A DNA stretch of 64,000 bases, taken from positions 1 to 64,000 of the forward strand of contig NZ_BCUV01000007.1 of assembly GCF_001591405.1 (NCBI RefSeq), written 5' to 3'. This stretch comes from Janibacter terrae NBRC 107853 (GTDB lineage Bacteria; Actinomycetota; Actinomycetes; Actinomycetales; Dermatophilaceae). The translations under genes were made by a program, and so were the position numbers. Shown in pieces: positions 1-64,000 of the stretch (its first letter is position 1; each line of letters starts with the position of its first letter). The notes below the pieces were generated by a model. It ran no database searches. It was not told the origin of the DNA and was given only the letters and a program-made list of their open reading frames with translations.

Positions 1-10
1 TCTCGAAGGG
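1..10 (+). repeat. tail of dispersed family-D repeat (cut by window edge)
   Basis: The first ten bases match the 3' end (TCTCGAAGGG) of the repeat seen in full at 2182-2220. It is cut by the window edge, so this is only a match to the tail. Confidence 0.4.
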
Positions 11-116
11 GTGGCACCAACTACCCATACGTGCCGCGGACCGCCGGTCCTAGCGTGTGCTCATCGCCGAGCGGGACTCCCCGCCACGACGCCGATCCCA
101 CGCCACGGGGGCTGCC

Positions 117-2132
117 ATGCGCGCACGTCGAGTCCTGCCCGCCATCCTCGCCGCCGGAGTCGCGGTCGCCGCGGCGTCGACGACGAGCTCGGCCCAACCC
201 CCTTCGACCGCCTCGGCGCCCGACGCGCTGGTCCGGGTATCGGGCACGCTGCTCGCGACCTCGGTCGAGCGCGGCTCGCCCACGGCCTGGTACGCGGTGC
301 GCGACGGTGACCGGCTCGTGCCGGTGCGGGGCGCGGTCCTCGGGCGGGTGAGGCCCGGCAGCACCGTGACCGTCGACGTCGAGGTGCCCGCCACGGTGAG
401 CAGCGCGGCAGCCGCGGACCGGACGATCTCGATCCCGGGCCTGGGCGGTCGCGCCCGCCAGCACGACCTCTCCCCCGCGGACCTGCGGGTGGCTTCCGAC
501 GCGACGCCGGCGAGCGCCGACAGCGCCATCGGGCGGGCGACGACGACGGTGCCGCTGGCTCCCGGCGCCGACCCGCTGCCGGTGAAGCGTCTCGTCTCCA
601 GCACCCCGCGCACCGCCGCCGCGTACACGCCGGCGACGCGCAAGATCACCTACATCGAGGTGACGCCGAGGGGGATCACCCGTGAGCCGCTCAGCAGCTC
701 GCAGGCGAGCACGCAGGTGTCCTCGTCGGACGCCTACTGGCGGCTCAACTCGCGCAGCACCCTGCGGCTCGGCACGCCGATCATGCGCTCGCACTACGCA
801 TCCCCGTACGGCTGCGCGGACAACCCCTTCGCCCTGTGGGAGGACGCGGCGAACGCGCGCGGGTGGGTCGCGGAGCAGGACTCCACCCTGGTCCTGAAGT
901 TCCCCGAGGCGTCATACGTGAGCGGAGGTTGCTCCTACGGCCTGGGCTCGGTCGGCATGGACCCCAACAGCGGGGGCTACGTGTACTTCGGGTCGTACAC
1001 GACCAGCGTGCTGGCCCACGAGGTCGGCCACAACATGGGTCTCGGGCACGCCAACACCATCGCCTGCGCCGGCGGCAAGAGCGACGGCGCGTACTCGAGC
1101 GGCGTCTTCAGCGGCTGCGACGAGTACGAGTACGCGGACTACATGGACGTCATGGGACCCGACCTCGGCGGGCCCCCGGCGATGCTCTCCAGCCCGCAGG
1201 CCCGGTACGAGGGCACCCTCGAGTCGGCCGCACGCGTCCTCGTCGGCACCGGCACGACCACCGTCACGCTCAAACCGATGGCGGGGACGAGCGGCGTCCG
1301 CGTCGCGCAGATCACCAACGCGATCACCGGTGCGGTGTACCTCGTCGAGTACCGCACCTCCGCGGGTCAGGACGCGTTCGCCTCGACCTGGGTCACGCCG
1401 GGCGTGAAGGTCCTGCGCCACAACCGCTACGAGGACTCCAGCGTCCTGCTCGACGCGTCGCCGACCGGCACCCCGGACGGCGACTCGCGGCTGACCGTCG
1501 GGCGCACCCTCAGGAGCTACGACGGCCGCATCACGATCACGACGCTCTCGGCGACGTCGACCGGGGCGACGGTGCGAGTCACCAACTCGGCGACCCTCTC
1601 CCCCTTCACGCTCGTGACGGCCCCCAGGATCACCGGGACGAAGGGGGTCGGCAGGCTCCTCACCGCGTCCAACGGCACGTGGTCGCCGACGCCGACGTCG
1701 TACTCGTACCGGTGGAAGCGCAACGGGACGAGCATCTACGGCGCCACGGCCAAGACGTACACGCCGACCCGCTCGGACGCCGGCCGCTACCTCACCGTCA
1801 CCGTGACCGCACGGCGTTCGGGCTACACCTCGAAGTCCGCGACCTCGGCCCGCGTCGGCATCCCGATCTACAACACGACGCGACCGAGCATCTCCGGCAC
1901 CCTCCGCGCCGGCAGCACGATCGCGGTGACGAACGGGAGCTGGACGCCGACGCCGAGCACGTACGCCTACCAGTGGTACCGCAACGGCGTGGCCATCTCG
2001 GGGGCCACGAGCAAGACCTACGTGGTGCGATCGCTCGACCGCGGCCAGCTGGTCAAGGCCAAGGTCGTCGCCCGCCGCACCGGCTACTCGAGCGGCTCGA
2101 TCTACTCGTACAGCAAGACGATCGCGCGCTGA
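117..2132 (+). CDS. secreted zinc metalloprotease (metzincin, M11-like) with two C-terminal Ig-like repeats
   Basis: This is a predicted exported zinc endopeptidase of 671 aa. The ATG at 117 puts a signal peptide directly at the N-terminus (MRAR followed by an Ala/Val-rich stretch to about residue 26); an upstream ATG at 57 would bury it. The metzincin zinc motif HEVGHNMGLGH is at residues 301-311, with the three His ligands and the catalytic Glu present, and a Met-turn-like YMDVMG lies about 40 residues later. Residues from about 502 to the end form two tandem actinobacterial Ig-like repeats, each with a GxW...Y.YxW.R.G..I.GAT..TY pattern, likely for surface or polymer binding. The substrate is unknown. 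It is monocistronic, followed by a family-D repeat. The protease class is well supported; M11 (gametolysin-like) rather than another metzincin family is an inference. Confidence 0.85.
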   Translation: MRARRVLPAILAAGVAVAAASTTSSAQPPSTASAPDALVRVSGTLLATSVERGSPTAWYAVRDGDRLVPVRGAVLGRVRPGSTVTVDVEVPATVSSAAAADRTISIPGLGGRARQHDLSPADLRVASDATPASADSAIGRATTTVPLAPGADPLPVKRLVSSTPRTAAAYTPATRKITYIEVTPRGITREPLSSSQASTQVSSSDAYWRLNSRSTLRLGTPIMRSHYASPYGCADNPFALWEDAANARGWVAEQDSTLVLKFPEASYVSGGCSYGLGSVGMDPNSGGYVYFGSYTTSVLAHEVGHNMGLGHANTIACAGGKSDGAYSSGVFSGCDEYEYADYMDVMGPDLGGPPAMLSSPQARYEGTLESAARVLVGTGTTTVTLKPMAGTSGVRVAQITNAITGAVYLVEYRTSAGQDAFASTWVTPGVKVLRHNRYEDSSVLLDASPTGTPDGDSRLTVGRTLRSYDGRITITTLSATSTGATVRVTNSATLSPFTLVTAPRITGTKGVGRLLTASNGTWSPTPTSYSYRWKRNGTSIYGATAKTYTPTRSDAGRYLTVTVTARRSGYTSKSATSARVGIPIYNTTRPSISGTLRAGSTIAVTNGSWTPTPSTYAYQWYRNGVAISGATSKTYVVRSLDRGQLVKAKVVARRTGYSSGSIYSYSKTIAR

Positions 2133-2135
2133 CCC

Positions 2136-2220
2136 CGCTCCCTGCGGAGCTTGCGCAGCACGCGACCCCGCTCCCGGCCCACGCTCCCTGAGGAGCTTGC
2201 GCAGCAAGCGTCTCGAAGGG
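2136..2220 (+). repeat. family-D dispersed repeat, two adjacent copies
   Basis: A partial copy (2136-2165) and a full copy (2182-2220) of a repeat reading CGCTCCCTGAGGAGC, TTGCGCAGCAAGCG, TCTCGAAGGG. The middle part can fold (CTTGCGCAGCAAG). Other copies are at 1-10, 39551-39666 (inverted, tandem) and 59039-59073. It lies between the metalloprotease stop and sodX. From memory, similar repeats are common between genes in Micrococcales. Confidence 0.75.
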
Positions 2221-2236
2221 CTGCGAGGATGCGCGC

Positions 2237-2566
2237 ATGCTCCTGCCCGGCCTGACCCGCGTCGTCGGACGCTCGATGGAGCCGACGCTGCGTGACGGCG
2301 ACCTGCTGCTCGTGCTGTGGGGCGCACGACCGCGCACCGGCGGCCTCGCGCTCGTGCGCCTCCCGGACGACGACGCCGGGCTCGCGCGCCCGGTCGCGGT
2401 CAAGCGCGTGACGGGGCGCGACCCCGCCGACCCCACCCGGTGGTGGGTCGAGCGGGACAACCCCCGCGAGGGCGTCGACTCGTGGTCGGTCGGCTCGCTC
2501 GCCGAGGACGCCGTGCTCGCCCGCGTCCTGTTGCGACTCCCTTGCAGGAGAAGGCCCTTTGCGTGA
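2237..2566 (+). CDS. sodX: nickel-type superoxide dismutase maturation protease (S26 family)
   Basis: A short S26 (signal-peptidase-type) protease of 109 aa expected to remove the N-terminal leader from the nickel SOD precursor encoded just downstream, so that the mature enzyme begins with the Ni-binding His. Visible motifs are GRSMEPTL with the nucleophile Ser13, VAVKRV with the general-base Lys56, and a terminal ERDN...DSWSVG box typical of S26. There is no membrane anchor, unlike ordinary leader peptidases, which fits a cytoplasmic SOD processor. The pairing with sodN (stop to start gap 82 bases) supports the assignment. The start at 2237 leaves the serine motif close to the N-terminus, as usual for this subfamily. 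Confidence 0.88.
   Translation: MLLPGLTRVVGRSMEPTLRDGDLLLVLWGARPRTGGLALVRLPDDDAGLARPVAVKRVTGRDPADPTRWWVERDNPREGVDSWSVGSLAEDAVLARVLLRLPCRRRPFA
2531..2547 (+). promoter_or_regulatory. candidate Nur (nickel-responsive) box upstream of sodN
   Basis: TTGCGA-CTCCC-TTGCAG resembles the Streptomyces Nur consensus tTGCaa-N5-ttGCAA, with the right spacing. It lies in the last codons of sodX, about 100 bases upstream of sodN. The match is partial. In Streptomyces, direct Nur control is of sodF and nickel-uptake genes and the effect on sodN is indirect. Confidence 0.3.
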
Positions 2567-2648
2567 CGCAGCGACGTGCGTTGGGTACGTTGAAACCAGC
2601 GTCGTCCGCACCGCGGGCGATCCAGCCCCCACGAGAGGAAGGCACTCC

Positions 2649-3050
2649 ATGCGACTTCGTGACATCTTCCGCATCACCCAGGCCAGCGCCCACTGCGACC
2701 TCCCCTGCGGCGTCTACGACCCCGCCCAGGCCCGCATCGAGGCCGAGTCGGTCCTCGCCATCATCAAGAAGGTCGCCGACAACGACGACCCCGACTTCCG
2801 CACCCGCGCGATCCTCATCAAGGAGCAGCGCAGCCAGCTCGTCAAGGAGCACCTGTGGGTGCTGTGGACGGACTACTTCAAGCCGCCGCACTTCGAGAAG
2901 TACCCGCAGTTGCACACCCTCGTCAACGAAGCCACCAAGCTCGCCGGCGCCGGCGGCACCAAGGGTGAGCTCGACCAGGCCAAGGCCGAGGAGCTGCTCG
3001 AGAAGATCGCCGAGATCGACAAGATCTTCAAGGAGACCAAGCAGGGCTGA
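2649..3050 (+). CDS. sodN: superoxide dismutase [Ni] precursor
   Basis: Nickel superoxide dismutase, which disproportionates superoxide in the cytoplasm. The precursor is 133 aa. The Ni-hook motif HCDLPCGVY begins at His15, so the 14-residue leader MRLRDIFRITQASA would be removed by SodX to expose His1; Cys2 and Cys6 of the mature protein are the other nickel ligands. The ATG at 2649 is preceded by a strong Shine-Dalgarno (GAGAGGAAGG); a start further upstream at 2559 would add 30 unsupported residues. The rest is a predicted four-helix bundle rich in Lys/Glu, and the length fits the family. A hairpin at 3069-3100 follows. Confidence 0.97.
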   Translation: MRLRDIFRITQASAHCDLPCGVYDPAQARIEAESVLAIIKKVADNDDPDFRTRAILIKEQRSQLVKEHLWVLWTDYFKPPHFEKYPQLHTLVNEATKLAGAGGTKGELDQAKAEELLEKIAEIDKIFKETKQG

Positions 3051-3068
3051 CCCCCCTTCGTCCTCCTG

Positions 3069-3100
3069 CGTGGCCGTCACCCTCCGGGGTGGCGGCCACG
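3069..3100 (+). terminator. hairpin terminator after sodN
   Basis: CGTGGCCGtCACCC pairs with GGGTGgCGGCCACG around a 4-base loop: 14 base pairs with one G-T. There is no uridine run, as is common in high-GC actinobacteria. It lies between convergent sodN and the HD-domain gene. Confidence 0.65.
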
Positions 3101-3132
3101 TTGTCGTCGTCAGACGTTGTCGTCGTCAGACG
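3101..3132 (+). repeat. 16-bp tandem duplication at a gene end
   Basis: TTGTCGTCGTCAGACG occurs twice in direct succession. The second copy overlaps the stop codon of the minus-strand HD-domain gene (TGA at 3126-3128), so the duplication may have set the present C-terminus. Confidence 0.85.
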
Positions 3133-4385
3133 GCGCGCTCCATCACGGCCTGCTCGAGTGCGGCGACGACCTCCGGGTCGTAGTCGTACCCCAGACCGAG
3201 GTGCAGTCGCTCGAGCGCCACGGCCTGGGCGCGCGGGGAGCGGGCGCCCTCGGTGATGTCGTCCCAGGCATTGGCGACCCGCACGATGCGCGAGGCGATC
3301 GGGATGTGCTCGCCGAACTCGCGCGTGCGGCGGAAGGGGGTACGGACCTGGTCGAGCAGCGGGAGGAGCTCCGCGAGCTGCGGGGTCCCGGCCACCAGGC
3401 GCCGGGTCGAGTACGCGATCTGGGCCTCCTGGATCGCGGTGGCGTGGATCGTCGCGCCACCGCGCAGCGGCTCCGCCAGACCCAGCTGGCCCAGGTCGTG
3501 GAGCAGCGCCGTGCGCTCGACGAGGCGCAGGGCAGCGAGGTCCATCTCGAGCGAGCGACCGATCGCGACCGCGAGCCGAGCGACCCGCTGGGAGTGGCCG
3601 GGACGGGTGAGGCCGGCGACCTCGCTGAGCCGGGACATGGCGAGCATCGACTGCTCGAGGGCATCGCGGATGCCGATGACGCGCCGCACGGCCACGTACG
3701 TCAGGACGACGGGGATGATGAGCAGCGGGATCGCGGCCCACTCGAGGTAGGGGCTCGACAAGGCGATGAGCGGTCCGGTCGCGATCGTCGCGCCCCCGAT
3801 CCCGGCCAGCGGCCCGACCTCGACCGCGAGCACTCGTGCCAGCGGCCGCTCCTCCCCCAGCCACAGCACGAGCGTCTCGAGCGCGCGCTCGACGAGACCA
3901 CCCGCGAGAGCGGCCGCGAGCATGCCGAGCGCGCCCAGGGTGGACGAGTGGGCGGGGTCGAACGTCCACTCGACGAGGTTTTCCCCCCGGACCGCCGGGG
4001 AATGGGAGAGGTAGGTCGTGACGGCCACCCCCAGGAAGCGCGCACCGAGCGAGCCCTCGATGACCGAACCGCCCCGGGCCCGGACGAGGAGGCCACCGAT
4101 GAGGATGCTCAGCCACACGACGGCCAGGACGGTCCAGCCGTCGACCACGGTGCCGGTGGACGCTGCGAGGACGAGCCCCAGCGCGGGCGCGGTCGTGAGC
4201 GGCGCGATGGCGCGACCGGCGACGACGAGCGGCACCTGCTCACCGATGATGATCGCGATGACGGCCACCACGGTGAAGCCGGTGAGGACGTCTGCGCTGA
4301 AGTTGGCGTTGATCGCGGCGTAGGACCCGATGAGGATCGCGCCGACGAAGAGGATCAGGCCGGATCGGCCGGGACGCTCGGTCAC
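3126..4385 (-). CDS. membrane HD-domain phosphohydrolase-like sensor (second of pair)
   Basis: Integral membrane protein of 419 aa. About 220 N-terminal residues form several hydrophobic segments (a MASE-like sensor region), followed by a cytoplasmic HD domain: HSQRVARLA supplies the first His and LLHDLGQLGL the HD pair. Downstream, ASRIVRVANAWDD resembles the end of HD-GYP domains, but the GYP signature is missing, so cyclic-di-GMP hydrolysis is uncertain. The GTG start at 4385 overlaps the stop of the upstream gene (GTGA), showing translational coupling. An upstream in-frame ATG at 4529 would lie deep inside the preceding gene and is rejected. It pairs with the gene at 4382-5614, and the two may form heteromers. 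Confidence 0.8.
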   Translation of the reverse strand: MTERPGRSGLILFVGAILIGSYAAINANFSADVLTGFTVVAVIAIIIGEQVPLVVAGRAIAPLTTAPALGLVLAASTGTVVDGWTVLAVVWLSILIGGLLVRARGGSVIEGSLGARFLGVAVTTYLSHSPAVRGENLVEWTFDPAHSSTLGALGMLAAALAGGLVERALETLVLWLGEERPLARVLAVEVGPLAGIGGATIATGPLIALSSPYLEWAAIPLLIIPVVLTYVAVRRVIGIRDALEQSMLAMSRLSEVAGLTRPGHSQRVARLAVAIGRSLEMDLAALRLVERTALLHDLGQLGLAEPLRGGATIHATAIQEAQIAYSTRRLVAGTPQLAELLPLLDQVRTPFRRTREFGEHIPIASRIVRVANAWDDITEGARSPRAQAVALERLHLGLGYDYDPEVVAALEQAVMERAV

Positions 4386-5614
4386 ACCACGGCCTTCGGC
4401 AGCTGGTCCCGCTCGAGTGCCCGCCTCAGGGCCATGACGCACTTCGGGTCGAGGGCGTGCCCGGCCATGCGCTCGCAGGACGTGACCGCTTCCTCCGGGG
4501 ACACCCCTTCGAGCACGCACGTGCCCCACGCGTCGGCGGTCGCGAGGACCCGGGCACCGACCGGGATGCTGCGGCCGATGAGCCCGTGCGGCCGACCTTC
4601 GCCGTCGTAGCGCTCCTGGTGCGCGGTGATGATCTCCATCGACTCGTCGAGGAAGGCGATCGACCCGAAGACGCGGCGCGAGGCGTCGGCGTGGTCCCGG
4701 CGGCGGATGGCCGGCGGCGCGTCCTCGAGCGCGAGCTTGCCGACATCACGCAGGCGCGCGGCGGCCGTGACCTGGTCGACGACCCGCGCGGACAGACCCA
4801 TGGTGGTCGCGATGGCGCCCGCTGCGGCGGCGACGACCCGCGCGTCCTCGGCGGCCCCCGGGTGGCGCAGCTCGAGCGCGCCGACGAAGGGGGCGAGCAC
4901 GTCGTGCCGCGTCGCCCACTCCTCCGCGTGCTGGCGCAGACCCCACTGGATGACGAGGAGCGAAGGGAGGAAGAACAGGGCGGCGACCCACCCCAGGCCG
5001 GCGGGGGCCCAGAGGACGACGAGGAGGTAGGCCCCGACGATGGACAGCGCGTAGGCGGAGCTGGTCTGCTTCAGGACGTCGACGAGGACGACGCGCCACG
5101 GGGCGTTGGTGCTGAGCTGCAGGACCCCGGCGAGGAGGAACGCGTTGATGAGGCTCGCTGCGACCGCGGTGACGGCGACGCGCAGGGCGAGGTTCTGGGG
5201 GGTCGGCATCGTGTCGGTCATGCCCAGCTGCCAGCCTCCGGCCGCGGCGTAGGCGGCCGAGCCGGCGATGACGAGGAGCACACGTTGCGAGGCGTTGAAG
5301 ACCCGCTTGACCGTGTTGTTGCGGTCGAGGAGGACGGGTAGGACCGCGACGACGATCGCCCCCACCGGTCCCACGAGGGGGATGGAGGCGATGTGGATCA
5401 TGCCGGCGACCGACAGCTGGAAGGGCCCGACCGCCTGGGGCTTGCTGATCGAGGCGAGGCTGGCCACGACGAGCAGCGCCACGACCCAGCTCAGCTCTCG
5501 AGGGGGGCCCGCGAGGGCTGCGGACACACCCGTCGCGACCACCGCCAGGATGGCAGTCGTCGCGACGTAAGCGTGCGTCGAGCGAGGGGGTACCCCGGTC
5601 GACGCCGTGGTCAA
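4382..5614 (-). CDS. membrane sensor with degenerate HD-GYP domain (first of pair)
   Basis: A 410-aa protein with about seven N-terminal membrane segments (residues about 15-230) and a C-terminal HD-GYP-like domain. Visible remnants are LELRHPGAAEDA, LRDVGKLAL (HD replaced by RD), ITAHQERYDGEGRPHGL (GYP replaced by GRPH) and IPVGARVLATADAW. The metal site looks damaged, so the protein may bind rather than hydrolyse a nucleotide. The only start that follows the previous stop is TTG at 5614, two bases after the TGA of the small secreted-peptide gene and with no Shine-Dalgarno, so expression probably depends on coupling to it. The 3' end overlaps the second HD gene by four bases. Confidence 0.78.
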   Translation of the reverse strand: MTTASTGVPPRSTHAYVATTAILAVVATGVSAALAGPPRELSWVVALLVVASLASISKPQAVGPFQLSVAGMIHIASIPLVGPVGAIVVAVLPVLLDRNNTVKRVFNASQRVLLVIAGSAAYAAAGGWQLGMTDTMPTPQNLALRVAVTAVAASLINAFLLAGVLQLSTNAPWRVVLVDVLKQTSSAYALSIVGAYLLVVLWAPAGLGWVAALFFLPSLLVIQWGLRQHAEEWATRHDVLAPFVGALELRHPGAAEDARVVAAAAGAIATTMGLSARVVDQVTAAARLRDVGKLALEDAPPAIRRRDHADASRRVFGSIAFLDESMEIITAHQERYDGEGRPHGLIGRSIPVGARVLATADAWGTCVLEGVSPEEAVTSCERMAGHALDPKCVMALRRALERDQLPKAVV

Positions 5615-5616
5615 GC

Positions 5617-5802
5617 TCAGGCGTCGGTGGACGGTGCGTCAGGCGACGGCAGCGCCCAGTCGACGCTGTTGGACTGGGCGCCGGCCCAGTCGACGCTGCG
5701 CTGAGCACCCGCCCAGTCGACGCTGGCGGCGCGCATCGCAGTGAAACCGGCGACACCGGTCAGGAGGGCGGCAGCGGCAAGGGCTACGGTGATTTTCTTC
5801 AC
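5617..5802 (-). CDS. small secreted peptide with SVDWAGAQ repeats
   Basis: A 61-aa predicted exported peptide of unknown function. It starts GTG, then MKK and a classical signal sequence (Ala/Leu core, residues 4-22). The remainder holds three repeats: SVDWAGAQ, SVDWAGAQ and SVDWALPS, then an acidic Pro/Ser tail ending TDA. At DNA level the repeats share a GCCCAGTCGACGCT-like core on the + strand. The gene is first in an apparent operon with two membrane HD-domain sensors and its stop is two bases before the next start. A signal peptide plus short repeats next to membrane sensors suggests a secreted signal or ligand, but that is inference only. I do not recognise a named family. Confidence 0.7.
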   Translation of the reverse strand: MKKITVALAAAALLTGVAGFTAMRAASVDWAGAQRSVDWAGAQSNSVDWALPSPDAPSTDA

Positions 5803-5921
5803 GATCCTATGATGCCATCAATGTGGGTCAAAGAGGAAGGGTCATTGATAACGCTATGACACAATGACTCGTCGATCACCGCCCGGCACGTCGCCGGGGG
5901 CATCCAGCAAGGAGTCACCTC

Positions 5922-5996
5922 ATGAGCAAGCGCGCCCGCAAGCGTCGCTCGCGCAAGGGCAAGTCCGCGAACCACGGCAAGAAGCCCAACGCCTGA
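5922..5996 (+). CDS. large ribosomal subunit protein bL37 (24 aa)
   Basis: A very short basic ORF, easily missed by gene callers. It encodes 24 residues: MSKRARKRRSRKGK followed by SANHGKKPNA. The length and the ANHGK(K/R)PNA ending match, from memory, the mycobacterial bL37 protein found near the peptidyl-transferase centre in cryo-EM ribosome structures. GGAG at 5911-5914 lies 7 bases before the ATG. A perfect 10-bp terminator hairpin follows within about 20 bases, so the gene looks like a complete single-gene unit. It is divergent from the repeat-peptide operon across an AT-richer gap (5803-5880). Confidence 0.82.
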   Translation: MSKRARKRRSRKGKSANHGKKPNA

Positions 5997-6016
5997 GCAT
6001 CTGCACCTCGTGCACT

Positions 6017-6049
6017 GAAGGGGGCCGCCCACCCGGGCCGGCCCCCTTC
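6017..6049 (+). terminator. terminator hairpin after bL37
   Basis: GAAGGGGGCC (6017-6026) pairs perfectly with GGCCCCCTTC (6040-6049) around a 13-base loop. The stem carries the window-wide CGAAGGGG/CCCCTTCG motif. Confidence 0.8.
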
Positions 6050-6060
6050 GTCATGCCCGG

Positions 6061-6120
6061 CCGAGACTCGGGCCATGGCCACAGAACCCGGCTCTTTGCG
6101 ACCATGCGCCACGTCTCGGG
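6061..6120. repeat. family-A palindrome, copy 1 (3' side of DUF559 gene 1)
   Basis: Imperfect inverted repeat: CCGAGACTCGGGCCATGG on the left, and on the right the complement of CCGAGACGTGGCGCATGG. It ends 6 bases before the stop of the DUF559 gene. Other family members are at 7115-7174, 9287-9347, 45757-45819 and 63328-63408. Confidence 0.8.
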
Positions 6121-6126
6121 GGCCGG

Positions 6127-7023
6127 TCAGAGGAGGAGATCCCCGAGCCGGGTGATGAGCCGCCGGGTGTAGGCCGCCCTGACCAGGTGGATGTTGGTCA
6201 GCTCCACGTACGTCCACCCCGCGGCTTCGAACCGCGCCCGACGGTCCCGCTCGTACTGCCACGCGCTCCGATCGGTGCGGTGCTGGTCGCCGTCGTACTC
6301 CGCCACGACCTTGGGCTCGCGCCACAGGAAGTCCGCGACGCCGATGAGGACGCCCCAGTCGTCGCAGACCCTGACGTTGAGCTCGGGCGTGGGCAGACCG
6401 TGGTCCCGGAACAGCAGCCGGGCCTCGGACTCCTTCGGGGAGGCGGATCCCGGGTCGAGGAAGGGGGCGACCTCCCGCAGCGTGCGGATGCCGCGTCGGC
6501 CGGACAGCGTCTCGAGGTGGCGCAGGACCTGGGCCGGCGTCACGTCATGGTCGCGGAGCAGGGCGTCACCGGCGGCCACGAGCTGTGGGCGCGTCCAGCT
6601 GCCGGCCAGGTCCGACCAGGTGTGCAGGGCGGCGACGACCGGCAACCCGTGCACCTGCGTCACGGCGCGCGTCTCGAGGCCGTTGTGGCTGAGCACGCCG
6701 CGCCGCTCGAGCCACGGCCGGCCGCTGTCGCGACTGACGTGGACCGGCTCGTCGCGGCTCCACGGCCGGGGCGTCGGCAGCCCGAGCAACCGGGCCGCCG
6801 TGAGATGACTGACGACTGCGTCCCGGGGCACCACCGAGCGGACCAGCCTCGCCAGCTCACCGACGTCGGACGGTCCCTGCTGACCCGGGCGGAACCGCAG
6901 TCCGTGCGACGGGATCTCGAAGCCCGTGCGCAGACGCCCCCGGACGCCCAGGTCCCGCGCGTCGGCCATCGTGAAGCCGGCACCGGACAGGTCCCCCGGC
7001 AGCTGCTGCGGTCGTCTTCCCAT
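6127..7023 (-). CDS. DUF559 (Vsr-like) endonuclease-fold protein with AbiEi-like N-terminal region
   Basis: A 298-aa protein. The N-terminal two thirds resemble the AbiEi/transcriptional-regulator-like region often found ahead of DUF559 in actinobacteria (SHLTAARLLGLPTP...PVHV). The C-terminal third has the DUF559 nuclease-fold pattern: SEARLLFRDHGLPTPELNV, IGVADFLW, KVVAEYDGDQH and DRRARFEAAGW, with Glu/Asp/Asp in the expected restriction-endonuclease-like arrangement. The start at ATG 7023 is preferred over 7065. The function is unknown; it may be a nuclease or an antitoxin-like protein. The gene sits between two family-A palindromes (6061-6120 and 7115-7174), as if the whole 1.1-kb piece were one inserted unit between bL37 and sigR. 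Confidence 0.75.
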   Translation of the reverse strand: MGRRPQQLPGDLSGAGFTMADARDLGVRGRLRTGFEIPSHGLRFRPGQQGPSDVGELARLVRSVVPRDAVVSHLTAARLLGLPTPRPWSRDEPVHVSRDSGRPWLERRGVLSHNGLETRAVTQVHGLPVVAALHTWSDLAGSWTRPQLVAAGDALLRDHDVTPAQVLRHLETLSGRRGIRTLREVAPFLDPGSASPKESEARLLFRDHGLPTPELNVRVCDDWGVLIGVADFLWREPKVVAEYDGDQHRTDRSAWQYERDRRARFEAAGWTYVELTNIHLVRAAYTRRLITRLGDLLL

Positions 7024-7114
7024 GTACCGACCCCACCCTCCCCAGCGCCTCGGGCACACCCCCACCGGCCTTCTGTGGACGGTGCGGGTCCGCCCCCTTC
7101 GCCTGTGGACTCAT

Positions 7115-7174
7115 CGACACTCGGGCGATGGCCTCAAAAGTGGCGACATAGCGGCCATGAGCCGAGTCTCGGCG
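7115..7174. repeat. family-A palindrome, copy 2 (5' side of DUF559 gene 1)
   Basis: CGACACTCGGGCGATGGCC on the left faces GGCCATGAGCCGAGTCTCGG on the right, with about four mismatches in the stem. It ends three bases before the SigR promoter at 7178. Confidence 0.8.
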
Positions 7175-7177
7175 AGG

Positions 7178-7204
7178 GGGAATGAGGGGCCGGGCGAGGG
7201 CGTT
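7178..7204 (+). promoter_or_regulatory. SigR-type autoregulatory promoter (GGGAAT-N18-GTT)
   Basis: GGGAAT at 7178-7183 and GTT at 7202-7204 are separated by exactly 18 bases, matching the Streptomyces SigR / mycobacterial SigH consensus GGAAT-N18-GTT. The predicted transcript starts near 7211, upstream of both possible sigR starts. It implies positive autoregulation of sigR-rsrA under disulfide stress. Confidence 0.85.
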
Positions 7205-7298
7205 GGACCCACCAGCACAACGGCCACGAAGGACAGGAGTGCACGTGCTGGTACTGCACGCCGGAGAGCGCACCGCCGCCCCGCTAGGGTGGAGCGCG

Positions 7299-7949
7299 AT
7301 GACTGATCCCACGATTGACGAGCTGGAGGCCATGGCCGCAGCGGATGCCTCCGTCGACGTCTCCCAGGAGACGACGGAGGAGCGGCGTGCGCGCTTCGAG
7401 CGCGAGGCGATGCCGCTGCTCGACCAGCTGTACTCGGCCGCCCTTCGCACCACGCGCAACCCGACCGACGCCGAGGACCTCGTCCAGGAGACCTTCGCCA
7501 AGGCTTTCGCCGCCTTCCACCAGTACCGGCCCGGCACCAACCTCAAGGCGTGGATGTACCGCATCCTCACCAACACCTACATCAACAGCTACCGCAAGAA
7601 GCAGCGCGAGCCGAAGCAGTCCGACTCCCCCGAGATCGAGGACTACCAGCTCCACAAGGCCGAGCAGCACACCTCCAAGGGGCTGCGCTCCGCCGAGGTC
7701 GAGGCGCTCGACCGCATGCCCGACACCGAGGTCAAGCGCGCGCTGCAGGAGCTGCCCGAGGACTTCCGCATGGCGGTCTACCTCGCCGACGTGGAGGGCT
7801 TCGCCTACAAGGAGATCGCCGACATCATGGGCACGCCCATCGGCACCGTGATGTCGCGCCTGCACCGGGGACGTCGCCAGCTCCGCGAAAAGCTCACCGA
7901 CTACGCCGCCGATCGCGGCATCGCATCCGCCAAGGAGGGTCAGGCATGA
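7299..7949 (+). CDS. sigR: ECF RNA polymerase sigma factor, SigR/SigH type
   Basis: Thiol-oxidative-stress sigma factor of 216 aa. Region 2 is seen as [17 protein letters not shown] and [23 protein letters not shown]; region 4 as [22 protein letters not shown] with the helix-turn-helix [22 protein letters not shown] 7299 has a GGTGGAG Shine-Dalgarno. The frame is open upstream, and GTG 7245 with AGGAG at 7235-7239 could give an isoform 18 residues longer; Streptomyces makes a longer unstable SigR from an upstream start. The ATGA overlap with rsrA and the exact SigR promoter upstream fix its identity. Confidence 0.95.
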
Positions 7950-8248
7950 GCCACGACCCCGAGCACATGGACTGCTCCCAGGCGCTCCACCGGATGATGG
8001 AGTACCTCGACGGCGAGATGTCGCGCGAGGACGCCCAGGGGATCGCCGAGCACCTCGCGCAGTGCGGCCCGTGCCTGGCCGAGCACGACCTCGACCAGGT
8101 CATGCGCCAGGTCCTCCAGCGCTCCTGCGCGCGGGAGCAGGCCCCGCCGCAGCTGCGCGCGACGATCATGCAGAAGATCACCACGATCTGCAACGACGGG
8201 TCGTGGACCGAAGTGACCCAGATCCGGCAGATCTCCACCGAGGGCTGA
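7946..8248 (+). CDS. rsrA: zinc-containing anti-sigma factor RsrA
   Basis: A 100-aa redox-sensitive anti-sigma factor expected to hold SigR inactive until its zinc-site cysteines oxidise. The ZAS motif HLAQCGPC gives His36, Cys40 and Cys43, with Cys10 (MDCSQ) as a further ligand, as in Streptomyces RsrA. The helical N-terminal half ([13 protein letters not shown]) matches the sigma-binding region. The ATG at 7946 overlaps the sigR stop (ATGA), giving coupled and balanced translation. The C-terminal tail is short and contains one additional Cys (TTICNDG). Confidence 0.93.
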
Positions 8249-8264
8249 GCCGTACCCTGACGCC

Positions 8265-9281
8265 ATGCGCGTCCTCGTCACCGGCGGAGCCGGGTACATC
8301 GGCTCCCACACCGTCGTCCAGCTCGTCGCCGCCGGCCATGAGCCGGTGGTCGTCGACAGCTTCGTCAACTCGCGCCCGTCGGTCATCGGCCGGCTCGAGG
8401 AGCTGAGCGGCCGGCGGGTCGAGACGCACGGCTTCGACCTGCGGGACGCGGACAAGACCTCCGCGCTCCTGGGCGAAGGGGGGTTCGACGCCGTCATCCA
8501 CTTCGCCGGCCTCAAGGCGGTGGGCGAGTCGAGCCGGATCCCGCTCGAGTACTACGAGAACAACCTCGGCACGACCTTCTCGCTCCTGCGGGCCATGGAA
8601 CGGCAGGGAGTGCGCAGGCTCGTCTTCTCCTCGTCCGCCACGGTGTACGGCGAGACCGAGACCGTGCCCATGCCCGAAGAGCTCCCGACGAGCGCGACCA
8701 ACCCCTACGGGTGGACGAAGGTCATGCAGGAGCAGATCCTGCGGGACGTCGCGGCGACCGGAGCCGTCCAGGTCGCGCTGCTGCGGTACTTCAACCCGGT
8801 GGGCGCGCACGCCTCGGGGCGGATCGGCGAGGACCCCCAAGGCACCCCCAACAACCTCATGCCCTTCATCGCGCAGGTGGCGGTCGGGCGGAGGGAGCGG
8901 CTCCGGGTCTTCGGCGGTGACTACCCCACGCCGGACGGGACCCCCCTTCGCGACTACATCCACGTCGAAGACCTCGCCGCCGGCCACGTCGCGGCGTTGC
9001 AGTACCTCGAGCGGCACCCCGAGACCCCGGTGCGCGAGTGGAACCTCGGGACCGGCCACGGCACGTCGGTGCTCGAGATGGTCGCCGCCTTCGCCGCCGC
9101 GAGCGGGCGCCCGGTCCCGTACGAGCTGGCCCCTCGCCGGGCCGGGGACCTCGCCGCCTGCTACGCGGACCCGAGCCGCGCCGAGGCCGAGCTCGGCTGG
9201 CGCGCGACGCGCACGATCGAGCAGATGTGTGCCGACACGTGGCGCTGGCAGTCGGCCAACCCGCAGGGCTACCCGGCCTAG
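8265..9281 (+). CDS. galE: UDP-glucose 4-epimerase
   Basis: NAD-dependent interconversion of UDP-glucose and UDP-galactose, for galactose use and surface-sugar synthesis. It has 338 aa, the family's normal size. Visible features are the Rossmann motif GGAGYIGS at residues 7-14, FAGLKAVGES, the catalytic Ser in SSSATVYG, the YxxxK pair in YGWTK, and the C-terminal RRAGDLAACYAD substrate region. A TACCCT box at 8253-8258 lies six bases before the ATG, suggesting that the gene also has its own leaderless transcript in addition to read-through from sigR-rsrA. A family-A palindrome follows. Confidence 0.93.
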   Translation: MRVLVTGGAGYIGSHTVVQLVAAGHEPVVVDSFVNSRPSVIGRLEELSGRRVETHGFDLRDADKTSALLGEGGFDAVIHFAGLKAVGESSRIPLEYYENNLGTTFSLLRAMERQGVRRLVFSSSATVYGETETVPMPEELPTSATNPYGWTKVMQEQILRDVAATGAVQVALLRYFNPVGAHASGRIGEDPQGTPNNLMPFIAQVAVGRRERLRVFGGDYPTPDGTPLRDYIHVEDLAAGHVAALQYLERHPETPVREWNLGTGHGTSVLEMVAAFAAASGRPVPYELAPRRAGDLAACYADPSRAEAELGWRATRTIEQMCADTWRWQSANPQGYPA

Positions 9282-9286
9282 ACCCG

Positions 9287-9347
9287 CCCAGACGCGGGCA
9301 ATGGCCGCTATCCGGGGTGGATAGCGGCCATCAGCCGAGTCTCGCGG
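9287..9347. repeat. family-A palindrome, copy 3, between convergent genes
   Basis: ATGGCCGCTATCC (9301-9313) and GGATAGCGGCCAT (9319-9331) form a perfect 13-bp stem with a GGGGT loop, extended by imperfect outer arms. It fills the gap between galE and the desaturase stop at 9348 and can act as a bidirectional terminator. Confidence 0.85.
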
Positions 9348-10589
9348 TCAGCCGGCGAGGCGGAAGCGCGTCTGGCGGGCGCGCGCCTTCAGGCCCTTCA
9401 TGCCGGACGTGCGCAGGATGCCCACGGCCTGCCGCAGCGAGGTGTCGTTGGGCAGGGAGAGGCGGATGATCTCGCTCCACGCCGAGCCGACCTGCTTGTG
9501 CAGCGGGCCGGTCAGGTACTCCAGCCCGTACTCCGCGAAGAGCGCCCGGATGCGCGGCGCGATCTCCGGGTAGCGGCGGCTGGGCATGTCGGGGAAGAGG
9601 TGGTGCTCGATCTGGTAGCTCAGGTGACCGGTGGCGATGTGCATCGGCGTCGAGCCGGAGATGTTGGCCGAGCCGAGCATCTGGCGCAGGTACCACTCGC
9701 CGCGGGTCTCCCCGTCGATCGAGTCCTTGGTGAAGGTCTTCACGCCGGCCGGGAAGTGACCGCACATGATGACCGAGTGCGTCCAGTAGTTGCGCACGAG
9801 GTTGGCGACCACGTTCGCGCCGAGGGTCGAGAGGAAGTTCGGCCCGGAGAGCAGCGGGAAGAGCAGGTAGTCCTTCGCGGCCTGCTTCTTGATCTTGTTG
9901 ACGACCTTGTTCGCCTCGGCCATCCACTCCGGGTTGTCCTTGCGGGTCGCCCAGTGCTTGCCGAGCTCCAGGTCGTACGCGGCGATGCCGTACTCGAAGA
10001 AGGTCGCGTTGATGAACTGCGTGATCGGCTGGATCAGGTATCCCGGGTACCACTTCTGGGCGTCGTCGACGCGCATGATCCCGTAGCCGAGGTCGTTGTC
10101 GTGGCCGACGACGTTGGTGTACGTGTGGTGCACCTGGTTGTGGCTGTTCTTCCAGTGGTCCGCCGGGGTGACGTTGTCCCACTCCCACGTCGAGGAGTGG
10201 ATCGCGGGGTCACGCATCCAGTCCCACTGGCCGTGGATGATGTTGTGCCCGACCTCCATGTTGTCGAGGATCTTCGACGCGCTGAGCGCGGCGGTACCGG
10301 CGACCCAGGCGATCGGGTTGCCCGAGAACAGCAGGGCCGCACGGCCACCGATCTCGAGGTAGCGCTGGGCCTTGATCACCCGACGGATGTACTGGGCGTC
10401 CTTCTCCCCCAACGAGTCCATGACGGACGCGCGGATCTCGTCGAGCTCGCGGCCGAGCTCCTCGATCCGCTCCGGGGTGAGGTGGGCGATGGGCGAGTCG
10501 GCGAGGTTGACGGTCGTGTGGACGACGTCGGCCTTGCCGCCGGTGATGCGGGCATCGGTCGCGCGGGGGCGCTCGAGAGTGGCAGTCAT
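9348..10589 (-). CDS. membrane fatty-acid (acyl-CoA) desaturase
   Basis: Di-iron membrane desaturase of 413 aa introducing a double bond into fatty acyl chains. The three His boxes are [14 protein letters not shown] and QIEHHLFP, placed as in the DesA3/linoleoyl-CoA-type family. Hydrophobic helices flank them ([31 protein letters not shown]-like stretches). ATG 10589 follows GGAGAAGTGACC, which supports this start. It lies directly behind the ferredoxin-reductase gene, its expected electron donor; M. tuberculosis desA3 (Rv3229c) and Rv3230c have the same arrangement. The substrate position (delta-9) is inferred from that comparison. Confidence 0.88.
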
Positions 10590-10591
10590 GG

Positions 10592-11707
10592 TCACTTCTC
10601 CTGGGTCTCGATGGTGCAGGAACCCGCGACGGCGGAGATGCAGGTCTGCACCTTCACCGGCGGGTCGTCGGGGGTCGTGGTGGTCAGGTCGCCGGTGCGC
10701 AGGTCGCGCACGGCGCCGTCGGTCATGGGCAGGACGCAGCTGAAGCAGATGCCCATCCGGCACCCGCTCGGCATGAGGACGCCGGCGTCCTCGGCGGCGT
10801 CGAGGATGGTCGTGGCGCCGTCGAGCTCGAGGGTGGTCGTGTCCGCCCCGGTACGAAGGGAGGCGGTCCCCCCTTCGCCGGCCTCGACGATCGTCGGGCG
10901 GAAGCGCTCCACGTGGAGCAGGTCGCTGTGGCCAGCGGCCTCGTAGTGGGTCTCGAAGGCGTCGAGCATCGGGGCGGGCCCGCAGATCCAGGTCTCGCGG
11001 TCGCGCCAGTCGGGGACGAGCTCGTCGAGCAGGTCCGGCGTGAACATGCCCTCGTCGTCGGTGTGGCGGACCATGACGCGGACGCCCGGCGCCGGGCTGG
11101 CGAGCTCCTTGGCGAAGATCACGTCGTCGGCCGTCGGCGCGGAGTGCGCGTGGACGACGTCGAGCCCGTCGAAGTCGTGGTTGCGCAGCATGCCCATGAC
11201 CGGCGTGATGCCGGAGCCACCGGTGAGGAAGAGGACCTTGGCGGGGACGGTCTGCGGGAGCATGAAGTCGCCGGTCGCCTGGTCGAGCTGGACGATCGTG
11301 CCCGGTCGGGCGTGGTGCACGAGGTACCGGGAGACGAGACCGTCGGGCATCGCCTTGACGGTGATCGAGATGAGGCCGTCACGGGCGCTCGTGTCGGAGG
11401 TCAGCGAGTACGCCCGCCAGTGGCGGCGGCCGTCGACGTCGACACCCAGGCGGATGTACTGACCGGGCGCGTGGCCCTGCCAGTCCCGGCCGGGGCGGAT
11501 CGTGATGGTGGCGGCGTCGCGGGTCTCGGGCACGACCGCGACGATGCGGCCGCGCAGGTCGGCCCCGGAGCGAAGGGGGGCGAAGAGGTCGAGGTACTCC
11601 TCGGGCACGACCGGCGTGGCCAGGCCGCGCGCGATGCGGACAGCCGTGTCGCGGGCCTTCAGCAAGGGCTGGGTCCGGACGGCGTCACGGGTCGCGAAAG
11701 TTGTCAT
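10592..11707 (-). CDS. ferredoxin reductase with C-terminal 2Fe-2S domain, desaturase electron donor
   Basis: NAD(P)H-dependent flavoprotein of 371 aa that should pass electrons to the desaturase. Order of domains: FAD-binding barrel with RAYSLTS (about residues 40-150), nucleotide-binding domain with [15 protein letters not shown] and [10 protein letters not shown], and a C-terminal plant-type 2Fe-2S ferredoxin with Cys motif [12 protein letters not shown] and a final Cys in VQTCISAV. Start at ATG 11707; the long open frame beyond it runs antisense to the PucR gene and is not coding. It is separated from the desaturase by two bases. The divergent promoter region 11708-11800 is shared with the PucR gene. 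Confidence 0.9.
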
Positions 11708-11800
11708 GTGTCCATCCTCCCGCCTCAACAGGTGCCGGACCATGTCTCTCGCGAGTAGGCTTTGATGCAAGGAATTGTTCGCTGAGGACAAAGGACGCCC

Positions 11801-12964
11801 ATGAGCACCCCGGATCTCGCGCTCGACGAGACGACCGTCACGGCCGTCCGCTCCCACCTGCCGCGGGTCGCCAAGCTCGTCGTCGCCGAGGTCATGGAGC
11901 AGGTGCCGGCCTACGACGTGCCCTTCCAGGGGCGGATGGGGCGGGTCATCGAGAAGGCGGTGCAGGTCTCGCTCGAGAGCTTCGTCGCGCTGGCCTCCGG
12001 GTCCGCACCCCAGGGCGCGCCCGTCGGGGTCGGTGCCGCCGCCGCCAGCGAGCTGGGCCGGGCCGAGGCCCGCAACGGCCGGCCCGTCGAGGCGCTGCTC
12101 GCCGCCTACCGCGTCGGCGCCCGGGCCGCGTGGCGCGAGCTGTCCGTCGAGGCCCTGGCCGCCGGTGTGGACGCCCCCACGCTGGGGCGCTTCGCCGAGC
12201 TCGTCTTCACCTACATCGACGAGCTGTCCGCCGCCTCCGTCGCCGGGCACAACCAGGAGACGAGCAGTGCCGAGCGCGACCGCATCGTCCACCTCGACCG
12301 GCTCACCCGCGGGCTCCTCACCGGCCTCGGGGAGGTCGAGCTCGACGGTGCGGCGGCCGCCGCGCGCTGGACCCCGCCCCGCACGCTCACCGCCGTCCTC
12401 GTCCCCCGCGGCCGACTGCCTGCGACGGCCGGCCTGCTCGACCCGCGCACCCTCACCCTCGGCGAGGACCTGCCCGTCGCCGACGCCGTCGTGACCCGCT
12501 CGGTGCTGCTCGTCCCCGACAGCGGGGGGCCCTCCCGGCAGCGGCTGCTCGCCCTCCTGGAGGGGCACGACGCCGTCGTCGGCCCCGCCCGTCCGTGGAA
12601 GCGCGCCCACGAGTCCTACGAGCGCGCCGCCCGCGCCGTCGACCTCGGCCCGGGGGTGGTCGACACCGACGCCGTGCTGCCCGAGCTGGTGCTGCAGGCC
12701 GACCCGACAGCGCTGGCCGACCTGCGCGAGGCGGCGTTGGCCCCCTTCGCGGAGGTGGGTGAGGGCGCGGCCGACCGGCTCGCGGAGACGCTGCGCGCGT
12801 GGCTGCTCCTGCAGGGCCGTCGCGAGCTCGTCGCCGAGAGCCTGCACGTGCACCCGCAGACCGTGCGGTACCGCATGAACCAGGTGCGCGACCTCTTCGG
12901 CGAGCGCCTCGACGACCCCGACGAGGTGCTGACGATCCTGCTGGCCCTCGGCCGCGGGCGGTGA
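11801..12964 (+). CDS. PucR/CdaR-type helix-turn-helix regulator
   Basis: A 387-aa transcription factor. The C-terminal PucR helix-turn-helix is clear: RRELVAESLHVHPQTVRYRM followed by NQVRDLFGERLDDPDEVLTI. The N-terminal half (about residues 1-180) is a helical domain common to actinobacterial members, without a recognisable ligand motif. The gene is divergent from the desaturase-reductase pair across 93 bases, so it is the obvious candidate regulator of membrane-lipid desaturation; that role is inferred from position. The start ATG has GGACAAAGGA a few bases upstream. The 3' end is followed by a family-C palindrome. Confidence 0.85.
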   Translation: MSTPDLALDETTVTAVRSHLPRVAKLVVAEVMEQVPAYDVPFQGRMGRVIEKAVQVSLESFVALASGSAPQGAPVGVGAAAASELGRAEARNGRPVEALLAAYRVGARAAWRELSVEALAAGVDAPTLGRFAELVFTYIDELSAASVAGHNQETSSAERDRIVHLDRLTRGLLTGLGEVELDGAAAAARWTPPRTLTAVLVPRGRLPATAGLLDPRTLTLGEDLPVADAVVTRSVLLVPDSGGPSRQRLLALLEGHDAVVGPARPWKRAHESYERAARAVDLGPGVVDTDAVLPELVLQADPTALADLREAALAPFAEVGEGAADRLAETLRAWLLLQGRRELVAESLHVHPQTVRYRMNQVRDLFGERLDDPDEVLTILLALGRGR

Positions 12965-12972
12965 CCGCTGAC

Positions 12973-13038
12973 CTGCATTCCCCTAGGGCAATGGCACATC
13001 TTGACGTCGAGAGTCTGCATTGCCCTAGGGGAATGCAG
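12973..13038. repeat. family-C palindrome, copy 1 (perfect 21-bp arms)
   Basis: The left arm 12973-12993 (CTGCATTCCCCTAGGGCAATG) is the exact complement of the right arm 13018-13038 across a 24-base loop. The right arm overlaps the last codons of the minus-strand hydrolase: on that strand GCATTCCCCTAG reads Ala-Phe-Pro-stop. The element ends two convergent genes. A second copy is at 42796-42849. Confidence 0.92.
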
Positions 13039-13660
13039 ACTCCACCCAGCGGACGACCGACTCGGCGACGGCGCCACCGCCGGTGAAGGAGTGGGTGCCG
13101 GGGGCCTCGTCGACACCGACCACGCCCGGGCCGATCCCTGCGTCGGCGAGCGCCGCGCGCACGTCGTCCGGGGAGCCGAAGGGGTCCCGAGCCCCCTGCA
13201 CGACGTGGACCGGCAGGCCCGCCTCGACCGGGAGGACGAGCTCGTCGATGCGGGACCTGTCCGGCCCCTTGCCGGGCGGCACGAGCGGGAAGGACAGCGC
13301 GAGCACCCCGCCGGCGCCGAGCTCCGACGCGAGCCGGCAGGACACCCTGGCCCCGGCGCTGCGTCCGCCGAAGACCACCGGGCCCGGGAGGGAGTCCCGC
13401 GCCCCTGCGACGATCTCCCGCCAGGCGGCGTCGAGCTTCGGTGGCATGGGCGCGACCTTCTTGCCGGCGACCTTCCACGGCATCTCCACGAGCGCGACCT
13501 GCCAGCTGTGCTCCGGCAGGGTCGCCGCGATCGCCACGAGGTCCTTGGCGTCGACGCCCCCGCCCGCGCCGTGGGTGAGGAGCAGGGTGCCGCGGGGGTC
13601 CCCCTTCGCCTCGGTGACGTGGAGGCGCGCCGGGCCCTGGGTGGTGGGCACCTCACCCAT
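13025..13660 (-). CDS. alpha/beta hydrolase (Tex30/KANL3-like, dienelactone-hydrolase fold)
   Basis: A soluble 211-aa hydrolase of unknown substrate. Motifs: LLLTHGAGGG oxyanion region, nucleophile elbow GGRSAGARV, acid ARDPFG and the catalytic His in GTHSFTGGG, in the order expected for the Tex30/KANL3 group. The start overlaps the end of the SRAP gene by eight bases, so the two are one transcript. The C-terminus (ESAFP) is encoded by the family-C palindrome, which may have replaced the original end of the gene. Confidence 0.85.
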   Translation of the reverse strand: MGEVPTTQGPARLHVTEAKGDPRGTLLLTHGAGGGVDAKDLVAIAATLPEHSWQVALVEMPWKVAGKKVAPMPPKLDAAWREIVAGARDSLPGPVVFGGRSAGARVSCRLASELGAGGVLALSFPLVPPGKGPDRSRIDELVLPVEAGLPVHVVQGARDPFGSPDDVRAALADAGIGPGVVGVDEAPGTHSFTGGGAVAESVVRWVESAFP

Positions 13661-14495
13661 CCTGGCCCCCGTGGATCTCCCCGGTCTCCGGGTCGACGAC
13701 GCCGACGAGCTCCGACTCCGGGAGCGGAGTGAGCAGCCCGGGGCCGTTGTTGCGCGTGGCGTTGACCGCCGTCGAGATCGGGTACGCGGCGAACCGCCCC
13801 GGCTGCGCGAAGGCGAGCATCTCCCCCACCTCGGCGAGGTCGGTGAGGGTCGGGTCGAGCCAGCGCGCCCAGTCCCGCGGCTCGAGCACGAGCGGCTGCC
13901 GGTCGTGGATGCGGTCCATGCCGGGGTCGGCTGCCGTCGTGATGATCGTGAAGGTCGTCAGCCACGCGTCCGGGTCGTCGTTGTCCGCCACGGCCCGGTC
14001 CCGCCAGAACTCGTACAGCCCCGCGAAGGCGAGGTCCGCCCCGTCGCCGCGGTGGACGAAGAAGGGCTGCTTGCGCGGCTTCCCCTTCGCATCTGTCGCG
14101 ACGGGCGAGACCTGCCACTCGTACCAACCCGCGGCCGGCACGAGGCAGCGCCGGCTCGCCGCGGCCTTGGCGAAGCTCGACTTCTCCAGCACGGTCTCCG
14201 CGCGGGCGTTGGTCATCCGCAGGCCGACCTTCGTCTCCTTCGCCCACGACGGCACGAGGCCCCACGTGAGCAGCCGCAGCTGGCGAAGGGGGTCGCCCGG
14301 CTCGTCCTTCGACGCGCGGGTGAGCACCACGGGCGCCTGCTTGGTCGGCGCCATGTTGTGGTCCGGCCGGCCGGGCGGCGGGTCCTGGGGCGACTTCAGG
14401 AGCGAGCGGGCCGGGTCGCCCGTCCGGTCCACGTCGATCTCGAACTCCTCGACGAGGTCATCGGGGCCGGCCGTTGCCGCATAGCGTCCGCACAC
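13653..14495 (-). CDS. SOS response-associated peptidase (SRAP, YedK/HMCES family)
   Basis: Forms a covalent thiazolidine crosslink to abasic sites in single-stranded DNA. It has 280 aa. Catalytic Cys2 directly follows the initiator (MCGRY); the other conserved residues are visible: Asn in TNARAET, Glu in GWYEW and His in RIHDRQP. The GTG start at 14495 is fixed by Cys2. TACGCT six bases upstream of that GTG suggests leaderless transcription. It is followed by the hydrolase in an overlapping pair. The M. tuberculosis equivalent lies near aroA in the same way. Confidence 0.93.
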   Translation of the reverse strand: MCGRYAATAGPDDLVEEFEIDVDRTGDPARSLLKSPQDPPPGRPDHNMAPTKQAPVVLTRASKDEPGDPLRQLRLLTWGLVPSWAKETKVGLRMTNARAETVLEKSSFAKAAASRRCLVPAAGWYEWQVSPVATDAKGKPRKQPFFVHRGDGADLAFAGLYEFWRDRAVADNDDPDAWLTTFTIITTAADPGMDRIHDRQPLVLEPRDWARWLDPTLTDLAEVGEMLAFAQPGRFAAYPISTAVNATRNNGPGLLTPLPESELVGVVDPETGEIHGGQDG

Positions 14496-14590
14496 CCTCC
14501 GAGCGTAGGCCCACCGGGATCGCGACTACGGTAGTCACGTACCCGTCGGGACCTCCCCGGCGACGTCCACGACGACAAGGAGGCACCACC

Positions 14591-15106
14591 ATGATCGTTC
14601 GTCGCATCGCCCGCCCGCTGCTGGCCGGCATCTTCGTGTGGGGTGGCATCAACGCCCTGCGCTACCCCTCGGCCCACGCCCCCGCCGCCGAGAAGGTCAC
14701 CAAGCCCCTCGCGGCCAAGACCCAGCTCCCGGACGACACCGAGATGCTCGTGCGCGCCAACGGCGCCGCGATGGTCCTCGGTGGCGCCCTCCTCGCGACC
14801 GGCAAGGCCCCGCGCCTCGCCTCGACCGTCCTCATGGGCACGCTCGTGCCGACCGCCGCCACGCACGACTTCTGGGCCGAGTCGGACCCGCAGGCCAAGC
14901 AGGGCAAGATGACGCAGTTCATCAAGGACCTGTCCCTCATGGGCGGCCTGATGCTCGCCGCCGTCGACACCGCGGGCAAGCCCGGCGTCACCTACCGCGC
15001 CAAGCTCGCTGGCGAGAGCGTCGGGCGCACCGCGCGCCACGCCCGCCAGGCCGCTCGTCGCGAGGCCAAGCTGGCCGCCCTCCAGGCGAAGAACGCGGTG
15101 TCCTGA
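14591..15106 (+). CDS. DoxX-family membrane protein
   Basis: A 171-aa membrane protein with about four hydrophobic segments (LLAGIFVWGGINAL, MVLGGALLATG, LASTVLMGTLVPT and LSLMGGLMLAAVD), typical of actinobacterial DoxX proteins. The C-terminal 40 residues are basic and cytoplasmic. The function is not settled for the family; a link to redox homeostasis has been described in mycobacteria. GACAAGGAGG precedes the ATG. Upstream, a 13-base perfect palindrome (GACTACGGTAGTC, 14524-14536) overlaps a TACGGT -10-like box and may be an operator. aroA starts seven bases after the stop. Confidence 0.82.
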   Translation: MIVRRIARPLLAGIFVWGGINALRYPSAHAPAAEKVTKPLAAKTQLPDDTEMLVRANGAAMVLGGALLATGKAPRLASTVLMGTLVPTAATHDFWAESDPQAKQGKMTQFIKDLSLMGGLMLAAVDTAGKPGVTYRAKLAGESVGRTARHARQAARREAKLAALQAKNAVS

Positions 15107-15112
15107 CCCGCG

Positions 15113-16405
15113 ATGACCAGTCCTGATTGGCATGCCCCGGCGGCGTCCGGCCGCCTCGACGCGACCGTGACGCTGCCGGGGAGCAAGTCCCTCACCAACC
15201 GTTACCTCGTCCTCGCCGCACTGGCGACCGACACCTCCCGGCTGCGCCGCCCCCTTCGCTCCCGGGACACCGAGCTCATGGCCCAGGCGCTGCGCCAGCT
15301 CGGCGCCGGCGTCGACGACGCCACCTCCCTCGGCGGCTCCCCCGACTGGATCATCACGCCGGCGACGCTGCGCGGCGGCCGCACCGTCGACTGCGGCCTC
15401 GCCGGGACCGTGATGCGCTTCCTCCCGCCCGTCGCGGCGCTCGCGTCGGGGCCGGTGACCTTCGACGGCGACGAGCACGCGCGGGTGCGGCCCATGGCCG
15501 CGATCATCGACGCCCTCCGGGACCTCGGGGTGGGCGTCGAGGACGAAGGGCGAGGGACCCTCCCCTTCGTCGTGCAGGGTGAGGGGTCCGTGCGCGGAGG
15601 CCGGGTCGTGCTCGACGCCTCCGCGTCCTCGCAGTTCATCTCGGCGCTGCTGCTCGTCGGGTCGCGCTTCGAGGAGGGGATCACGGTCGTCCACGACGGC
15701 AAGCCGGTCCCCTCGCTCCCCCACATCGAGATGACCGTCGAGACACTGCGCGATGCCGGCGCCGCGGTCGACGACTCCGAGGCCAACACCTGGCGGGTCG
15801 AGCCCGGTGAGCTGCTCCCGCTCGACGTCACCGTCGAGCCGGACCTGTCCAACGCGGCCCCCTTCCTCGCCGCCGCGCTCGTCGCCGGCGGCTCGGTGTC
15901 GGTGCCCGACTGGCCGCAGCACACGACGCAGGCCGGCGACATGATCCGCAATGTGCTCGACCAGATGGGTGCCGACGTCACCCTGGACTCGCGGCGCCTC
16001 ACCGTCACCGGCGAAGGGCGCCCCGGCGGCATCGACGTCGACCTCCACGACGCCGCCGAGCTGACCCCGGTCGTCGCGGCCCTCGCCGCGTGCGCGGACG
16101 GCCCGTCGATCATCCGCGGCGTCGCGCACATCCGCGGCCACGAGACCGACCGGATCAGCGCCCTCTCGCGCGAGCTGGGTGGTCTCGGCGTCGGGGTCAC
16201 CGAGCTCGAGGACGGGCTGAGGATCGACCCGGCACCCCTGCGGCCGAGCACCTTCCACACCTACGCCGACCACCGCATGGTGATGGCGGGAGCGCTGCTG
16301 GCGCTGCGTGCGCCGGGCACGGTCATCGAGGACCCCGCGACGGTCGGCAAGACGCTGCCCGACTTCGTGCCGCTCTGGGAGTCCGCGGTGGAGACGGGCG
16401 GCTGA
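15113..16405 (+). CDS. aroA: 3-phosphoshikimate 1-carboxyvinyltransferase (EPSP synthase)
   Basis: Shikimate-pathway enzyme joining shikimate-3-phosphate and phosphoenolpyruvate. It has 430 aa, normal length. Signature motifs: [10 protein letters not shown] near the N-terminus, [22 protein letters not shown], and the C-terminal THADHRM-like [17 protein letters not shown]. The MTSPDW start seven bases after the DoxX stop is accepted. The stop overlaps the start of rsgA by one base (TGATG), so aroA-rsgA are coupled; the same gene order occurs in mycobacteria. Confidence 0.95.
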
Positions 16406-17484
16406 TGGGCCGGTCGGCGCGCAGCTGGGACGAGTCGGACGTGCGGGTGCGCCCCAACCGTCGTGGCTCCCGGCCGCGCACCAAGGACCGGCCCAAGCAC
16501 GAGGACGCCGTCGTCGGACGCGTGACGGCGGTCGACCGTGGTCGCTGGACCACCCTCGTGCCGGCCACCGGCTCCGAGCCCGAGCGGGTCGTCATCGCCA
16601 TGCGCGCCCGTGAGCTCGGGCGCTCACCGGTCGTCGTCGGTGACGACGTCGCGATGGTCGGCGACACCAGCGGTCGACCCGACGGCCTCGCCCGCATCGT
16701 GCGGATCCAGGAGCGCTCCACGGTGCTGCGCCGCACCGCCGACGACACCGATCCGGTGGAGCGCGTCATCGTCGCCAACGCCGACCAGCTCGTCGTCGTC
16801 GCGGCGCTCGCCGACCCCGAGCCGCGGCCCCGGCTCATCGACCGCTGCCTCGTCGCGGCCTACGACGCCGGCATGGACCCGCTGCTCGTGCTCACCAAGT
16901 CCGACCTGGCCTCGGCGGAGGACTTCCTGGCCCAGTACGCGCCGCTCGACGTCCCGCACGTCGTCACCTCCGTCCTCACCGAGGGCAGCGAGGGCCTGGC
17001 CGAGCTGCGCCGCCGCCTCGCCGGCCGGGTGTCCGTGCTCGTGGGGCACTCGGGCGTGGGCAAGTCGACGCTCGTCAACGCGCTGTGCCCGGCCGCGCAC
17101 CGAGCGACGGGCCATGTCAACGATGTCACGGGCAGGGGCCGCCACACCTCGACGAGCGCCCTCGCGCTGCGTCTGCCGCTGGTCGACGGGGCCTCGACCG
17201 AGGAGTCCCGATCCGACCCGGACGCGGCGGGGTGGATCATCGACACCCCGGGGATCCGGTCCTTCGGCCTCGCGCACGTCGAGGCCGACACGATCATCGG
17301 GCACTTCCCCGAGCTCGCCGAGGGCGCCGACGCCGGCTGCCCCCGCGGCTGCACCCACGACGAGCCCGACTGCGCCCTGGACGCGTGGGTCGCCGAGGGC
17401 CACGCGGGGTCGGGCGGGGAGCTGCGGCTGGACTCCCTTCGTCGGCTGCTGCGGGCACGCTCCGGCGAGGAGGGCCACGGCTGA
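16405..17484 (+). CDS. rsgA: small ribosomal subunit biogenesis GTPase RsgA
   Basis: Circularly permuted GTPase of 359 aa that acts in late 30S maturation. Motif order is G4 (LVLTKSD), then G1 [14 protein letters not shown], then G3 [10 protein letters not shown], the permuted order that defines the family. A zinc-knuckle follows ([12 protein letters not shown]). The N-terminal OB-fold region begins with an actinobacterial basic tail ([13 protein letters not shown]). ATG 16405 overlaps the aroA stop. Confidence 0.95.
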
Positions 17485-17510
17485 CGCTGGCGGACAGGTA
17501 CTTTGGCGGC

Positions 17511-18305
17511 ATGCTCCCCTCCGACTACGCCGATGACCTGCGCCTCGCCCACGTGCTGGCCGACCAGGTCGAGCGGATCACGATGGCACGGTTCCAGGCC
17601 TCCGACCTCGTCGTCGAGTCCAAGCCGGACCTGACCCCGGTCAGCGACGCCGACCGCAGCTGCGAGGAAGCCATCCGCGCCCAGCTGAGCCGTGCCCGCG
17701 GCCGCGACGCGATCCTCGGGGAGGAGTTCGGCAGCACCGGCACCTCCCAGCGTCGCTGGATCATCGACCCGATCGACGGCACCAAGAACTACGTCCGCGG
17801 CGTGCCCGTCTGGGCCACGCTCATCGGCCTCGTCGACGGCGAGGACTGCGTCGTCGGCCTCGTCGCCGCGCCGGCGCTCGGTCGCCGATGGTGGGCCGCC
17901 AAGGGCGCGGGGGCGTGGACCGGTCGCTCGCTCTCCCAGGCCAGGCAGATCAGGGCCTCCCGGGTCTCGCGGCTGCAGGACGCCTCCCTGTCGTACAGCT
18001 CGCTGGAGGGCTGGCGCGAGCGCGGCCGCGGCAGGGCCTTCCTCAACCTCACCTCGGACCTGTGGCGCACGCGTGCGTACGGGGACTTCTGGTCGTACAT
18101 GCTCGTCGCCGAGGGCGCGGTCGACATCGCCGCCGAGCCCGACCTCGAGGTCTACGACATGGCCGCGCTCGTCGCCATCGTCGAGGAGGCCGGCGGCCGG
18201 TTCACCTCGCTCGAGGGCGCACCGGGCCCCTGGGGCGGCAACGCCGTGGCCTCCAACGGGTTGCTGCACGACGAGGTGCTGGCCCGGTTGTCGCCCGACG
18301 CCTGA
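17511..18305 (+). CDS. hisN: histidinol-phosphatase, inositol-monophosphatase type
   Basis: Mg-dependent phosphatase of 264 aa; the aroA-rsgA-hisN neighbourhood is typical of actinobacterial HisN, which completes histidine synthesis. Motifs: GEEFG metal-binding Glu, [20 protein letters not shown] (Asp and Thr metal ligands), and the C-terminal [19 protein letters not shown] with its Asp. TACTTT at 17499-17504 lies exactly six bases before ATG 17511, which suggests a leaderless internal promoter. A different inositol-phosphate or nucleotide phosphatase is possible but less likely. The gene is followed after seven bases by a family-B palindrome. Confidence 0.85.
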
Positions 18306-18312
18306 GGGGGTG

Positions 18313-18402
18313 TGGTTGTGTGTTGAAGTGGTAGCTGGCAGCGCCGGCACCCATGTCCACGAGGTTGCTGGCTCGCAGGACTACCGGTTCAACACACAAC
18401 CA
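18313..18402. repeat. family-B palindrome, copy 1 (3' side of DUF559 gene 2)
   Basis: The arms TGGTTGTGTGTTGAAGTGGTAG (18313-18334) and its complement at 18381-18402 differ at two positions. The right part, from GGCTCGCAGGACTACC onwards, recurs almost identically in copy 2 at 19281-19369. It ends six bases before the DUF559 stop. Confidence 0.9.
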
Positions 18403-18407
18403 TCGGC

Positions 18408-19205
18408 TCAGAGAGCCCACCGCTCGGGTGGATCCAGGTGCCGACCGCTGCGGATCACCCGGAGCAGGGTGGCCGACGTCCGGCGCCACCCGGTGAAGAC
18501 CATCCAGTGCGTCAGGCGCGTCGTGAAGTACCCGAGCTCGAGAGCCCGCAGGTCCCGCGCACGGTCAGTGGCGTAGGTCGTCACACCGGTGTGGTGCGCC
18601 CGGCTGTCGCACTCGAGGATCCACCGGCGCCCGGCCAGGTTGTCCACCCTCCCCACACCGTCGATCTCCACCTGCGGGGTGACCGTCACGTTGTGCAGCT
18701 GCATGAAGAGCCTGGCCTTGCTCTCGGTCCCGGACTGCGCCAGGCCGGAGGCGCGCGCCAAGACGCGGGCCACCCCCCGCGGTGCGCCCTCGGCCAGGTC
18801 CCTCACCTGCTGTGCGCCGAGCAGACCCTGGTGGAGCGCGGAGTCCACGATGATCCCGACATCCAGCGGGTCCAGGCAGCCCATCGCGTGCTTCAGCGCG
18901 AGCTGGGGTGAGGCGACAGCAGAGTCCTCGGGCCATCGGTGGTGCCACCCGTGCCCCACGAACCCGGGGGGTGTGCTCCCTCGACGCGAGTAGACGTGCA
19001 CGCCCGCAACCGGGGGGACCCACAGCCCGTGCTGCTCTGCCGCCGTGGTGCAGGTCGGCCGCAGTCCCTCGGCCAGCGCCGCCCGGACCTCCTGCGGCGC
19101 GTCGGGCGAGACATAGTACCGACCGACCCTCAGTACCTCGCCTCGTGCCACGGCCGCGGCCAGCTCGCGCGCAGTCCCCCGCCACTGGTCCCGTGTCCTG
19201 ATCAT
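18408..19205 (-). CDS. DUF559-like (Vsr-fold) endonuclease domain protein, bracketed by palindromes
   Basis: A 265-aa protein of unknown function. The C-terminal domain has the DUF559/Vsr-like layout: ESKARLFM, VGRVDNLAGRRWILECDSRAHH and DRARDLRALELGYFTTRLT, with Glu, Asp and a Glu-x-Asp in nuclease positions. The N-terminal part resembles the regulator-like region (GEVLRVGRYYVSP) seen ahead of DUF559. It is related in architecture to 6127-7023 but diverged. The gene plus its two flanking family-B palindromes form a 1,057-base unit between hisN and the M16 genes. No transposase is present. Confidence 0.72.
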   Translation of the reverse strand: MIRTRDQWRGTARELAAAVARGEVLRVGRYYVSPDAPQEVRAALAEGLRPTCTTAAEQHGLWVPPVAGVHVYSRRGSTPPGFVGHGWHHRWPEDSAVASPQLALKHAMGCLDPLDVGIIVDSALHQGLLGAQQVRDLAEGAPRGVARVLARASGLAQSGTESKARLFMQLHNVTVTPQVEIDGVGRVDNLAGRRWILECDSRAHHTGVTTYATDRARDLRALELGYFTTRLTHWMVFTGWRRTSATLLRVIRSGRHLDPPERWAL

Positions 19206-19280
19206 CGGACCAGCACAGCCGCCGAGCGGCCCGCCGCGCAGGGGATATGCGGACCTGTGGACAGCCGGCCCAGGTCAAGG

Positions 19281-19369
19281 TGGTGTGTTGAAGAGGTAGT
19301 CCCGGGAGCCGGCACTCCTGGATACCGGGTCCCCGGCTCGCAGGACTACCGCTTCAACACACAACCATC
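19281..19369. repeat. family-B palindrome, copy 2 (5' side of DUF559 gene 2)
   Basis: The left arm from 19283 (GTGTGTTGAAGAGGTAGTCC...GAGCCGG) faces a right arm 19335-19369 (CCGGCTCGCAGGACTACC, then GCTTCAACACACAACCATC) with about four mismatches over 32 pairs. Its right end reads ...CCATCA, and the TCA (19368-19370) is the stop codon of the M16 gene on the minus strand. Confidence 0.9.
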
Positions 19370-20726
19370 AGGTGGGGACGACGGTCACCGGGCCCAGACC
19401 GAGGGCCTCGACCTCGTCCCGGTACGTCGATGCGTCACCCACGACGACGATCGTCCAGCTGTGGTCGACGTGCGAGCGCCAGGCCGCGTCGAGGTCGGCC
19501 AGGGTCAGCTCGCGCATGGCGGCGATGACGTCGCTGGTGAAGGTGAGCGGCAGCTCGTCGCTCGCCAGCCCGACCGTCTCGTCGGCGATGGCGTCGGCGG
19601 TGTCGTAGCGGCCGGGTGCGGTGAGGGTCAGGAAGTCGATCCCGGCGCGGGTCTCGGCCTCGGAGAAGCCTTCGCCGACGCCGTCGAGGATCTCGCGCAG
19701 CAGGCGGAGCGAGTCGACCGTCGCGTCGGCGCGCACCGACCCCGAGATGGCGAAGGCGGACCCGACCTGGCGCGGCCGGAAGCCGGCTCGGATGCCGTAG
19801 GTGTAGCCCTTGTCCTCGCGCAGCACCTGGTCGATGCGGGCGTTGGGCGCACCACCGACGACATAGGCGATGACCGGGAAGGGGGCCCAACCCGAGTCGA
19901 CCCGTCGGTCCGGGCCCGGCCCGCCGATGAGGATCTCGGACTGCACGGAGCCCGGCCGGTCGACGAGCACGACGCGCGCCGCGTCGGCGGCCCGGGGCGC
20001 CGTCGTGCGGTCGACCGACACCGTGCGACCACCGGTCGTCCACGCACCGAGCGACCCCGTGAGGAGCTCCTCGATGTCGATCCCGGTGAGGTCGCCGGCG
20101 ACGACGATGGTCGCGCCCTCGGGGTGCACGTGCGTCGCGTGGAAGTCGACGACGTCCTGGCGCGTGATCGCGGCGACGCTCTCGGGGGTCCCCGACCCGG
20201 GACGGCTGGCCCGGCTGTCCGCGGCGTAGTACGTCGCGGCCCACTCCTTGAGCGCCCGACGACTGGCGGAGGCGCGCTCCTGCTCGATCTCGGCCAGGCG
20301 GGTGCGCCGCAGCCGCGCGACCTCCTCCTCGGCGAATGCCGGCTCGGTGATGCACTCGGTGAGCAGGTCCAGCGCCGCGGCGAGGTTGCGCTGCGGGACG
20401 TCCATGTCGACGCCGAGCGTGGCCTCGCTCATCCCGGCACCGATGGCCACGCCACGGCGCTCGAGCAGCTCCGACAGCTCGCGCTGCCCGTGCGTGCGGG
20501 TGCCCTCGTCGAGCAGCCGCGCCATGATCCACGCGACCCCCTCGACCTCGCGCGGCTCGTGCCGCAGCGCGGCCGGGATCGTCACCCGCACCGAGACGAC
20601 GTACTGCCCCGGCACGTCGTGGACGAGCGCCCGGATGCCGTTGGGCAGCTCGATCTCGCGCGGCCGCGGGAAGGACCAGTCGGCCGGAGGGGCGACCTGC
20701 GGACGGGGCACGATCGTGGTGCTCAT
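19368..20726 (-). CDS. M16-family peptidase homologue, non-catalytic subunit
   Basis: A 452-aa pitrilysin-family protein. The zinc motif HxxEH is absent at its expected place (GVAWIMARLLDEGT), while the C-terminal Arg/Tyr substrate-binding region is present (REDKGYTYGIRAGF). This is the usual split in bacterial M16 heterodimers, where the partner carries the metal site. The ATG at 20726 overlaps the end of the catalytic subunit gene by four bases. The stop codon lies in a family-B palindrome, so the last residues (TVVPT) may differ from relatives. Confidence 0.88.
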   Translation of the reverse strand: MSTTIVPRPQVAPPADWSFPRPREIELPNGIRALVHDVPGQYVVSVRVTIPAALRHEPREVEGVAWIMARLLDEGTRTHGQRELSELLERRGVAIGAGMSEATLGVDMDVPQRNLAAALDLLTECITEPAFAEEEVARLRRTRLAEIEQERASASRRALKEWAATYYAADSRASRPGSGTPESVAAITRQDVVDFHATHVHPEGATIVVAGDLTGIDIEELLTGSLGAWTTGGRTVSVDRTTAPRAADAARVVLVDRPGSVQSEILIGGPGPDRRVDSGWAPFPVIAYVVGGAPNARIDQVLREDKGYTYGIRAGFRPRQVGSAFAISGSVRADATVDSLRLLREILDGVGEGFSEAETRAGIDFLTLTAPGRYDTADAIADETVGLASDELPLTFTSDVIAAMRELTLADLDAAWRSHVDHSWTIVVVGDASTYRDEVEALGLGPVTVVPT

Positions 20727-22012
20727 GCGGCCACCTCCTGGGCGACGCGGTAGACGACGGCGGCTCGGGAGTGCGGACGCAGCCAGCGGTCCGCGGCGGC
20801 GCGCACCTGCTCGGGCGTCACCTCCGCGAGATGGTCGAGGAAGGTGTTGACGTAGCCGGGGTCGTCGTGGAGGCAGGTGTAGTGCCCGATGACGTCGGCC
20901 CGCTCGTCCTTGGCGGCCAGCGCCGAGAGCCACCCGCGCTCGGCCTGCGCCTTGACCGCCTCCATCTGCTCGGGCGTCGGCCCGGCATCGGCGAAGGCCG
21001 TCAGCTCCGCGCAGATCCGCTCCTCGAGCGTGTCAGTGTCGACGCCCTCGGCCACGTCCGCGACGACGAGCCCGAGCGAGACGCCGTCGACGAACCCCAT
21101 CGCCCCGACGTCGACGCTGTTGGCCAGCTGCTCCTCCCGCACGAGCGTCTGCTCGAGCGGCGAGAAGCTCAGCCCGCCCAAGCAGTCCAGGGCCATCGAG
21201 GCGGCGAGGAACTCGTCCCGGGTGTCGCCCCCTTCGGCGGGGAGCCGGAAGGCGAGGTGGATGCGGTCGTTGGGGACCTCGTCGGCCACCTCGACCCGTA
21301 CCGGCTCGTCGAGCGGCGGCAGCGGGTCGACCGGCGAGCGGCGCGGAGCGGCCCGGTGCGTGATGTGCCCGAAGTAGCGCTCGGCCAGCTCGACCGCCCG
21401 CTCCGCCGTGACGTCACCGACGATCGTCAGGACCGTGTTGTCCGGCGCGTAGTGGGCAGTGAAGAAGTCGTGCACGTCCTGCACGGACGCGGCGTCGAGG
21501 TCCTCCATGGACCCGATCGTCGGGTGGTGGTAGGGGTGCCCCTCCGGGAAGACCGTGGCGTAGACGGTGGTGAGCGCCTGGCCGTAGGGCTGGTTGTCGT
21601 ACCGCTGGCGCTTCTCCTCCTTGACCACGTCGCGCTGGTTGTCGAGGTTGGCCTGGTTGACGGCAGCGAGGAGGTTGGCGTGCCGGTCGGCCTCGAGCCA
21701 CAGCGCCAGCTCGAGCGCCCCCGAGGGGATCGTCTCGAAGTAGTTGGTCCGGTCGAACCACGTCGTCGCGTTGAGCCGTCCGCCGACGCCCATGAGCGCC
21801 TGGAAGTGCTCGCCGTTGTCGACGTGCTCGCTCCCCTGGAACATCAGGTGCTCGAAGAGGTGCGCGAAGCCCGTCCTCCCCGGCTCCTCGTGGCGGGAGC
21901 CGACCCCGACCCACAGGTTGACCGTGACGGTCGGCGTCGTGGCGTCGGGCTGCACGACCACGCGCAGCCCGTTGGCGAGGGTGTGGTCCTCGATGGTGAA
22001 GTCCAGGGGCAT
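20723..22012 (-). CDS. M16-family zinc peptidase, catalytic subunit
   Basis: A 429-aa zinc metallopeptidase. The inverted zinc motif HLFEH (in FAHLFEHLMFQGSEHV) supplies both His and the catalytic Glu near residue 50; the third ligand region lies about 75 residues on (NQANLDNQRDVVKEEKRQR). It has no signal peptide, so it is cytoplasmic. It should form a clam-shell heterodimer with the product of the next gene and degrade peptides or process a substrate. The PqqFG-like arrangement is structural only; no pqq genes are present. The start is nine bases from the ndh stop, so it may be transcribed with ndh. Confidence 0.92.
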   Translation of the reverse strand: MPLDFTIEDHTLANGLRVVVQPDATTPTVTVNLWVGVGSRHEEPGRTGFAHLFEHLMFQGSEHVDNGEHFQALMGVGGRLNATTWFDRTNYFETIPSGALELALWLEADRHANLLAAVNQANLDNQRDVVKEEKRQRYDNQPYGQALTTVYATVFPEGHPYHHPTIGSMEDLDAASVQDVHDFFTAHYAPDNTVLTIVGDVTAERAVELAERYFGHITHRAAPRRSPVDPLPPLDEPVRVEVADEVPNDRIHLAFRLPAEGGDTRDEFLAASMALDCLGGLSFSPLEQTLVREEQLANSVDVGAMGFVDGVSLGLVVADVAEGVDTDTLEERICAELTAFADAGPTPEQMEAVKAQAERGWLSALAAKDERADVIGHYTCLHDDPGYVNTFLDHLAEVTPEQVRAAADRWLRPHSRAAVVYRVAQEVAA

Positions 22013-22021
22013 GCAGGCACC

Positions 22022-23401
22022 CTACGTCGCGTCGCGCTGCTCCTCGTGACCGCGTCGCGGCAGCTCCGGGTAGGCGTCGGGACCGAGGTCCTCCATCGCC
22101 CGGCGCGCGAAGACCTGCTGCATCGTCGTCACCCGCTCGTTGCGGTTGTTGCCCAGGAAGGTGATCATCCAGTTGAGCAGCGTCGAGATGCGGTTCTTGA
22201 AGCCGACCATGGCCATGAGGTGCACGGCGAGCCACGCCAGCCAGGCGACGAAGCCGGAGAAGCTGATCTTGCCGATGCTCGCGACGGCGGAGTACTTCGA
22301 GATCGTCGCCATCGAGCCCTTGTCCTTGTAGACGAAGGGGGCCTGCGGCTCCTTGCCCTCGAGCCGGCCGAGGATCTCCTTGGCCGCGTAGCGACCGCCC
22401 TGGATCGCGAGTTGCGCGACGCCCGGGTAGCCCTTGAGGTTGATCATGTCGCCGAGGAGGAAGACCTCGGGGTGGCCCTTGAGGGTCAGGTTGTCCTCGA
22501 CCAGGACGCGCCCGGCGCGGTCGGTCTCGGCACCGGCCTGGTCGGCGACCATGGTGCCGAGCCCGGAGGCGGCGACACCGGCGGCCCAGACCTTGGTCAC
22601 GGCCTCGATGCGCCGCGTCGAGCCGTCCTTGTACTTCACGTCGAGCCCGGTGCCGTCGACGTCGGTGACCATCGCGCCGAGCTGGACCTCGACCCCGCGC
22701 TTCTCGAGGCTCGCGCGGGCCTTGCCGCCGAGGTGGTCACCGAAGGTGGGCAGCACCTGGTCGGCGCCGTCGAGGAGCACGACGCGGGCGTCGCGCGGGT
22801 TGATGTGGCGGAACTCGTGGGCGAGCGTCTTGTGCGACAGCTCGGCGATCTGACCGGCCATCTCGACGCCCGTCGGGCCCGCGCCGACGACGACGAAGGT
22901 GAGCAGCCGCTCGCGGTCCTGCGGGTCGGTCGTGGTCTCGGCGAGCTCGAAGGCGCCGAAGATGCGCCCGCGCAGCTCGAGCGCGTTGTCGATGTCCTTC
23001 ATGCCGGGGGCGTAGCGGGCGAAGTGGTCGTTGCCGAAGTACGACTGCCCGGCGCCGGCGGCGATGATCAGGCTGTCGTACGGGGTGACCGTCTGCTGGC
23101 CCAGCGAGCGGGAGGTGACGGTGCGCGCCTCGATGTCGATGTCCTCGACGTCGCCGAGGATCGTGCGCACGTTCTTGTCGCGGGCGAGGATGTCGCGCGT
23201 CGCGGGGGCGATGTCGCCCTCGGAGAGGATGCCGGTGGCCACCTGGTACAGCAGCGGCTGGAAGAGGTGGTGGCCGGTGCGCGAGACGAGGGTCACCTCG
23301 ACGTCCTTGCCACTCAGGGCCTTGGCGGAGAACAGACCGCCGAAGCCGGAGCCGATGATGACGACGCGGTGCTTGCCAGAGTTAGCGCTCACACGTCCCA
23401 T
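22022..23401 (-). CDS. ndh: type II NADH dehydrogenase (NDH-2)
   Basis: Single-subunit, non-proton-pumping NADH:quinone oxidoreductase of 459 aa, peripheral on the membrane. FAD site VVIIGSGFGGLFSAKAL at residues 13-29; second nucleotide site VVVGAGPTGVEMAGQIAEL; FLLGDM FAD motif; quinone-side AQLAIQGGRYAA. The C-terminal region FSGFVAWLAWLAVHLMAMVGF is amphipathic or hydrophobic and should anchor the protein to the membrane. A start at ATG 23401 (MGRVSANSG) is accepted, although the GTG codon at position 4 (MGRV) is possible. Confidence 0.92.
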   Translation of the reverse strand: MGRVSANSGKHRVVIIGSGFGGLFSAKALSGKDVEVTLVSRTGHHLFQPLLYQVATGILSEGDIAPATRDILARDKNVRTILGDVEDIDIEARTVTSRSLGQQTVTPYDSLIIAAGAGQSYFGNDHFARYAPGMKDIDNALELRGRIFGAFELAETTTDPQDRERLLTFVVVGAGPTGVEMAGQIAELSHKTLAHEFRHINPRDARVVLLDGADQVLPTFGDHLGGKARASLEKRGVEVQLGAMVTDVDGTGLDVKYKDGSTRRIEAVTKVWAAGVAASGLGTMVADQAGAETDRAGRVLVEDNLTLKGHPEVFLLGDMINLKGYPGVAQLAIQGGRYAAKEILGRLEGKEPQAPFVYKDKGSMATISKYSAVASIGKISFSGFVAWLAWLAVHLMAMVGFKNRISTLLNWMITFLGNNRNERVTTMQQVFARRAMEDLGPDAYPELPRRGHEEQRDAT

Positions 23402-23479
23402 TGTGACCCAGCCCTGACGAAGGGAGAAATCCCCGCGGCCCCCGAGAGGCCCGGTGTGACGGACGAGACACCCGCCACG

Positions 23480-24628
23480 TCAGCGCCCCGTCGCGTAGGC
23501 GTGGCTGGCGCGCACGATGCCCTCGACGACGTCGACCTCATGGGGGGTGCGCGGGCCGAAGACCATGACGAAGCCGGCGGACAGGCGCGTACCGGCCCAG
23601 TGGTGGAAGGTGCCCCAGCCGCGGGCCACGAGGTCGGCGGCCTGCGCCGGCGGCAGCGCGAGGTGCATCGAGCCGTCCTCGGCCGGGTGCAGGTGGGCGA
23701 ACTCCCCGACCTGCGGCACGAGGAAGGCCGGCTCCGGCCCCTCGGGGGCGTCGAGGACGAGGGCGCGCGCGCCCGGGACCGAGATCTGCGAGTCCACGAC
23801 GGTGACGCCCGCGAGGCCGCGCACCCGCTCGAAGAGCGCGCCCTGCAGCTCGACCGGCGCGTTGTCGCTCAGCTGCTGCTGCGGGATGGACCACGCGACG
23901 TCGGGGCGACCCCCTTCGCGCGGGTCGAGGCGACCACCGGCGAGGGTCGGCCACGCGACGTCCTGGGGCGCACCGACGGGGGCGGCACCGAAGGCCCCCA
24001 GGTGGTGCACGCGGGCCGCGACCCACTGCGCGAGGCGGTGCACCCCGGTGCCGGTCAGATGGTGTCCGCCGGGCTCGCGGATCGCCGTGACGGGCGCGCC
24101 GGAGTCGCGGGTCAGGTGCTCCCAGGTGCGCTCGAGCAGCTCACGCGGGATGACGTGGTCACCCTCCCCCTGCGCGACGAAGACCGGCAGGTGCGCCAGC
24201 GCGCCGGCCTCGACCGGCACGCCCGCGTCGAAGGGCAGCGTGCCGTAGAGGATCGCGGCACCGGCGTACCGCGACGGGTCGCCGAGCACGAGGCCGCCGG
24301 CGAAGGCCGCTCCCCCGCTGAACCCGATGAGCAGCACGGGTCGACCGGCCGGCGCGACCTCGTCGAGCCACCCGCGGAACCACGTCATGTGCTCGGCGAG
24401 CGACTCCGCGACCGGCCGGCCGATGCCGCGGTTGGCGAACCACGCGTAGCCACCGCCCTCGGCGATGGGCGCGCGCACGGCGGCGTACGCGGGGCCGACG
24501 GGCAGGTGGTCCGCGAGCCCGATGATCTGCTGCTCGTCCGAGCCGCGGCCGTGCAGGAGCACGACGAGCGGCGCGGTCGGGTCGGTGGAACCGGCGGTCG
24601 CGACGACGGGGGTCGTGGAGGTGCGCAT
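23480..24628 (-). CDS. fusion of MhqD-like alpha/beta hydrolase with luciferase-family DUF5519 domain
   Basis: A 382-aa two-domain protein. Residues 1-210 are a phospholipase/carboxylesterase-type hydrolase (LVVLLHGRGSDEQQ, nucleophile GFSGGAAF, acid GEGDHVIP, His GGHHL) about two-thirds identical by eye to the separate hydrolase at 33431-34060. Residues about 230-382 match the DUF5519 'luciferase' family (FAHLHPAEDGSMHLALPP, WGTFHHWAG, VMVFGPR, EVVEGIVRASHAYA-type end). Two TTG-N6-CAA operator-like sites lie within 65 bases upstream of the start. Such hydrolases belong to quinone-stress (Mhq) regulons in Firmicutes; the role here is inferred. Confidence 0.78.
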   Translation of the reverse strand: MRTSTTPVVATAGSTDPTAPLVVLLHGRGSDEQQIIGLADHLPVGPAYAAVRAPIAEGGGYAWFANRGIGRPVAESLAEHMTWFRGWLDEVAPAGRPVLLIGFSGGAAFAGGLVLGDPSRYAGAAILYGTLPFDAGVPVEAGALAHLPVFVAQGEGDHVIPRELLERTWEHLTRDSGAPVTAIREPGGHHLTGTGVHRLAQWVAARVHHLGAFGAAPVGAPQDVAWPTLAGGRLDPREGGRPDVAWSIPQQQLSDNAPVELQGALFERVRGLAGVTVVDSQISVPGARALVLDAPEGPEPAFLVPQVGEFAHLHPAEDGSMHLALPPAQAADLVARGWGTFHHWAGTRLSAGFVMVFGPRTPHEVDVVEGIVRASHAYATGR

Positions 24629-24641
24629 GGTGAAGCCCTTC

Positions 24642-24689
24642 GGTTGTCAGTACAACCAAGATACGAAGAGAGTAGTTGTCGCGTCAAGT
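24642..24689. promoter_or_regulatory. two TTG-N6-CAA palindromic operators between hydrolase and PPTase genes
   Basis: GGTTG-tcagta-CAACC (24642-24657) and AGTTG-tcgcgt-CAAGT (24674-24689; a wider GTAgTTG/CAAgTAC symmetry). The same layout occurs at 30462-30477, 32233-32252 and 32279-32294. They suit a MarR-like dimer. The second also falls at the -35 region of the likely PPTase promoter (-10 TAGACT, 24703-24708). Confidence 0.65.
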
Positions 24690-24715
24690 ACTTGCCTGCT
24701 CCTAGACTCACGGCC

Positions 24716-25219
24716 GTGGACCGACCGGACGTCATGTGGCACCACCGGGCCTCGACCCACGACGCCCTCCGCGCGCACGTCGACCACCCCGTGCCGGTCA
24801 CCACGGGTCACCTCTGCCCGGCCTGCGGCTCGGGCTCCCACGGCCGCCCGTGGGTGCGCTTGGCGGACGGCAGCTCGCCGCACGTGAGCCTCTCCCGCTA
24901 CGGCGACCACGTGCTCACCGCCGTCGCCGCGAGCCCCGTCGGCGTCGACGTCGAGTCGCTCGAGGCGGTCGCGGCCCGCTGGGACCCGGCTCTCGTGCTC
25001 CACCCCGACGAGCGCGCCGACACCCCCGCCGAGCGCGCGGCGATGTGGTGCCGCAAGGAGGCGGTGCTCAAGGCGCTCGGCGCGGGCATGCGCACACCGA
25101 TGAGCCAGATCCGCTGTGCCGACTGGCAGCTCGTCGACCTCGAGGCCCCCGCCGGGCTCGTGGCCGCGGTGGCCGTGCTCGGGTCTCAGCCGGGCAGCGG
25201 CGGCAGCTCGACGGAGTAG
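24716..25219 (+). CDS. 4'-phosphopantetheinyl transferase, Sfp/AcpT superfamily
   Basis: A 167-aa enzyme that attaches phosphopantetheine from CoA to a carrier-protein serine. Motifs PVGVDVE (Mg site) and WCRKEAVLKALG are intact. A CPACGSGSHGRPW-like segment precedes them, as in actinobacterial members. The GTG start at 24716 lies seven bases after TAGACT, consistent with a leaderless message. The 3' end overlaps the M1 peptidase gene convergently by 34 bases. The neighbouring NRPS has a peptidyl-carrier domain (Ser550) and is the likely client. Confidence 0.86.
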   Translation: MDRPDVMWHHRASTHDALRAHVDHPVPVTTGHLCPACGSGSHGRPWVRLADGSSPHVSLSRYGDHVLTAVAASPVGVDVESLEAVAARWDPALVLHPDERADTPAERAAMWCRKEAVLKALGAGMRTPMSQIRCADWQLVDLEAPAGLVAAVAVLGSQPGSGGSSTE

Positions 25220-26493
25220 AGCCACTCCTCGAAGAGCCCGCCGAGGTCCTCACCCGTCACCCTCTCGGCGTGCTCGACGAACATCGCCGTCGTGACATTG
25301 CCGTGGCGGTGCGTATCGGCCCAGGTGCGCAACGCGTCGAAGAACCTCGCGTCCCCCACCCTCGCCCGCAGCGCGTGCAGGGTGAGCGCGCCGCGCTTGT
25401 AGACGCGGTCGTCGAACATCAGTTCGGGGCCCGGGTCCCCGAGGAGCAGGTCGGGCCCGTCGTCGTCACGGACCCTGGCGTGGTGCACCTCGGCGCGCTC
25501 ACCGACGGTCATCAGGCCGATGCGCTCGGACCACAGCCACTCGGAGTAGCAGGCGAACCCCTCGTGCAGCCAGATGTCACGCCAGTGCGTGAGCGTCACC
25601 GAGTTGCCCCACCACTGGTGGCTCAGCTCGTGGGCGACGAGGCGGATGCACTCCCAGTCGTCGCACATGAAGTTGCGGCCGAAGGTCGACAGCCCCTGCG
25701 ACTCGAGCGGGATCTCCAGGTCGTCGTCGGTGATCACCGCGGTGTACGACTCGAAGGGGTAGTCGCCGAAGGTCTCGGTGAAGAAGCCGAGCATCTGCGG
25801 CTGCATGCCGAAGGCGGCCTCGAAGCCCTCGCGCGGGCGGTCCTTGGGCGCGACGACGCGCACCGGCACGGGGGCGCCGGTCTGCTCGATGACCTCGTAG
25901 CGGCCGATCTGCACCGTGGCGAGGTAGGTGGGCATCGGCGCCTGCTGCGTGTAGCGCCACGTGACCGAGCGGCCGTGGGTCTGCCCGGCGGGCTCACCGG
26001 CGACGGCCACGTGGTAGCCCTTGGGCACGGTGATCGCGATGTCGTAGGTCGCCTTGTCGTCCGGGCGGTCGTTGCACGGGAACCACGAGGGGGCGCCGTG
26101 CGGCTGGGCCGCGACGATGACCCCGTCCTCGAGCTCCTCCCAGCCGGCCTCGCCGAGCTTGCGGCTGCGGATCGGCTTGGGGTTGCCGGAGTAGCGCACC
26201 CGGACCTCGAAGTCCTCTCCCTCGGGGACCGTCCGCCCGAGCTGCACGGTGACGCGACCGAGGTGGGCCCGGTGCTTGGCGACCGCACCGTCGACGTGGA
26301 CCTTGACCGCGCGAAGGGAGTGGAGGTCGAGGTCGATCCGGTCGATCGGCTCGTTGGCCCGGCACCGCAGGGTCGCCTCGCCGTCGAGCCGGTTGCCGTC
26401 GACGCGGTAGCCGATCTCGAGGTCGTAGTGCTCGACGTCGTAGGACGAGTCGCCGTGCCCGGGGACGTAGGGGTCGCTCCCTCGCCGCATCAT
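25186..26493 (-). CDS. M1-family zinc aminopeptidase
   Basis: A 435-aa metallopeptidase: short for M1, which is often 600-850 aa, so it lacks the large C-terminal helical domain. The N-terminal beta-sandwich is followed by the thermolysin-like domain with HELSHQWWGNSV and, 18 residues on, the zinc-ligand Glu in WLHEGFACYSEW; the tyrosine position is seen in DDRVYKRGALTLHAL. The GAMEN exopeptidase loop is replaced by IPLESQG, as in some actinobacterial members. ATG 26493 overlaps the NRPS stop (ATGA), so it is translated with the NRPS. It may trim or degrade the NRPS product, or provide immunity; this is inference. Confidence 0.85.
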   Translation of the reverse strand: MMRRGSDPYVPGHGDSSYDVEHYDLEIGYRVDGNRLDGEATLRCRANEPIDRIDLDLHSLRAVKVHVDGAVAKHRAHLGRVTVQLGRTVPEGEDFEVRVRYSGNPKPIRSRKLGEAGWEELEDGVIVAAQPHGAPSWFPCNDRPDDKATYDIAITVPKGYHVAVAGEPAGQTHGRSVTWRYTQQAPMPTYLATVQIGRYEVIEQTGAPVPVRVVAPKDRPREGFEAAFGMQPQMLGFFTETFGDYPFESYTAVITDDDLEIPLESQGLSTFGRNFMCDDWECIRLVAHELSHQWWGNSVTLTHWRDIWLHEGFACYSEWLWSERIGLMTVGERAEVHHARVRDDDGPDLLLGDPGPELMFDDRVYKRGALTLHALRARVGDARFFDALRTWADTHRHGNVTTAMFVEHAERVTGEDLGGLFEEWLYSVELPPLPG

Positions 26494-29400
26494 GCGTCCT
26501 CTCCTTCCCACGGGCCGATCGGGTTGCCGATCCAGCGTGTCCGCGAGGGTACGCCCTCGCCGCGCATGACCAGCGAGACGGGTCCGACGGTCGCGTGCCT
26601 GCCGACGCTGGCCGCCGGGAGGATCACGCTGTTGGGGCCGAGGGTCGCGCCGGCCCCGAGGGTGACGGTGTCCATGCTGAGCACGCGGTCGTGGAAGAGG
26701 TGCGTCTGCACGACGCAGCCCTGGTTGACGGTCGCGCCGTCGCCGAGCTCGATGAGGTCGCTCTCGGGCAGCCAGTAGGTGTCGCACCAGACGCCCTGCC
26801 CGACCTTGCTCCCCATGAGCCGCAGCCACGCGTTGAGCGCCGGTGTGCCGGCGGTGATCCGCGCGAACCACGGCGCCGCGAGCATCTCGGTGAAGGTGTC
26901 GGCGAGCTCGTTGCGCCAGACGAAGGAGGTCCACAGCTCGTGCTCGCCGGGGCGGTGCCGACCGACGAGCAGCCACTTGGCGGCGACGGTGGTGCCGGCC
27001 GCGACGTGGCTGCCGAGGATCATCACCGGCCCGGCGAGGAGCAGCGCGAGCCAGGGCGAGACCTCGAGCAGCCGCAGGAGCGCGGCGGCGACGAGCACGT
27101 CGAGCGCGATCGTGCACCAGAGCGGCACGACCCGGCCCAGCTCGACGAGCGAGCGCAGGACCTTCAGCGGGGTCGGCGGGTCGTAGGTCCGGCTCGAGTC
27201 CTGCTCCGCGGCGGTACGGCGCAGCCTGCGCGGGGGCGAGCCGAGCCAGGACTGGCCGGCCCTGGCGACCGAGCGACCAGGGGCCGCGGAGAGCACGGCG
27301 ACGAGCGAGCGCTTGGGCACCCGCCGACCCGGCGCGAGCATGCCGGAGTTGCCGACGAAGGAGCGCTTGCCGACCTTGACCCGCTCGACGCGGATCCAGC
27401 CGCCACCGAGCTCGTAGGAGCCGACGAGGGTGTCGTCGGCGAGGAAGGCGTGGTCGTTCACCCGCACGAGCTTGGGGATCATCAGCACGGTCGAGGCCTC
27501 GACGCCGGTGCCGATGCGCGCGCCGAGGAGGCGCAGCCACACGGGCGTGAAGGCGCTGGAGTAGATCGGGAATAGCCAGTCGCGGGCCTCGTCGAGGAGG
27601 CGGACCGTGCCCCAGATGGCCAGGCCCTGGCGGGAGCGGACGGGGTAGTGCCCCGGCTCGATCGCGGTCGCGAGCACGCGGGTGAGCACGACGACGAGCA
27701 GCCCGAGGACGACGAAGCCGACCACCGCGGCGAGCGGCAGCCACGGCAGGGCGGCGACGAGCGCGTCACCGAGACCGGTGCTGTCGGAGACGGCTGGCCA
27801 CACGAGCGCGGCCCCCGCGAGCACGCCCAGACCCGGCAGGGCGGAGACCAGCAGCGCGAGCACGCCGTACCCGGCCAGCCACCCGCGCGGCGCGGGCGCC
27901 TCCTCGGACGACCACGGCCCCCGCGCCGCTGCCTGGCGCTCCGCCGGCGACCCGGACCAGAACTCGCCCGCGGCGACCGCGCCGAGCACGTGGGAGCCGG
28001 GCGCGATCTCGGACCCCTCGCCGACGACGGCGCCGGGCGAGAGGGTGCTGCGGGCACCGACGCGCGCGCGTGGGCCGATGCTGACCGGACCGACGTGGAC
28101 GACGTCACCGTCGATCCAGTGGCCCTGCAGGTCGACCTCGGGCTCGATCGCCGCACCCCGGCCCACGGTGAGCCACCCGGTCACCGGAGGCAGGCTGTGC
28201 AGGTCGACGCCCGTGCCGACGCTCGCCCCGAGCAGCCGGGCGTACCACCGGAAGAAGAGGGCGCCGGACAGGCCCGCGGCCGCGAGCTCGTCCTGGATGC
28301 GCGCGGCGAACCACAGCCTCAGGTGCACCGCCCCGCCGCGCGGGTGCGAGCCGGGCTCGACGCCGTGCAGCACCGCGCGGGCGAGCAGGGCGGCGAGGGT
28401 CATCCGCCCGGGAGCGGTGAGCAGGAGCAGGGTCGAGACGCCGAGCAGCCACGGGGAGGTCGTCGGCAGCCAGTCGGGCCCGCCGAGCGCGGCCGCCACC
28501 GTCGAGCCGAGCGCCAGCCAGGCGAGCCAGCGCAGTCCGGCGAGCGCCCGCAGGGGGACCATCCCGACGAGCTGGGCGACCTGGGTCCCCGTGCGGATCG
28601 GCTGCACGCGACGGTCGGACCGCACCATCGTCGAGCTCGCCGACGCCTCGTCGAGCCAGGCGGCGAGGTCACTGATCCTCGAGTGCTCGTAGACGTCGCC
28701 GACGGTGGCCTCGGGGTGCTTGTCGCGCAGCCGGCTCACGACCTGCGCCGCGGTGAGCGAGCCACCGCCGAGGTCGAAGAAGTCATCGGTCGGGCTGCTC
28801 GCCGGCGCCCCGATGACCTCGGCCCAGATCGCGGAGATCCACTGCGCGGTCGGGCTGAGCGAGGCGGTGGGGGGCTCCCCCTTCGTCCCGGGGGAAGGGA
28901 GGGGCCACGGCAGCGCGTCGCGGTCCACCTTGCCGGAGGTGCGGGTCGGCAGCTCCTCGACGACCGCGAGGCGCGGGACGAGGGCCGCGGGCATCCGCTC
29001 GCGCAGGAGGTCGCGGGCCAGGGCGGCGTCGTAGTCGTCGGCGACGGTGAGGTAGCCGACGAGGAGCTTGTTGCCCGCCCGGGTCGAGCGGACCGCGGCG
29101 GCCGCGGAGACGACCCCCGGGACGCGCAGCAGCTGCTCGTCGATCTCGCCGAGCTCGATGCGGCGACCCCCGAGCTTGATCTGGTCGTCGGCCCGGCCGG
29201 CGAAGACGAGGCCGAGCGGGTCGTTGCGCACGACGTCGCCGGAGCGGTAGGCGCGCTCCCAGCCGAGGGTGGGCATGGGGGCGTACTTCTCGGCGTCCTT
29301 GGCGGGGTCGAGGTAGCGGGCCAGGCCGACGCCGCCGATGATCAGCTCGCCGGACCCGCCCTCGGGGACCGGCACGCCGTCCTGGTCGACGACCGCGAGG

Positions 29401-30407
29401 TCCCAGCCGGCCAACGGCAGGCCGATGCGCACGGGGGCGCTGCCGTCGAGCATCGCGCCGCACGCGACGACGGTGGCCTCGGTGGGGCCGTAGGTGTTCC
29501 ACACCTCGCGGCCCGGCGCCTGGAGCCGGGCGGCGAGCTCCGGCGGGCAGGCCTCGCCGCCCATGATGAGCAGCCGCACCCGTGCGAGCGAGCTCGGCGG
29601 CCACAGCGCGACGAGGGTCGGGACGGTCGAGACGATGGTGATCTCGTTGGCGACGAGCCACGGCCCGACGTCGACGCCGGAGCGCACGAGCGAGCGCGGG
29701 GCCGGCACCAGGCAGGCGCCGTACGCCCACGCGAGCCACATCTCCTCGCAGCTCGCGTCGAAGGCGACCGACAACCCGGCCATGACCCGGTCCCCCGGCG
29801 CGATCGGGTCCTCCCGCAGGAACATCTGCGCCTCGGCGTCGACGAAGGCGGCCGCGTTGCGGTGGGTGACGGCGACCCCCTTCGGCGTGCCGGTGGAGCC
29901 GGACGTGAAGATCACCCAGGCGTCGTCCCCGGTCGTCGGCGGCGGCGGCTCGATCGGCGGGCGGCCTCGTCCCACAGCGGTGGTCGTGACGACGAGGTCG
30001 TTGCCGACGATCGCCACGGCCGCCGACTCCTCGAAGACCACCCGCGCCCGCTCGTCGGGGTCGTCGGCGTCGACCGGGACGTAGGCGGCGCCGGCGAGGA
30101 TGATCCCGATGATCGCGACGTAGAGGTCGGTCGACCCCGAGCGGATCCGCACGCCGACCTTGTCCCCGGGCCCGATGCCGAGATCCGCCAGCTGCTCGGC
30201 GAGCGCGGACGCGGCCTCCGCGAGCTCGGCGTAGGTGAGCATCTCCTGCCCGCTGTCGACGGCCGGCGCGTCCGGGTGCGCGGCCACGACCCCCGTGAAG
30301 ATGTCGACGAGGGTGCGCGGTGTCGGCGCGCGGTCACCCGCGAGGAGCGACGGGAGGAGGGCCGAAGGGGAGGTCACCGGCGCATGATCCCGCACCGAGG
30401 TGAACAC
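26490..30407 (-). CDS. Pls/PosA-type single-module non-ribosomal peptide synthetase
   Basis: A 1,305-aa membrane NRPS of the epsilon-poly-lysine-synthase type. An adenylation domain (residues about 35-505) has FTSGSTGTPKG (168-178), FDASCEEMW (216-224, with the amino-acid-binding Asp), NTYGPTEATV, YRSGDVV and SGKVDRDAL. A carrier domain follows with DLGGGS and Ser550. Then about six membrane helices alternate with three soluble domains containing hexapeptide-like repeats (for example IGPRARVGARSTLSPGAVV and LGAGATLGPNSVILPAASV), the C-terminal polymerising region of Pls. There is no condensation or thioesterase domain, as in that family. The product is probably a homopoly-amino acid; the monomer cannot be read with confidence. 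The start is GTG 30407, or possibly GTG 30374. Confidence 0.88.
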   Translation of the reverse strand: MFTSVRDHAPVTSPSALLPSLLAGDRAPTPRTLVDIFTGVVAAHPDAPAVDSGQEMLTYAELAEAASALAEQLADLGIGPGDKVGVRIRSGSTDLYVAIIGIILAGAAYVPVDADDPDERARVVFEESAAVAIVGNDLVVTTTAVGRGRPPIEPPPPTTGDDAWVIFTSGSTGTPKGVAVTHRNAAAFVDAEAQMFLREDPIAPGDRVMAGLSVAFDASCEEMWLAWAYGACLVPAPRSLVRSGVDVGPWLVANEITIVSTVPTLVALWPPSSLARVRLLIMGGEACPPELAARLQAPGREVWNTYGPTEATVVACGAMLDGSAPVRIGLPLAGWDLAVVDQDGVPVPEGGSGELIIGGVGLARYLDPAKDAEKYAPMPTLGWERAYRSGDVVRNDPLGLVFAGRADDQIKLGGRRIELGEIDEQLLRVPGVVSAAAAVRSTRAGNKLLVGYLTVADDYDAALARDLLRERMPAALVPRLAVVEELPTRTSGKVDRDALPWPLPSPGTKGEPPTASLSPTAQWISAIWAEVIGAPASSPTDDFFDLGGGSLTAAQVVSRLRDKHPEATVGDVYEHSRISDLAAWLDEASASSTMVRSDRRVQPIRTGTQVAQLVGMVPLRALAGLRWLAWLALGSTVAAALGGPDWLPTTSPWLLGVSTLLLLTAPGRMTLAALLARAVLHGVEPGSHPRGGAVHLRLWFAARIQDELAAAGLSGALFFRWYARLLGASVGTGVDLHSLPPVTGWLTVGRGAAIEPEVDLQGHWIDGDVVHVGPVSIGPRARVGARSTLSPGAVVGEGSEIAPGSHVLGAVAAGEFWSGSPAERQAAARGPWSSEEAPAPRGWLAGYGVLALLVSALPGLGVLAGAALVWPAVSDSTGLGDALVAALPWLPLAAVVGFVVLGLLVVVLTRVLATAIEPGHYPVRSRQGLAIWGTVRLLDEARDWLFPIYSSAFTPVWLRLLGARIGTGVEASTVLMIPKLVRVNDHAFLADDTLVGSYELGGGWIRVERVKVGKRSFVGNSGMLAPGRRVPKRSLVAVLSAAPGRSVARAGQSWLGSPPRRLRRTAAEQDSSRTYDPPTPLKVLRSLVELGRVVPLWCTIALDVLVAAALLRLLEVSPWLALLLAGPVMILGSHVAAGTTVAAKWLLVGRHRPGEHELWTSFVWRNELADTFTEMLAAPWFARITAGTPALNAWLRLMGSKVGQGVWCDTYWLPESDLIELGDGATVNQGCVVQTHLFHDRVLSMDTVTLGAGATLGPNSVILPAASVGRHATVGPVSLVMRGEGVPSRTRWIGNPIGPWEGEDA

Positions 30408-30461
30408 CCTGCGCGGCAGCAGGTAGCCGCCCGACGGAATAGCCTGTCGACGCCACCAGTT

Positions 30462-30477
30462 GATTGATTTGACAACA
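30462..30477. promoter_or_regulatory. TTG-N6-CAA operator between NRPS and LLM oxidoreductase
   Basis: GATTG-atttga-CAACA lies between the divergent starts at 30407 and 30500. It has the same half-site and spacing as the other four sites. This is the weakest of the five because an alternative wider symmetry (GTTG...CAAC) overlaps it. Confidence 0.5.
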
Positions 30478-30499
30478 ACCCTCTTCCCGGAAGGCCACG

Positions 30500-31567
30500 A
30501 TGACCACGCCCATCACCCAGATCGAGCTCGGGCTCGACACCTTCGGCGACATCCCCGAGGACGGCCGCGGCAACCTCGTCTCCGAGGCGGAGGCGATCCG
30601 CCGGGTCGTCGAGGAGGGCGTCCTCGCCGACCAGGTGGGGGTGGACGTCATCGCGCTCGGTGAGCACCACCGCTCCGACTACGCGATCTCCTCCCCCGAG
30701 ACCGTCCTCGCCGGGCTCGCGACGCGCACAGAGCGCATCAAGCTCGCGTCCGGCGTCACCGTCCTCTCCTCCGACGACCCGGTGCGCGTCTTCCAGCGCT
30801 TCTCCACCGTCGACGCGATGTCGGGCGGTCGCGCGCAGGTCATCCTGGGGCGTGGCTCCTTCACCGAGTCCTTCCCGCTCTTCGGCTACGACCTCGCCGA
30901 CTACGACACCCTCTTCGAGGAGAAGATCGAGCTCTTCGCCGAGGTGCTCAAGGAGCAGCCCGTGACGTGGCAGGGGACGACGCGAGCACCCTTGCAGGGC
31001 GCCGAGATCCATCCCCGGACCGAGTCCGGCCACCTCGACACCTGGGTGGGGGTCGGCGGCTCGCCGCAGTCGGTCATCCGCGCCGCCCGCTACGACTTCC
31101 CGCTCATGCTGGCGATCATCGGCGGTGCTCCCGGGCGCTTCGCGCCCTACGTCGACCTCTACCGCAGGGCGGCCGCGCAGCTCGGCACGACGGCCCACCC
31201 GGTCGGGATGCACTCGCACGGCTTCGTCGCCGACTCCGACCAGGAGGCCGCGGACATCGTCTGGCCGCACTACAAGCGCAACCGCGACCGACTCGGGGCG
31301 GAGCGCGGGTGGCCGCCGGTGACCCGCGAGTCCTTCGAGGACGAGATCGCCCACGGCTCGCTGTACATCGGCTCCCCCGAGACGGTCGCCCAGCGCATCG
31401 CCGGCGCCATGCGCGCGATCGACGCGCGCCGCTTCGACATGGTCTACACGAGCGGGAGCACGCCGGTCGACGCCCGCCTGCGGGCCGTCGAGCTCTACGG
31501 CCGCGAGGTCGCGCCGCGGGTGCGGGAGCTGCTCGCGGGCACGACGGACGAAGGGGGCGACGCATGA
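30500..31567 (+). CDS. LLM-class flavin-dependent oxidoreductase
   Basis: Luciferase-like monooxygenase-fold oxidoreductase of 355 aa, using FMN or F420. Visible family landmarks: [74 protein letters not shown] and [17 protein letters not shown] precedes the ATG by six bases. The stop overlaps the following F420-reductase-like gene (ATGA). With the VOC protein, the hydrolases and the reductases it forms a set that resembles quinone or aromatic-electrophile detoxification; this role is inferred from gene content and shared operators. Confidence 0.87.
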
Positions 31568-32202
31568 GCACCGTCGGCATCCTCGGCGCCGGGAAGCTCG
31601 GTACCGTCCTCGCCCGGCTCGCGGTCGCCGCCGGCCACGAGGTGCTCGTCGCCGGCTCCGGCGACCCCGAGCGGATCGCGCTCACCGTCGAGGTCCTGGC
31701 ACCCGGTGCCGTGGCGACGACGGCGCAGGAGGTGGCCACCCGAGCGGATGTCGTGGTCCTCGCCCTTCCCCTCGGGAAGTACGCGGGCATCCCGGCCGAC
31801 GCGCTCGCCGGGAAGCTCGTCGTCGACGCGATGAACTACTGGTGGGAGGTCGACGGCATCCGCGACGACCTGACCGACCCGCGCACGACGACCAGCGAGA
31901 TCGTCGCGACCCACCTGCCGGGCTCGCGCGTCGTCAAGGGGCTCAACCACATGGGCTACCACGACCTCGAGGACGGGGCCCGGCCCGCCGGCGCGGCGGG
32001 CCGCCGCGCGATCGCGATCGCCGGGGACTCCGCGCAGGACGTGGCCGCGGTGGCGGAGCTCGTCGACGGCCTCGGCTTCGACCCGGTGGCCATCGGATCG
32101 CTCGCCGACGGTCGCCGCCTCGAGCCTGGCGCCCCCGCCTTCGGGGCGAACGTCGAGGCGGACGCGCTGCGGGAGCTGGTCGGGGTCTCCACCCGCGGGT
32201 GA
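31564..32202 (+). CDS. NADPH-dependent F420 reductase-like protein
   Basis: A 212-aa Rossmann-fold protein: [20 protein letters not shown] gives the GxGxxG dinucleotide site, followed by [11 protein letters not shown] and VVDAMNYWW. It resembles the Fno/NAD(P)-binding family that reduces coenzyme F420 or related deazaflavins, and could feed reducing power to the LLM enzyme that overlaps it. Direct evidence for F420 as substrate is lacking. A second, diverged member is at 32309-32884. Confidence 0.8.
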
Positions 32203-32232
32203 GACGGAACCCGGGCGGCCGCTCGGCGCATA

Positions 32233-32294
32233 TTACTTGACGGTACAAGTAAATCGGAGTAGGTTGATCCCATCAGTTAGTTGATCCAACAACT
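32233..32294. promoter_or_regulatory. pair of TTG-N6-CAA operators before the second F420-reductase-like gene
   Basis: TTACTTG-acggta-CAAGTAA (32233-32252) has perfect 7-bp arms; AGTTG-atccaa-CAACT (32279-32294) has perfect 5-bp arms. The second ends 14 bases before ATG 32309. This is the most AT-rich stretch of the region, and the sites are the best of the five in the window. Confidence 0.75.
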
Positions 32295-32308
32295 TTTAGG
32301 GAGTCACC

Positions 32309-32884
32309 ATGACCAGCATCTCCATCCTCGGCACGGGCAACATGGGCAGCGCGATCCAGGCGGTCGCCGAGCGCGGCGGTCACCCGGTCCAGCTCCTCGG
32401 GACCGAGGACCAGGGCACGACGGTGACCGGCGACATCGTCGTCCTCGCGGTCCCCCACACGGCCATCGACGAGATCATCGCCACCCGCGCCGACCAGCTC
32501 GCCGGCAAGGTCGTCGTCGACCTGACCAACCCCGTCGACTTCGACACCTTCGACGACCTGGTCGTCCCGGCCGACAGCTCGATGGCCGCCAAGATCGCCA
32601 CGGCGCTGCCGTCCTCGCAGGTCGTCAAGGCCTTCAACACCAACTTCGCCAGCACCCTCGCCGAGGGCACCGTCGGCCCGCTCACGACCACCGCCCTGGT
32701 CGCCGGTGACGACGAGGCCGCCAAGCAGACCGTCACCGAGGTCCTCACCTCGGGCGGCCTCAAGGTCATCGACGCCGGCGCCCTCAAGCGCGCCCGCGAG
32801 CTCGAGGCCCTCGGCTTCCTGCAGATCACCCTCGCTGCCCGCGAGAAGTTCGCCTGGACCGAGGGCTTCGGCATCGTCTCCTGA
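32309..32884 (+). CDS. NADPH-dependent F420 reductase-like protein
   Basis: A 191-aa Rossmann-fold protein with ISILGTGNMGSAIQAVAERG at the N-terminus, then IVVLAVPHTAI, VVVDLTNPVDF and VVKAFNTNFA. It is related to the 31564-32202 protein and to F420-dependent NADP reductases. GGGAG lies seven bases before the ATG. Two operator-like palindromes directly upstream make it the head of its own unit, followed by the VOC and hydrolase genes in the same orientation. Confidence 0.82.
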   Translation: MTSISILGTGNMGSAIQAVAERGGHPVQLLGTEDQGTTVTGDIVVLAVPHTAIDEIIATRADQLAGKVVVDLTNPVDFDTFDDLVVPADSSMAAKIATALPSSQVVKAFNTNFASTLAEGTVGPLTTTALVAGDDEAAKQTVTEVLTSGGLKVIDAGALKRARELEALGFLQITLAAREKFAWTEGFGIVS

Positions 32885-32921
32885 CGCCCCCTTCGCTCCC
32901 CTCTCACGGAAGGAACCACCT

Positions 32922-33434
32922 GTGCCCATCCCAGCCGTCCGCCTCAACCACGCCGTGCTCTTCGTCGCCGACGTCGAGCGCAGCATCGCCTTCTACCAGG
33001 CCGCCTTCGGCGCGGAGACCATCGCGTACGAGCCGCGGATGCGCGCCGCCTTCCTGCGCATGCCGCGCTCGACCAACCACCACGACCTCGGCCTCTTCGG
33101 GGTCGGCGCCCAGCCGCCCCGCCCGCGCGGCTCGATCGGGCTGTACCACCTCGCGTGGCAGGTCGACACGATCGAGGACCTCGACGAGGCGCGCACCACC
33201 CTCGCCGGGCTCGGCGCGTACGCCGGCGAGTCCAGCCACGGCGCGACGAAGAGCATCTACGCCCACGACCCCGACGGCAACGAGTTCGAGGTCATGTGGA
33301 TGCTGCCGCGCAGCGAGTGGGGCGCGTACGACAACGCCGCCCCGGTCGAGGCGCTGGACCTGCCCGGCGAGATCGATCGGTGGGCCGGCGTGGCCACCGC
33401 CGGTGAGCTCGTCCCGCGCGAGGTGGACGCATGA
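32922..33434 (+). CDS. VOC-family protein (ring-cleavage-dioxygenase/glyoxalase fold)
   Basis: A 170-aa vicinal-oxygen-chelate protein. VRLNHAVLFVADVERSIAFY opens the first beta-alpha-beta module; the second carries LYHLAWQVDTIEDL and ends in HDPDGNEFEVMW. Potential metal ligands are His11, the second-module His and the Glu of NEFEVMW, as in MhqA/MhqO-type hydroquinone dioxygenases and glyoxalases. The GTG start at 32922 follows GGAAGGAACC. It overlaps the following hydrolase gene (ATGA). Confidence 0.86.
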   Translation: MPIPAVRLNHAVLFVADVERSIAFYQAAFGAETIAYEPRMRAAFLRMPRSTNHHDLGLFGVGAQPPRPRGSIGLYHLAWQVDTIEDLDEARTTLAGLGAYAGESSHGATKSIYAHDPDGNEFEVMWMLPRSEWGAYDNAAPVEALDLPGEIDRWAGVATAGELVPREVDA

Positions 33435-34060
33435 GCGCGGCCTTCGCCCCGGCGGTCGTCGCCCACCACGGCGAGGACGACCCGACCCAGCCGCTCGTCG
33501 TGCTGCTGCACGGTCGTGGCTCCGACGAGCGCGAGATCCTCACCCTGGCACCCCACCTCCCGAGCGGGCTCTCCTACGCCGCCGTGCGGGCGCCGATCGC
33601 CGAAGGGGGTGGCTTCGCCTGGTTCGCCAACCGCGGCATCGGCCGACCCGTCGCCGAGTCGCTCGACGCGACGATGGCGTGGTTCCGCGAGTGGCTCGAC
33701 GAGGCGGCCCCGACCGGGCGGCCCGTCGTGGTCATCGGCTTCAGCGGCGGCGGGGCCTTCGCCGGCGGGCTCGTCCTCGACGAACCGCAGCGCTACGCGG
33801 GCGCCGGGATCCTCCACGCGACGCTGCCCTTCGACGCGGGCGTGCCCGTGACGCCGCAGCGCCTCGCCGGCCTGCCGGTGGTCGTCACCCAGGGCGACGC
33901 CGACCACGTCATCCCGCGCGAGCTGCTCGACCGCACGTGGAGCTACCTGCACGACGAGTCGGGCGCCACCGTGACCGGCCACCGCGACCCGGGTGGGCAC
34001 GGCATCTCGCAGGCGACGCTGCAGGCGATCATCGGGTGGCTGCAGGGGTTCACCGGCTGA
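33431..34060 (+). CDS. phospholipase/carboxylesterase-type alpha/beta hydrolase (MhqD-like)
   Basis: A 209-aa serine hydrolase with LLHGRGSDE, nucleophile GFSGGGAF, acid GDADHVIP and His GGHGIS. VOC dioxygenase followed by this hydrolase recalls the mhqA/mhqD-type quinone-resistance genes of Bacillus, where a MarR regulator controls them. The hydrolase half of the fusion at 23480-24628 is a close paralogue, sharing long identical stretches such as YAAVRAPIAEGGG. It is translationally coupled to the VOC gene. Confidence 0.86.
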   Translation: MSAAFAPAVVAHHGEDDPTQPLVVLLHGRGSDEREILTLAPHLPSGLSYAAVRAPIAEGGGFAWFANRGIGRPVAESLDATMAWFREWLDEAAPTGRPVVVIGFSGGGAFAGGLVLDEPQRYAGAGILHATLPFDAGVPVTPQRLAGLPVVVTQGDADHVIPRELLDRTWSYLHDESGATVTGHRDPGGHGISQATLQAIIGWLQGFTG

Positions 34061-34194
34061 GCGGACCCCCCGTCCGTCGCCCGGCCCCCGTTGGTCGTCA
34101 GGGGGTCCCCGAGGCGTCGTCTGGCATTCAGGGAGGAGCCACCGGCGCTGCCTAGGTTCCGTCATGGCCTGTTCCCCCCTGGAGGTTCTCTGAC

Positions 34195-35769
34195 ATGACG
34201 CTGTCCCGCCGTTCGCTTCTCGTCGCCGGCGCCGCCGCCGGCTCCGCAGTCCTGGCCCCGTCGGTGGCCGCGGCCGACCCTCGGGTCGGATCAAACCCCT
34301 TCGCCTGCGGTGTCGCGTCCGGCGACCCGTGGCCCACGAGCGTCGTGCTCTGGACGCGACTCGCGCCCGAACCCACAGCCCTGGACGGTCTCGGCGGGCT
34401 GCGTGATCCGCGCCAGCTGATCCCGGTGGAGTGGCAGGTGTCGTCCGACCCGTCCTTCGCCGCGCGGGCGATCGTGCGTCGCGGTGTCGAACTGGCGACC
34501 CCCGAGTGGGGCCACTCCGTGCACGCCGAGGTCGACGGCCTCGAGCCCGGCCGCGAGTACTGGTACCGCTTCCGCGTCGGCACCGAGATCAGCCAGGTGG
34601 GGCGGACCAAGACGGCCCCCGCCCCCGGGGCCGACATCCAGTCGTTCACCTCGGTCCTGGCGACCTGCCAGAGCTACCCCGCCGGCTACTTCACGGCGCT
34701 GGGCCACATCGCCGACGAGGACGTCGACCTGGTCATGCACGTGGGGGACTACATCTACGAAGGCGCGGGGGCCGGCTCCATCGGTCGCGCGCATGCTCCC
34801 AGCAAGGAGATCTGGGACCTGGCCGACTACCGCGTGCGCTTCGGCCAGTACAACGCCGACCCCGACCTGATCGCCGCCCGCGGGTCGGCGCCCTTCTTCT
34901 GCGTCTTCGACGACCACGAGGTCGAGAACAACTGGGCGGCGGACAGGTCCCAGATCGACAGCGAACCCGACCAGGATCGTGACGTGTGGCTGGCGCGCCG
35001 TGCCCGGGCGCTCCAGGCCTGGTACGAGAACCTCCCCCTGCGCAAGGCCCAGCGTCCGGTCGGCAACGACATCCAGGCCTACCGGCGCCTCCGGTTCGGG
35101 CGCCTCGCCGACGTGCACATGGTCGACACCCGCCAGTACCGCTCCTTCCAGAACCCCGGGGCGACCAATGCCACCGATCGATGGACCCCGGACCGCACGA
35201 TGCTGGGCGACACCCAGGAGAAGTGGCTGCTCGACGGCCTGGCGGACCGGTCGGTGCGCTGGCGCGTCATGGCCGACCCGGTCCAGATGGCCCAGCAGGA
35301 CGCAGCCGTCGGCCCCGCGGTGGACGTCCCCAACGACCCGTGGGACGGGTACGCGTGGTACCGGACCCAGCTGCTCAGCCGGATCCACGACCTGGGTGTG
35401 CGCAACTTCGTGCACATGGCCGGCAACGGGCACTGGAACATGGCCTCCGACCTGCTGGTCAACTTCGACGAGCCCGGCTCTGCGGTCGTCGGGGCCGACT
35501 TCATGGCCACCTCGATCACCTCCGGTGGCGACGGCTCGGACCAGAACGCGAAGGCCAGGGACCGCATGGCGGCCAGCCCCTGGCTGAAGGTGGGCAACAC
35601 CCGCCGTGGCTACCACAAGACGATCTACACGACGTCGGAGCTGCGCCAGGAGATCAAGGTGCTGCCCTACGTCACCCGCCCGGACGCCCCGGTCTTCACC
35701 CGCGCCACCGCGGTCGTGCGGGACGGGATCCCCGGCATCTCCGAGGTCGTCGAGGGCACCGTCGTCTGA
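34195..35769 (+). CDS. phoD: secreted alkaline phosphatase PhoD (phosphodiesterase/monoesterase)
   Basis: A 524-aa exported phosphatase of the metallophosphatase PhoD family. The Tat signal SRRSLLVAGAAAG at residues 4-16 runs into an Ala-rich cleavage region. Then comes the PhoD N-terminal domain (FACGVASGDPWPTSVVLWTR) and the catalytic core with HVGDYIYEG, DDHEVENNW and HMAGNGHWNMASD, which provide the metal ligands. GGAGG precedes the ATG. A TAGGTT -10-like box lies at 34153-34158; no convincing PHO box is visible, so phosphate control is not shown by sequence. Confidence 0.92.
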   Translation: MTLSRRSLLVAGAAAGSAVLAPSVAAADPRVGSNPFACGVASGDPWPTSVVLWTRLAPEPTALDGLGGLRDPRQLIPVEWQVSSDPSFAARAIVRRGVELATPEWGHSVHAEVDGLEPGREYWYRFRVGTEISQVGRTKTAPAPGADIQSFTSVLATCQSYPAGYFTALGHIADEDVDLVMHVGDYIYEGAGAGSIGRAHAPSKEIWDLADYRVRFGQYNADPDLIAARGSAPFFCVFDDHEVENNWAADRSQIDSEPDQDRDVWLARRARALQAWYENLPLRKAQRPVGNDIQAYRRLRFGRLADVHMVDTRQYRSFQNPGATNATDRWTPDRTMLGDTQEKWLLDGLADRSVRWRVMADPVQMAQQDAAVGPAVDVPNDPWDGYAWYRTQLLSRIHDLGVRNFVHMAGNGHWNMASDLLVNFDEPGSAVVGADFMATSITSGGDGSDQNAKARDRMAASPWLKVGNTRRGYHKTIYTTSELRQEIKVLPYVTRPDAPVFTRATAVVRDGIPGISEVVEGTVV

Positions 35770-35791
35770 CGACCCGCACCACGAAAACGAC

Positions 35792-35829
35792 CTGAGGCCC
35801 GGCACCGTGTGAACGGTGCCGAGCCTCAG
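35792..35829. terminator. bidirectional terminator between phoD and tRNA-fMet
   Basis: CTGAGGC-cc-GGCACCGT, loop gtga, ACGGTGCC-ga-GCCTCAG: 15 pairs with one internal bulge. On the minus strand it is followed by TCGTTTTCG, a U-tract, so it ends the tRNA transcript as well as phoD. Confidence 0.85.
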
Positions 35830-35834
35830 GACCT

Positions 35835-35911
35835 TGGTAGCGGGGGCAGGATTTGAACCTGCGACCTCCGGGTTATGAGCCCGGCGAGCTACCGAACTGC
35901 TCCACCCCGCG
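35835..35911 (-). tRNA. initiator tRNA-fMet (anticodon CAU)
   Basis: A complete 77-base tRNA with encoded CCA. The anticodon CAT complement lies at 35875-35877. Initiator marks: three consecutive G-C pairs at the base of the anticodon stem (GGG/CCC), and an unpaired position 1-72 (C against U) followed by A73. D-arm AGCAGTTCGGTAGCTC and T-arm GGTTCAAATCC are normal. Confidence 0.96.
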
Positions 35912-35961
35912 TCGTTGCCTCGCAAGATGAAACTCTACGTGAACGGACGGAGCAGACCAAA

Positions 35962-38925
35962 TCAGCTCCCTTCGAGGTCCGCCGATCCCCCACCGGGCTG
36001 GGCCTCCGCGGCCTCCTCGAGCTGCTCCTTCAGCTCCTTCTGCGCCTCGTCGTAGGCGGCGAAGTCGCCCTCCTTCAGCGCGTCCTGGCCGTCCTTGTAG
36101 GCCTTCTGCATCCCGGCGATCGCCTCGCGCAGCTTCTTCTCGTCCGCCGTGAGGTTCTTGGGCTCCTTCGGCGGCTTCGTCGGCTCCTTCGGCGGCTGGG
36201 TCGGATCGCCGCCGCCCGTGACGCCGGCGTCACCGCCGAAGAGCTCGTCGAGCGCCGTCTCCAGGTCCTGGGCCCAGGCCACCTTGCCGCCGAAGGTCAC
36301 GACGACGATCCGCAGCTGCGGGTAGCTCGTGCCGGAGGCCGACGAGAGGTAGATCGGCTCGACGTGGAGGAAGCCCTCCCCGACCGGCAGCGCGAGCTGG
36401 TTGCCGAAGGAGACCTGCGACCCGCCGCGGTTGGCGTTGTTGAGGTAGTCGGTGAGGGTCTGCCCCCCTTCGCCCGACGTCGCGTTGGACGAGACGATGT
36501 CATTTTGCACCTGGCCCACGCCGGGCACGGTCGTGTTGCGCGGCACCGACAGCAGGCGCAGGTCGCCGTAGCCGGACGCAGGCTTGCCCTTGACGTCACC
36601 GGCGTCGGCGTCCACGGCGAGGTAGCCGGCCATGACGTTGCGCGACCCCCGGGGGATGTACGTCGACGTGAGCGACCACGAAGGGGAGGACTGGTCCGGC
36701 ATCGCCAGGGACAGGAAGTAGGGCGGCTGGGCCACGCCGTCGTCCCCGCGGGACGGGTCGTCCGGCACCCGCCAGCGGTCCTGGCCGGCGCGGAAGTCGG
36801 CCGCGGAGGTCACGTGGAAGTCGGCGAGGACCGCCCGCTGCATCCGGAAGATGTCCTCCGGGTAGCGCAGGTGCGACATGAGGTCGCCGCTGATCTCGCT
36901 CTTGCTCTTCAGGGTCCCCGGGAAGGCCTTGTCCCAGGCGTCGACGATCGGGTCGGTCTCGTCCCACCTGTAGAGGTTGACCGTCCCGTCGTAGGCGTCG
37001 ACCGTGGCCTTGACCGAGTTGCGCATGTAGTTGACCCGGTCACCCACGAGCGAGCTCTGCTGCTGCGTCTGGACCGAGGAGACCTGGCCCGTCTGCACGC
37101 CCGAGAGCGAGAAGGCCGTCGAGTACGGGTAGTTCTGCGAGGTCGTGTAGCCGTCGACGACCCACTGGATGCGGCCGTCGACGATCGTCGGGTAGATGTC
37201 GTCGTCGAGGGTCAGCCACGGCGCGACGCGCTGGACGCGCTCCCTGGGCGTGCGGTGCTCGAGCATCCGCGAGTCCGAGCCGACGGCGTCGGAGAGGATG
37301 AACTTGGTGTCGCGGTGGGTGATCGCGTACGCCAGCTGGCGCGGCCACGAGCCGATCGAGACGCCGCCCTTGCCCTGGTAGGTGTAGCGCGACTCCTCAC
37401 CGCCGGTCGGGCGGTCGACCTCGCGCGGCGTCGACGTGTCGCCCTCCCCGACGATCGAGAAGTGGTCCATCTCCTCACCGAAGTAGATGCGCGGCTCGTA
37501 CTCCCCGATCTCGCTCTCCGGCGAGATCCACTGCGGGTTGCCGGCGCGGGCCTGGGTGCCGCGGGCCATCACGAGGCCGTAGCCGTGCGTGTACACCGTG
37601 TGGTCGTTGACCCAGTCCCGCCGGTCGGCGGGGACCTTCGCGAGGTCGAGCTCCCGGGCGCCGACGACGACGTCGGTCGTCTCGCCGTCGACGTCGTAGC
37701 GGTCGACGTCGAGGTCGTCCTGGAAGGTGTAGTACGGCTGCTGCGCCTGCAGCTCCTGGTAGGTCGCGCTCATCACCGAGGGGTCGAGCAGGCGGATGCC
37801 CGGGATCGACGCCGCGTCCTCGCGCAGCTGCCCCGAGGAGACGTCGGAGACCGCGTCGTAGGTCGACGTGGACACCCCGGTCACGCCGTACGCCGCGCGG
37901 GTGGCGTCGATGTTGCGCTGGAGGTACGGCTCCTCGAGCGAGTTGCGCGACGGGGAGACCTTGTACGTCTCGACCAGCGCCGGGTAGATCGCGCCCACGA
38001 CGACCGAGAGGACGACGAGCGTGCCCACGGCGATGAGCGGCAGCCGCCACGAGCGTGACCGGACGGACGCGAGGAAGAGCCCGGCGCACACGGCCGCGGC
38101 GACGGCGAGGATGTACTTCGTCGGGATGATGGCGTTCGCGCCCGTGTACCCGACACCGGTGAGGACCTCCCCTTCGCGCGTCGTCAGGCCGTGGGCGTCG
38201 AGGAGGTAGCTCCACGCCCGCAGCAGCGCGAGGACCGAGGCGATGATCGCCAGGTGGAGGAAGGCGGCGCGGGTGGAGCGTCCGCGACCGGGCGGCACGA
38301 TGCCGCCGTAGACGTAGTGCGCGAAGACCGCCGCGAGCAGCGAGGAGATCGCGGCCACGGTGAGGAAGCCGACGACGAAGCTCCACCACGGCAGCGCGAA
38401 GAGGTAGTAGCTGACGTCGCGACCGAACTCGGGGTCGGAGACCCCGGTGCCGCTGCCGTTGCGCCACAGCAGCCAGGTCTGCCACTGACCGGCGGCGGCC
38501 AGACCGCCGAGGATGCCGAGCACGGCGGGAAGGGCGAGGACCGTCACCCTGCGGAAGGGCTCGATGGCCCGTCGGTACTGGGCGAGCGCCTGCTCGCCGG
38601 GCGTCATCGGGACCGAGAGCGGCCGGGTGCGGAAGGCCAGCCACAGGCTCACGCCGATCGGCACGGCGGTGACCAGGGCGCCGACGACGAAGAGGACGAG
38701 CTGGGTGCGCAGGCGCGACCACCACATCCCGGAGTAGCCGAGCGAGCCGAACCACAGGGACTCCGTCCACAGGCTCGCCGCGAGCGTCACGAGCACGAGG
38801 GCGACACCGATGGCGACCGCCACCCGGACCAACCGTCGTCGGGGCACGCGTCGGGAGGGTGGAGGACCCTCGTCCCGGGGCGGCGGCGCCCCTCTGTCGT
38901 CGTCCGGCCAACTCGCGCTGCTCAT
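35962..38925 (-). CDS. UPF0182 family large membrane protein
   Basis: A 987-aa protein of unknown function, conserved in actinobacteria (M. tuberculosis Rv3193c). Seven hydrophobic helices occupy residues about 30-320, with conserved SLWTESLWFGSLGY near the start. A large extracytoplasmic domain follows. The C-terminal 80 residues are acidic and Lys-rich with Pro repeats (PTQPPKEPTKPPKEPKN), likely unstructured or coiled. The length is usual. It is divergent from the PPA1309 gene over 45 bases. Confidence 0.9.
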   Translation of the reverse strand: MSSASWPDDDRGAPPPRDEGPPPSRRVPRRRLVRVAVAIGVALVLVTLAASLWTESLWFGSLGYSGMWWSRLRTQLVLFVVGALVTAVPIGVSLWLAFRTRPLSVPMTPGEQALAQYRRAIEPFRRVTVLALPAVLGILGGLAAAGQWQTWLLWRNGSGTGVSDPEFGRDVSYYLFALPWWSFVVGFLTVAAISSLLAAVFAHYVYGGIVPPGRGRSTRAAFLHLAIIASVLALLRAWSYLLDAHGLTTREGEVLTGVGYTGANAIIPTKYILAVAAAVCAGLFLASVRSRSWRLPLIAVGTLVVLSVVVGAIYPALVETYKVSPSRNSLEEPYLQRNIDATRAAYGVTGVSTSTYDAVSDVSSGQLREDAASIPGIRLLDPSVMSATYQELQAQQPYYTFQDDLDVDRYDVDGETTDVVVGARELDLAKVPADRRDWVNDHTVYTHGYGLVMARGTQARAGNPQWISPESEIGEYEPRIYFGEEMDHFSIVGEGDTSTPREVDRPTGGEESRYTYQGKGGVSIGSWPRQLAYAITHRDTKFILSDAVGSDSRMLEHRTPRERVQRVAPWLTLDDDIYPTIVDGRIQWVVDGYTTSQNYPYSTAFSLSGVQTGQVSSVQTQQQSSLVGDRVNYMRNSVKATVDAYDGTVNLYRWDETDPIVDAWDKAFPGTLKSKSEISGDLMSHLRYPEDIFRMQRAVLADFHVTSAADFRAGQDRWRVPDDPSRGDDGVAQPPYFLSLAMPDQSSPSWSLTSTYIPRGSRNVMAGYLAVDADAGDVKGKPASGYGDLRLLSVPRNTTVPGVGQVQNDIVSSNATSGEGGQTLTDYLNNANRGGSQVSFGNQLALPVGEGFLHVEPIYLSSASGTSYPQLRIVVVTFGGKVAWAQDLETALDELFGGDAGVTGGGDPTQPPKEPTKPPKEPKNLTADEKKLREAIAGMQKAYKDGQDALKEGDFAAYDEAQKELKEQLEEAAEAQPGGGSADLEGS

Positions 38926-38970
38926 GGTGGGGCTACCGTACCCAGCCCACCCGGGAGCCGATGGGGCAGC

Positions 38971-39549
38971 ATGGTCCCCGTGCCCGACTCGTCACCTGAC
39001 CACACGTCCCCCGAGCCCCCGGCCGGGTCCACCACGGAGCCCCTGGCCGTCACCGCCCTCGAGACCGAGCGCCACGTCGCCTCGGCCGGGTGGGACCAGA
39101 ACCCGCGCGTCTTCGCCCTCGTCGACACCGCCGAGCTCGTCGCGACCGAGCCGGGCCTGGCCGCGCAGTTCGGCTCCCCCGCCGACCGGGCGCCGGGTGC
39201 GCTGACGGCGATCGAGCAGGAGGACCTGCCCCGCACCGCCGACATCGAGTCGCTCCTCGGGCGGATGGCCTGGCCCGACACCGTCCACGGCGTCGCCCTC
39301 GCCGTCGAGCGCATCGTCATCCCGCCGGGCGCCGAGCGCGACCTGCCGGAGGACCCGGCGGACGCCATGACCGCGCTCGCGGCCCACCCGCAGCGCGAGG
39401 ACGTGCGCCTGCTCGTCGCCGTGCACCGCGATGGTCGCGCCGTGTGCCTGCTGCGCCAGCGGGCCAACGACCGCGACGACCGCGTCGCCACCGGCGAGGA
39501 CATCGCCCCGGGCCTGGTGCACGCGCTGCGGGCGACGCTCGAGGACTGA
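38971..39549 (+). CDS. PPA1309-family protein
   Basis: A 192-aa soluble protein conserved in actinobacteria beside UPF0182/PDZ genes. Recognisable features: ALETERHVASAGWDQNPRVF, FALVDTAELV, MAWPDTVHGVALAVERIVIPP and a C-terminal CLLRQRANDRDD. No catalytic motif is visible and the function is unknown. ATG 38971 is taken; GTG 38980 is possible. It is followed by the family-D tandem array. Confidence 0.8.
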   Translation: MVPVPDSSPDHTSPEPPAGSTTEPLAVTALETERHVASAGWDQNPRVFALVDTAELVATEPGLAAQFGSPADRAPGALTAIEQEDLPRTADIESLLGRMAWPDTVHGVALAVERIVIPPGAERDLPEDPADAMTALAAHPQREDVRLLVAVHRDGRAVCLLRQRANDRDDRVATGEDIAPGLVHALRATLED

Positions 39550-39550
39550 C

Positions 39551-39666
39551 CCTTCGAGACGGTCGCTTCGCGACCTCCTCAGGGAGCGGAGACGGTCGCT
39601 TCGCGACCTCCTCAGGGAGCGGAGACGGTCGCTTCGCGACCTCCTCAGGGAGCGGAGACGGTCGCT
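39551..39666 (-). repeat. family-D repeat expanded into 33-bp tandem array (3.4 copies)
   Basis: Three full units start at 39556, 39589 and 39622, plus a 12-base partial unit. Each is GAGACGGTCGCTTCG-CGACCTCCTC-AGGGAGCG, the inverse of the element at 2182-2220. The units look identical. The last bases overlap the stop codon of the minus-strand PDZ/Lon gene (39665-39667). Confidence 0.95.
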
Positions 39667-40756
39667 ACTGCCTGACGACGTCCTCGCACGTCGGGAAGTC
39701 CGCGGTCTCCCCCTTCGCGATGGCCTCGACGGTCGAGGACGCCTCCTCGAAGTCCCCGACGGGGACCACGTGCAGGCCGTCCGGGACATGGCCGACGACG
39801 TCCGCGCAGTTGCTGTCGGGCGCGAGGAACCACGTGGCCCCGCTGTCCTGCGCGCCGACCATCTTCTGCGCGATGCCGCCGATCGGGCCGACCGTGCCGG
39901 CGTCGTCGATGGTGCCGGTGCCGGCGATCTGCTGACCGCCGGTCATCGCGCCCGGGGTGAGGCGGTCACGCACGGCGAGGGCGAACATCAGGCCCGCGCT
40001 CGGCCCGCCGACGTTGCCCGCGTCGATGCGCACCTCGTAGGGGTAGTCGTACGTCGCCTCGACGCCGATCCCGACGCCGGCGCGGCCGCCGCCGAGGTCC
40101 GCCGTCCTGACCGTGACCTCGCGCGCCGTGCCCCCGCGGGTGATGCCCAGCTCGACGTCGTCGCCCGGCTGGCGGTCGGAGATCGCCGCGACGATGTCGG
40201 CGACGTGCGCGACCGGCTTGCCGTCGACCGCGGTGACCCGGTCGCGCAGCCTGACCACCCCGTCGGCGGGCAGGCCCGTGGCGATCGAGGCGACGACATT
40301 GCGCTGCGGGACCTTGGTACCCGTGCTGCGCATGCCGACGGCGATCGAGTTCTTCTGCGAGCCCTGCATCTGGGCCTCGTTGAGCTGCTCGATCTCCTGC
40401 TCGCTCGTGTCCTTCGGGAAGATCTGCTCCTCGGGCACCACGCGCGCGTCGGGGTTGAGGTGCCCGGCGACCCACTCCCAGCCGCTGATGTGCCGCTCGG
40501 GGCCACCGAGGACGCGGACCGTCGTGAAGAACAGCGCGCCGTCCGTCGGGTACGTCTTGGCGCCCTCGACCCGGACGAGCGGGCTGCCGTCGTCGAGGCG
40601 ACCCAGGGTGTCGGTGGCCGGCCCGGGCTTCTCCACCGCGTACGGGACCTTGATGAAGGTGCCCGCGAGGACGACGATGAGGAGGACCAACGAGACCACG
40701 ATGAGCCACGTGGCGACGCGTTCGCTGCGCGACGTGGTGTGGGTCGGATCGCTCAC
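39665..40756 (-). CDS. membrane-anchored PDZ and Lon-like (S16) protease
   Basis: A 363-aa protein resembling Bacillus YlbL. One N-terminal membrane anchor (VATWLIVVSLVLLIVVLAGTF), a PDZ domain in the middle (LPADGVVRLRDRVTAVDGKPV) and a C-terminal Lon proteolytic domain with catalytic Ser in GNVGGPSAGLMFAL and Lys in IGGIAQKMVGA. The protease domain is extracytoplasmic. The GTG start 40756 gives a short cytoplasmic tail; ATG 40783 is a possible alternative. It is divergent from the DUF2342 gene over 91 bases. Confidence 0.9.
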   Translation of the reverse strand: MSDPTHTTSRSERVATWLIVVSLVLLIVVLAGTFIKVPYAVEKPGPATDTLGRLDDGSPLVRVEGAKTYPTDGALFFTTVRVLGGPERHISGWEWVAGHLNPDARVVPEEQIFPKDTSEQEIEQLNEAQMQGSQKNSIAVGMRSTGTKVPQRNVVASIATGLPADGVVRLRDRVTAVDGKPVAHVADIVAAISDRQPGDDVELGITRGGTAREVTVRTADLGGGRAGVGIGVEATYDYPYEVRIDAGNVGGPSAGLMFALAVRDRLTPGAMTGGQQIAGTGTIDDAGTVGPIGGIAQKMVGAQDSGATWFLAPDSNCADVVGHVPDGLHVVPVGDFEEASSTVEAIAKGETADFPTCEDVVRQ

Positions 40757-40847
40757 AGGGCCTCCTGCCCGGGTGGGAACCATCCGGGACCGCTCGTGGT
40801 TGGGTTGGGGGACAGCACATCCTCTCAGGAAGAGACGAGACGCCAGC

Positions 40848-42248
40848 GTGAGCAACGACCCCAGCACCCCGTCCGGTTCCCCCGGGGACGACGGTCTGCC
40901 ACCGGAGATCGCCAAGATCTTCCGTGACCTCAACGGCGGCCGCGACCTGCCACCCCAGGTCCTCGAGCAGCTCAAGGCCATGGGCATCGCCGACGCCGAC
41001 CCCGCGCAGGTGGCCGCGATGACCTCGCAGGTCAGGTCGATGTTCACCCCCGGGGCCATGACGAAGGGGGTCGACGTCACCTCCGCGACCACGACCGCCC
41101 AGGAGGTCGCCGAGTCCGAGGATCACGAGATGGGCACCAGGGAGGCCGTCCTCGCCGAGCAGGCCGTGCACGTCGCCTCGATGTGGCTCGACCAGGTGAC
41201 CGAGCTCGAGGCGCCCTCGCTCACGGGCGCCGCGCTCTCCCGCTCCGAGTGGATCGAGGCGACGATGCCCGTGTGGGCCTCGCTCGTCGACCCCGTCGCC
41301 GACGGCCTGTCCGCCGCGATCCGGGAGTCGATGACCTCACGCCTGCAGGGCCCCGACGCCCCCGACCTGCAGGCGATGGGCCTGCCGCCCGGGATGGACC
41401 TGTCGGCACTCACGCAGCAGCTGGCTCCCTTCGTCGACACGATGGCCTCGCAGCTGATGACCGCGCAGACGGCCGAGGCCGTGGGGACGCTGTCGGCCGA
41501 CACCCTCACCGCGACCGAGGCCGGCGTGCCGCTGCTCACGACGCGGGTGGCGCTGCTCCCGGGCAATGTCGCGCGGTTCGCCGACGGGCTCGACGTGAGC
41601 CTCGACGAGGTGTGGCTGCACCTCGCGGCGCGCGAGGCGGCGCGGATGCGCCTCTTCACCGCCGTGCCGTGGATCGGCCCGCAGATCCTCGCGGCGATCC
41701 AGTCCTACGCCCGCGGCATCGCCATCGACACCGACGCGATCGATTCCGCGGTGCGCGACGCCGACCCGACCGACGCAGAGGCCTTGCAGGAGGCGCTCAC
41801 CGGTGGGTTCCTGCACCCGAGCCCGACGGCGGCACAACGGCAGGCGCTCGTGCAGCTCGAGACGCTGCTCGCGCTCGTCGAGGGCTGGGTCGACCACGTC
41901 GCCGCGCAGGCGACCCGCGAGCACCTGCCGCACACGGCCGCGATGACCGAGACGATCCGGCGGCGCCGGGCCACGGGTGGGCCGGCCGAGCGGACCTTCG
42001 CCGGGCTCGTCGGGCTCGAGCTGCGGCCGCGCCGGCTGCGCGACGCCGCCAACCTCTTCGCCGCGCTCGAGGAGCGGCTCGGCGCGACCGGTCGCGACGG
42101 CGTGTGGGCGCACCCGGACGTCGCGCCCACGGGCGCCGACCTCGACGACGTGCTCGGTTTCGTCGATCGCACGGCGGCCGGCGGGCCCGACACGAGCGAC
42201 CTCGACGCCGCGCTCGAGTCGATCCTGCGCGAGGCGGACGAGGAGTGA
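40848..42248 (+). CDS. DUF2342 'zinc-dependent metalloprotease' family protein
   Basis: A 466-aa soluble protein conserved next to the PDZ and ThiF-like genes (M. tuberculosis Rv3195 position). N-terminal low-complexity leader with LPPEIAKIFRDLNGG; the core contains PVWASLVDPVADGLSAAI, the WLHLAAREAARMRLF segment that corresponds to the family's REvAHxRLF motif, and VEGWVDHVAAQA. A canonical HExxH is not seen, so the 'metalloprotease' name is by family only. GTG 40848 is used; the ORF ends in a GTGA overlap with the NUDIX gene. Confidence 0.83.
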   Translation: MSNDPSTPSGSPGDDGLPPEIAKIFRDLNGGRDLPPQVLEQLKAMGIADADPAQVAAMTSQVRSMFTPGAMTKGVDVTSATTTAQEVAESEDHEMGTREAVLAEQAVHVASMWLDQVTELEAPSLTGAALSRSEWIEATMPVWASLVDPVADGLSAAIRESMTSRLQGPDAPDLQAMGLPPGMDLSALTQQLAPFVDTMASQLMTAQTAEAVGTLSADTLTATEAGVPLLTTRVALLPGNVARFADGLDVSLDEVWLHLAAREAARMRLFTAVPWIGPQILAAIQSYARGIAIDTDAIDSAVRDADPTDAEALQEALTGGFLHPSPTAAQRQALVQLETLLALVEGWVDHVAAQATREHLPHTAAMTETIRRRRATGGPAERTFAGLVGLELRPRRLRDAANLFAALEERLGATGRDGVWAHPDVAPTGADLDDVLGFVDRTAAGGPDTSDLDAALESILREADEE

Positions 42249-42808
42249 CCCGGGAGGACGACCTCCGGGCGCTGCTCACCTCGTGGTCGGCGCCGGACGC
42301 CGCCCAGGAGGCGCTGCGCGCCGAGTACCTCGGGCACCTCGACGCGCACGCCGGTGCCTCCCCTGACGTCCTGGCGAAGGGGGGCCCCCCCGCCCACTTC
42401 ACCGCCTCCTGCCTCGTCGTCGACGAGGCTCGGGAGCGGGTGCTGCTGACGCTGCACCGCAAGGTCGGACGGTGGCTGCAGTTCGGCGGGCACATCGAGC
42501 CCGGCGACGCGTCGGTCGCCGCCGCCGCGCTGCGCGAGGCCGTCGAGGAGTCGGGCCTGCCCGCCGGTGCGCTGACCCTGCTGCCGGGGCTGGCCCAGCT
42601 CGACCGGCACGCGCTCGGGTCGGGCTTTCGCCGGTGCACCGAGCACCTCGACCTGCGCTGGGTGGCCGTGGCCGGTGCCGGGGTCGACCCGGTCGTCTCC
42701 GACGAGTCGCTCGACGTCGCGTGGTGGCCCGTCGACGCCCTGCCGCCGGACACGGACGCCTCCGTCCTCGCCCTCGCCGCCGACGCCACCGAGGTCGCAT
42801 TCCCCTAG
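42245..42808 (+). CDS. NUDIX hydrolase
   Basis: A 187-aa pyrophosphohydrolase of unknown substrate. The Nudix box GGHIEPGDASVAAAALREAV, EESGL is complete except for Asp in place of the Glu after the second Gly. The start is GTG 42245, overlapping the previous stop (GTGA). The C-terminus EVAFP and the TAG stop are encoded by the left arm of family-C palindrome copy 2, the same Ala-Phe-Pro-stop ending as the unrelated hydrolase at 13025. Confidence 0.86.
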   Translation: MTREDDLRALLTSWSAPDAAQEALRAEYLGHLDAHAGASPDVLAKGGPPAHFTASCLVVDEARERVLLTLHRKVGRWLQFGGHIEPGDASVAAAALREAVEESGLPAGALTLLPGLAQLDRHALGSGFRRCTEHLDLRWVAVAGAGVDPVVSDESLDVAWWPVDALPPDTDASVLALAADATEVAFP

Positions 42809-42849
42809 GGCAATGCAGCCTCGATCGTGCATTGCCCCAAGGGAATGCG
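42796..42849. repeat. family-C palindrome, copy 2
   Basis: CGCATTCCCCTAGGGCAAT on the left faces its complement (two mismatches over 22 pairs) ending at 42849, with a nine-base loop. The core CATTCCCCTAGGGCAATGCA is shared with 12973-13038. The left arm encodes the end of the NUDIX gene. Confidence 0.92.
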
Positions 42850-42947
42850 GGTTCGGGTGGGGCCTGTGGATGACGGCGGCCGCGCGATCGCGGACTCGGC
42901 CAGAGTGGTGCCCCAGAGCACCACGCACCCGAGTCGAGCGAGTCGCC

Positions 42948-43838
42948 ATGCACCCATCCCCCCACCTGCGCGGGGCGCGCCTGCGTCCCCTTCGTCGGCC
43001 TGACGGGAGCGTCCAGCTCGGGGTCGGACCACGCTCGGTGCGGCTCGTCGGGCTCACCGACGCGGAGTGCCGCTGGCTCGCCTCGCTCGACCCCGCCCGC
43101 GCGCTCACCGAGGCCGTGACGACCGCGGCGCTCGAGGGCATCGACCCTGCCCGCGCCACCGAGGTCCTCGACCGGCTCGTCGGGCGCGGCGTCCTCTCCC
43201 CCGTCGACGCCGGGCGCACGCCCCGGGTCGCCGTCGTCGGGGCCGGGGCGCTGCCCGCCCTCCTCGTCGACGTCCTGCGGCAGGGCGAGCACGTGGACGT
43301 CGCGCGGGTGCGTCCCGGAGGCGAAGGGAGCGCCGACCTGGCCGTCGTCGTGAGCCCCGCGCCCGCAGACCCGCTCGCCGTCCACCCGTGGCTCGCCCGG
43401 GGCACCGCGGTCCTGCCGCTGTGGTGCCAGCCCGAGCACGCCAGCATCGGCCCGGTCCTGGCGCCGGGAGGCCGGCCGTGCCTGCACTGCCTCGACCTGA
43501 CCCGGGCGGGCTTCGACCCGGGGTGGCCGACCCTGCGCGCCCAGCTGACCCGGCCGCGGGTCACCGGGCCCGAACCGGCCGACGGGCGTCCCGCCCTTCG
43601 CCTCCTCGCGGCCGGGCTGGCGGCCGCGCTCGTCCTCGACCACGCCGCGGGGCGGGTCGAGTGGCCCGAGTGGTCCTTCGAGGTCGCGACGCCCGGCCCG
43701 ACCCTCGAGCGCCACCGGTGGCCGGCCCAGCCGGGCTGCCCCGAGTGCGGCCAACCGAGCGCGCGTCCGGTCGCGACACCCACGGACGAAGGGGGTTCCG
43801 CCCCGCGCTCAGGATGGGGCGACACAATGGCCGGGTGA
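42948..43838 (+). CDS. ThiF/cyclodehydratase-like protein with CxxC pairs
   Basis: A 296-aa protein of unclear function. The segment RVAVVGAGALPALLV is Rossmann-like, as in the ThiF/cyclodehydratase group; GRPCLHCLDLTRAG and the C-terminal GCPECGQP give two CxxC pairs that could hold zinc, as in TOMM-type cyclodehydratases. There is no ATP-grasp or YcaO partner and no precursor peptide gene nearby, so it is not part of an obvious RiPP cluster. The position between DUF2342 and AarF matches Rv3196. The stop overlaps the aarF start (GTGA). Confidence 0.75.
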   Translation: MHPSPHLRGARLRPLRRPDGSVQLGVGPRSVRLVGLTDAECRWLASLDPARALTEAVTTAALEGIDPARATEVLDRLVGRGVLSPVDAGRTPRVAVVGAGALPALLVDVLRQGEHVDVARVRPGGEGSADLAVVVSPAPADPLAVHPWLARGTAVLPLWCQPEHASIGPVLAPGGRPCLHCLDLTRAGFDPGWPTLRAQLTRPRVTGPEPADGRPALRLLAAGLAAALVLDHAAGRVEWPEWSFEVATPGPTLERHRWPAQPGCPECGQPSARPVATPTDEGGSAPRSGWGDTMAG

Positions 43839-45145
43839 CCCAGATCCCACGCGGAGCCGCCGGCCGGGCCGCGCGCCTCGCCTCGCTCCCGCTCGGCCAT
43901 GCCGGGCGCAGCGCCCGCGGCATCGGCCGACGCCTCACCGGCACGCCGGCCGACGTCGTCAACGAGGAGATCCAGCGCCGCACCGCGGAGCAGCTCTTCG
44001 CCGTGCTCGGCCAGCTCAAGGGCGGCGCGATGAAGGTCGGGCAGGCCCTCTCCGTCCTCGAGGCCGCCATGCCCGAGGACCTCGTCGAGCCCTACCGCGA
44101 GATGCTCGTGCGCCTGCAGGACGCCGCTCCCCCGATGACGACGCAGGAGGTGCACGGTGTGCTCGTCCGAGACCTCGGTCCGCGGTGGCGCGAGCAGTTC
44201 GAGATCGAGGACACGCCCGTCGCCGCCGCCTCGATCGGGCAGGTCCACCGGGGCACGATGCCCGACGGGCGACGGGTCGCGGTCAAGGTGCAGTACCCCG
44301 GCGCCGACAAGGCGCTCCGGTCCGACCTGCAGCAGATCGCCCGCCTCGCCCGGGTCGCGACGACGTGGATGCCGGCGCTCGACGTCAAGCCGGTGACCGA
44401 GGAGCTGCTCGCTGCCGCCGACGAGGAGCTCGACTACGCGCTCGAGGCCGCCAACCAGCGCGCCTTCGCCGAGGCCTTCCGCGACGACCCGCACTACGCG
44501 GTCCCCGACGTCGTCCTGCAGACCCGGCACGTGCTCGTCAGCGAGTGGCTCGACGGCGCGCCCCTCGGACAGGTGATCCGGGAGGCCGACCAGGACGTGC
44601 GCGACCGGGTCGGGCAGCTGTACCTCGGGTTCATGCTGTCGGGCCCGGCGCGCGCGGGGCTCCTCCACGCCGACCCGCACCCCGGCAACTTCCGCCTCAC
44701 CCCCGACGGGCGCCTCGGGGTCGTCGACTACGGCGCGGTCGCCCGCCTGCCCCAGGGCTTCCCGCCGGTCATCGGCGCCCTCGCGCGTCACGCACTCGCC
44801 GGTGACAGCGCCGCTGTCCTGGAGGGGCTGCGCGCCGAGGGCTTCGTCCTGCCCGGCATCGAGCTCGACGCGGACGAGCTGCTGCGCTACCTGCTCCCCT
44901 TCATCGAGCCGCTCCGCGAGCCCGAGCACGCCTTCACCCGCGAGTGGCTGCGCTCGGTGACCCGCGGGGTGACCGACCTGCGCGCGCCGGAGTTCGCCAC
45001 CGGGCTGCGGATCAACATGCCGCGCGAGTACGCGATGATCCACCGCGTCTTCCTCGGCTCCACCGGGGTCCTGTGCCAGCTGGGAGCGACGGTCGCGGCG
45101 CGCGGGGCGATGGAGCGCCACCTCCCCGGGTTCGCCGCGGTCTAG
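43835..45145 (+). CDS. AarF/ABC1/UbiB-family kinase-like protein
   Basis: A 436-aa atypical kinase-fold protein (Rv3197 position). Features: family-specific KxGQ motif LKGGAMKVGQALS, Ala-rich loop PVAAASIGQVHRG, ATP-binding Lys in VAVKVQYPG, EELDYALEAANQRAFAE, catalytic-like DPHPGNF and VVDYGAVARL. It is probably an ATPase linked to lipid or quinone metabolism, or, as shown for the mycobacterial homologue, to intrinsic drug resistance near whiB7. The GTG start at 43835 overlaps the previous stop. The 3' end overlaps the HhH-GPD gene convergently by four bases. Confidence 0.9.
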   Translation: MTQIPRGAAGRAARLASLPLGHAGRSARGIGRRLTGTPADVVNEEIQRRTAEQLFAVLGQLKGGAMKVGQALSVLEAAMPEDLVEPYREMLVRLQDAAPPMTTQEVHGVLVRDLGPRWREQFEIEDTPVAAASIGQVHRGTMPDGRRVAVKVQYPGADKALRSDLQQIARLARVATTWMPALDVKPVTEELLAAADEELDYALEAANQRAFAEAFRDDPHYAVPDVVLQTRHVLVSEWLDGAPLGQVIREADQDVRDRVGQLYLGFMLSGPARAGLLHADPHPGNFRLTPDGRLGVVDYGAVARLPQGFPPVIGALARHALAGDSAAVLEGLRAEGFVLPGIELDADELLRYLLPFIEPLREPEHAFTREWLRSVTRGVTDLRAPEFATGLRINMPREYAMIHRVFLGSTGVLCQLGATVAARGAMERHLPGFAAV

Positions 45146-45726
45146 GCCCCGCTGGTCTTGTCGGCCTTTGCCTTGGCCTTCGCGGCCTTCTTGTGGTCCC
45201 GGACCTCCTGCAGCGAGGTCTCGTCGGTCACGTCGGCGACCGAGCGGCGGGAGCCGTCCTCGGCGTACGGGCCGATCGCCTCGCGCCAGCCCGCGGGCTG
45301 CACACCGAGCTGCTTGCCGAGCAGCGCGGCGAAGATGCGCGCCTTCTGGTCACCGAAGCCGGGCAGCGCCTTGAGCCGTCGCACGACCTCGGCGGTCTCG
45401 ACACCGGTCCAGATCCGCGTCACGTCACCGTCGTACTCGTCGCGCACGACGGCGGCGACGGCCTGGATGCGGCCGGCCATCGAGCGCCCGTAGCGGTGCA
45501 CCGCGGGCGGCGTCGCGCACAGGTCCGCGAAGGCCTCCGGCTCCGCCTCCGCCAGCGCCGCGGGGTCGAGCGTGCCGAAGCGCTCCTTGACCTTCGCCGG
45601 CCCGGCGAACGCGCGCTCCATCGGGAACTGCTGGTCGAGCAGCATCCCGAGCAGCAGGGCGAAGGGGTCGCTCGAGAGCAGCTCGTCGGCCGTCTCGTCC
45701 TGGGCGATGCGAAGGGAGGGTGCCAT
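45142..45726 (-). CDS. HhH-GPD-type base-excision repair protein
   Basis: A 194-aa DNA glycosylase-like protein of the short actinobacterial HhH-GPD group. LLLGMLLDQQFPMERAF begins the helical domain; the helix-hairpin-helix is LKALPGFGDQKARIFAALL, with the catalytic Asp position not obvious. The C-terminus is Lys/Ala rich. It is convergent with aarF and upstream of a perfect 28-bp palindrome (45757-45819). Confidence 0.85.
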   Translation of the reverse strand: MAPSLRIAQDETADELLSSDPFALLLGMLLDQQFPMERAFAGPAKVKERFGTLDPAALAEAEPEAFADLCATPPAVHRYGRSMAGRIQAVAAVVRDEYDGDVTRIWTGVETAEVVRRLKALPGFGDQKARIFAALLGKQLGVQPAGWREAIGPYAEDGSRRSVADVTDETSLQEVRDHKKAAKAKAKADKTSGA

Positions 45727-45756
45727 GCGCTCCAGCCTCCCACGGCACTCGCCGCG

Positions 45757-45819
45757 CGCCGAGACTCGGGTGATGGCTGCTATTCACTCGTAATAGCAGC
45801 CATCACCCGAGTCTCGGCG
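45757..45819. repeat. family-A palindrome, copy 4 (perfect 28-bp arms)
   Basis: CGCCGAGACTCGGGTGATGG plus CTGCTATT (45757-45784) is the exact complement of 45792-45819 around a seven-base loop. It is the best-preserved member of the family and probably the nearest to the ancestral element. It lies between the HhH-GPD gene and the 41-aa ORF, both on the minus strand. Confidence 0.97.
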
Positions 45820-45832
45820 ACGGGAGATCCGA

Positions 45833-45958
45833 TCATCGGAAGCTCAGGTGAACGGGACGGTCGTGGCGGCGGGCCTCGGCGAGGCGACGCTCCACGTCGG
45901 GGACGTAGGACAAGGGCTGGTCGAGGGGACGCAGCCGGGGCAGCTTGAGGAACTTCAT
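45833..45958 (-). CDS. 41-aa hypothetical protein downstream of whiB7
   Basis: A short ORF starting MKFLKLPRLRPLDQPL and continuing with VPDVERRLAEARRHDRPV to LSFR, basic and without a membrane segment. A very strong Shine-Dalgarno (GAGGAGG) lies six to eight bases before the ATG, better than most in the window. It follows whiB7 after 26 bases on the same strand, so it is probably in the WhiB7-controlled transcript. I do not recognise it; translation is supported by the SD and codon use only. Confidence 0.6.
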   Translation of the reverse strand: MKFLKLPRLRPLDQPLSYVPDVERRLAEARRHDRPVHLSFR

Positions 45959-45984
45959 CGCGGTACCTCCTCTCGAGGGGTCGT

Positions 45985-46263
45985 TCACGCGGGGACGGGG
46001 TGCTTGCGCGGGCGGCCGCGGGGCCGCTTGCGGGGGATGATGCGGCCGGAGTCGAAGAGCTCTCCGCCCCAGACGCCCCAGGGCTCGCGGCGCTCGAGGG
46101 CGCCGTCCAGGCACAGCTCCCGGAAGGGGCAGTCCCGGCAGAGGGCCTTGGCGTACTCGACGCCGGCGGGGGTCTCGGCGAACCAGATCTCCGGATCCTC
46201 GACCTGGCAGGGCGTGAGGATGCTCAGCCGCTGTATCGGTGGGTGGGTGGTCAGTGCGGTCAC
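45985..46263 (-). CDS. whiB7: WhiB7 transcriptional regulator of antibiotic resistance
   Basis: A 92-aa iron-sulfur regulator that binds SigA region 4 and AT-rich promoter DNA to switch on intrinsic resistance genes. Four cluster Cys: Cys19 (TPCQ), Cys42, Cys45 and Cys51 (LCRDCPFREL followed by C). The WhiB turn EPWGVWGG is at residues 60-67 and the AT-hook RPRGRPRKH near the C-terminus, which is diagnostic for WhiB7. GTG 46263 follows CACAGGAGACCCC. It has a long leader with its own ORF and an attenuator hairpin. The gene order aarF-whiB7-uvrD2 is the same as in mycobacteria. Confidence 0.95.
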   Translation of the reverse strand: MTALTTHPPIQRLSILTPCQVEDPEIWFAETPAGVEYAKALCRDCPFRELCLDGALERREPWGVWGGELFDSGRIIPRKRPRGRPRKHPVPA

Positions 46264-46338
46264 GACGGGGTCTCCTGTGGCGAGCGTGCGGTGCTGTGCT
46301 GTTCGAGGGGTGGGGCGGCGACGTCCGAGCACGACGAA

Positions 46339-46372
46339 GGCCGCGGTTCCCGGTGTGTGGGATGCCGCGGCC
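46339..46372 (-). terminator. whiB7 leader attenuator hairpin
   Basis: On the minus strand GGCCGCGG pairs perfectly with CCGCGGCC around 18 bases and is followed by TTCGTCGT. It lies between the leader ORF stop (46401) and the whiB7 start (46263), where a transcription-attenuating terminator would be expected. Confidence 0.7.
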
Positions 46373-46390
46373 TGAGAGGGAGGACCTGGG

Positions 46391-46409
46391 TCCGTCTCGA
46401 CTAGACGGA
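46391..46409 (-). promoter_or_regulatory. hairpin over the leader-ORF stop codon
   Basis: TCCGTCT-cgact-AGACGGA has perfect 7-bp arms and contains the TAG of the leader ORF (46401-46403). A ribosome completing the leader ORF would melt it, so it is a candidate switching element upstream of the attenuator. Confidence 0.5.
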
Positions 46410-46568
46410 GAGTCCTGCAGGGCGCGGGTCCACGACGAAGGGGGTCTTCGGCTCGGCGACCGTGCGGTCGCGATCGATGAAGACGCCGGTGGCGCCGCCG
46501 AGGAGGTCGGCGGACGGCACGAGGGCAGCCGTCATCGGAGCGAGGATCATCGTGGTGATCGTGTCCAT
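46401..46568 (-). CDS. whiB7 leader ORF (uORF), 55 aa
   Basis: An ORF in the whiB7 5' leader starting MDTITTMILAPMTAALVP and ending PAGLSV. GAGAGGAGGG eight to nine bases before the ATG is a strong ribosome-binding site. In mycobacteria and Streptomyces, antibiotic stalling on the whiB7 leader ORF prevents formation of a downstream terminator; the position, the SD and the following hairpins fit that scheme. The peptide is probably not the functional product. The CCCCTTCG motif occurs in its 3' part. Confidence 0.78.
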   Translation of the reverse strand: MDTITTMILAPMTAALVPSADLLGGATGVFIDRDRTVAEPKTPFVVDPRPAGLSV

Positions 46569-46640
46569 GGGTGCTGCCCTCCTCTCGTCGGTTGCGCTCT
46601 TCGGGCCACACGCTCGCGCACGTCCCGACTGACAGGATCA

Positions 46641-46680
46641 AACGTAGACCACCCGGTGGGAGCGCGCCAACCCATTAAAT
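46641..46680 (-). promoter_or_regulatory. whiB7 promoter with AT-hook site
   Basis: On the minus strand: ATTTAAT (46674-46680), then -35 TTGGCG (46665-46670), an 18-base spacer and -10 TACGTT (46641-46646). An AT-rich patch just upstream of the -35 box is the known WhiB7 recognition feature, so the gene should autoregulate. Confidence 0.78.
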
Positions 46681-46697
46681 CTGCGGATGTTCCCCGG

Positions 46698-48845
46698 TCA
46701 GTCCGCAGGATCTTCGGCGGCGGCCGTCGCGACCTCGTCGGGGTCCGCCCCACCGATGACGGCGAGCACCTGGTCGGCGTAGAGGGAGAGCTTGCGGGGG
46801 CCCACACCGCTGATCGCGGAGAGGTCCCGCTGGTGCGTCGGCGCCGCCTCGGCGATCGCCTCGAGCGTGGCATCGGTGAAGACGACGAAGGCTGGCACCG
46901 ACGCCGCCCGCGAGACCGCGAGGCGCCACGACCGCAGCCGCTCGAAGGTCGCCTCGTCGTACGACGGCGGGCAGTCGGGGCAGCGGCCGGAGGCCCGCTC
47001 GGTCGCGGTGCCGAGCTCGGTGCCGCACACCTTGCACACCTTCGGGCGCGCCGCCTTGAGCTTGCTCCCGCGGGGCGCCGACGACTTCTTCGGCGTCGAC
47101 CGCGCGCCCTCGCCGAGGATGCCGGCCGTCTGGTCGAGGAAGCGGCTGACCCGCCGTGTCCCCCGGGCCCCTGGCGTCCGGGCGCGCGCCCACGACAGGT
47201 GCAGCACCTCGCGGGCGCGGGTGACGCCGACGTACATGAGGCGTCGCTCCTCCTCGATCTCGTCCGCGCCCTCCGCCATCATGATCGGCAGCAGCCCGTC
47301 GGAGCAGCCGACGAGGAAGACGACGTCCCACTCCAGGCCCTTGGCGGCGTGCAGCGACGCCAGCGTCACGCCCTCGACGTCCGGGGCGTGCTGCGCGGCG
47401 ATTCGCTCGTCGAGGTCGCGGACGAGCTCGGGCAGCCGCGCCTGCGGGCTGGTGGCGGCCAGTCGCGCGGACAGGTCGACGAGCGCCTTGAGCGACTCCC
47501 ACCGCGAGCGCACGGCCCCGGTGCTCGCGGGCGCGTCCTCGTGCCAGCCCATGCCGCCGAGCACGTCCCCGACGAGCGAAGGGAGTGGCTTGCTGCCGTC
47601 GTCGGTGCGGGCGGCCCCGCGCAGGAGCAGGATCGCCTCGCGGACCTCCTTGCGGGAGAAGAAGCGCTCCCCGCCCTTCACGAGGTAGGGGATCTCGGCG
47701 TCGGCGAGGGCGGACTCGAAGGCCTCGGACTGCCCGTTGGTCCGGAAGAGCACCGCGATCTCCCGCAGCGGCCGCCCGGCGGCGACGAGCTCCTTGACCC
47801 GGTCGGCGACCCACGCGGCCTCGGCCGGGTCGTCGTCGAGCGCGGTCAGGCGCGGTGGATCTCCCCCTTCGCGCTGGGCCACGAGCTCGACGGCCCCACC
47901 GCGACGCTGGCCGCTCGGGTCCGTCAGGAGCTTGTTGGCGAGCGCGAGGACCGGCGGCGTGGAGCGGTAGTTGCGCACGAGGCGCACGGTCGACGCCTGG
48001 GGGTGGGTGTCGGTGAAGCGCAGCAGGTGCTGCGGCGTGGCGCCGGTGAAGGAGTAGATCGTCTGCGCGGGGTCGCCGACGACGCAGATGTCGCCACGCC
48101 CGCCGAGCCACAGGTCGAGCAGCCGCTGCTGCAGGGCGTTGACGTCCTGGTACTCGTCGACGACGAAGTGCCGGTACTGGTCGCGAACCGTGCGCGCGAT
48201 GTCCTCGCGCTCCTCGAGGATGCCGACGGTGAGGAGCAGCACGTCCTCGAAGTCGATGACGCCCCGCTCCCCCTTGACGTCCTCGTAGGTCGAGATGAGG
48301 CGGGCCATCGCGGTGAGGTCCATGCCCGGAGGCTCGCGGCGGGCCCGTCGGGCCGCTGCGGCGTAGGTCTCCGGGGTGAGGAGCGAGACCTTGGACCACT
48401 CCACCTCGGCGGCGACGTCCCGCAGCTCGCTGCGGTCGAGCCGCATGCCCATCCGCGACGCGGCCTCGGCGACCGCCGGCGCCTTGTGGGCCATGACCTC
48501 GGGCGCCGCCCCGCCGATCGCCTGCGGCCAGAAGTAGTGGAGCTGGCGCAGCGCCGCCGCGTGGAAGGTCCGCGCCTGCACACCGATCACACCCAGGTCG
48601 CGCAGCCGGGTGCGCATCTCGCCGGCCGCCCGGGCGGTGAAGGTCACCGCGAGCACCCGCTGCGGCTGGTACGCGCCGGCGCTCACGCCGTAGGCGATGC
48701 GGTGGGTGATCGCCCGCGTCTTGCCGGTCCCGGCACCCGCGAGCACGGCCATCGGGCCGCTCGGGTTGGCGGCGACCTCGCGCTGCTCGGGGTCGAGCGC
48801 GGCGAGGACGTCGTCGGCGGACTGCGGGCCGGTCACGTCGATCAC
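46698..48845 (-). CDS. uvrD2: ATP-dependent DNA helicase UvrD2
   Basis: SF1A 3'-5' helicase of 715 aa. Walker A GAGTGKTRAITHRI, motif Ia LAVTFTARAAGEM, motif II VVDEYQDVN, motif III VGDPAQTIYSFTGA, motif IV VRNYRSTPPVLALAN, and VTLASLHAAKGLEWDVV / RRLMYVGVTRA. A C-terminal tetracysteine (CKVCGTEL...RCPDCPPS) and HRDC domain (AISGVGPRKLSLYADQVLAV) are diagnostic of actinobacterial UvrD2. The GTG start at 48845 is accepted. The whiB7 promoter begins 18 bases after its stop. Confidence 0.94.
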   Translation of the reverse strand: MIDVTGPQSADDVLAALDPEQREVAANPSGPMAVLAGAGTGKTRAITHRIAYGVSAGAYQPQRVLAVTFTARAAGEMRTRLRDLGVIGVQARTFHAAALRQLHYFWPQAIGGAAPEVMAHKAPAVAEAASRMGMRLDRSELRDVAAEVEWSKVSLLTPETYAAAARRARREPPGMDLTAMARLISTYEDVKGERGVIDFEDVLLLTVGILEEREDIARTVRDQYRHFVVDEYQDVNALQQRLLDLWLGGRGDICVVGDPAQTIYSFTGATPQHLLRFTDTHPQASTVRLVRNYRSTPPVLALANKLLTDPSGQRRGGAVELVAQREGGDPPRLTALDDDPAEAAWVADRVKELVAAGRPLREIAVLFRTNGQSEAFESALADAEIPYLVKGGERFFSRKEVREAILLLRGAARTDDGSKPLPSLVGDVLGGMGWHEDAPASTGAVRSRWESLKALVDLSARLAATSPQARLPELVRDLDERIAAQHAPDVEGVTLASLHAAKGLEWDVVFLVGCSDGLLPIMMAEGADEIEEERRLMYVGVTRAREVLHLSWARARTPGARGTRRVSRFLDQTAGILGEGARSTPKKSSAPRGSKLKAARPKVCKVCGTELGTATERASGRCPDCPPSYDEATFERLRSWRLAVSRAASVPAFVVFTDATLEAIAEAAPTHQRDLSAISGVGPRKLSLYADQVLAVIGGADPDEVATAAAEDPAD

Positions 48846-48879
48846 CCCGGCACTCTCTCACCCGGGCCTGACGACCCGC

Positions 48880-49803
48880 TCAGCCGACCTCGTCGAGCCG
48901 CCCGCCGAGCCAGCCCTCGATGAGCCGCCCGGAGATCGACAGCCGCCCCGCCGCCCTGACGTACCCGGCGAGCAGCTCCTCGCGGAACTCCTCGCGGGTG
49001 AACCACCGCGCCTCGGCGATCTCGTCGGGCTGGCAGGTCAGCTCGCTCGTCGTGGCCCGCGCGGTGCAGCCGATCATCAGCGACGCCGGGAAGGGCCACG
49101 GCTGGTCACCGACGAACCGCACGTCGGTCACCGTCACCCCCACCTCCTCGCCGACCTCGCGGACGACCGCGCCGGCGATGGTCTCCCCCGGCTCGACGAA
49201 CCCGGCGAGCACCGAGAACCTGCCCTCGGGCCAGCCGATGTTGCGCGCGAGGAGCAGGCGGTCGTCCGCGTCGGTCACGGCCATGATCACGGCCGGGTCG
49301 GTGCGCGGGTAGTGCTCGGATCCGTCGCGCGTGCAGCGGCGCACCCACCCGGCCTGCACGACCTCGGTCGGCTCGCCGCAGCGCGGGCAGCGCGGGTGGC
49401 GCACGTGCCAGTTGGCCAGGCCGAGCGCGGTGGCGAAGAGCGAGGCCTGCGCCGGGCTCAGGTCGACCGCGACCTCGCGCAGACCCGCGAAGGGGGCGGC
49501 GTCCAGCCGCTCCTCGCGCGGCACCGGGTTGCCGGGCGGGGTGGGCCGGCACGCGGCGAGGTGCGCGACGCCCTCGTGCCGGCCGAGGTAGAGCAGGAGG
49601 GTGTCGGCGTCCTCCGGGGCCGGCGGGCGCAGCGCCAACGAGCGGTCCGGGCGAAGGGGGACCCGGTCACCGACGAGCTCCACGACCCGGGTGGCCGGGT
49701 CCTCCAGGAGTCCGCGGAGGAGTCCCGGCTCGCTGCGCGCGGGCCCGTCGCGGTCGAGGATCGGATCCGTCATGGGCAGGTCGCGCATCGGGTCGTGGTC
49801 CAC
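48880..49803 (-). CDS. nudC: NADH pyrophosphatase / NAD-cap hydrolase NudC
   Basis: A Nudix enzyme that cleaves NADH (and in bacteria NAD-capped RNA). The Nudix box GFVEPGETIAGAVVREVGEE and the downstream QPWPFPAS family signature are intact. The zinc ribbon has CPRCG and a third Cys (RRCTRDGSEHYPRTDP), while the usual fourth Cys is replaced by Ser/Gly, so zinc binding may be altered. Several starts are possible; GTG 49803 is chosen because TAGGGT lies seven bases upstream, consistent with a leaderless transcript. ATG 49788 or 49773 remain alternatives. Confidence 0.88.
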   Translation of the reverse strand: MDHDPMRDLPMTDPILDRDGPARSEPGLLRGLLEDPATRVVELVGDRVPLRPDRSLALRPPAPEDADTLLLYLGRHEGVAHLAACRPTPPGNPVPREERLDAAPFAGLREVAVDLSPAQASLFATALGLANWHVRHPRCPRCGEPTEVVQAGWVRRCTRDGSEHYPRTDPAVIMAVTDADDRLLLARNIGWPEGRFSVLAGFVEPGETIAGAVVREVGEEVGVTVTDVRFVGDQPWPFPASLMIGCTARATTSELTCQPDEIAEARWFTREEFREELLAGYVRAAGRLSISGRLIEGWLGGRLDEVG

Positions 49804-49889
49804 GTCGCCCACCCTAGGCCCGGGCCCGATTCGTGGTCCGGAGGGCGTCGCTCCCGGCATCCGGGCCGCCCGACTCGTACGGTGGGCGG

Positions 49890-51149
49890 GTGACCTCACG
49901 TGGACCGCTGCAACTCGCCGCCCTGGCCAGCGCCGCCGTGCCGGGCCTCGACCCCGACTCCGTCGAGGGGGTCGTCACCGACGCGTCGCACCCCTTCGAG
50001 GTCGCCTTCGTCCAGGACGACGAGCACCGGCGGTGGGTCATCCGCTCGCCGCGCACGCCCGCCGCGTCGGCGCAGCTCGAGCAGTCCGCGGCGCTCCTCG
50101 CGCTGCTGGCCCGTCGCCTGACGATGCCGGTCCCGGCCGTCAAGGGCTGGGTCGCGCTGCCCGAAGGGGGACGCGCCGCCGTCACGACGTACCTCACCGG
50201 GCGCATGGTCGACCTGGAGTCGATCGCCCCGGGCACCAAGCTCGCCGCCGGCCTCGGCCGGGCGCTCGCCCACCTGCACAGCCTCGACCGGCGCATCTAC
50301 GAGGAGGCCGGCGTCCCCGTCTACGACGCGGACGCCTACCGCGCCCGCCGGCTCGCCGAGCTCGACCGCGCGGCAGCCACCGGTCGGGTGCCGACGGGCC
50401 TGCTCACCCGGTGGGAGCGCACCCTCGAGGACGTCTCGCTGTGGCGCTTCACGACGACCCCGACGCACGGCGCGATCGGGCCGAGCACGATCCTCGCGAC
50501 CCCCGACGACGGCGAGGAGCCGGACGTCAAGGGCTTCCTCGCCTGGGAGCACGCCCAGGTCGCCGACCCCGCCGACGACCTGGCCGCCCTCGTCGGCGCG
50601 CTGCACCCCGAGACCCTCGACACCGTCCTGGAGGCCTACGCCCACGCCCGCGTCGAGCGCCCCGACCGCCACCTGCAGCGCCGCGCGCGGCTCGTCCACG
50701 AGATGCAGCTCGTGCGCTCGATGATGCACGCGGTCGCCGCGGGGGACGACGTCGCCGCCGAGGGCCACGCCTCCCGCCTGCGCCGGCTCGACGACGAGCT
50801 GGCCGCCGAGGAGGAGCGCGCTGCCGCCGCGGCACCGACCGTGCCGCCCCAGCCGGCCGAGACCCAGCCGACCGAGACCCAGCCGGCCGAGACCCAGCCG
50901 GCCGAGACCCAGCCGATCGAGATGCAGCCCACCGGGGCCCGACCTGAGCCGGAGGACGCCTCCGCCGACTCCGAGGAGGACGCGGTCGTCGTCGAGGGGG
51001 CCGGCGCCCCGACCCCGGTCACCCTGCCGGTGGCGGACGCCGAGCGACCCCCTTCGCCCGGGGACGGCGAGCACGAGACCGCGGAGATCACCCCGCTCGG
51101 CCACGACGACGAGGACGACGTCGTCTCCCCGGACACCCAGCGGTCCTGA
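49890..51149 (+). CDS. APH/Mph-like phosphotransferase-fold protein with degenerate catalytic loop
   Basis: A 419-aa protein with the aminoglycoside/macrolide phosphotransferase fold in residues about 1-300. The catalytic loop, normally HGDxxxxN, reads HGAIGPSTIL: the catalytic Asp and Asn are both missing. The following Mg-site segment reads FLAWEHAQVADPADDLAAL. It is therefore more likely a pseudokinase or binding protein than an active resistance enzyme. Residues about 320-350 carry five PAETQ-like repeats and the C-terminus is acidic. TACGGT six bases before GTG 49890 suggests a leaderless start. It is adjacent to the whiB7-uvrD2-nudC block. Confidence 0.78.
   Translation: MTSRGPLQLAALASAAVPGLDPDSVEGVVTDASHPFEVAFVQDDEHRRWVIRSPRTPAASAQLEQSAALLALLARRLTMPVPAVKGWVALPEGGRAAVTTYLTGRMVDLESIAPGTKLAAGLGRALAHLHSLDRRIYEEAGVPVYDADAYRARRLAELDRAAATGRVPTGLLTRWERTLEDVSLWRFTTTPTHGAIGPSTILATPDDGEEPDVKGFLAWEHAQVADPADDLAALVGALHPETLDTVLEAYAHARVERPDRHLQRRARLVHEMQLVRSMMHAVAAGDDVAAEGHASRLRRLDDELAAEEERAAAAAPTVPPQPAETQPTETQPAETQPAETQPIEMQPTGARPEPEDASADSEEDAVVVEGAGAPTPVTLPVADAERPPSPGDGEHETAEITPLGHDDEDDVVSPDTQRS
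50851..50925 (+). repeat. 15-bp tandem repeat inside the APH-like gene
   Basis: Five units of AGCCGGCCGAGACCC-type sequence start at 50851, 50866, 50881, 50896 and 50911, encoding Pro-Ala/Thr-Glu-Thr-Gln repeats; the last unit is degenerate. The copy number is likely to vary between strains. Confidence 0.92.
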
Positions 51150-51159
51150 GCCGCGCTCC

Positions 51160-54100
51160 TCAGGCAGAGGCGGTGAGCAGGGCCGCCACGCGGTCCTCGT
51201 CGAGCAGCTCGGGGCGCGTCGTCTCGCCGGTCGCGGCGTGGAAGAAGGCTCCGCGCACCCGCTCCGGGTCGATCCCGCGCCAGCGCGCGTAGGCGATCCG
51301 GTAGGCCGACAGCTGCACCGCACGCACGGCCATCTCCTCGCCCCGCGGCGGGCGACCGGTCTTCCAGTCCACGACCGTCACCCCGCCGTCGTCGTCGGCG
51401 AAGACCGCGTCGACGCGACCACGGATCGCGTGGTCCCCGATCACGGTCTCGAGCGACAGCTCGACGTCGAGGGGCACGCGCTCGGCCCACTCGCTGGCGA
51501 GGAAGTGCTCCTGCATGAGCGCGAGGTCCTCGTCGCCGAGTGACTCGTCCGCGCTGCCGGGCAGCTCGAGGATGTCGACCAGCCCGGCCCGCGAGTAGTG
51601 CTCCTCGACCCACGCGTGGAAGGCCGTCCCCCGCCGCCCCGCGACCTGCGGTGCCTGGGGCATCGGCCGGCGCAGGTCCAGCGCGAAGGCCTGCGCGTCC
51701 CGCGCCAGCCCGACCAGCTGCGAGGTCGACAGGTGCGCCGGCAGCTCGACCGCGACATCGGCCCCACGCGCCCGCCGCCGTCGCTCGCGCTCCTCGAGCA
51801 GGATGCGCAGCTCGTCGTCGAGGGGGTCGGCACCCAGGTCGGTGCCGGGGTCGGTCCCGTCGACCATCGCGACGGCAGCGGCGGCCAGTCCCGGCCGCTC
51901 GGGCGCGACGTCGTCCCCGGGCCACACGACCTGGCGGCCGACGGCGAGCGCGGGGTTGGGCTCGTCCTTGGTCTGCGGCATGGCCGCCCACTCGATCGTG
52001 CGGACCACGCCCGTCGCCCGGGCCTCCTCGATGAACCGCGAGGGCAGCCGCGGCGTCGCGCCCGTCGGCCCCCAGACCCAGGACCCGAGCAGCAGCTGGC
52101 TGCGCGCGCGGGTGCACGCGACGTACGCCAGCCGGCGCTCCTCGAGCAGCGCGTGCTCGCCGCCCTCGGCCCGGTAGCGCTTGAGCTCGTCCTGCAGCGC
52201 CTTGGCCTGACCGAGCGAGAGGTCGAGGACGGGCAGCCCGCCGCGGTCGCCGCGCAGCGGGTAGGGCACGCCGTCGAGGCCCGAGATCCACCCGGACTCG
52301 TTGACCTGGCCGAGGACCCAGTCCCCGTCCCGGTACGAGGCCCGCGACGCGTGGGCCGGGAAGCCGCCCTCGACGAGCCCGGGCACCGCGACGACGTCCC
52401 ACTCCAGCCCCTTGGCCGCGTGGCACGTGAGGACCTGGACGGCGTCCTTGGTCGGCTCGACGACGGGCTTCTCCAGGCCGCGCTCCTCGGCGACGGCGGC
52501 CTCGATCCAGTCGATGAACCCGCCGAGCGTCGGCCGGTCCGCGCTCGAGGAGAACTGCGCTGCCACGTCGGCGAAGGCGTCGAGGTGGGCGCGCGCCGCA
52601 CCCGGCGACCAGCCGGGCCGCGCGAGCACCTCGACGTCGACGCCCAGCTCGCGCTCGGCCTCGCCGACGAGGTCGGGCAGCGGCATGCCGGCGTGCCGCC
52701 GCAGCCGAGCCACCATCCCGGCGAGACGGTGCAGCCGGGCCAGCCCCTCCGCGGAGATGGACTGGCCGCCGTCGCCCGCCCACCCCGGCTCCGGCAGCTG
52801 GTCGAGCGCGTCGATGATCGTCACCGCGTCCTCGGGACCGGGCGTCGGCGCCCCGTCGGCGACCTCGGCCGCGGCCTGCCGACCGAGGTGGCGTGCCCAC
52901 GCGCCGAGACCGTCGAGGTCGGCCGGGCCGAGCAGGCCAGGCGGTCCGGTGAGCAGACGCATCAGCCGGTCGCCGCGGGCGGGGTCCTGCACGACGGTGA
53001 GCAGCGCGATGACGTCGGCGACCTCGGCGGTGAGGAGCAGGCCGCCGAGACCGACGACCTCGTAGGGGATCCCGGCGAGCGCGAGGGCGTCGACGACGGC
53101 CGTGAACTGCGAGCGCTTGCGGCACAGGACCGCGGCGGTGCGCAGACCCCCTCCGTGCCGGGGCTTGATCCACGCGGCGATGGCCGCCGCCTCGTCGTGG
53201 GCGGTGAGCGAGCGCAGCGCCTCCACCTGGCCACGCCCCGCCCCCGGCCGAGGACGAAGGGGGGCGACCGGCACCGTGGTCGTCGCGGCCAGCTCACCGG
53301 CCACGGCGTTGGCGACCTCCAGGATGGTCTCGTCGTTGCGCCAGCTGATCGACAGGTGCTCGACGGGCGCAGGTCGCCCCTCGGTGGCGAAGTACTCGGG
53401 GAAGGTCGACAGGGTGGTCGAGCTCGCGCCGCGCCAGGCGTAGATCGACTGGTGCGGGTCGCCGACCGCCGTCACCGCAGCCGGGACCTGCCCGTCCGGT
53501 GCGAACAGCCGGCGCATGAGGACCATCTGTGCCTCGGAGGTGTCCTGGAACTCGTCGAGCAGGACGACACGGAACCGCTCCCGCTCCGCGCGACCGAGGT
53601 CGGGGAAGCGGGTCGCCAGCGCCGCCGCGAGCGCCATCTGGTCCGAGAAGTCCATGACCGAGCGCTCCCGCTTGACCTCGAGGTAGCGCTCGACGATCGG
53701 CAGGATGAGCCGCTGCTCGCTCATCGGCGTGATGACCTGCTTGCGGTAGTCCTTGGTCAGCGCCTTGTCGCTCGCCTCGACCGCCTCGAGGTGGGCGAGG
53801 GTCCGCGCGGTGAGCGACTCGATGTCGCCGGGGGTGCGCAGGTGCTCGGCGAGCTCACCGGCGAGCGACACGACGGCGCTGGTCACCGTCGACTCGACCT
53901 TGTCGAGGTCCTCCATCGGCCCGTCCCAGGCCATGACGACCTCGTGGGCGAGCTGCCAGGTGGCCGCTTCGGAGAGCATCCGCGAGTCCTTCTCGTAGCC
54001 CAGGCGCAGCGCGCCCTCGCGCACGAGCCGACCCGCGTACGCATGGTACGTCGAGACGGTGGGCGTGCCGCCGAGCCCGTCGGCGTCGGCGTCCTGCGCC

Positions 54101-54402
54101 GGGCTCCAGAGGCCGACCCGCTCGAGCGTCGCGAGCCGTCGCGCGACCCGCTCCGCGAGCTCCCCGGCTGCCTTGCGGGTGAAGGTCAGACCGAGCACCT
54201 GCTCGGGCGTCACGAGGTCGTTGGCGACGAGCCAGACCACGCGGGCGGTCATCGTCTCGGTCTTGCCGGACCCGGCGCCGGCGACGACGAGCAACGGGGC
54301 GAGCGGCGCCTCGATGATCCGGCGCTGCTCGTCGGTCGGCGGGTGCTCCTGACCGAGCGCACGGGCGAGGTCGACGGCGGAGATCTTCGGCGGTGGCGTC
54401 AT
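51160..54402 (-). CDS. adnB: helicase-nuclease subunit AdnB
   Basis: A 1,080-aa subunit of the actinobacterial double-strand-break resection motor. The N-terminal UvrD-like helicase is complete: Walker A GAGSGKTETMTARV, motif II VVLLDEFQDTSEAQ, VGDPHQSIYAWRGA, VLTCHAAKGLEWDVV and RRLAYVACTRAR. The C-terminal RecB-family nuclease has GRVDAVF, VVDWKTGRPP and VQLSAYRIAYARW. ATG 54402 overlaps the adnA stop (ATGA). Homologue position: Rv3201c. A long leftward extension of the frame past 54402 is antisense-like and is not used. Confidence 0.94.
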   Translation of the reverse strand: MTPPPKISAVDLARALGQEHPPTDEQRRIIEAPLAPLLVVAGAGSGKTETMTARVVWLVANDLVTPEQVLGLTFTRKAAGELAERVARRLATLERVGLWSPAQDADADGLGGTPTVSTYHAYAGRLVREGALRLGYEKDSRMLSEAATWQLAHEVVMAWDGPMEDLDKVESTVTSAVVSLAGELAEHLRTPGDIESLTARTLAHLEAVEASDKALTKDYRKQVITPMSEQRLILPIVERYLEVKRERSVMDFSDQMALAAALATRFPDLGRAERERFRVVLLDEFQDTSEAQMVLMRRLFAPDGQVPAAVTAVGDPHQSIYAWRGASSTTLSTFPEYFATEGRPAPVEHLSISWRNDETILEVANAVAGELAATTTVPVAPLRPRPGAGRGQVEALRSLTAHDEAAAIAAWIKPRHGGGLRTAAVLCRKRSQFTAVVDALALAGIPYEVVGLGGLLLTAEVADVIALLTVVQDPARGDRLMRLLTGPPGLLGPADLDGLGAWARHLGRQAAAEVADGAPTPGPEDAVTIIDALDQLPEPGWAGDGGQSISAEGLARLHRLAGMVARLRRHAGMPLPDLVGEAERELGVDVEVLARPGWSPGAARAHLDAFADVAAQFSSSADRPTLGGFIDWIEAAVAEERGLEKPVVEPTKDAVQVLTCHAAKGLEWDVVAVPGLVEGGFPAHASRASYRDGDWVLGQVNESGWISGLDGVPYPLRGDRGGLPVLDLSLGQAKALQDELKRYRAEGGEHALLEERRLAYVACTRARSQLLLGSWVWGPTGATPRLPSRFIEEARATGVVRTIEWAAMPQTKDEPNPALAVGRQVVWPGDDVAPERPGLAAAAVAMVDGTDPGTDLGADPLDDELRILLEERERRRRARGADVAVELPAHLSTSQLVGLARDAQAFALDLRRPMPQAPQVAGRRGTAFHAWVEEHYSRAGLVDILELPGSADESLGDEDLALMQEHFLASEWAERVPLDVELSLETVIGDHAIRGRVDAVFADDDGGVTVVDWKTGRPPRGEEMAVRAVQLSAYRIAYARWRGIDPERVRGAFFHAATGETTRPELLDEDRVAALLTASA

Positions 54403-57400
54403 CGCAGCCGCCCCCCTTCCTCGTGGGCCGGGCAGGAGGAGCGGACCGGGCAGATCCGGCACTGCTTCTCGCTCGGCGTCGCGACGAAGGTGGCCGCGGC
54501 CATTCCCTCCGCGGTGTCGGTGACGAGGTCGTGGAAGCGGCGCGGCTCCGCCGACCCCGTGATGGCGTCCTGCTGCTGCACGGCCTTGCCCGAGGAGTGC
54601 CCGCGACCGAGCTGGACGAGCGCAGCCCCGGCCACCTCGCTGCCGTGCTGCCCGAAGCCGCCCTCGGCCACGGCGACCTGGTAGGCCCCGAGCTGTGGGT
54701 GCTCGGCGACCTCCGCCGCCGTCGGCGCAGAGCTGCCGGTCTTGTAGTCGATGACGCGCAGGCGCCCGTCGGCATCGGCCTCGAGCCGGTCGACGCTGCC
54801 GCTCAGCACGGCCCGACCGAGCTCCACGCGGAAGCGCTCCTCCGTCGCCACCGGCCGCCACCCCTCGGCGGCGGAGCGCCGGTGGTACTCGGCCAACCAG
54901 TGGATCATCTGCTGCGCGCGCTCGTACTTCTGCTCGGTGACCCACCCCGGAGCCATGCCCAGCTGGGGCCACCGACGCTCGAGCTCCGCGCGGAAGGCCT
55001 CCTCGCCCGCGTCGCCGAGCTCGTGGGCGATGTCGTGGACGAGGGTGCCCACCTCCATCGAGGTGCTGCTCGGCCCTTGCCCACCGGCCGACTGCAGCAG
55101 CCACCGCAGGCCGCACTCGGAGAACTGGGCGACCTTGGACGGGCTCACGCCGACCGGCACGCCCTCCGCCCGCACGGGGCGGGCGTCGGTGAGGTCGCGC
55201 AGCGCCCACCACGAGGACGGGTCCGCGCCGGGGACACCCGCCGCCGCGAGGTAGGAGAGCCGGGCGACGGCACGGGCCACCTCCTCGGGCGAGCGCGGGT
55301 GGCCCTCGGTGCCCACGAGCTGCTGGCGCAGCCGGGCGACCAGACCGGTGAGGTCGAGCGGCGGGGGCACGTCGGTCGGCTCACGACGACGTCCGTCGTC
55401 GGGCAGGGGGTCGACGAGGTCGAGGTAGACCGAGGGCTGCTCGTCCTCGGCGGCCACGGCGGTGACGAGCACCCGTTCGCTCGCCCGCGTGAGGGCGACG
55501 TGGAAGAGCCGCGTCTCGTCGTGCCGCACCGCGGCGGCCGCCCCGGCTCCGGCGCGGTCGCGCCCGGTGACGACGTCGACGAGGCGCTCCGAGCCGAGCA
55601 GGGAGCCGCGCAGGCGCAGGTCGGGCCACACGCCCTCCTGGACGCCGGCGAGGACGACGGTGTGCCACTGGTTGCCGGCCGCCGTCTGCGGGGTGACGAG
55701 CGCGACCGCGTCCGGGTCGGGGCTGCGCGCGGCGAGCGAGTCCGCCGCGACCGACCGACCGGCCACGGCGTCGAGGAAGGCGTCCGGGCCGGAGGCCGAC
55801 AGGGCGTCCTGGTGCGCGGCTGCCGCGTCGAAGAGCGCCACGACCGCGTCGAGCGAGCGGTCGGCGCGCGCGCCCGCGGGTCCCCCGGCGAGCGCGGTGG
55901 CGCGCCAGGGCTCGGCGAGGCCGGTGGCCTGCCACAGCTGCCACAGGACGGACTCGGCGGTCACCCCCTTCGCCCACCCACGGCCGTCATCGGAGGTCGG
56001 CGCCGCGGCCCGCCCGGCCGCGAGGACGGTGGCGAGCCGCAGGAGCGGAGCCGCATCCTCACCGAGGTGGGCCAACCGTTCGGGGTCGAGGACCAGCTCC
56101 CCGAGCAGCTCGTCGCTCGTGCGGGTGCCCTCGACAGCGAGCTCCTCCCGCCGCAGCACGCGACGCAGCCGACGGATGGCGACGGTGTCCGCGGCGACGA
56201 GCGGGCTGGCGAGCAGGTCGACGACGTCGGTCGCCGGGAGCGCGTCGAGGCGCCCCCGGGCGAGGTCGACGACGAGGGAGAGCAGGTGGAGCAGCGGGCG
56301 TGCCGCTGGCTCGTCGCGCACCGGCACCCGGTGCGCGTCGGCCAGGACCGGCACCCCGCGGGCGGCGAGCACCCGGCGCAGCGTCGCCTGGCGCGCGGAG
56401 CCGCGCACGACGACCGCCAGCTCGGACCACGGCACGCCGTGGAGCAGGTGGGCCCGGCGCAGCTCGTGGGCGATGAAGGCCGCCTCCTGCGCGCTGGAGT
56501 GGAGCACGTGGGCCTCGACGCTGCCGCCGGGCCGGGCAGCGGCCGCTGCGCGCTGCCGGCCTCCGCCGAGCGCCGCGATCTTGGGCGTGACGCGGGCCGC
56601 GGCCGCGTGCACCGCCTCGGGCATCCGGTACCCCCGGCGCAGGACGAGGTCGATGACCGTCCGCCCGCCCCAATCGCCGACGAGGTGGTGCGGGTCGGCG
56701 CCGCGGAAGCCCTGCACGGTCGCGTCCGGGTCACCGACGAGGACGAGGTCGACGCCGTCCCCGGTGAGCACCCGCAGCAGTCGAGCCGCAGGCGCGGTGA
56801 GCTCGTGGGCGTCGTCGACGACGACGAGCCGCAGGCCCGAGCGCACCCGTTCGCGCGCCTCCGGGTCGTCCTCGAGGAGCTCGGCAGACGCGGTGAGCAC
56901 CCAGGCCGGGTCGAAGGCGCCCGGCCTGGACAGCGCCGTGACCTCGTCGTACTCCCGGGCGACCTGCGCGGCGGCGACCCACTCGGGGCGGTCGTGCTCG
57001 ACGCCGAGCCGCGCGAGGTCGTGCGGGGAGACGCCGTGCTCGATCGCGCGCATGAGCAGGTCGCGCAGCTCCTCGCGGAACCCGCGCGTCGTGAGTGCCT
57101 CGGCGAGGTCCTCCGGCCACCGTGGACCGGCGCCGGACTCGCGGTGCCCGTCGAGCAGCTCGCCGAGCACGAGGTCCTGGTCCGCGCCGGAGAGGAGCCG
57201 CGGCGCCGGGGCACCGGCGAGGACCGCGTGCTGGCGCAGCACCGCGAAGCCGAGCGACTGCATCGTGCGCGCCATCGGCTCGGTCGTCGCCCCGGAGAGG
57301 CCCGCCGTCACGGCGTCACGGGCCTCGGCCGCGGCCAGCCGGGTCGCGGCGACGAGGAGGACCTCGTCGGGGGCGCACTCCCCCTGCGCGACCCGGTCGA

Positions 57401-57572
57401 GCACGGCGGCGACGGCGACGCTCGTCTTGCCCGTCCCGGGCGCACCGAGGACCCGCACGACGTCACCGCGCGCGCCGACCGCGGACGTCTGGTCGGCGTC
57501 GAGCGATGGGGCGACGGCACCGCCCTTCGTCGTCGGCGGTCGCAGGTGCACGGTGGGGAGCTGCTCGGTCAC
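54399..57572 (-). CDS. adnA: helicase-nuclease subunit AdnA, degenerate Walker B
   Basis: A 1,057-aa partner of AdnB. Walker A VLGAPGTGKTSVAVAAV is present, but motif II reads VVVDDAHELTAP instead of DExxQ, suggesting weak or no ATPase. The C-terminal nuclease has SGSVDRLEADADG, VIDYKTGSS and QLGAYQ, and Cys residues in FSECGLRWLL and QCRICPVRSSC make a four-Cys iron-sulfur site, as in AddB/Cas4-type nucleases. The GTG start 57572 lies where conserved sequence begins (VTEQLPTVHL). Homologue position: Rv3202c. Confidence 0.93.
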   Translation of the reverse strand: MTEQLPTVHLRPPTTKGGAVAPSLDADQTSAVGARGDVVRVLGAPGTGKTSVAVAAVLDRVAQGECAPDEVLLVAATRLAAAEARDAVTAGLSGATTEPMARTMQSLGFAVLRQHAVLAGAPAPRLLSGADQDLVLGELLDGHRESGAGPRWPEDLAEALTTRGFREELRDLLMRAIEHGVSPHDLARLGVEHDRPEWVAAAQVAREYDEVTALSRPGAFDPAWVLTASAELLEDDPEARERVRSGLRLVVVDDAHELTAPAARLLRVLTGDGVDLVLVGDPDATVQGFRGADPHHLVGDWGGRTVIDLVLRRGYRMPEAVHAAAARVTPKIAALGGGRQRAAAAARPGGSVEAHVLHSSAQEAAFIAHELRRAHLLHGVPWSELAVVVRGSARQATLRRVLAARGVPVLADAHRVPVRDEPAARPLLHLLSLVVDLARGRLDALPATDVVDLLASPLVAADTVAIRRLRRVLRREELAVEGTRTSDELLGELVLDPERLAHLGEDAAPLLRLATVLAAGRAAAPTSDDGRGWAKGVTAESVLWQLWQATGLAEPWRATALAGGPAGARADRSLDAVVALFDAAAAHQDALSASGPDAFLDAVAGRSVAADSLAARSPDPDAVALVTPQTAAGNQWHTVVLAGVQEGVWPDLRLRGSLLGSERLVDVVTGRDRAGAGAAAAVRHDETRLFHVALTRASERVLVTAVAAEDEQPSVYLDLVDPLPDDGRRREPTDVPPPLDLTGLVARLRQQLVGTEGHPRSPEEVARAVARLSYLAAAGVPGADPSSWWALRDLTDARPVRAEGVPVGVSPSKVAQFSECGLRWLLQSAGGQGPSSTSMEVGTLVHDIAHELGDAGEEAFRAELERRWPQLGMAPGWVTEQKYERAQQMIHWLAEYHRRSAAEGWRPVATEERFRVELGRAVLSGSVDRLEADADGRLRVIDYKTGSSAPTAAEVAEHPQLGAYQVAVAEGGFGQHGSEVAGAALVQLGRGHSSGKAVQQQDAITGSAEPRRFHDLVTDTAEGMAAATFVATPSEKQCRICPVRSSCPAHEEGGRLR

Positions 57573-57694
57573 GCCCCCATCCCACCACCCCGGGCCGACA
57601 ACGACCGGTGGCGCATCCGGGGCCGGGGTCGGCACTACCCGCAGGTAGGCTGGTGAGCCCCGCCACGTGGCGGTCATCGACACCCGGAGGACCC

Positions 57695-58348
57695 ATGAGC
57701 TCCCACGCGCCCGGCACGCGAGTGCAGCGCATGCCCCGAGCGCAGCGCCGTGCCCAGCTGCTCGAGGCCGCGCTCACCGTCTTCGTCTCGCGGGGCTACC
57801 ACGCGGCTGCGATGGAGGACATCGCCGACCAGGCGGGCGTCTCCAAGCCGGTGCTCTACCAGCACTTCCCCGGCAAGCTCGAGCTCTACCTGGCCCTCCT
57901 CGACGTCCAGTGCGACACGCTCGAGGCGCTGGTGCTCGAGGCCCTGGGCTCCAGCACCGACCACGAGGAGCGCGTCTACGCGACCGTCGCCGCCTTCTTC
58001 AGCTTCGTCGCCGACCAGGGCGGCGCCTTCCGCCTCATCTACGAGTCGGACCTGACCAACGAGCCCCAGGTGCGGCACCGCATCGACGCCCTCGAGGCCC
58101 AGCTCGGCGAGGCGATCGCCGAGCGCATCACCGAGGACACCCCGCTGCCGCAGGAGCTCGCCGAGATGCTCGGTCTGGCGATGGCCGGTGCCGCGCAGGT
58201 CATGGCCCGCACGTGGCTGGCGCACGGCAGCCAGTTCCCGAGGGAGGTCGCCCAGCAGGCCGCGGGCCACCTCGCGTGGCGCGGCATGGGGTCCTTCCCG
58301 ATCAACCGCATGGGCGACCCCGACAGGGCCGCTGACACCCCCGGGTGA
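57695..58348 (+). CDS. TetR-family transcriptional regulator
   Basis: A 217-aa regulator with the TetR helix-turn-helix at residues 17-62 (RAQLLEAALTVFVSRGYHAA, then MEDIADQAGVSKPVLYQHFP). The ligand domain is helical and Glu-rich. CGGAGG precedes the ATG. It corresponds to the Rv3208 position, ahead of the DUF3107 gene. The target is unknown; adnA is divergent. Confidence 0.92.
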   Translation: MSSHAPGTRVQRMPRAQRRAQLLEAALTVFVSRGYHAAAMEDIADQAGVSKPVLYQHFPGKLELYLALLDVQCDTLEALVLEALGSSTDHEERVYATVAAFFSFVADQGGAFRLIYESDLTNEPQVRHRIDALEAQLGEAIAERITEDTPLPQELAEMLGLAMAGAAQVMARTWLAHGSQFPREVAQQAAGHLAWRGMGSFPINRMGDPDRAADTPG

Positions 58349-58388
58349 CACGATGTCACCGTCATCCCCCGACACCGAAGGAGTGACC

Positions 58389-58607
58389 GTGGAGGTCAAG
58401 ATCGGCATCCAGAACGTGGCCCGTGAGGTCGTCATCGAGGCCGAGGGCTCCGAGACCGAGATCGAGACCGCCGTGCGCGCCGCGCTCGACGGCGGACCGC
58501 TCGTGCTCACCGACGACAAGGGCCGTCGCGTCATGGTCCCCGCCGGTGCCCTCGGGTACGTCGACGTCGGTGAGCCCACCCGTGGCCGGGTCGGTTTCGG
58601 GGCCTGA
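58389..58607 (+). CDS. DUF3107 protein
   Basis: A 72-aa soluble protein, VEVKIGIQNVAREVVIEAEG at the start and RRVMVPAGALGYVDVG near the end; conserved across actinobacteria beside the TetR gene (Rv3208A). The function is unknown. GTG 58389 is chosen because GAAGGAG lies five bases upstream; GTG 58383 would overlap that SD. Confidence 0.88.
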   Translation: MEVKIGIQNVAREVVIEAEGSETEIETAVRAALDGGPLVLTDDKGRRVMVPAGALGYVDVGEPTRGRVGFGA

Positions 58608-58761
58608 TTGTCACGCGGTGAGCATCCACCGCAGCGAGATCGTCACTTCCTGACAGTCGCCCCAGCAGCCTCAGGAGTCTATGTTGGTCACGGAGAGCCC
58701 ACACGGGGCTACCTGAGCGCGCCCGCTCACCCCTGTCGGGCGCAAGAAGGAGCTGATCAGC

Positions 58762-59031
58762 ATGTTGTGGACCATCATCGTCACGATCATCGTCGGTGCC
58801 ATCATCGGCGCCTTGGCCCGTCTCGTCCTGCCGGGCCGGCAGAACATCTCCACCCTCGTCACCGTGATCCTCGGCATCGTGGGTGCCCTGATCGGCTCGT
58901 GGGCCTACACCGCGCTGTCGGGCAACGACAACACGAGTGGCATCGACTGGATCGCGTTCATCCTCGGCATCATCGCCGCCGCGATCCTGATCGTCATCTA
59001 CGGCATGCTCGTCGGCCGCAAGCAGGTCTGA
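58762..59031 (+). CDS. GlsB/YeaQ/YmgE-family small membrane protein
   Basis: An 89-aa inner-membrane protein with three hydrophobic helices (residues 2-24, 28-52 and 64-84). GAIIGALARLVLPG and the Gly-rich helix packing match the GlsB/YeaQ stress-response group. GAAGGAG precedes the ATG. It is a single gene; a family-D repeat and a strong terminator follow. Confidence 0.9.
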   Translation: MLWTIIVTIIVGAIIGALARLVLPGRQNISTLVTVILGIVGALIGSWAYTALSGNDNTSGIDWIAFILGIIAAAILIVIYGMLVGRKQV

Positions 59032-59038
59032 CGCGCCG

Positions 59039-59073
59039 TCCTGAGGAGGTTGCTCGGCAACCGTCTCGAAGGA
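59039..59073 (+). repeat. family-D repeat, degenerate single copy
   Basis: CTGAGGAGGTTGCTCGGCAACC and GTCTCGAAGG match the element at 2182-2220 with a changed centre that can still fold (GGTTGC...GCAACC). Confidence 0.7.
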
Positions 59074-59082
59074 CGCCGGCAC

Positions 59083-59117
59083 CGAAGGGGCCCCGCCATC
59101 TAGGCGGGGCCCCTTCG
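59083..59117. terminator. strong bidirectional terminator hairpin
   Basis: CGAAGGGGCCCCGCC (59083-59097) and GGCGGGGCCCCTTCG (59103-59117) are perfect complements, 15 bp, around a five-base loop, between convergent genes. It carries the CGAAGGGG motif in both arms. Confidence 0.92.
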
Positions 59118-59136
59118 CGTGCTCCGGGCGCGCGCC

Positions 59137-59838
59137 TCAGGACGCGAGGCCGAGCCGCCCCATGCGCAGCTGGTGGCGGTCGGTGAGCCGCTGCATCAGG
59201 CGCCCGACCTCCTCGAGGGAGGCGCCCGGGCGATCGGGGCCCAGACCGAGCACGAGGTCGCTGAGCGACTCGTGCTGGGCGGCGACGACCTGCCCCTGGG
59301 TGAGGGCCTCGCCGACGAGACGGCGCCCCCACAGCGCGAGCGGCCCGCCCCGCCTCGGGTCCTGCGCGATGCCGCGGCGCACGGCCGAGACGATGACGTC
59401 GACGTCCCGGTGGCTGCCGCCCGCCTGCTCGATGATCGCGCGCGACGTCGGGTCGACGTAGCGGGCCACCTCGAGGAAGAAGTCCGACGCGATCCCGTCA
59501 CCGATGTAGGCCTTGACCAGGCCCTCGAGCAGGTCCTGCGGATGGGTGCGTGCGTGGTAGGCGTCGAAGGCCTCGCGGAAGGGCTCCATCGCCGCGATCG
59601 GGTCGCCGCCGAGCGCGACGATGTGGTCGCTGAGCAGCTCGTGGTTGCGAAACTCCTTGACCGCGATGCCGGCCAGCGCGCGCTTGAGGGCGAGGTCGTC
59701 GGCCATCTCGGAGTCGGCGGCGATGCGGGTGAAACCGGAGATCGCGCCGTAGGCGATCACGCCGAGGAGGTCGATCGTCCCCGCCCCCTCACGGTGCGAC
59801 GGCTCGGCGGAGGAGGAAGGGAGGGCCGGCTCGCTCAT
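59137..59838 (-). CDS. ferritin-like fold protein (tRNA-hydroxylase-like)
   Basis: A 233-aa helical protein of the actinobacterial ferritin-like group (Rv3210c position). Possible di-iron ligands: Glu in DSEMADDLALKRALAGIAVKEF... region, FRNHELLSDHIVALGGD with Glu/His, and a C-terminal HESLSDLVLG. The function is unknown. ATG 59838 is accepted. It is convergent with the GlsB gene and divergent from the DEAD-box gene. Confidence 0.8.
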   Translation of the reverse strand: MSEPALPSSSAEPSHREGAGTIDLLGVIAYGAISGFTRIAADSEMADDLALKRALAGIAVKEFRNHELLSDHIVALGGDPIAAMEPFREAFDAYHARTHPQDLLEGLVKAYIGDGIASDFFLEVARYVDPTSRAIIEQAGGSHRDVDVIVSAVRRGIAQDPRRGGPLALWGRRLVGEALTQGQVVAAQHESLSDLVLGLGPDRPGASLEEVGRLMQRLTDRHQLRMGRLGLAS

Positions 59839-60056
59839 CCGGCCAGCCTAGTGCGCGGCCGGGTGCTTTTCGGCTCCGCGGCCCACCGGCGGGTAGCATG
59901 ATCGGGACCAGCGGTGCCCGGTCGGCATCCACCTCTTGCCCGGACGAGACGTCCGGCGCGGTCGCCCCCTTCGTGGCGGATCGCACTGAAGACCTCCGAT
60001 CGGCCCGTGCCACCTGAGCGGCGCATCTCGCCGTCCCACGCTGATCGAGAGACCCC

Positions 60057-61601
60057 ATGTCCGAGACCACCACGCCCGAGGACGTCCAGGCGACGCCCGA
60101 CATCGAGGGCACGGCCCCCGAGGCCGCGCAGCAGACCTTCGGCGACTTCGACGTCCACCCCGACATCGTCGCCTCGCTGGCCGACGCGGGGATCATCCAC
60201 CCCTTCCCGATCCAGGCGATGACCCTCCCGGTCGCGCTCGGCGGGCACGACATCATCGGTCAGGCCAAGACGGGTACCGGCAAGACGCTCGGCTTCGGCG
60301 TCCCGATGCTCGACCGCGTCGACACCGAGACCGACGACCCCCGCCCGCAGGCCCTGGCGGTCGCGCCGACCCGTGAGCTCGCCAGCCAGGTCGCCGCCGA
60401 CCTCGAGCGCGCCGGCAAGCGCCGCGGCATCAAGGTCCTCACCGTCTACGGCGGCCGCGCGTACGAGCCGCAGATCGAGGCGCTCAAGAAGGGTGTCCAC
60501 GTCGTCGTCGGCACCCCCGGTCGCCTCATCGACCTGGCCCAGCAGAAGCACCTCGACCTGTCCAACACCAAGACGGTCGTGCTCGACGAGGCCGACGAGA
60601 TGCTCGACCTCGGCTTCCTGCCCGACGTCGAGAAGATCATGGCGATGACCTCGCCGGCCCGGCACACGATGCTCTTCTCCGCGACGATGCCCGGCGCGAT
60701 CGTCGCGCTCGCCCGCCGCTACATGACCCAGCCGACGCACATCCGCGCGATGAGCGAGGACGGCGAGGCCGACAGCCACACCGTCAAGGCGACCGAGCAG
60801 TTCGTCTACCGCGCGCACGCGATGGACAAGGTCGAGATGATCGCCCGCATCCTGCAGGCGAGGGACCGCGGCCTGACGATCATCTTCTCCCGCACCAAGC
60901 GCACCGCCGCCAAGGTCGCCGACGAGCTCACCGACCGCGGTTTCGCGGCCGCCTCGATCCACGGTGACCTCGGGCAGGGTGCCCGCGAGCAGGCGCTGCG
61001 CGCCTTCCGCAACGGCAAGGTCGACGTCCTCGTCGCCACCGACGTCGCCGCCCGCGGCATCGACGTCACCGACGTCACCCACGTCATCAACTACCAGTGC
61101 CCCGACGACGAGAAGACCTACGTCCACCGCATCGGCCGCACCGGCCGCGCCGGCAACACCGGCATCGCAGTGACCTTCGTCGACTGGGACGACGAGACCA
61201 AGTGGGCGGTCATCAACCGCCAGCTCGACCTCGGCATCCCCGAGGCCGTCGAGACCTACTCCTCGAGCCCGCACCTCTTCAGCGACCTCGACATCCCCGA
61301 GGGCACCAAGGGCCGCCTGCCGCGCGCCCAGCGCACCCGAGAGGGCCTGGACGCGGAGCGCATCGAGGACCTCGGCGAGACCGGCAAGTCCGGCGGGCGC
61401 CGCTCCGGTGGCGGTCGCGGTGGCTCTGGCGGTGGCCGCAGCGGCTCCCGTGACGGCGGCCGCAGCGAGCGCCGCGAGGACCAGGGCGGCGAGGGCCGGC
61501 GCAGCGAGGCCAAGGCCGACGGCGAGGGCGGTCCGCGCCGTCGCCGCAACCGTCGTCGCACGCACGGCGGCCAGTCGGGCCAGGCCCAGGACGCAGGCTG
61601 A
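60057..61601 (+). CDS. DEAD-box ATP-dependent RNA helicase (RhlE/CshA-like)
   Basis: A 514-aa RNA helicase for RNA turnover or ribosome assembly. Q-motif HPFPIQAMTLP, motif I AKTGTGKT, Ia APTRELASQV, II VLDEADEML, III FSATMPG, V ATDVAARGIDV and VI YVHRIGRTGRAG are all intact. The C-terminal 80 residues are basic with RGG-like repeats (GGRRSGGGRGGSGGGRSGSR), which would bind RNA. The 218-base gap upstream (59839-60056) has no ORF and may hold a long, regulated 5' leader, as is common for such helicases. A perfect 15-bp terminator follows. Confidence 0.92.
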   Translation: MSETTTPEDVQATPDIEGTAPEAAQQTFGDFDVHPDIVASLADAGIIHPFPIQAMTLPVALGGHDIIGQAKTGTGKTLGFGVPMLDRVDTETDDPRPQALAVAPTRELASQVAADLERAGKRRGIKVLTVYGGRAYEPQIEALKKGVHVVVGTPGRLIDLAQQKHLDLSNTKTVVLDEADEMLDLGFLPDVEKIMAMTSPARHTMLFSATMPGAIVALARRYMTQPTHIRAMSEDGEADSHTVKATEQFVYRAHAMDKVEMIARILQARDRGLTIIFSRTKRTAAKVADELTDRGFAAASIHGDLGQGAREQALRAFRNGKVDVLVATDVAARGIDVTDVTHVINYQCPDDEKTYVHRIGRTGRAGNTGIAVTFVDWDDETKWAVINRQLDLGIPEAVETYSSSPHLFSDLDIPEGTKGRLPRAQRTREGLDAERIEDLGETGKSGGRRSGGGRGGSGGGRSGSRDGGRSERREDQGGEGRRSEAKADGEGGPRRRRNRRRTHGGQSGQAQDAG

Positions 61602-61602
61602 T

Positions 61603-61636
61603 GGCGAAGGGGGACGGCCTCCCGTCCCCCTTCGCC
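61603..61636 (+). terminator. terminator hairpin after DEAD-box gene
   Basis: GGCGAAGGGGGACGG (61603-61617) and CCGTCCCCCTTCGCC (61622-61636) are perfect complements, 15 bp, with a four-base loop. The CGAAGGGG motif is in both arms. Confidence 0.92.
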
Positions 61637-61657
61637 CCGGCGAACTAGGCTGCCCGG

Positions 61658-63331
61658 GTGCGTGACCCCAAGACACTCGCCCGAGGCGCCGCCCGCCGTG
61701 CCTACTCGACCCTGCAGCGCCTGCGGCCCCGGCCGACGGCGTCCGACGGGTCGAGCGCCGCTGACGTCACGGCGCGCGTCGCGACGCTGACCGAGGCCCG
61801 CGACCACGCGGCGGCCGTCGAGCTCGTCCGCAGCGAGCTGCCGGCACTCGGCACGGACTCCGCCTTCCTCGACCAGGCCCGCCGCAGTGCCTCGCGCGCC
61901 GGCGAGCCGAGCCTGCAGCAGACGATCACGCGGCAGCAGCTCGCGGTGACCCCGCGCTTCGCGCGGCCGGCGCGCACCCGGCTCGAGGCCGCCCTGGCCC
62001 AGGTGACCGGTCGCCTCCGGGAGACCGACCCCGACTGGTCACCGCACCTCGACCCGACCGCCGTGCGCGCCGCGCGCACCGTGCAGGAGCGCGAAGGGAG
62101 GGAACCCTCCCTCCGCGTCGCCCACCTGCTGAAGATCGCTCTGCCCCACCGGCAGTCGGGCTACTCAGTGCGCACCCGATACAACCTCGCCGCGCAGGTC
62201 GCGTCCGGGGTCGAGCCGGTGGCGATCACCGCGCTCGACTTCCCCGGCGACGCCGGCACGCCCGCGACCGAGGAGGTCCACGGGATCCGGCACCGCCACC
62301 TGCTGCGGGCCGACGTCCCGGGCGCGGAGACCGTCGACGCCCACCTCGAGGCCTACGCGGCACACCTGCTGCCGGTCGTCGCCGAGGAGGCCCCCGACCT
62401 GCTGCACGTGCACTCCGGCTCGCGCGGCTACGACGCGGCCCTCGTCGGCGGGGCCGTCGCCGACGCGCTCGACATCCCCTGGGTCTACGAGGTGCGCGGG
62501 TTCTTCGAGGCGATCTGGAGCCAGGACCTCGACCGGGCGGAGTCGGCCGAGACCTACCGTCGCCGGCGCGACACCGACACCCGCTGCATGGCAGCGGCCG
62601 ACGCGGTCATCACGCTCAGCGAGTCGATGCGCTCGGACATCATCGCCCGCGGGATCCCCGCCGTGCGGGTGCACGTCGTGCCCAACGGCGTCGACGCGAG
62701 CGCCTTCGCCCCCCGGCCGCGCCGTGACGACCTCGTCGAGCAGTACGGCCTCGTCGGGCGGTTCGTCTTCGGCTACGTCTCCAACCTCGACCACTACCGC
62801 GAGGGCCAGGAGCTGCTCGTCGACGCCGCCGTCGCGCTGCGCGGGCGGGGCGTCGACGCGGTCGCGCTCATCGTCGGCGACGGCACCCGCCGGGCCGAGA
62901 TCGAGGCGCACGCCGCGGCGGTCGGCGCGGGCGACGCGGTCGTCTTCACCGGCCGCGTCCCCCACGAGGAGGTCCTCGACCACTACGCCCTCGTCGACGT
63001 CTTCGTCGTCCCCCGCGTGGACGAGCGGGCGGCGCGGCTGGTCACGCCGCTCAAGCCCTTCGAGGCCATGGCCGCCGGCCTGCCGGTGCTCGTGTCCGAC
63101 CTGCCGGCCCTGACCGAGATCACCGGTGACGGCGAGCGCGGCGAGTCCTTCGCCGTCGGGGACGCCGAGGCGCTCACCGAGGCCCTCGTGCGCCTGGCCG
63201 GGGACCCGGCGCGCCGGGCCGAGCTGGCCGCGGCCGGGCGGGCCTGGGTCGAGACCGAGCGCTCCTGGGAGGCCAACGGCGTTCGCTACCGCGAGATCTA
63301 CGAGCAGGTGCTCGGCTCCCACCGGGGCTGA
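61658..63331 (+). CDS. GT4-family glycosyltransferase
   Basis: A 557-aa cytoplasmic glycosyltransferase. An N-terminal helical extension (about 130 residues) of unknown role precedes the GT-B core: RVAHLLKIALPHRQSGYSVR, the acceptor-side HVHSGSRGYDA, and donor-side GYVSNLDHYREG, VVFTGRVPHEEVL and the nucleotide-sugar-binding VTPLKPFEAMAAGLPVLV (E of the EX7E motif). TAGGCT at 61646-61651 is six bases before the GTG at 61658, suggesting a leaderless start. It faces a second glycosyltransferase across a palindrome, and the two probably act in surface-polysaccharide synthesis. Confidence 0.88.
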   Translation: MRDPKTLARGAARRAYSTLQRLRPRPTASDGSSAADVTARVATLTEARDHAAAVELVRSELPALGTDSAFLDQARRSASRAGEPSLQQTITRQQLAVTPRFARPARTRLEAALAQVTGRLRETDPDWSPHLDPTAVRAARTVQEREGREPSLRVAHLLKIALPHRQSGYSVRTRYNLAAQVASGVEPVAITALDFPGDAGTPATEEVHGIRHRHLLRADVPGAETVDAHLEAYAAHLLPVVAEEAPDLLHVHSGSRGYDAALVGGAVADALDIPWVYEVRGFFEAIWSQDLDRAESAETYRRRRDTDTRCMAAADAVITLSESMRSDIIARGIPAVRVHVVPNGVDASAFAPRPRRDDLVEQYGLVGRFVFGYVSNLDHYREGQELLVDAAVALRGRGVDAVALIVGDGTRRAEIEAHAAAVGAGDAVVFTGRVPHEEVLDHYALVDVFVVPRVDERAARLVTPLKPFEAMAAGLPVLVSDLPALTEITGDGERGESFAVGDAEALTEALVRLAGDPARRAELAAAGRAWVETERSWEANGVRYREIYEQVLGSHRG

Positions 63332-63408
63332 GCCCGCCGAGACTCGGGCGATGGCGCCTATCGAGCCCCTGTTGGAGCCATCACCCGAGTGTCGCGGGCG
63401 GGCTCAGA
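63328..63408. repeat. family-A palindrome, copy 5, containing both convergent stop codons
   Basis: The outer arms CTGAGCCCGCC (63328-63338) and GGCGGGCTCAG (63398-63408) are complementary; inside them the family core GAGACTCGGG(C/T)GATGGC faces GCCATCACCCGAGTGTC. TGA at 63329-63331 ends the GT4 gene and TCA at 63404-63406 is the stop of the minus-strand gene, so both stops are in the arms. Confidence 0.9.
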
Positions 63409-64000
63409 CGTCGACGTGCTCGCGCGGGTCGCCGTAGAAGACGACCGTGCTCGACTTGTTCATGAAGGACGCGTCCTCGACCGTCCACGTGTGCGCGTGC
63501 CGATCGGTGCCGCGAATGCTGACATAGCCGAAGCGGTCCGAGGAGTAGGTCCGCACGCCGGCGGCCTGTGCCCGGTCGAGCAGGTCGGTGTCGACCGCCC
63601 GTGGCAGGTCCGAGAAGCGCAGGTCGCGGGCCACGTCGCCGCGCATGAGGATCGACCCGCCCTGGACCAGCCGCTCGAAGCGGTGCTCGCTCGCCGGGAA
63701 CCGCAGGATCACCGCACCCGTGCTGCGCAGCCACGTGTAGTGCGCCCACTTGCCCGCGATCCCCGCGCCGGAGTACTCGAGCGCGTCGACGAGGTCGACC
63801 AGGTAGTGCCGGCCGTAGAAGTTGTCGTCGTCGATCTTGGCGACGTGGGCACCGTCGGAGGCGTCGATGCCGAGGTTGAGGCAGGCGCCGAGGGTGAGCG
63901 AGGCATCCGCGGCCACGACCGTCATCTCGTCGATCCCCTTGTCGCGGAAGCGTGCGCGCACCTCTGCCTCGTCGACGTCGAGCCCGTGCAGGACGAGGAC
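63404..64000 (-). CDS. glycosyltransferase, GT2-like (partial, 5' end beyond the window)
   Basis: The C-terminal 198 residues of a glycosyltransferase; the frame is open to the window edge. ACLNLGIDASDGAHVAKIDDDN is the GT-A donor/metal region (DDD-type DxD), followed by YLVDLVDALEYSG, GGSILMRGDVARDL and the acceptor-side VDTDLLDRAQAAG. It is similar to proteins that follow or precede GT4 genes in actinobacterial glycan clusters. Its real start is not visible. Confidence 0.82.
   Translation of the reverse strand, partial: VLVLHGLDVDEAEVRARFRDKGIDEMTVVAADASLTLGACLNLGIDASDGAHVAKIDDDNFYGRHYLVDLVDALEYSGAGIAGKWAHYTWLRSTGAVILRFPASEHRFERLVQGGSILMRGDVARDLRFSDLPRAVDTDLLDRAQAAGVRTYSSDRFGYVSIRGTDRHAHTWTVEDASFMNKSSTVVFYGDPREHVDV

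What the first reader, a model, noticed from the sequence alone, without database searches (positions are those of the whole stretch)
18313..19369. DUF559 nuclease gene bracketed by two family-B palindromes: a possible transferable cassette
The 798-base DUF559 gene is flanked on both sides by about 90-base hairpin elements that share the same right-hand sequence (GGCTCGCAGGACTACC...TTCAACACACAACC) in direct orientation. The unit is 1,057 bases, fits tightly between hisN and an M16 gene, and has no transposase. The element's right end even supplies the M16 stop codon. DUF559 proteins have a Vsr-like nuclease fold, so a self-spreading nuclease with palindromic ends (compare REP/RAYT logic, but a different enzyme) is plausible. 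I know of no described system of this kind.
Basis: partly seen in the sequence, partly recalled or inferred. Interest (0 to 1): 0.78.

Follow-up and report, generated by a model that had tools for sequence, protein, structure and literature searches.

The report
Nuclease gene bracketed by matching palindromes
A gene for a DNA-cutting enzyme in a Janibacter bacterium sits between two copies of the same palindrome, other copies of which are scattered over the genome, and the same layout recurs with different palindromes in many related bacteria, which suggests an undescribed kind of self-spreading DNA element.

Summary
In Janibacter (14 of 16 genomes have the gene at this site) an AbiEi-like + Vsr-like (DUF559) nuclease gene lies between two matching 70-90-bp palindromes. 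The palindrome differs between species (types A, B; C in another genus), but the two sides match at 13 of 14 loci scored. The type follows the nuclease tree, not the tree of neighbouring genes: the cassette was swapped as a unit at a fixed site. Over the order, 45 of 85 homologue loci have matching flanks, against 0 of 239 neighbouring genes, mostly with a palindrome of their own. Solo copies are dispersed: 30 read in Janibacter, 13 found in one other genome, where paired changes keep the arms complementary. One Janibacter solo copy carries a piece of the nuclease gene, with an almost clean empty site in another species. The window holds a second, decayed cassette (6127-7023). The layout is that of REP/RAYT REPtrons, but no Y1 transposase was found in 16 genomes, and the catalytic domain resembles homing endonuclease I-Bth0305I and Vsr. 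That the nuclease spreads the palindromes is inferred, not shown. My ten literature searches listed no report of it.

The parts
18313..18402 (.). downstream type-B hairpin, between the stop codons of hisN and the nuclease gene
18408..19205 (-). nuclease gene: AbiEi-like N-terminal part plus Vsr-like (DUF559) C-terminal domain, 265 aa
19279..19369 (.). upstream type-B hairpin, overlapping the stop codon of the M16-like gene
17511..18305 (+). hisN, neighbour (histidinol-phosphatase)
19368..20720 (-). M16-like peptidase gene, neighbour (span as used in the comparisons)
6127..7023 (-). second DUF559 gene in the window (PF04480, 20.8 bits, cut-off 20.6)
6060..6119 (.). decayed P2 palindrome downstream of the second gene
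7112..7173 (.). decayed P2 palindrome upstream of the second gene
9288..9346 (.). solo P2 palindrome (imperfect)
45757..45819 (.). solo P2 palindrome, 63 nt, best-scoring palindrome of the window scan
63328..63407 (.). solo P2 palindrome between the ends of two convergent ORFs

Best explanation
A REPtron-like selfish or domesticated unit with an unrelated enzyme. Shown: one gene for an AbiEi-like part fused to a Vsr-fold nuclease (predicted fold) sits between two copies of a palindrome that as a rule match each other and not those of other loci; further copies of that palindrome are dispersed in the cases I searched, mostly between genes; in Janibacter the gene and its palindromes have been exchanged together between species at one site. 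Inferred: the N-terminal part recognises the palindrome (duplex, or extruded as a cruciform or single-stranded hairpin), the nuclease nicks or cuts at it or at a target gap near a gene end, and repair from a palindrome-bearing copy inserts the short element elsewhere (solo copies) or copies the whole cassette into a cassette-free or differently typed allele (homing). Recognition would tie nuclease and palindrome together, which explains why both sides match and why the type changes with the nuclease.
For: Matching flanks: 45 of 85 loci over the order against 0 of 239 neighbouring genes; at the site of this cassette 13 of 14 loci scored (11 of 12, the window, G005); 8 of 11 Janibacter paralogue loci. 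Locus-specific: a locus's own two flanks reach the cut-off in 45 of 85, pairs from different loci in 98 of 7140. Type follows the nuclease: neighbour genes reject type B as a clade (p-AU 1.2e-57), the nuclease rejects the neighbours' grouping (p-AU 1.3e-4). Cassette-free neighbours: hisN and M16 ends 77 bp (G016) and 22 bp (G079) apart in other genera. Dispersal. Arms covary in G187: 17 of 32 pairs with changes on both sides, 0 of 500 shuffles as many. Ectopic remnant of hairpin plus gene end, with an almost clean empty site. No Y1 transposase in 16 genomes. Nuclease kept by selection, dN/dS 0.18-0.39 in six pairs; catalytic domain closest to a homing endonuclease among the chains compared.
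Against: 40 of 85 loci show no match at the cut-off; G001 misses at this site (31). 9 of the 45 matches, and 4 of the 8 paralogue matches, are not clearly palindromic. Orientation is mixed: 18 direct, 10 inverted, 17 undecided of 45. The gene stays at one site in Janibacter, and only 1 of 32 loci fetched for solo hairpins carries a clear gene remnant. No target-site duplication is evident at the one site with an empty relative. Type-B arms show little two-sided change. The second cassette of the window scores 41, under the cut-off. Nothing I read reports an activity for a member of this group.
Confidence: 0.58

Rival explanations
1. Operator and terminator reading: the upstream palindrome is the site for self-repression by the AbiEi-like domain and the downstream one a terminator; the gene is an ordinary defence or toxin-antitoxin-like nuclease and nothing is mobile.
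Against: It does not explain solo copies elsewhere, the downstream copy matching the upstream one, or the ectopic remnant.
Confidence: 0.15
2. Domesticated hairpin nuclease: the palindromes spread by some other route and the protein polices or repairs cruciforms; flanking copies are its preferred sites.
Against: Gives no reason for a different palindrome at most loci, matched on both sides.
Confidence: 0.14
3. The palindromes are MITEs of ordinary insertion sequences that happen to lie near these genes.
For: Nearly fixed length of about 91 bp with long terminal inverted repeats in type B.
Against: Would need a different insertion sequence for each of many loci, on both sides of the same gene family; 30 of 37 fetched type-B arm loci are complete hairpins of 79-80 nt from arm to arm (up to 4 mismatches per arm), and I saw no long element with these ends.
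Confidence: 0.06
4. Plain homing nuclease: allele replacement at the hisN-M16 gap is driven by cutting of the empty or foreign allele; palindromes only mark the cut and repair boundaries.
Against: Does not explain the dispersed copies.
Confidence: 0.07

Closest known systems
REPtrons: RAYT (TnpA-REP, HUH Y1 transposase) with REP palindromes
   Same: Enzyme gene flanked by copies of a dispersed, mainly intergenic palindrome (passages of PMC3733652); enzyme and palindrome co-evolve (abstract of PMC8266576); RAYT genes not observed on plasmids (passage of PMC8049555), and homologues here nearly absent from plasmids.
   Different: No Y1 transposase; the enzyme is a Vsr-fold nuclease with an AbiEi-like part; palindromes are longer (about 50-90 bp against the 20-40 bp given in the abstract of PMC3733652); up to 6 gene copies per genome where RAYTs are called single-copy.
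TIRtrons (tyrosine transposase genes flanked by long inverted repeats; passages of PMC3733652)
   Same: Different repeats at different genes, some of them members of dispersed families.
   Different: Again a tyrosine transposase; here a nuclease.
EDxHD homing endonucleases (I-Bth0305I)
   Different: Described as mostly phage-derived with long multi-domain DNA-binding parts (passages of PMC3943268); no palindromes are mentioned in the passages seen.
Vsr / VsrA (DUF559) mismatch endonucleases
   Different: Proposed role in mismatch repair; no AbiEi-like part or palindromes in the passages read (PMC12907096).
MTES_1575 Vsr-REase (PF18741; passages of PMC3710099)
   Same: Same kind of nuclease domain; Pfam matches under the cut-off.
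   Different: Described there as one domain of a very large multi-domain protein; the words palindrom and inverted repeat do not occur in that paper.

Membership tests
REPtron (REP/RAYT) | HUH Y1 tyrosine transposase gene | tested here: not met
   PF01797 in 0 of 16 Janibacter genomes; the search rings in 5 of 14 control genomes; the flanked gene has another predicted fold
REPtron (REP/RAYT) | enzyme gene flanked by two copies of the repeat | tested here: met
   not at every homologue (45 of 85)
REPtron (REP/RAYT) | further copies dispersed in the same genome | tested here: met
   type B, type A, the G187 palindrome, P2 within the window; not tested for the other palindromes
REPtron (REP/RAYT) | GTAG tag at one foot of the stem | tested here: inconclusive
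   by eye: GTAG lies inside the arms of type B, of the G004 form and of the G187 palindrome, not at the foot; it is absent from the G003/G011 form of type A and from type C
REPtron (REP/RAYT) | enzyme processes its own palindrome | not testable with these tools
   needs purified protein
EDxHD homing endonuclease | Vsr-like catalytic fold with conserved acidic residues and a histidine | tested here: met
EDxHD homing endonuclease | cuts the allele that lacks the element | not testable with these tools
   only the tree conflict speaks for allele replacement
AbiE type IV toxin-antitoxin | AbiEi fold | tested here: inconclusive
AbiE type IV toxin-antitoxin | adjacent DUF1814 toxin gene | tested here: not met
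   the neighbours of the window gene are hisN and an M16-like gene
Vsr mismatch endonuclease | nicks at T:G mismatches in a methylase site | not testable with these tools
   fold only
MITE | autonomous insertion sequence with the same ends | tested here: inconclusive
   none noticed among the arm loci; no search made for one

The most novel reading that the evidence does not exclude
AbiEi-like/Vsr-like DUF559 nucleases are the engines of a large, undescribed class of palindromic mobile elements in Actinobacteria: a nuclease, not a transposase, recognises its own long palindrome, spreads it as solo copies, and homes its whole cassette into the same site of other species, with each nuclease lineage evolving its own palindrome.
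Probability: 0.45. Interest if true: 0.93.

Novelty: categorically new. Interest (0 to 1): 0.85.

Why it matters
Nuclease genes of this kind are common in the order (176 of 396 genomes drawn); the one annotated example I saw is called an AbiEi-family antitoxin-domain protein. If they drive palindromes, a large gene family gains a function, REP-like repeats turn out to have arisen with unrelated enzymes, and dozens of natural enzyme-palindrome pairs of known sequence become available to test how a nuclease can recognise and move a hairpin.

Tried and rejected
Second copy in G006 (3461327): rejected as transposition; the region from NDH to doxX is repeated near both ends of the contig. RAYT as the mover: not found. 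MITE of an insertion sequence: see rivals. Target-site duplications: none evident at the one site with an empty relative. Clean empty sites at another solo site: synteny broken, nothing to conclude. Family labels for the window protein itself from Pfam, NCBIfam, PHROGs and PADLOC: none that means anything. My first reading that the Janibacter paralogues lack matching flanks was wrong: their starts had been called too far downstream; with 600-bp flanks 8 of 11 match, 4 of the 8 without a clear palindrome. In some searches my boundary for L133 ran past its stop; its match was then seen by eye only. The first target table used badly called ORFs (15 of 57 at 45 or more) and was replaced by profile-based spans. 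L172 and L206 are one locus; L206 was dropped, so 86 became 85 and 46 became 45. Control tiles that ignore gene limits reach the cut-off in 11 of 762. Of five weak homologues in other genera of the family, two match (G030b 68, G079 58), one by eye (G030a), two do not (G130 28, G028 27). No match at a Tsukamurella plasmid homologue (38). A record labelled Bacteriophage sp. holds a homologue with palindromes much like those of G523 (L189), so it may be bacterial DNA. Seven of the 20 loci fetched (L360, L365-L370) were left out of the covariation alignment: at L360 another palindrome was strongest, and the others are from other genomes with different outer arms.

Full report
Observation. The gene is on the minus strand, so 19279-19369 is the upstream copy. 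At up to 2 mismatches the window's genome holds four type-B hairpins: these two and two solo ones at C3:210769 and C7:710540.

Same site, different palindromes. Fourteen of 16 genomes of the genus have a homologue at E <= 1e-3. The genus is Janibacter: seven handles match named Janibacter contigs by length. In every one of the 14 the gene lies on the far side of the M16-like gene and towards hisN; in G005 it is split by about 26 kb and in G007 it lies over two contigs. The hisN gene follows within 200 bp in most, but 0.7-2.3 kb further on in G001, G003, G006 and G014. One genome of another genus, G091, has the same arrangement. In G016 and G079, of further genera, the M16 and hisN ends face each other 77 and 22 bp apart with no homologue between; G002, the complete Janibacter genome without the gene, has 0.9 kb of other sequence there. 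The palindromes are of type B in G000, G006, G007, G008, G009, G010, G012, G013 and G014; type A in G001, G003, G004 (diverged), G005 and G011; and a third type in G091. Flank-against-flank scores reach 45 in 11 of the 12 loci scored, in the window (89) and in G005 (64); G001 (31) misses; G007 was not scored.

Cassette exchange. A tree of NDH, two M16 genes and hisN (13 genomes, 1599 columns) puts G003 among type-B species and G006/G014 with type-A species. The nuclease tree does the reverse. Neighbour genes reject type B as one clade (p-AU 1.2e-57); the nuclease rejects the neighbours' clade (p-AU 1.3e-4). Palindrome type needs 4 changes on the first tree and 2 on the second, the least possible for three types. 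The groups were named after the types had been seen, which the test does not allow for.

Solo copies. With up to one mismatch, type-B arms occur in 11 of 16 genomes. Of the five with a type-A nuclease, G001, G003, G004 and G005 have none and G011 one arm. G002, without the gene, has none; G015 (79% complete), with no homologue detected, has a hairpin. A complete hairpin (up to 4 mismatches per arm) was read at 30 of 37 further loci fetched; several are shared between species, others were found in one only. Type-A hairpins, counted by me as arm pairs at fixed spacing: G003 11 and G011 9 (each including its two flanking copies), G010 2, G000 1, G015 1, the other 11 genomes 0. The pattern fits the G003/G011 form, so it does not count the diverged forms of G001, G004 and G005, and with 3 mismatches single hits are mostly chance.

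An ectopic remnant. The solo hairpin of G013 (L042) is followed by about 90 nt that match the 3' end of the nuclease gene, between two convergent genes. In G009 the matches to these genes lie 14 bp apart; G007 shares the insertion in eroded form. Among 32 loci compared with the cassettes (30 with a hairpin), this is the only one with a clear remnant.

The wider family. A 13-sequence profile finds homologues (E <= 1e-20) in 176 of 396 genomes of the order, 44 of 109 genera, with 1 to 6 matches each. At 85 loci read (26 given for the best matches, 59 others chosen by me for spread from the places listed), 45 have flanks (600 bp) that match at score 45 or more. None of 239 neighbouring genes, taken from the longer of these loci, does so (best 43); tiles that ignore genes do in 11 of 762. 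Of the 45, 36 are palindromic in at least one copy; 18 are direct, 10 inverted, 17 undecided. Pairs from different loci reach the cut-off in 98 of 7140, and in 36 of the 45 the locus's own partner is the best match; so the match is mostly private to a locus, even among paralogues of one genome (G221, G542). A Brachybacterium genome bin (L156) agrees, and so do 8 of 11 Janibacter paralogue loci, 4 of the 8 with a clear palindrome.

Dispersal elsewhere. The palindrome at the G187 nuclease gene occurs at 13 further places in that 2.28-Mb genome, and 7 of 9 genomes of its genus have matches, most of the weaker ones to the core only. Of 20 places read (13 in G187, 7 in two congeners), 19 are not covered by an ORF in my crude calls, though some overlap an ORF end; at one of the 13 (L360) the strongest palindrome was another one. 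In 14 aligned copies (13 of G187, 1 of G552), 17 of 32 pairs show changes on both sides, 30 cells, against means of 7.4 and 10.6 in 500 shuffles, none as high; related copies can exceed such shuffles, but sliding the partners also removes most of the signal. Type B shows little of this.

A second cassette in the window. A DUF559 gene at 6127-7023 has flanks that match at 41 (best of 200 shuffles 32), under the cut-off of 45; its palindromes belong to family P2, with further hairpins at 9288, 45757 and 63328; 8 arms were found against 0.23 expected at up to 3 mismatches.

Literature. Ten searches of the open-access library listed no paper that by its title, abstract start or the passages I saw joins DUF559 or Vsr-like nucleases with flanking or dispersed palindromes. 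I saw passages of PMC3733652, PMC3710099, PMC12907096, PMC8049555 and PMC3943268, and abstract and outline of PMC8266576 and PMC7319586; of the rest, listings only. Most subscription journals and preprints are not covered.

Judgement. The association is strong and general; exchange as a unit is well supported in Janibacter; movement driven by the nuclease is an inference from anatomy and from the REPtron parallel.

Noticed in passing
window 12973-13038 and 42796-42849: A third palindrome family (CATTCCCCTAGGGCAATG), its motif also present in other Janibacter loci (L019, L082, L247); no partner gene found.
   Followed up: partly
L089 / L090 (G005 C1:899568-926646): The nuclease gene of G005 lies in two parts about 26 kb apart, as if a large insert had split it; its outer flanks still match.
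   Followed up: partly
L086 (G003), downstream flank: The downstream palindrome looks like a mosaic: type-A left part, type-B right end (GTTGAACACACAACCATC).
   Followed up: no
L236: A nuclease gene flanked by a 54-nt identical direct repeat that is not palindromic.
   Followed up: no
L372 (MT839994.1): Record labelled Bacteriophage sp. with a homologue and palindromes much like those of G523 (L189); possibly bacterial DNA.
   Followed up: partly
G000 C6:800375 and single hits in other Janibacter genomes: Possible relics of a type-A variant (GGTCGTCCTGGTGCA) in genomes whose nuclease is type B.
   Followed up: no
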